From Haliclystus octoradiatus (taxonomy: Eukaryota > Cnidaria > Staurozoa > Stauromedusae > Haliclystidae), in NCBI GenBank assembly GCA_916610825.1, contig OU744448.1, forward strand, positions 22,485,032 through 22,549,031: a stretch of 64,000 nucleotides of DNA. Reading direction: 5' to 3'. The translations under genes were made by a program, and so were the position numbers. The notes under the pieces are model-generated. The model was given only the letters and a program-made list of their open reading frames with translations, did not search any database and was not told the origin of the DNA. Of the stretch, positions 1 to 64,000 are shown piece by piece; position 1 is the first letter of the stretch; the number at the start of each line of letters is the position of its first letter.

Positions 1-50
1 AAACTATAAATTAGGTAGTTGAAGTAACGTAAAAACAAAAATTCCAGTAC

Positions 51-3000
51 CTCGATTAATCTAACTTTCTTTAAACTTTTGAGACCACCAATATCAACAG
101 ACTCAAAATCATAAACTTCTGAATCTGGAATTGGTGCAGCAATCTACATGATTAAGAAAGGTTAAAACAAGATCACTATATAAAGTAATAATTATCTAAC
201 AAGTATTAATAAATTAGTCTAGAGATCAAGCCGCTCTATAAAGAACACAGATGTCTTCAATTGTTCGCTTTTCAAAAGTGTTTCTATCAAGAGGAGAAGT
301 TTTCTTTGGGAAATATGGGTCATGAAGTTTGCTAATGTGAAATGGTACATTAATCTTTCATTAAAAGATGTTCCATTCATTACTAATATTTCCAATAAAC
401 CTCTCAAAGAGATAAAAATGAAAAGATGTTAAGAATTACAACAGAAAAAGAAACATTAGAGGGTTATGGGGGTAAAAAAGGGAAATATTGCAGGGTTATG
501 GGGTAGAAAGTGGGAACATTGAAGGGTTATGGGGTAAAAATTAGAAATTGCAAAAAAACTGCCAAACAGTATGGTAACCCTTCTGCCTGCCTCGATAATT
601 TGCTGGTGAATGGTTCATGAATTATTCATGAACTGAATTTGCAGGGTATTTGCTCACTTATGTACATTTTTATACAGTACTCTATATAAAAATGCATAGA
701 GTCAAAAAGACATAAAACACTAATACATTAAAAATAAATAAACAAATAGTAAACCGAAGTTACTTGATGCACTAACATTTGTAGTCTGTTGGATGATAGA
801 GCGAGTTTCAAGAGCAGTAGGTTCTTCATCTGAATATTCCACATTGTCTATATTTTGACATGAAGTAAGGTGCTGTTCATCACACATCTCATTAACAGGT
901 GTATTGACCTTTGATTGAAGCTGAGTTTTATGGAGTTCATCTGTAATTATCTCTACAGTACCATCAATTGAAGGATCATTGGTTTGACAATCTTGATCTC
1001 CCTCGAGAGAAGATTGTTCCTTTGTTACTTCATGATTTACATTGTCTTTGCTATTATCAACAATTGGTGAGAATGTTTCATTAGTGTTAGACACTGACAA
1101 AGATTTAGAGGCTGGTATTCCTTCTTCTGATGATTCTGAAAGAAAAGAAAATTAACGGAATCTCCTTATCAGTTATGTGCCTGTTATTATACTTTACATT
1201 ACTTTGGTCGGTAGGTCCTTCGGGGTCAGTCAGTCAGTCAGTCAGTCAGTCAGTCAGTCAGTCAGTCAGTCAGTCAGTCAGTCAGTCAGTCAGTCAGTCA
1301 GTCAGTCAGTCAGTCAGTCAGTCAGTCAGTCAGTCAGTCAGTCAGTCAGTCAGTCAGTCAGTCAGTCAGTCAGTCAGTCAGTCAGTCAGTCAGTCAGTCA
1401 GTCAGTCAGTCAGTCAGTCAGTCAGTCAGTCAGTCAGTCAGTCAGTCAGTCAGTCAGTCAGTCAGTCAGTCAGTCAGTCAGTCAGTCAGTCAGTCAGTCA
1501 GTCAGTCAGTCAGTCAGTCAGTCAGTCAGTCAGTCAGTCAGTCAGTCAGTCAGTCAGTCAGTCAGTTAGTCAGTCAGTCAGTCAGTCAGTCGGTCAGTCA
1601 GTCAGTCAGTCAGTCAGTCAGTCAGTCAGTCAGTCTGTCAGTTAGTCAGTCAGTTAGACAGTCAGTCAGTCAGTCCATCAGTCAGTCAGTCAAGAGTCAT
1701 TAAGTACCTTCATTTGCATCTTTTCTGCCAATAAAATAACCAATTGCCTCTTTGATTTTTACAAATACTTGCTTCCAGTCAATTGTAAAATGCTTCTCCT
1801 TTTCTTCTAAATTACTGTAAACATTTTCCATACCATAAAGTGAAACTAAAAAAAACATTTATGCATTAGTTTAACTTAAGGTTTATGATGATATATGCTT
1901 ATTTAACTTAAGGTTATACTATTAAGCTGTGATATTTATTTGAAAACATATAACAATAGCAGAATTGAATAATCGACATTACATACATATTTACCTAGTT
2001 GCTTGCATTTGGCCTTCCATGCACCTGATTTTAAAACTTCCAATCTCCATTCATGGCAAACCTAGCAGTCAAAACGAAAGATCAAATTGGATGATTTCCT
2101 ATTTTATAATACAATACATACAAATCCTATGTTGGTCATAATATAAAGGGGTATGCTAGATCATTGTTAGAACTTTCAAATCTAAACGTTTTAACTATTA
2201 GTAATTCTTAACAGGTGAGTCTACATTAATCAGCATATGGTAGATCTCCTGCGAAAAACAGTTCAGGAGTTCATGAACAGTTCATGAACAGTCCATGAAC
2301 GTTACATGGCACCAATTTTCCCGAAATGTTCATGAACTCTCACAGACAGCTTATGATCTATATTTAGGGTTGATTTAATAGTATACAGATGATTACTTTT
2401 GGTGTTAGATCTTCATTATCCTTGATATGTTCATATTAATATATGCTGAGTTATTTGGGTTATTCTTTCTGAAAATTTTATAACCATTTCATTGTTTTGA
2501 AATCGATATGATCATAAATAGAGTAGAAGATTATAGATTGCTTGGATTGGATCGGATTTTTAACGCAGGATCTGAATAAATCAGATTTTTTTCTGATTAA
2601 AACACAATCGAGTCGGACCATATCCGGATTGAAATTTTTTGCAAAAATTCATATTACTAATGCCTGGAAATCCAATACAAGTAGACCTTCACAATGCACA
2701 GTCCTCTTACCCCTTCCATGTCGTATAAATAATGCTCACTGGTTAGGCGAATCTATGATTTATTCCTTATTCTGATTTCAAATAAGCATTGTGAATATAT
2801 ACTGTAAATATTCAAGCTCAATTTTGTTAAAATGAGTGTGAGTGATCAAAGTAAAGAAGAGATAAGTTTGAAGAAAGCCTACCATTTCTGCTGACCTTAG
2901 ATCTCCAGGATTTAAATTCAGAAATATCTGATGCAAAATGTTTTTTGGCAATGAGTCTATACTCAAATGATGTTCTCTCCTGGAAATAACAGCAATAAAT

Positions 3001-6000
3001 AAATCAAACTGAAACTAACATTTTACACTAACCTAAAAATAATTGAATGATTGATAGTGATCCTCTGTATTGTAGAGATCATAATTAAGATTGTATAATC
3101 ATTGGTCTAGAATGATCCATCATCAAAATAATTTTGAGAGAAGATCATCATTGGAGCACTGTTATGCTTGAAGTATGGAATAGACATACCCTAGAAACAT
3201 AATTGTTAAAGTGTATTTACAATGCTCTGTGAAAACAGCTTAATTTGTGTAAGATAAACAATTTTGCATAATTAGCAAAAGTTGACACAACACTTAATAA
3301 TGAGGGGAGGGGCTGTTTGATCCTTCCTTAGAAAAAATGTATGTGCTTTTCATGAACTTTTCTTGAACCGTTCATGAAAATTAATATTGATTCCTTGTTT
3401 TCCAAGGGATTGTACTCATGGTCCTAAAAGGCCTAATTAACAAGGAGGACAATATGCAAACGTTCATGAACTGTTCATAAGCAGTTCATGAACACCTAAT
3501 AAACAGTTCATGAAAATTAGAACCCTTAACGTTCATGAACTATTTTCACATGGGATGCATGCATACTTATCAAAATTGTTTATTATTTGACAAACATATA
3601 TGAATAAATGAATAAAAATTAATAAACGAAAAAATCAGACATTCATATTTGCTACTATTAGTTTCACGCCAAGGCAATCATCAGGCAATTTAATCTGTGA
3701 AAAATGTATAAACTTGATCTTTAAACTTAACATAAGCCAGTGTTTAAAAATATTTTGAAACAGTGTTAAACAATATCTGTGAGAGAGTGCCTCCACAACA
3801 CCCCCTCGCATTAGTCTGCCTCTGCATCAGGCTGTCCGATATTGTGTGGGTTTTTCAAGTATAACTCCTTGTTCTTAAATTATAGCTGGAATGTTAGGTA
3901 CCAACTGATTCTTCATGACACATTTTGACTTACATTTTTCTTATCCAATCAGCAAGGAACAAGAGCTCTTCACGGCCACAATGCTGTAACAATTTCATAA
4001 GGCAGTCACCACGCTCTGCATCAGACCATGTATTCATGTGCTGAAAGTAAAGAAGTAATAAGCATCAAAGAGCATACATTCATTCAAATTAGCAATCAAA
4101 AATTATTCGCTTGATAAATATGTGTACATGAAATAGGTATATATCATTTTCAAGCTAAAAAGAAAGACTATAAATTTTTACATGAGTTATATAGTCTAAA
4201 CAAAATCTAATTTACATGATGTATTGTATTACAAAAACAATGAAATTCTATACAAAGACATGAAGATGAACAATGACAACTGTAGCTACGGAAATACACT
4301 ATGAGAATAACCTGGACTTCAGAGAGTCAGTTTGCACATTAAGTATGGGGTGTAACTCACTGATAGCAAGCATCTCATGTATTAAACAATCAAATTTTGA
4401 GGCCACACTTCCTGACAACAGTAGGCCTAAAAAGACATTTTTCATTTACAACGCTAATATCATGACTTCCTAAGCGTGGGCCGACAGCAGATTACTGATC
4501 AGTTGATACGGTAGACGGATTTTGAAACTTTCTTTTACATGTTAAGATTGGCTTATGAAACTCAATTAAATTAATTTTCAAAGCATTAGCTACTGTAGTG
4601 GCTTGCGCAAGAGATGTTATATATGTAGTCATGTAAATTGTCAGGTTGTAAACTGTTCATCCTCTTTCGCCTCTTGTTTTCATGGTTGTGTCTGTTATAT
4701 CAAAGTGTTCTGATTAATGGCCAAGTAGACCTTCCCCTGCAAAACAAATCCATGAGTCCATGAACCGTTCATTCAAATCATGAAATTTCATGAACAATTC
4801 ACGAACTTTCATGAACATTATTCATGCACTTCTTGAACAGCTCATTAACACTTTTTGTGGGTTCACGACCAGATCATGAACAGTCACAAAGAGTTCATGA
4901 ACTTGAAATCGCCTTAAAGTTCATGAACAATTCATGAACAGATCATGAACAGTTCATGAATTTTTGGGCAATTTCACGTTCATGAACTCATGAACTTTTT
5001 TGGCAAGGGTTAGTATCTCTCCCAGTAATGTCAGCAGCAGGGCCAATTATTAATATAATGAAGAGTATTGATCAATAAATATTGATTGTGTCATTTATCT
5101 ATCTGCCACAAATGGTGACTCATGCTTGATTTTAAAAATCAACCAGCAGCCTTTTATGTTATCGGATCAGACCAAATTGAGTCATAATGTAATCACAAAA
5201 TTGTCTAACTTGGTTCATTGTCGCTTCATTGAGAAAATTATGTGAAAAGATAGGCTAAAACTGGCATATTCCATTGGCAAAATGAAAAGCATAAACCTGG
5301 ACATGAATTATTTATCTTCATAACACTCAAATTATAGTACACGGTATGCTTCATTTATTTAGTTTCAATTAATTTATTATCAAATTCTTAATTTGCAAAA
5401 CAACATATTCGATTAGACATTACAAATTGATTTTTTAATAATAAAATATTTTATAAGTCTATTTTAAATATAATTTGAATAATACTTTTTCCAAACCCGC
5501 AACGATAGTAAGAATGACAAGAAGGCTTATTATATGTAAAAGGAACTTTGAAAATCGTATCACCATTCACACACAATTAAAAGTTTCTAACGTCAGCTAT
5601 GCCTACACCTCTGGAACACCTTTTCTGCTTGAAACAAGTTCATTCAACCGAGAAACACATGAGATACAAGGACATTTTATTAGTTGAAATAGCATTTTTA
5701 TTTAGAAAAAGGCTCAAACACCTGAAAAACATTTGTCACAAATTGTGGTGATATGTACACAAAACAGCGGGTGCGCAGTCTAAACTGTAGGCTGCAGGGC
5801 ATGATTGACACATTTTTGACAGAAAAAAGTAAATCCAACAACTAAAAACTTTTGTATTTCATGTATTTCTTAATAGATTATATTTATTTCAAGCAGAAAA
5901 GGTGTCCTAGAGGTGTGGGCATAGCTGACTTGACGTAAGAAACTTTTAATTGCGCGTGAAAGGAGATACGATTTTTTATAATTTTGACTTCACATTTTTT

Positions 6001-7531
6001 CTATAGTAAGCCCTTCTTCTTATTCCGACCATTCCAACTGTAGTTTTGAGTTTTAAAAATAGTGAATGATCATAAATATGGTAGATTCAACATTAAATAT
6101 CTCCGCTTATACGTGTTCAAAATAAGAAATGATTGTCATCATACTTCATCGTTTAGCTTCAGCTACCCAAATCTGTATTAAAATTTTGTTGTGTCATGTG
6201 CACTTCAAGGGAGAGATTACCCTTGTAAAGCAGTTCATAAACTTCAGCTAGTGCATGAACAGTTCATGAAAAAAGTTCATGAACAGTTCATGAAAAAAGT
6301 CCATGAAAACAGCCCATTTAACATTCATGAATTGTTCATGGACTGTTCACAAAGTCCATGAGCTTCCAAAGTACATGAACATGTCATAAGCTCAATTAAT
6401 TTTTTCGCAAAAAATGCAGTTGAACTGATTGCTGCATCTAAACTATTCCAGGAATAATGGAACAATACCCTTTTGGCTTCAAGTATGATCAGGCAATTAT
6501 AAATCCAATTATAGACCTAATCATACGCATGTTGTATAATATTTACAAGAAATGCTAACAAACACTTGCATGGACTCTTTGTTTTAACCCCTTTCTTGTG
6601 ACTCGCTATGCGCTAATTATGTTATTAGAATTTCATACCACCCTCTTATGTGTTCCTGTCACATAATTTTAAGGTCTAGATAAATTGACCAATACGGTCA
6701 GGCGGCTTTTATATACAGGTTTTTTAATTGAATAATGATTTTTGTATATTATCAAAGTGCCTATTACTGACTAGTGGTCTCTACCGCAGGTTTGTATTTT
6801 ATTCAAATTTAATATTCTAAAAGACCACTAACCAATGAGATAATGTTTTGTATTTCTTTATAATTCTGAAAGTGCTCTTTACCAACAATTTCTTTTGCAG
6901 CAGTATCCAAGTTGAACTGTTTATTGTTACTTTGAGATTTGCGAATCATGCGGCTTGACTTTTCACTAATTCCATCTGCCTTGATTTTTTTCAACTTGTT
7001 TTTGCAAGTTGGTTTCCTTAATTTTGTGTGTTTGGCATTTGATACGTTCTCAGCCAAATCTTGGTGACCGCATTGCTGGCTTTGAAAGCTTAATTGGTCG
7101 ATGAGTCTGCCAGTAGGCTCTCTTGCATGCTTATATTGCTGATTAGTGTTCTGACAGCCATATGTTTGAGTTGTGAAGCATGCTTCAGATGATAAATAGA
7201 TTGAGTTCATTAAACGTGAAAGTGGTAGGCCTAATGATTGGGTAGAAGATACAGAAACATCCAATGATATTTTGAATTCCCTGTGGAAAATAGGCTCGAC
7301 GGCAGTTGATAAAACTCTAAAATAGCACTTTGAGCAATCTTTCAGTAAATACACAAAAGTATTTTTCTTCTGCCACGATTTTAATGATAGAAAACGCTTG
7401 GATAATCGCGTTGATGTATCTTCTTTAGTAACAGACAAGTTAAAATGTTTGACACTTCGTTGATTCTGATTCTGGCTTTGATAGACATTCTTGGAAATTG
7501 AAACCACTCGCGAGGGCACAATGTCTTTCAT
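51..7531 (-). CDS. F-box protein gene (5' part; continues past left edge)
   Basis: Proposed coding exons on the minus strand, in order: 7531-6833, 4040-3934, 2979-2883, 2061-1995, 1845-1708, 1135-777, 354-247 (uncertain) and 143-51. They are bounded by AG/GT sites and the phases agree. The first ATG (7531-7529) follows 'cgaaa'. Residues 1-233 are a Ser/Lys/Gln-rich region I cannot assign. A short helical segment follows (MNTWSDAERGDCLMKLL...), like the region before the F-box in FBXO16 and beta-TrCP. The F-box lies at about residues 276-318, with the core LPKNILHQIFLNLNPGDLRS and then VCHEW. After it come a linker (residues ~325-370), a 119-aa acidic, Ser/Thr-rich exon, and a segment containing GGLKSLKKVRLIE. 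F-box proteins bind SKP1 and act as substrate receptors of SCF ubiquitin ligases. Subfamily and substrate are unknown because the C-terminal part is outside the window. The F-box is well supported; the last two exons are less sure. Confidence 0.72.
1225..1692. repeat. (GTCA)n tetranucleotide microsatellite
   Basis: About 468 bp of nearly pure GTCA repeats, perfect until about 1565 and then broken by single substitutions. It fills most of the intron between F-box gene exons 1845-1708 and 1135-777 and ends 16 bp from the 1708 splice donor. The tetranucleotide gives open SVSQ-type reading frames that are artefacts of the repeat. Confidence 0.97.
2245..2340. mobile_element. GTTCATGAAC-family element (single recognisable end)
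   Basis: It begins with CTCCTGCGAAAAACAGTTC, the family's left end, then carries four or five copies of TTCATGAAC. No matching right end is visible, so it is probably truncated. It lies in an intron of the F-box gene. Confidence 0.6.
2883..2979 (-). CDS. F-box core exon
   Basis: This 97-nt exon starts after 'atttccag' and ends at ATG|gtaggc. It completes a split Met codon from the previous exon and then encodes REHHLSIDSLPKNILHQIFL and NLNPGDLRSAEM. The pattern LP..IL..IF..L.P.DL..AEMVC is the diagnostic F-box helix set that contacts SKP1. The next exon (2061-1995) continues with VCHEWRLEVLKSGAWKAKC, the usual conserved Trp end of an F-box. This is the strongest evidence for the identity of the gene. 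Confidence 0.85.
3345..3545. repeat. GTTCATGAAC palindrome cluster
   Basis: A loose cluster of TTCATGAAC and diverged forms (TTCATAAGC, TTCATGAAAA) in an intron of the F-box gene. Clear family ends are not visible, so it is probably a decayed copy of the same family. Confidence 0.5.
4734..5010. mobile_element. GTTCATGAAC-family element with both ends
   Basis: The left end CCCCTGCAAAACAAAT and right end TTTTTTGGCAAGGGTTA are inverted versions of each other. The interior holds about twelve full or decayed TTCATGAAC units. It sits in the large first intron of the F-box gene. Confidence 0.65.
5470..6208. mobile_element. Fold-back element, second subfamily, left end truncated
   Basis: The two halves are inverted relatives. 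The left half reads 'agtaagaatgacaagaaggc' and then 'cacctctggaacaccttttc'. The right half carries 'gaaaaggtgtcctagaggtg' and then 'gcccttcttcttattccgac'. The right end GTGTCATGTGCACTTCAAG matches the end of the fold-back elements at 35732 and 51588. The left terminus is missing. Confidence 0.6.
6220..6412. mobile_element. GTTCATGAAC-family element
   Basis: It begins CCCTTGTAAAGCAGTTC and ends near TTTTTTCGCAAAAA. Between these lie about eight TTCATGAAC or diverged units. It starts 12 bp after the end of the fold-back element at 5470-6208, so two mobile elements sit side by side. Confidence 0.55.
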
Positions 7532-9246
7532 TTTCGTCAACTCATATTTGAATTAATAATCTTCTCAACCCTGATAAAATTAAAGCAAACGAGTTTCACG
7601 AGGAAAATTTTAGAAGCATGCAATAAGCCTATACAGTACTAGCACGTTTTCTAGCAATCACTGTCCATTTTGTTGACCTTGGAAACAAATAACATTTCTT
7701 GTCTCGCCTTCAGGATTATTGAAGAGGCGAATACATTAGGGCAGATTTGAAAATGAAAAACTGAGAACGTTTGCGGCACGTGAAACTGTGTTTATTTCCT
7801 GTACTAACGTCGAATTCACGAAATTATTGGACATATTTATTGATCAAGTCATTAGAACTAAAGGTAATAATAATAATATATCACTAAAAACCTAAACTGC
7901 CTGATAAAAGTGTACCACTTGAGTGCTTGGATGACTGAACCAATGTCATCTGATCTCCTTCTCCTAAAGCTCATCGCTCATTGAGCAAATATTGATCCCA
8001 ATGTCGACCTTCCACATCCACACTACACAGGGGAACATTAACCTAGTAGTAACTAGTAAAGTAATTAAATAGGCCTGCGCATGTTGGAAATTGAACCCAT
8101 AACTGTGAGTCGTGACTGAAGCCCAAATCAATCTCTGCTCAACTCACAACCTGACTGCATAGTTGCGCGGATGCGCGAATGATATTTTGTATTTTAAAGA
8201 AGGTTTAGTACCATTTCAAGAAAAATGCGATCAGGACTCACAACAATGGGGGAATCGACATCGCCGCATCAGTGATCAGACGTCAGACGACAGAAGGCAT
8301 AGTCTACTCAACTGTAGAAGTTTTTACGAGTTGTGACGACATAATAATGCAGGTTTAAAACTCCGATCTGATTGGACTGAATATTTCTCGTATGTTCAAT
8401 CTTTTTTATGCAATAGGCTAATCCCAGTCTGCAAAGCAGCTGCGCCCCCGAGATGAACATTTTTCTCGTGATTGCCGCCCCTGGAGCTGCAATTTTCATG
8501 GAAAATTGGCAGTTAAAAATTATTATTTTGTCATTTTCTTCGTATTTTTTGCTGAAATGATGGATTTTGCCGTCCCTGAAGTCAAATTTAATCAGTTGCC
8601 CCCCCCCACCCCCAACTTTTTTCGCCGCTGATGCCCCCGAGATCTCGTCGAGATTGCCATTATTTGCAGACTGGGGCTAATCTTTGCATTAGGTAGCCTA
8701 AATTTTCTCGACTGGATATTCCCCGGCAAAATTTTACGCTCTTAATTCCCCTAAAAACTATTTAATATTCATGGAATATTCCTAAATTTTTATGAAATAT
8801 GATATCAAACTCCACCGCCAAAACATGTTGGCAAAGAGCGGGAAATTCCGCACCAATATCGTGTTGGCAGAGAAGTACTGGCAGTCCTCCAAAATGTTCA
8901 GAGCGCAAAGTGAGCAATCGTCTATGTTATCACCTGAATTCGGATTTAGCCATATAAAAATAAGAAAGACTTTATAAAATTGTAGACCTATTAGAAGATT
9001 ATTATGCATTAGCAGGCTAAGCCTAGGCTAATGGTTTTTATCTAAAATTGAACTATACAATTTTCAAACCTTCGCATCAAAATTATTTTCTAATTACTTT
9101 CTGGCCCGAATAATGTTGCGAAGAAATTTCTATTTCAAGGTTGTTGACTTGGAAATATCCATTCAAACATTTCCATGCCTACATTAATGTTTCGTTTCTC
9201 ATTTCAAGGTCAAATGACCGTTTAAGTGTTTATTCAGTGGATCACC
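7532..9246. other. Divergent intergenic region between the F-box gene and AQR
   Basis: About 1.7 kb separate the two start codons, and promoters and 5' UTRs of both genes must lie here or in unseen upstream exons. I see no convincing TATA box. The region contains a hAT-like MITE (8424-8674) and a C-rich run (about 8596-8617). A tRNA-like stretch lies near 8070-8165, with GGGTTCAATTTCC on the minus strand. Confidence 0.6.
8424..8674. mobile_element. hAT-like MITE with 8-bp target-site duplication
   Basis: A 251-bp element with inverted ends CCAGTCTGCAAA and TTTGCAGACTGG. It is flanked on both sides by GGCTAATC (8416-8423 and 8675-8682), an exact 8-bp duplication typical of hAT transposition. 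The interior has a long C-run and no coding capacity. Confidence 0.85.
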
Positions 9247-49636
<40,390 letters not shown>

Positions 49637-50056
49637 GGTATCAAGTTTATCAGGAACATAATTACAAAAACTTTGCGGATCTATGGCTGTGTTATCGTGT
49701 ATACAGCTCAGACAAAACAAACATTAGTTCTATTTAATACCTTATATCTAATAGGGTTACTATGAATTATGTGGGTGATAGATCTTTAGGCCATTACATA
49801 TTTTTTCATTTTATATTAGCCTATAGTATGATTGCTTAGGACTGCATCAAAATTACATACTTTGTAAATGAGAGAGACCCACTATAACTGATCTATGGAA
49901 GAAGAAGTTGACAAACTGTTTTGCAAAGAGAAATAATATTGCTTTCATGCCTGCATGGTGTCATTTTTCATATTTATTTCAAAACATGATCTGTATGCTT
50001 TACTTATTTGAATTATAAAGCTAAATGATACATGTTCGATTTTAAATGGGTAGAGG

Positions 50057-50062
50057 AATAAA
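50057..50062 (+). terminator. Candidate AQR polyadenylation signal
   Basis: A canonical AATAAA hexamer about 420 nt downstream of the AQR stop codon. It is a plausible signal only, since the hexamer is common by chance in AT-rich DNA. Confidence 0.35.
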
Positions 50063-50363
50063 ATTTTAAACATCTGACTCACTGTTGAACTGCAAAGCCT
50101 TTATATCTTCAAACCTTAAATTATTTTAAAAAAAAATTAATTTGCCTTTGTTGCTATTTATAAAAATATTGGTCGGTTCTTCATCCAATTTCCATGTTTT
50201 TGAAGACTTTATTAATTTCTTCAATTCTTCAATATGAAATCATTGGTTGAACTTTGTAGCCCACTACTTCTCCTTCATAAACTATCAAAATATGCATGTT
50301 AACTTTAAGAATGCAAACTATATTTCATCATTCTAATCTATACCTATAAGTTCAAAAGTCACT

Positions 50364-50720
50364 ACAGTAGAAACTGTTTATAACTGCACCCCAGGGGAGC
50401 TTCCAAAATGTATGCTATGGGTGATTTGCGATTAGCCAATTACTCATAAGAAGAAGGATACCAAATTGCACCAGGAAGATCAATTAACTTCAGTATGATA
50501 TAGATGATATAGACAGTGTTCTGTTATAAACGTCACGTTATACAGTGTAACCCGCTTAAGTGCAAGTCAAAAATGGCAACGATTTTTATTGCATTTATCC
50601 AAATTTGCAGTTATCCTAAATTGTTTACTGGGTTTCAAAGCCAGGTTGCAGATAAGCGGGAATTTCACTTTTCCGAATTGCACGTAAGCGGGTTATTGTC
50701 TGTAAACAGTTTCTACTTTA
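50364..50720. repeat. TIR-bounded repeat in AQR 3' region
   Basis: The ends CAGTAGAAACTGTTTATAAC and CTGTAAACAGTTTCTACT are inverted. Inside, 'cagtgtaacccgcttaagtg' pairs with 'gcacgtaagcgggttattg'. The stretch 50390-50480 is shared in inverted orientation with 46081-46200. Confidence 0.6.
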
Positions 50721-51110
50721 TAAGTCGAATTTTGAGAACACACCAACTCAATTGAAACAGCTGTTATTGCTTATATCGGGTATTAAATTTTACCAGCAAC
50801 CCGGGTGCATCTTTGCAAGTACTGTATACTACTTGATTTTCCCTTGAACATAATATTAGTCTTTTATCACAAAATTCTATAACTTTTAAAATCAACGCAA
50901 TTTAGTTCAGTTGAGCAGTTTAGCAATTACTATCTTACTAGCACAGTGGGTTCATAAAAAAAGATTAAACAACAGTTATACACTTAGTTTAAAAATTGAT
51001 TAAAAATTTGACTGCAGTAATTCAAAAGATAGCTACCATATTTGAAAAAGTTATGTGTGATGATTTTAAAAATAATATTCTATACAAATTTGAATGCTAT
51101 TATATATTAA

Positions 51111-51458
51111 TCACGTAACCCATGGAGGTTGACGCGCTTTCCTTTGAATTCGACTTGACGGAGAGTTATCTCGTTTCATACGATGTGGTTTCTTATCACA
51201 ACTACTTGAACCATATAAAAGTGATAGTTTTGTTGGTTGTGTCGTATCTTCTGATTTGTGCGGATAAGTATGTTGTATATCTTCATCTGAATGTTGCCTA
51301 CGGTTATTATTTCTTCCTAAACGATGTAATGATTTATCAAGTATGTGTCTTAATTGTTTAGCATCACATGCAAGTGTATCGACTGATTGACTGATTGATG
51401 GGCGTGTGACATTTTCTTGGTCTTCATCATACCTTTTATTTTCAGAACGATAGTTGAG
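51111..51458 (-). CDS. Last coding exon of the rootletin-like gene
   Basis: A 348-nt open stretch after 'tttcattag', ending in TGA at 51113-51111. It encodes 115 residues, rich in His/Asp/Arg/Ser, including QLRHILDKSLHRLGRNNNRR and a C-terminus RKARQPPWVT. The composition is clearly coding-like, and the phase fits the exon at 53381-53297. No similarity to a named domain is recognised. Confidence 0.72.
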   Translation of the reverse strand, partial: LNYRSENKRYDEDQENVTRPSISQSVDTLACDAKQLRHILDKSLHRLGRNNNRRQHSDEDIQHTYPHKSEDTTQPTKLSLLYGSSSCDKKPHRMKRDNSPSSRIQRKARQPPWVT

Positions 51459-54400
51459 CTAATGAAAGGCAAGTTCAGAGAGATATGACATTGTTAGAAA
51501 TAAGGCAACACCTACATATAAACACCACATCTGATATATTAACAAATTGAAGATTAGAAACAGGTGGTCTTTATATTCAGGTTTGATTTAAAGTGCACAT
51601 GACACCAAAAAAAATTAGTCCGGAATCGAGTAGCCCATGCAAAATAAATAGCAATTGCGACAATAATTTTTCGATTTGGACTCTTATAAGCGGAGATATT
51701 TAATTTTGAAAGTACCATATTTCAGAAATAGTGCTCTTTCGAAAGTCGGAACTCATACCGGAATGACAAGAGAGCCCACTGTGGAAAAATAACCAAGTCT
51801 AGACTTCCTTAAAAAAAAATCGTTACTTTTTTCTCGCGAAAAAGAAATTGTCCACTTTCCAGAACAGATATGCCTATATCTTCGAGACACCTTGTTGGCC
51901 ATAAATGACTGAAATCGAACGTGAAATGTAGTGTTTAGAAAGGTTTTATTAGACTTCGATGGAGTTTTTCTGTCAAAAAGGTGTTAAAACACTGGATTAA
52001 CGCATGTTTTGGATCAAGGTGTTGACTACTAAAACAGCGGCGAAACGCCTTGTATTCACTTCGCCGCGGATGATGATCTAAACGTCTATAAAGTTTTAAA
52101 ACATTCATTGCGCTATTTTGGTTAATCTCCCGCAGCTTAACGTCAGTGCTTTATTGATTGGTCAGCTTCAATCTCAAGAAACGCGTCTGCTGGAAGGCAA
52201 ACAGGGGGTCATGCAATGGCTTTTAATAGCCAATCATTGAGATTGTAGCTGACAAATCAGTGAAGCACTGACGTTAAGCTGCAGCAGATCGACCAAAATA
52301 GCGCAACGAATGTTCTCAAAATGTTATGGGCGTTTAGATCATCATCATCGGCGAAGTGAATACAAAGCGTTTTGCCGCTGTTTTAATAATCAACACCTTG
52401 ATCCAAAACATGCGTTAATCCAGTGTTTTAACACCTTTTTGACAGAAAAACTCTACGTTTCACGTTCAATTTCAGTCATATATATATGGCCAACAAGGTG
52501 TCTCAAAGATATGGGCATACCGGTATCTGTTCTGGAAAGTGCACAATTTCTTTTTCGCGAGAAAAAAGTTACGATTTTTTGAAGTCTAGACTTGGTTATT
52601 TTTCCATAGTGGGCTTTCTTGTCATTCCGACATGAGTTCCGACTTTCGAAGGAGCACTATTTCTAAAGTATGGTACTTTCAAAATTAAATATCTCTCCTT
52701 ATAAGAGTCCAAATCGTAAAATTATTGTCGCCATTCCTATTTATTTTGCATGGGCTACTCGATTCCGGTATCAAAATTTTTGGTGTCATGTGCACTTTAA
52801 TGATACATTAAAATGCCAACATAGGCAGGCGGCTGATGTATAAAGGTAGCTATTATAGTATGTTTTTTCTAAGACTGTGTTTAGAAGGTTAATTGCCCCA
52901 TTCATAATTTGTTGTGTGATCTTATTCAAATTATGTTGATTTGAATGTATAAAAATTGACAATCCAAAAGTTCATGTATTATTTTAATTATTTCATGAAC
53001 TGTGATTAGCAGATGTTAGAATGTACCTATTCCTATGCTATAGTGTGATGCTTGCCTAATGCCTATCTATTGGTCATAATTGGCATAACTGTAAGCTAGC
53101 CACTCCCTGGTGCCTTGATTTGATTATGGGCTATCCATTATTTGCCTTTAAAACTCAGGTTCCCGTATGGTGTTTTATTTTGGAAGCCTTGATTGCTTTG
53201 CTAACTGTTAACTACAATGCTTATCATGGTAGTTTAGATTATTAGTTTCATAATATCAATTCCTTTGGTAGGCAAAAATGACTGATCTTTCAATACCTCG
53301 TAGCTGTCTCTATCGTGTGTTGGAGATTGACGGTGATTGTAATGATCATGCTGAGGTTTTTCTTTACAATGCTGACCCAACCTGCAAATTGATTTAAATC
53401 ATTAATATATGAATCTTGAACAAATTTAAAAAATAATTAAGTTGTCCACAATTTTATTTTAAAAGATAGGATAAAAGTTAAACATACTGCATGAACCATG
53501 TATGCTGCAGTATGTGTTAAAATCAGAATGTATTATCCAATGTTGTAGTATGGATTTAACCTACAAACAAACCTTTTGCATGATTCCATGTTAGACTTCT
53601 ACACGTAATACTCAGAATACTCACCGATGTTGTATTACACTATCTCTAGCCAGCACAGCTTCAGCTTCGTCTAAGCGATCTCTTAATGTCATATTCTCTG
53701 TTTTAGCCTGCTTAAGATTCCTATCCAGTAGCGAATTCTCTTCTACAACATCTATAAAATGTCTCTCCATATTTGTGCGATCATTTTCTGTTTTGTGTAA
53801 TAGTTCTTTTAATTTATTAACATCTTGCTTTTTACGATTCACTGGTCCTTTGACAATGTTATCTTTTGGTGGGGCAGCATTTGGTGTTGATTTTTCTTTA
53901 GATTTTAAACGATGTTCTATAATTTTCTTTTCTTCCTGAAGTGAAGCTACCCTGTGCAATAGCTCTTTCATAGTTGATGTTTGTTCTTTGTATGCTTTTG
54001 CCATTCGATGTAATTCATCATCACTAGTTGTAGCATGCTTCTCTGCTTTTGAACGATATCTTTGCATTTCAGTCATTTTCTCTACATCTTTTTCACGTTC
54101 TCTTTGACTTTTATCAAGTAATTTTGATAGATTATTATTTTCTGATTCAATTTTATCCATTTGCGATCTTGTAGCTTTCATTATATCATGAAAATCTTGC
54201 GCATTTTGACATTTTTCATCCATTGCATTCTCAAGTGATCTGACTGTGTCTTGAAGTGTACGATTATCATCTAATTGTATTGCAATATCGGTTTCATAAA
54301 CACTGCATTTATTCTCTGCAGTGATTAATCGTTTCGCTAAATCCTTATTGTCTGTTATCATTCTATCTAATTGAATACAAAGACTTTCATTTTCACTCTT

Positions 54401-57400
54401 AAGTTCGTCAATTTTACGTGTTTGTGCTTCTAAATCTACTTGGAATCTTCTTGTCTCTCTTTCCGATTTGGAGAAACGGGATTCAACATCCTCAAGTTGC
54501 AGGCGTAAACCACGTTTATCTTCTGCTTGCTTAGATGACGATGATTGACTTCGTTGTAATTCTGATTTTGCATCTTGTAATTCCATTTCAATCACGTGAT
54601 AGGCTTTCTGTAGTTCAGACACACGACTTAACAACTCTTTCCTTTCTTGTTCTTTTCTTGCTAAATCTTCTTCCTATTTAATAAGTAAGAAGATTAAAAA
54701 TCAGAAACTGAATAGAACTGAAAAGAGAAGGTATCCAAAAAGGACGAAGCCAAGTAGGTATGAAATGTTTATTAGCCTACCCTTGAAATTCACGTAAACA
54801 AAACTGAAATTATTAGCCAATTAACATGCTTTTTACCTGTAATGTAATTGTGGTTTGAGTTCTGTCAAATTGTGCTTCAACTCTTTCTTTTGCCCTTTCA
54901 TTTGCATCACATTTTTGCATTAAAGAATTATTTTCATCGTTTTGTTCTACTAATTTGCATTCAACTTCATCAATTTTTCTTTGGAGTGCTTTGATTTGAC
55001 GTATTCCTTCATCTCGTTGGTTTTCTATTGCGTTGATTAATTCTGATACATCTTTGAGTGCTCGTTCGACGAATTCAGCTGACACTAATTCTTCTGAAAA
55101 CAAAATTATATACAGACATCATACAAACACAATTGCCTTCCCTTGAAATAGCAACAAATAGGCTAGTTATTTCCTGTGTATTTTAAGACTATATGAGAGT
55201 ATTATGTTATTTGAAAAACTTTTGACTTTGCATTTACATTTAATCACACAAGAACTTCCAATAAAATACTGTTTATCAAACACAGAGATAGGTATGGCCA
55301 TCTTTTACACAACGATGCTCAAAACAAAATATGCAAAAAAATATTTAGACATACAGTGAAACCTGTTTCTAAAATATCACAAAGGTTTTCTGTAATCTGA
55401 TTGGTCGAAAGAGCGTGCATGCAATCTTAAGGTAAAACATGGCTCCAAAAACCGCTAGCTTCAAAGTTTGATCTGTGATAAAATGCAGAAATTATAACTT
55501 TCCGATAACAATCAAATAAATATCTAAATTATGGCAACGAATTACGAAACGATATTTAGCTCAAGATGTTTATATTTATTGAAAAGCGTCATAAATAAGT
55601 TATTTGCCGTGCAGCATGCAAAATAAAAACACAGAATGAAAGACAATTATAGGGCTACGCTGTTTCAAGGTAAACCTTACATTTAGATAAAAATTAGTAC
55701 ATCAATTTCTAGAGAATGTATAATTTATATTACAGACCTTCTTGTATGTGTCTTTTCTTTATTCAACAATAAATATCTTGTTGTGGGATTTCCTTTGCTT
55801 GGTTTATGAATTGAAATTGAATTTTAAATTGTGAATTGAGAATTCGCCCTCGAGTGAGATTCTGACTTTTTGTTTTATTTAAGAAAAGGGTTACCACACG
55901 CTTGCCCATGTTTGTATTCATATTACTAAACGAGAAAAAGTGCAACCTTAATGGTGTGGTAACCCTTTAATATAACAGCCAGCTAAGAGAGGTAGATAAA
56001 TTGACCACTATAAACAGGTGGCCTTTATATACAGGTTTGATTCAATAGAAAATATTATTGTAGACATTGCAAGAATGACCACTATAGACAGGTGGCCGCT
56101 TTATAGAGGTGACCGTTATAACAGGTTTGGCTGTAGTACGTAAAAGGTTTGCTACACATAGAGGTTTGTGGTCTTTCAAAACTTCCCTCAAGTGTCCCTT
56201 AGCATCTTTGTGTGGAAAATATGAATATAAATATGTAGGCCTAGTCAGGGCCTAGTTAATGTGTGATAACAACCCTTTAACGATGGTCCAAATAGGCCTA
56301 CTTACCAGGTGAGCTGAGACCACCTTTACTTTCATCATTGTTTGTTATGTCTTTGTCAGTCAAACCAAGACCACGTCGTATAACAGAACAAAGTGAACTC
56401 AAATGAAACTCAATGTCACTTTTATCATCTTCAATACGTTGAAGTTGCATTTCAAGTGCTTGATTTCTAGAACCAAGTCCTTTTGCATCTAATTCTTTTT
56501 GATCATGTTGCTTTTGCATGTTAACCAAAATTTTCTCAAGTTCCTCAACTCTACATCTCGTCTTTGATTCTGTATTTGAAAGAACGTCAAGATCTGTTTC
56601 CCATTTATTCTGTTTACTCAAATAGTCTTCCTGTTGCAACTTTATCCTAAATGCAATTGATTATTACTGTTAGTTATGTGACTGTGACTATAAGCAAGAC
56701 ATTTATTGAGGGCTGTATTGCTTAAATTTAGAATAGGAAACTATATTCCTAGATACCAGGTGTCACATACCAAATATTTAATAACTTTTTTGATAATGAA
56801 TCCTGTTAGATTAATATTCAGTAAGAACATATAGTTTACTTAAAGTGAAATATAGTTCATGAAAGGTTCCTTAAAAATTTCACAACAACAAAAGTTCATG
56901 AAATTTGTGTGTACTGGGATTGGGCTAACCATATAGGCCGTAACCCATTGCCTAATACATCGACTATAATAAATAAACATCTAAAAATTAGTAAAAAATA
57001 AATGTTTTTCAGTCCCCTATGAAACACAGTCAATGAAGTTCATGAACTTTAAAAGGCATTTGTCATTCAGGAACGTTTATGAACAATCATTTATCAAAAA
57101 GGTTTCTAAAATATTATGTTGTAATCGAATGTAATCCTGAAATTTGATTGGTTGTTCCAGTGTTTAGAAATTCAAGAGTAAACATTTTCAAAAATTCCCG
57201 TTGAAATCTGTCCATAAAATTTTGTCAGAATGCTCAAAGCTGAAGAAGGATAGGAAACTACAATGTATTACTGAAGAAATAATATCAACAAAGCTGTCTC
57301 TATTTAAGAAAGACTAACGTTTTGAAGTTTTAATTTGATCCAAGAGCATTTAGTAAGTGAAAACATTGAATTCAAATTGAATTTTAAATCAATAATTCAA

Positions 57401-60400
57401 GATTTGAACGACCTTATATAAACAATATAAACAAATTTGATTATGATATTTGTTTTATTTTAGAAAAGGTGTGCTTGCAATTGTTTTATGTTCATATTTA
57501 TTACACTCAGAAAAGTTGGAAGACACTCTGAAAGTGTTGAAAGCACTCTTCGACAATTCACATGTGTCTTCCAACATTCCTTGTGCAGTGAATATGAATG
57601 CAAACATGGCAAGTGTGTGGTAACCCTTTAGTCATGATCAAACATTTATAAGCTGGTTTGGTTCTCAATGTGTGCAAACATCAAACAGAATTAAAAATCT
57701 CAATATTAGCCCTAATGATGCCGTTACAGATAGATAAAAGAATATTGCATCCAAGGTGGAATTTAATGTTAGGATTGTTAGGTAGACCTACTTTTTCTGT
57801 GATTGATAATTTTCTTTCTCCAATTCAACAATTTGTGTGTCCTTTGTTTTGACAGATCTTTCAAAGGAGTTCAATTTATCCCTTAAATTTGTGTTAATTT
57901 GTTGCGTTTCCTCTAAATTTTCTGTCAGAAATTTTAAATTTTGACTATGTTCGTTAGCTATTTTATTTACTGAGCGCATTTCTACAATTGCAGAATCGAG
58001 TTCTTTTTTTAAGCTATCTTTTTCTTGAACAATAGTTTGCATATCTTCCATTGCATGGCTTGTATTCTTCTCGGCAACTTCACTTCTTGTTATAGTATCA
58101 AACAACTGTTCTTCGCAATATTTTAATTTCCTTTCAAGTTCATGTTTTTGGTCTCTTAGCTTTTGACATGTTTCTGTAACATTTGTTAAATTATCTTGTA
58201 AACTAAAGCGTTCCTCATCAGTACTTTCAGCTAGATGTTGCAAACGTTGAACCTCTCGCTGAAGAGTACTGTTGATGTGAGACACATCACGTAATCTAAG
58301 TTGGGTGTCATTTAATTCACCCATAGCCTTGTCTTTTAATTCATCTGAGATCTTTACTTCCACTTGCAATCTTCCAATTTGACGCTGACATTGCCGCAAT
58401 TGTTCATTTGCATCGTTAAGTTTTTGTTTTGTGACTTTCTCGTCTTCAAACCGTGCAACACTACAATATAGCACACAAATAATTAACTTTAACCAATTAA
58501 TTTAGTCTACTTGCATATGACACCAAAAATGTTTTTCCGGAATCGAGTAATCCATGCAAAATGAATAGGAATGGCGACAATAATTTTTCAACTTGGACTC
58601 TTATAAGCTGAGTTATTTAATGTTGAAAGTACCTCATTTCAAAAATAGTTCTCTTTCGAATGTCGGAACTGATGTTGAAATGACAAGAGAGCCCACTATG
58701 GAAAAATAATAAAGTCTAGACTTCAAAAAATTTTCTCGCAAAAAAGAAATGGTCCACTTTCCAGAACAGATATGCCTATATATTTGGGACATTTTTGGGT
58801 ATTCAGGAGATAATGACCAAAATTGAGCAATGTTTTATGACATGTGTTGATCCGGTGTTTCAACACCTTTTCGACAGAAAAACACCATTGAAGTCTAATA
58901 AAACCTTTCTCAACTCTACAATTCACATTCAATTTCAGTCATGTATGGCCAACAAGGTGTCCCAAAGATATAGGCATATCTGTTCTGGAAAGTGGACACT
59001 TTTTTTTCGAGAGAAAAAAGTTACAATGTTTTGAAGTCTAGACTAGTTCTAGTTATTTTTCCATAGTGGGCCCTCTTGTCATTTTGTCATGAATTCCAAC
59101 TTTCAAAGGAGCACTATTTCTGAAATATGGTACTTTCAACATTAATTAACTCAGCTTATAAGAGTCCAAATCGAAAAATTATTGTTGCCATTCCTATTTA
59201 TTTTGCATGGGCTACTCGATACCGGAAAAACATTTTTTGGTGTCACATACACTTTAAATCATTCTAATTTGTGCACCAGTATAGAAATTACAAATTATAA
59301 TTAGCATAATGAATTTGTTGACATGAGTCAGACAGAATTGACCTAGAACATCAACTAATAGAGGCTGGTGCTGATTTGATAGGATTCCGTAAGTTTGACA
59401 GCTTGACAGGTCTGTTTATAGTAAAATGTTATTTCAAGTAGGCCTATGCAATAGGATATCCCCAATGTTGCAAAGCTAACCTTGTGCCTTTCAGTCTGGA
59501 ATTTAAGAATATGGGACAGTAATTACACTGTTTAGCTTACCGCATCTCACTAAATGTTTCTTTTGCCACTTGCAAGTCCTTTTCAACAGCTTTTAGTCTG
59601 TTCTGAGAGGAATAAATAAATAAGTGTTTGAATAACAATAGATAATATTGAAATACTTCAATTTGAAAACAATTATGTAGCCTAACTAAATCACATTGGA
59701 TTTCATCAGTTGGGACGGAGTAGGCCTAACATGCCTATTTTCGTTAGATATATATTCCAGAAGTATGGGATTCAATCCCCTGACTCGTCATTTTAATTTG
59801 TTCCTTAGTTTCAAATTTATAAAGTTTGTATTTGTCAATGATGCACAGGTGTTACGATAACTAGGATTGGGAAGGCACAAATAAGGAGAATGAAGCCGTA
59901 GGAGCGCTGACATTGTCACATACGAATGATGTGGGTTGGTTACGAAAAATCTGTCTGCTTAGGCTACTAATGTTAGAAATAAAAATCTGGTTCACCATGG
60001 CCTATGAGAAATGCCAATTTGGAGAGGGCATGATCTACTGTCTAGATTTAACAGCATAAATATGGTCATACATTATTTTATGTTAAATTGGGAAAACCAT
60101 AGTCATTATATAATAATTTATAATTTAAACAATTTAAATTTTAGTTTATAAAGTGATTTTGTGATAGATTTAACATAACTTTATTGGGGATCCCGCATAA
60201 TTGAATCCTTACCTGAAGTTCTTCCTCATGTTTAGAATGTTGCATGACAAACTATAAATTTGAAATGTAGTATGCTAGAATTTAATATATTCTTTATTCA
60301 ATCGGAGGCCTACGCAGTAACAGCATGTTAAATTTTAGGTTTAGTTTGAACTGTTGGATCTATCTTTGGATGAACTTGAAATTATTGTTTAAACTTAGAA

Positions 60401-63186
60401 CTTTTAAAAGCTGCTGTAGGCTATTATGTTTATATGCGTAAATTTATTCTTATTGACACATTACATTGCATGTGACTAGAGGGTATTTATGTGAATGCTT
60501 TTTGTCTATCTATACCTATAAATGCAAATTGTCTTCACGGTGTATGTGTGTTTGTGGTGGTTTTTCATGATTTTCTCGGCCATTTGAAAACCAAATGCAT
60601 CAAATAACCTAACATCTGATAGATAACTGCAAATGGGTGTACCTACATGGCTTTGTTTTTCGAATTTTCCCTTTGGTTTGCGTATTAGAAAGAAAATGTC
60701 ATTTTACTCACTAATTTTGTTTGCTTTTTGCAACCAACATGCTTCGTTGCGTCGCATTTCTATTGTTTGATATTGAAATTCATGTGTTCTCCAATTTTAT
60801 TTCATGTCGAAAAATTCGAAAAAACGAAGCCTGTTAGATACAATTATTTACAATTATCTATAAGAACCTGAACAAGATATATGTTATTTGATTTATTTGA
60901 GTTTGAATGGCCAATAAAATTGTGATAAACCACTGCAAACACACATGCACAAAACAAAGGCATTTGCATTTATACTATGTATAGTAATGTTTTTCAAAGT
61001 AACATTTTTTTTCAATTGTTAAACCCTTATCTCGAATCCTTAACATCACAATGAATTTTGCCTAGATGCTTGGTTGGTGGGAGGTTGGCAGCAAAATACA
61101 ATAGCTAGTTGAGCAATATAGCAGACCTGACACCACCAACCAAGCTCCAGTCACACTGCTAAGTCAGTGGAATTCCTAGTTATACTTACCTTTATCAACC
61201 AACAAAGGGATGGGAAGGGAGGGGAAAGTAAACAATGAACAGCGTAAAATATCAGCAGCACATAAATCAACCGCTTCAACAAATACAATAGCAACAACAT
61301 AACAATTGTGTTCATATACAAACTTGACATCATTGTTTAGATGAAAGGCTTTTACATAACAGATCATAGGCATACATGCAGTTACAGATCAAACGAGCCA
61401 TTCAATAAGCATAAACCCTCATCAACTTTTCTCAACCATTCAGCGGTGCGTTGAAGCAAAGAAAGAACAGTATCGCCCTGAGCCGCACCGATAATTAGCT
61501 TAGGCCTAATCTAGGGTCCTAGGAATAAGGAACTGACAGGGTCATGCTGTTACATGTGCTCAATTCAACACTAAGGCAGATTGGTGTCTATAAGAAGACT
61601 TTGTGCCATTTAACAGGAGAGCTTGCAGCGGGATTCAAAGATAGTGTTTAACCTCAGTAAAATTTCATTTAACTACAATAAAAAATTTTAAAATACTGAA
61701 ATTTTTTAAAAAATTTTATCAAAATGAAATTTTATTTTGTTGTGGCCTCAATCTAGGCCACCATTCACATCCCCGTATATCAACCATTTGAAGTTACCCC
61801 CGGGATCAGTGGTGTGAAAAGAAGTTTCCACTTTCGGGAGACTGTAATTAATCTGTATATTAGAACAAATACATTACGCTTCTTCTCGAGTAAAAGCATG
61901 TTAAAGTGCACATGACATCAAAAAATGTTTTTCCGGAATCGAGTTGCCCATGCAAAATAAATGGGAATGAATAAATGGCGACAATAATTGATCGATTTGG
62001 ACTCTTATAATTAGCTGTTTTTATTCAATATTTTAATCGATATCCTTGATTGCTTCTACCTTATACTCTTATAGTAATATATCTGAATGCGAAATGAGCA
62101 GACTCTGTAGGCTAGTCCATGGTGGCGGTGCAGCCATAAAGTAATGTAGACGGTGTCGCCCTACCGAAGGCACCCGTACCACTCCTCTATTTCTAGATGA
62201 GGGGCCTTTTTCGCTGAGATTCAATGATTTTAAACGCTCTTTGTTGATCTCAGCCGCGACACTGCAGATCAATTTCAACAGATTTCATGGCAGATATGTC
62301 TCGATTGTCAATGCGCAACGATACGCCGCAACTACTCACAATGCAATTCCCTCTGGACCATTCCATCCGCCATCCTCAGATGGTACTCATTTGATGTTTC
62401 AGATAAAGTCAAGGCTGAGTTGACCTGAGGGGGATTTGAACCACAGTCGATCAGATATGATCCGATCTGAAGTTCGGTTGCTCTGCCATCTCAGCTAATC
62501 CATCTGAGCTAATCGGTGCAGCCATGCAATAATTGCTGAGATTGGAGGCATATTTAACTTCGAGTGGATAGGTCTAGTAATCCAACAGCAAAAAAGTTGA
62601 TGCACACTTTAAATTATTGGTCTGGGAATAACCTAGCCTGTGTTCAGACCCAAATCTTTTTATGATTATTAGGCTAAATTATAACCCTACTAATCCTAAA
62701 CAGAAGATTGGGCGCAGGCTAGGAATAACCTGATTTAGTTAAAACCACAATTTTTGTTGTCTAGCAATGCATGGATCAGCATATTCTGATAAGATACAGT
62801 TAATAAATATGCCAATCTTATCAATTTAGACTCTATCCATCCATTGGTAATCGCTAACGTCAAAGAATTTATCTGTATAACCTTGAATTACTGATGTTTT
62901 ATACTCAGATCCAAGTAAAATTAGTAGGCTATAATTCGGATAGTTGGGCTTATCATCAATCAAATTGATTTAATCTCATTTATCAGCATAGCAACAAATA
63001 ATCCAATCAATGTTAGTTGGTTTGGAATAAAAAGCACACTGATTAATGATGATCATTGAACAATTTCTTGAACCAACCTCCTTTTATACACTTAACAATT
63101 TTTTGTTTTAAAACAAAAAAAATATATACCTCATCATTATCTCCGTCATTTGTTCTTTCGTTAGGGTTAATCTCTAACTCTGCCAT
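51111..63186 (-). CDS. Rootletin-like coiled-coil protein (C-terminal-half homologue), 968 aa
   Basis: Nine exons, phases consistent: 63186-63130, 60251-60213, 59602-59541, 58460-57792, 56646-56306, 55093-54837, 54673-53625, 53381-53297, 51458-51111. Nearly all of it is heptad coiled coil. The order of landmarks matches the C-terminal half of rootletin (CROCC). A break IRRGLGL (~365-371) corresponds to the rootletin LRRGLGL segment and precedes a Ser/Pro/Gly linker. Then come a helix (ERALKDVSELINAIENQRDE) like the rootletin block after its SP-rich linker, and TLQEEDLARKEQERKELLSR like rootletin's ALQEESVRRSERERRATLDQ. Rootletin forms the ciliary rootlet and centrosomal linker fibres. Human rootletin is about 2000 aa, so the N-terminal half is absent here. 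The start is an ATG (63186) opening a short exon, MAELEINPNERTNDGDNDE. The basic, disordered tail (~852-968) has no recognised domain. CROCC-family membership is likely; orthology is not proven. Confidence 0.82.
51588..52800. mobile_element. 1.2-kb near-perfect fold-back element
   Basis: The ends TTTAAAGTGCACATGACACC and GGTGTCATGTGCACTTTAA open two arms of about 570-590 bp that are inverted copies almost throughout. They are separated by a loop of about 55 bp (near 52179-52232). The open frame at 52310-52582 reads through the palindrome and is not a gene. It lies in the last intron of the rootletin-like gene. Confidence 0.88.
53297..53381 (-). CDS. Short penultimate exon of the rootletin-like gene
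   Basis: This 85-nt exon runs from 'tttgcag' to TACGAG|gtattg. Its first G completes the CG left by the previous exon (CATCG|gtgagt), making CGG (Arg). It then encodes LGQHCKEKPQHDHYNHRQ and SPTHDRDSYE in frame. It ends in phase 0 and joins the last exon. It shows that the TGA seen just past 53625 is probably intronic. Confidence 0.75.
55340..55975. repeat. Dispersed repeat, copy 1 of a pair in the rootletin-like gene
   Basis: It contains 'gtaatctgattggtcgaaag' at the left, 'acgcttgcccatgtttgtat' near the right, and ends 'gtgtggtaaccctttaa'. A related segment at 57090-57640 has 'aaatttgattggttgttcca', 'gcaaacatggcaagtgtgtg' and 'gtggtaaccctttag'. Both are intronic and non-coding. Confidence 0.55.
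55985..56140. repeat. Dispersed 'ctatagacaggtggc' repeat, best copy
   Basis: It holds GACCACTATAAACAGGTGGC and GACCACTATAGACAGGTGGC about 90 bp apart, plus 'tttatagaggtgaccgttat'. Related copies lie at 6668-6795 and 30470-30625. Its left side (agaggtagataaattgacc) recurs inverted at about 42452-42475. Confidence 0.55.
56850..57080. repeat. Decayed GTTCATGAAC cluster
   Basis: TTCATGAAAGG, GTTCATGAAATTTG and, after CCCCTATGAAACACAG, GTTCATGAACTTTAAAAGG. It probably holds one worn family end. In an intron of the rootletin-like gene. Confidence 0.4.
57090..57640. repeat. Dispersed repeat, copy 2 of a pair in the rootletin-like gene
   Basis: Related to 55340-55975 at both ends (see that entry). 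It also contains a local palindrome, 'gttggaagacactctgaaag' against 'catgtgtcttccaacattcc'. Confidence 0.5.
58506..59258. mobile_element. Shorter fold-back element related to 51588-52800
   Basis: The ends GCATATGACACCAAAAATG and TTTTTTGGTGTCACATAC open inverted arms sharing 'ccggaatcgagta', 'cttataagctgagttattta' and 'aacagatatgcctatatatt' with the 1.2-kb copy. The central half is deleted. It lies in the intron between exons 59602-59541 and 58460-57792. Confidence 0.75.
61902..62010. repeat. Solo arm of the fold-back family
   Basis: TAAAGTGCACATGACATC and 'ttttccggaatcgagttgcc' followed by 'tttggactcttataa' match the outer ~100 bp of one arm of 51588-52800. No opposite arm is present. Confidence 0.65.
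62130..62515 (-). mobile_element. tRNA-derived SINE, copy 2 (inverted)
   Basis: Read on the minus strand: A box TAGCTGAGATGGCAGAGC (62497-62480), B box GGTTCAAATCC (62442-62432), then the body with 'gatctgcagtgtcgcggctg'. It matches copy 1 at 15923-16215 in head and body. A short duplication of the 'gattagct' head follows at 62500-62515. In intron 1 of the rootletin-like gene. Confidence 0.75.
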
Positions 63187-64000
63187 AGCAGAATTGGAAC
63201 TTTATTTAGTAATTTAAAATTTAATAACTTTTCCAATCCAATCATCCATGTTCAGTGTAATTTTCCACGCCACGAAGGGGATAACTAAAGCCAGTGAAGT
63301 GAAGCCACCAGTAAAATATCAATTGGAGAGCAATGTCAAGAGATCAGACACCTTGAAATCATAAACAAGGTGATGTTGTTGATTTTTATAAAACAGAATT
63401 GAGTAACCCAGATGTCAAACCATAGTCAGATTGTAATAATGACTAAACGAGTAACCTATGCTAAAGAGGCAATTACAGCAGCGCATGTTTGGCTGACAAG
63501 TGACAACTTCTTGCAGTGGCCTAATAATACCTCCTCCAACATTTCCAATAATCACCGTGAATCAATTGTGTTTCTATAACTCTAATACTCATAGACAGTA
63601 AAGATATTCCTTAGTTATTAAAGAGTTCAAAACATACGAGTTTGATTGAAGTACGTTGTCAAAGAGAGCCTCATAGATCTGACTGACCAATCTGTTGTTT
63701 TCTTTTTCTTGACTTTTTTGCTTTTTCTTACAAAAGGGCCTGGGAAGAAACGGACAAATTTAAAAATAGCGCCTGTTTTCAGCATCACGTGTCAGCAACA
63801 CAATTATAGAAATAGATTTCCCGCAGGCTTTGTTAGCTCTAGCCTGCTCGCGTCGCAGGCTCTCTATAAATTGGAAAGTTGGTTAAACTTTTATTTAATT
63901 GACTTTATATTTAAATAACTACTATAGCACTTTGGTCCTATAAACTATTGCATTTGTATTTCCTCTATTCCATATAAATTTACATTATGTGTTTGTTGTA
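63187..64000. other. Upstream flank of the rootletin-like gene
   Basis: About 0.8 kb upstream of the proposed start codon. I see no further exon, no clear promoter motif and no defined repeat. Any upstream exons encoding the missing N-terminal half of rootletin would have to lie beyond 64000. Confidence 0.4.

What the first reader, a model, noticed from the sequence alone, without database searches (positions are those of the whole stretch)
2245..57080. A family of elements built from the 10-bp palindrome GTTCATGAAC
More than a dozen clusters across all three genes contain reiterated GTTCATGAAC (its own reverse complement) or close variants. Several are bounded by inverted ends of the form CCCCTGCGAAAAA and TTTTTCGCAGGGG with TA or TTA outside. 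The combination of transposon-like ends and an interior that grows by short palindromic units is unusual. Units vary by single bases in a way that suggests local array expansion and decay. I do not recognise this family.
Basis: partly seen in the sequence, partly recalled or inferred. Interest (0 to 1): 0.82.

Follow-up and report, generated by a model that had tools for sequence, protein, structure and literature searches.

The report
Young transposon family built from palindromes
These palindrome clusters are copies, large and small, of one recently active family of DNA transposons with no gene of its own found; its dense palindromes are probably docking sites for the enzyme that moves it, and in the youngest copies they also match the DNA code for heat-shock control.

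Summary
Confirmed, and more than a satellite. The window holds 46 exact and 67 one-mismatch GTTCATGAAC units (about 3 expected). They belong to one abundant family of TIR-type DNA transposons in an unnamed 262-Mb eukaryotic genome: 2889 exact CCCCTGCGAAAAA ends against 6 for the reversed control, with units on the inner side of the ends. The window has one full-length copy (32144-35301, TA/TA), two clear short copies (4734-5009, TT/TT; 46460-46655, TA/TA) and about a dozen decayed or partial ones.

TA/TTA is corrected: the target-site duplication is 2 bp of any sequence (18 of 25 elements, 2.4 expected; 3 bp 0 of 25), and 38 paralogous empty sites support it for one insertion. Full-length copies (about 3.2 kb) are some 98% identical and lack long ORFs, so something else moves them. 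I found no autonomous partner. Architecture and TSD length resemble CACTA/EnSpm, but the CACTR terminus is absent, so I do not file it there.

Most likely the units are phased dyad sites for a transposase or helper acting in trans. An open twist: adjacent units are 10 bp apart in full-length copies and 11 bp apart elsewhere; the 10-bp register makes 24-36 heat-shock-element matches per copy.

The parts
32144..35301 (+). full-length 3158-bp element, TSD TA/TA
   Evidence: 6 of 2110 middle sites differ from the majority of 15 copies
32142..32143 (.). left copy of target-site duplication (TA)
35302..35303 (.). right copy of target-site duplication (TA)
32144..32156 (+). left terminal inverted repeat CCCCTGCGAAAAA (exact)
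32157..32544 (+). left array, 23 units at <=1 mismatch
32545..34718 (+). non-coding middle, no frame over 115 aa; its longest frame has no Pfam match
34719..35287 (+). right array, 22 units at <=1 mismatch; length nearly constant between copies
35289..35301 (-). right terminal inverted repeat TGTTTCGCAGGGG (1 mismatch)
4734..5009 (+). short element, 276 bp, 10 units, TSD TT/TT
46460..46655 (+). short element, 196 bp, decayed left end, exact right end, TSD TA/TA
36842..36917 (+). short element, 76 bp, two units, both ends; flanks CT/TT do not match
2246..2337 (+). left part of a short element, end CTCCTGCGAAAAA, 4 units, no right end seen
3348..3554 (+). decayed copy, right end ATTTTCACATGGG (3 mismatches), 6 units
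6233..6380 (+). decayed copy, 7 units; degenerate ends at about 6219 and 6405 by eye only
18445..18605 (+). decayed copy, 10 units, mainly 11-bp spacing, right end TTTTTCGCAGGAG
20506..20684 (+). cluster of 4 units with a degenerate end at 20591
37509..37599 (+). fragment: one exact unit and right end TTTTTCACAGGAA (3 mismatches)
47176..47246 (+). two decayed units after a degenerate left end at 47114 (3 mismatches)
48677..48776 (+). two decayed units and right end TTTTTCGCAAGTG (2 mismatches)
57014..57084 (+). fragment: left end CCCCTATGAAACA (3 mismatches) and two units

Best explanation
A family of non-autonomous cut-and-paste DNA transposons: full-length copies of about 3.2 kb and many short MITE-like copies. 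Shown: the termini form a 13-bp inverted repeat CCCCTGCGAAAAA; insertion duplicates 2 bp of any sequence; the subterminal zones are arrays of an 8-bp palindromic core TTCATGAA with variable edges, adjacent units being 10 bp apart in full-length copies and 11 bp apart elsewhere; the middle is non-coding; full-length copies are young. Inferred: a transposase encoded elsewhere in the genome, now or formerly, acts in trans; a dimeric DNA-binding domain (its own or a helper's) reads each palindrome; units about one helical turn apart load several dimers on one face of the DNA and give a short motif its specificity, as TNPA sites are held to do in En/Spm and THAP sites in Galileo. The arrays lengthen and shorten by slippage or unequal exchange.
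For: Ends 2889 against 6 control; two-unit 21-mer 6283 against 0. Units lie inside the ends: 26 of 47 inside and 0 of 47 outside, from coordinate lists not chosen by bait; in held sequence 40 of 41 ends have a unit inside and 6 of 41 outside, and after removing the 16 right ends of bait elements 24 of 25 inside and 2 of 25 outside. TSD: 18 of 25 match at 2 bp against 2.4 expected, 0 of 25 at 3 bp or more; TA 3, AA 3, TG 3, TT 3, AT 2, CA 2, GG 1, AG 1. Empty sites: the L015 insertion lies in a repeat of roughly 190 bp (1896 candidates); 38 of 40 scored rows run through the junction, the other two being its own flanks; two of these sites were viewed as alignments. Activity: 40 scored copies of the middle at 94-100% identity out of 388 candidates; 15 copies average 98.2% pairwise. 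No frame over 115 aa in the full-length copies outside the L020 insert. In older window copies the edges of the unit vary about three times as often as the core: positions 1 and 10 changed in 40 of 162 cells, positions 2-9 in 47 of 648. Adjacent spacings: 204 of 10 bp and none of 11 bp in 15 full-length copies; 77 of 11 bp and none of 10 bp in 144.6 kb outside them.
Against: No autonomous element or transposase with these ends was found, so mobilisation in trans and binding of the units are not shown. 7 of 25 both-ended elements lack a 2-bp match: five of nine short copies, the full-length L026 and the mixed L025. One end in L021 has no unit inside. The unit may be an inert array that grew by slippage; young copies give no clear sign of selection on it (private changes in 16 of 2871 right-array core cells against 203 of 32015 in the middle). 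In the window's full-length copy the core is not uniform: position 7 changed in 17 of 65 units and position 4 in 8 of 65.
Confidence: 0.72

Rival explanations
1. Heat-shock lattice: GTTCATGAAC is nTTCnnGAAn, a dyad of heat-shock-factor pentamers, and the 10-bp-spaced arrays of the 3.2-kb subfamily are contiguous heat shock elements that recruit HSF1 and make the element, or nearby genes, heat-responsive.
For: 24-36 overlapping matches to nGAAnnTTCnnGAAn or its complement in each of 15 full-length copies, 442 in 47.5 kb, against 16 in 144.6 kb outside them (which removes overlapping sequence that made one search give 52 in 152 kb); 31 of 38 in the window lie in 32144-35301. The 10-bp register is exclusive to the full-length copies in the sequence held. 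Perfect four-pentamer 20-mers: 564 in the genome, 0 control. Precedent: Helitron-borne HSEs bound by HSF-1 in C. elegans (PMC6927752, passages).
Against: In old copies the two central bases, free in an HSE, changed in 9 of 162 cells, as rarely as TTC/GAA (38 of 486) and unlike the edges (40 of 162); in the full-length window copy the HSE bases at positions 4 and 7 vary more (25 of 130) than the free centre (5 of 130). The rest of the family uses 11-bp spacing, which breaks the HSE register, and it is far commoner: 6283 against 564 exact sites. The pentamer is TGAAC where, as I recall, HSF1 prefers AGAAn. No binding or expression data.
Confidence: 0.13
2. An outlying CACTA/EnSpm lineage whose terminus has drifted from CACTR to CCCCTG, moved by a tnp2-type transposase.
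For: A short TSD of any sequence, 13-bp TIR and reiterated subterminal motifs match CACTA anatomy; the genome has 36 PF02992 matches.
Against: A CACTA copy with the transposase (L042) has, by my reading, CACTATGAG/CTCATAGTG ends, a 3-bp CTA duplication and GCTGAAAA subterminal repeats, not these ends. None of 12 loci of about 3.4 kb around PF02992 matches has a CCCCTGCGAAAAA end at <=2 mismatches. In four wider stretches (L041-L044, 8.9-9.9 kb) such ends are absent from L041 and L043; [quoted passage not shown] L044 has one look-alike inside a transposase frame. In all 13 of the 36 matches were looked at.
Confidence: 0.3
3. A satellite-like motif that spread by itself, with the ends coincidental.
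For: Arrays do change in length.
Against: Fixed orientation of units inside ends, a 2-bp TSD and empty sites, and dispersed 98%-identical 3.2-kb copies.
Confidence: 0.02

Closest known systems
CACTA/EnSpm transposons (En/Spm, Tgmt*)
   Same: Short TIR, short TSD, reiterated subterminal motifs read by an element-encoded DNA-binding protein (PMC2613891, passages).
   Different: No CACTA terminus; 2-bp not 3-bp TSD; motif is a perfect palindrome; no transposase found.
Foldback-like elements, Galileo (P superfamily)
   Same: Long internally repetitive ends in which multiple transposase THAP-domain sites were identified (PMC3688188, abstract).
   Different: Galileo TSD is 7 bp (recalled); here 2 bp. 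Galileo has long TIRs; here a 13-bp TIR and two unequal arrays.
MITEs with 2-bp TSD of unassigned superfamily (Repbase 'DNA2' style names, recalled)
   Same: Short non-autonomous, high-copy, TIR and 2-bp TSD.
   Different: Palindrome arrays and a young 3.2-kb partner.
HSE-bearing Helitrons of Caenorhabditis
   Same: Mobile element carrying dense repeats of the HSE consensus (PMC6927752, passages).
   Different: Not a Helitron: has TIRs and a TSD. HSF binding untested.
ISL2EU and PIF/Harbinger (PHIS)
   Same: Cut-and-paste elements with 2-3 bp TSD.
   Different: TSD AT or TWA, and ISL2EU TIRs usually begin GG (PMC4482050, passages).

Membership tests
TIR-type DNA transposon / MITE | terminal inverted repeats and constant-length TSD | tested here: met
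   18 of 25 at 2 bp against 2.4 expected; empty sites of one insertion
TIR-type DNA transposon / MITE | no coding capacity, dispersed high copy number | tested here: met
   no frame over 115 aa in full-length copies, the longer frame in L020 belonging to an insert; 2889 exact ends
CACTA/EnSpm | termini begin CACTR | tested here: not met
   termini CCCCTG in the family; canonical CACTATGAG in L042 of the same genome
CACTA/EnSpm | subterminal reiterated short motifs | tested here: met
CACTA/EnSpm | tnp2-type transposase (PF02992) in an element with these ends | tested here: inconclusive
   36 matches in the genome; 13 looked at, none bounded by these ends within the stretch read; 23 not read
CACTA/EnSpm | TSD of 2-4 bp (range recalled) | tested here: met
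   2 bp
PIF/Harbinger | TSD TWA (3 bp) | tested here: not met
   3-bp match 0 of 25
ISL2EU | TSD AT and GG at the TIR start | tested here: not met
   AT in 2 of 18 matching TSDs; TIR CCCC
Foldback/Galileo | internally repetitive long ends | tested here: met
   left arrays of about 290-490 bp, right arrays of about 560 bp in 14 of 15 copies
Foldback/Galileo | TSD of 7-8 bp (recalled) | tested here: not met
   TSD 2 bp
Foldback/Galileo | P-superfamily transposase | not tested
   no search was made for it
Helitron | no TIR, no TSD (recalled) | tested here: not met
   TIR and 2-bp TSD present
Heat shock element | contiguous nGAAn/nTTCn pentamers | tested here: met
   mainly in the 3.2-kb subfamily: 442 matches in 47.5 kb against 16 in 144.6 kb outside
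Heat shock element | HSF binding and heat response | not testable with these tools
   no functional data

The most novel reading that the evidence does not exclude
The active 3.2-kb subfamily has moved its palindromes from the 11-bp spacing of the rest of the family to 10 bp, so that its transposase-binding array is also an unusually dense array of heat shock elements, and it is scattering ready-made HSF1 platforms (perhaps 75 copies, some 30 HSE matches each) through the genome, tying its own mobilisation or nearby genes to heat stress.
Probability: 0.12. Interest if true: 0.7.

Novelty: new variant of a known kind. Interest (0 to 1): 0.42.

Why it matters
It supplies a young, very abundant DNA-transposon family whose superfamily is open: short TIR, sequence-free 2-bp TSD and palindromic subterminal arrays. 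Finding its transposase would tell whether a CACTA-like enzyme can use non-CACTA ends. If the young subfamily's arrays bind HSF1, it would be another, unrelated case of a transposon dispersing heat shock elements, and one that shows how a transposase-site array can turn into a regulatory one by a 1-bp change of spacing.

Tried and rejected
Autonomous partner: PF02992 and PF06869 (one match, below its cut-off) in the genome; 12 loci around PF02992 matches and wider stretches L041-L044, of which L041-L043 enlarge three of the 12, show no element bounded by these ends. The convergent end pair C1:769132/773492 was sampled (L045, 1.6 kb): by eye it looks like introns and exons of a host gene with decayed copies, so that pair is probably coincidental. 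PF09588, PF13359 and PF05699 were asked for and never answered; nothing is concluded about them.

RNA: 45 Rfam matches in 32000-35500, all below gathering scores, most of them microRNA hairpin models; I read these as an artefact of palindromes. Literature: CCCCTGCGAAAA occurs in two held papers on Hessian fly (listing only), not pursued; the five array strings searched are in none of the held papers; listings from searches on foldback elements and 2-bp TSDs and on ISL2EU and CACTA showed no title that names this family. This does not cover Repbase or Dfam, which could not be searched.

TA/TTA as a target rule was rejected. Satellite reading rejected. Selection on units in young copies: no clear signal. 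My first count of heat-shock matches outside the full-length copies (52) was inflated because L016 holds part of the L017 copy; one search masks this and gives 16, and my first tally of bait right ends (14) is corrected there to 16.
Full report
What is there. GTTCATGAAC occurs 46 times exactly and 67 times with one mismatch in the window, 113 sites against 3.2 expected, in 16 clusters and 7 singletons. That it is an animal is my guess from the kind of genes and retroelements seen; no call tested it.

It is a family. CCCCTGCGAAAAA occurs 2889 times exactly in the genome against 6 for the reversed motif, and CCCCTGCGAAAAAGTTCATGAAC 65 times against 0. I fetched 20 of the 65 places with 9.4 kb downstream. 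With the window copy, 15 full-length or near full-length elements of 2777-3368 bp were taken for comparison. Six of the 20 loci were left out: L009 and L019 lack a clean right end, L020 is 5696 bp because it holds an insert with a gag-pol-like frame (my reading of the translation), and L013, L021 and L025 are other arrangements. The 15 have a left array, a middle of about 2.2 kb (shorter in L017) and a right array that spans 555-560 bp from first to last unit in 14 and 471 bp in L011. In the middle, the 15 copies average 98.2% pairwise identity (96.1-99.5%), and the window copy differs from the majority at 6 of 2110 sites. A 1.9-kb query from the middle found 388 candidates, of which 40 were scored, at 94-100% identity. 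A 20-mer of two units at 10-bp spacing occurs 564 times; by my count 48 of the 50 distinct places listed fall in runs of 3-8 within about 3.2 kb, so I infer roughly 75 full-length copies. The full-length copies have no frame over 115 aa outside the L020 insert, and that frame has no Pfam match: they are non-autonomous.

Ends and target site. In the window and L009-L028, 25 elements with both ends (<=2 mismatches, at least one unit, at most 3.6 kb, two duplicates from overlapping loci dropped) were tested. The 2 bp on either side match in 18 of 25 against 2.4 expected from swapped flanks; no element matches at 3 bp or more. By type, 14 of 15 full-length copies match (L026 does not), 4 of 9 short ones, and 0 of 1 mixed one (L025). 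For L015 the joined flanks with one TT removed align through the junction with a repeat in the window at 50539-50696 and in L009, and 38 of 40 scored genomic matches of that repeat run through it, the other two being the flanks of L015 itself. In L024 a full-length copy sits inside an older short copy of the same family.

Units and ends go together. From two coordinate lists on C1, both complete for the stretch used, 26 of 47 exact ends have an exact two-unit 21-mer within 300 bp inside and 0 of 47 outside; the commonest offset is 22-23 bp. In held sequence 40 of 41 ends have a unit inside and 6 of 41 outside; without the 16 right ends of bait elements this is 24 of 25 and 2 of 25.

Anatomy of the unit. 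In old window copies positions 1 and 10 changed in 40 of 162 cells and positions 2-9 in 47 of 648: the retained core is TTCATGAA, centre included. The full-length window copy differs: positions 7 and 4 vary in 17 and 8 of 65 units, chiefly through a repeated GTTCATCAA form. Adjacent units are 10 bp apart 204 times and never 11 bp in the 15 full-length copies, and 11 bp apart 77 times and never 10 bp in 144.6 kb outside them; wider steps such as 20, 21, 22 and 31 bp also occur. The left array varies in length between copies, the right array hardly.

How it most likely works. A transposase encoded elsewhere makes 2-bp staggered cuts at the ends; a dimer binds each palindrome, and many phased dimers give a short site its specificity. 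This is inference by analogy with TNPA sites in CACTA elements (PMC2613891, passages) and THAP sites in Galileo (PMC3688188, abstract). No partner was found: PF02992 has 36 matches, and the 13 looked at are not bounded by these ends in the stretches read; L042 reads as a canonical CACTA element with CACTATGAG ends and a 3-bp duplication.

Heat-shock reading. GTTCATGAAC is nTTCnnGAAn, and at 10-bp spacing units join into heat shock elements. The 15 full-length copies hold 442 overlapping matches to the trimer consensus in 47.5 kb, against 16 in 144.6 kb outside. Against it: the central AT is as conserved as TTC/GAA, and the commoner, short part of the family keeps an 11-bp register that breaks the element. 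I keep it as the most novel reading.

Filing. It is a TIR-type non-autonomous DNA transposon family with MITE derivatives. It works like CACTA or foldback elements, but fails the CACTR terminus and the Galileo, Harbinger and ISL2EU target-site rules, so it is not filed in any of those superfamilies.

Noticed in passing
L042:1169-8688: A CACTA element with transposase (PF02992): CACTATGAG/CTCATAGTG ends, CTA duplication, GCTGAAAA-type subterminal repeats, beside an exon that looks by eye like an RNA polymerase second-largest subunit.
   Followed up: partly
window 50539-50696; L009:8260-8359: Another very abundant short repeat of roughly 190 bp (1896 candidates in the genome), which served as the empty site; no GTTCATGAAC unit at <=1 mismatch lies in the window copy.
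   Followed up: partly
window 1225-1692 and 13480-14071: Long, almost perfect four-base arrays: (GTCA) 117 copies and (TATT) 148 copies.
   Followed up: no
L020: A full-length copy carrying a 2.5-kb insert with a 632-aa frame that looks by eye like a gag-pol retroelement piece with part of the polymerase region missing.
   Followed up: no
C8:10723743 and 16 other places: Seventeen similar partial PF02992 matches (about positions 7-64 of the model), 12 of them in a 115-aa frame, suggesting a multi-exon CACTA-like family; the one copy read (L044) lies beside retroelement-like frames.
   Followed up: partly
window 53621-58501, minus strand: Exons of a long coiled-coil protein, rootletin-like by eye only; Pfam matches all below cut-off.
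   Followed up: no
L024:105-3644: A full-length copy nested in an older short copy of the same family (outer ends at 105 and 3644), so the family lands in itself.
   Followed up: yes
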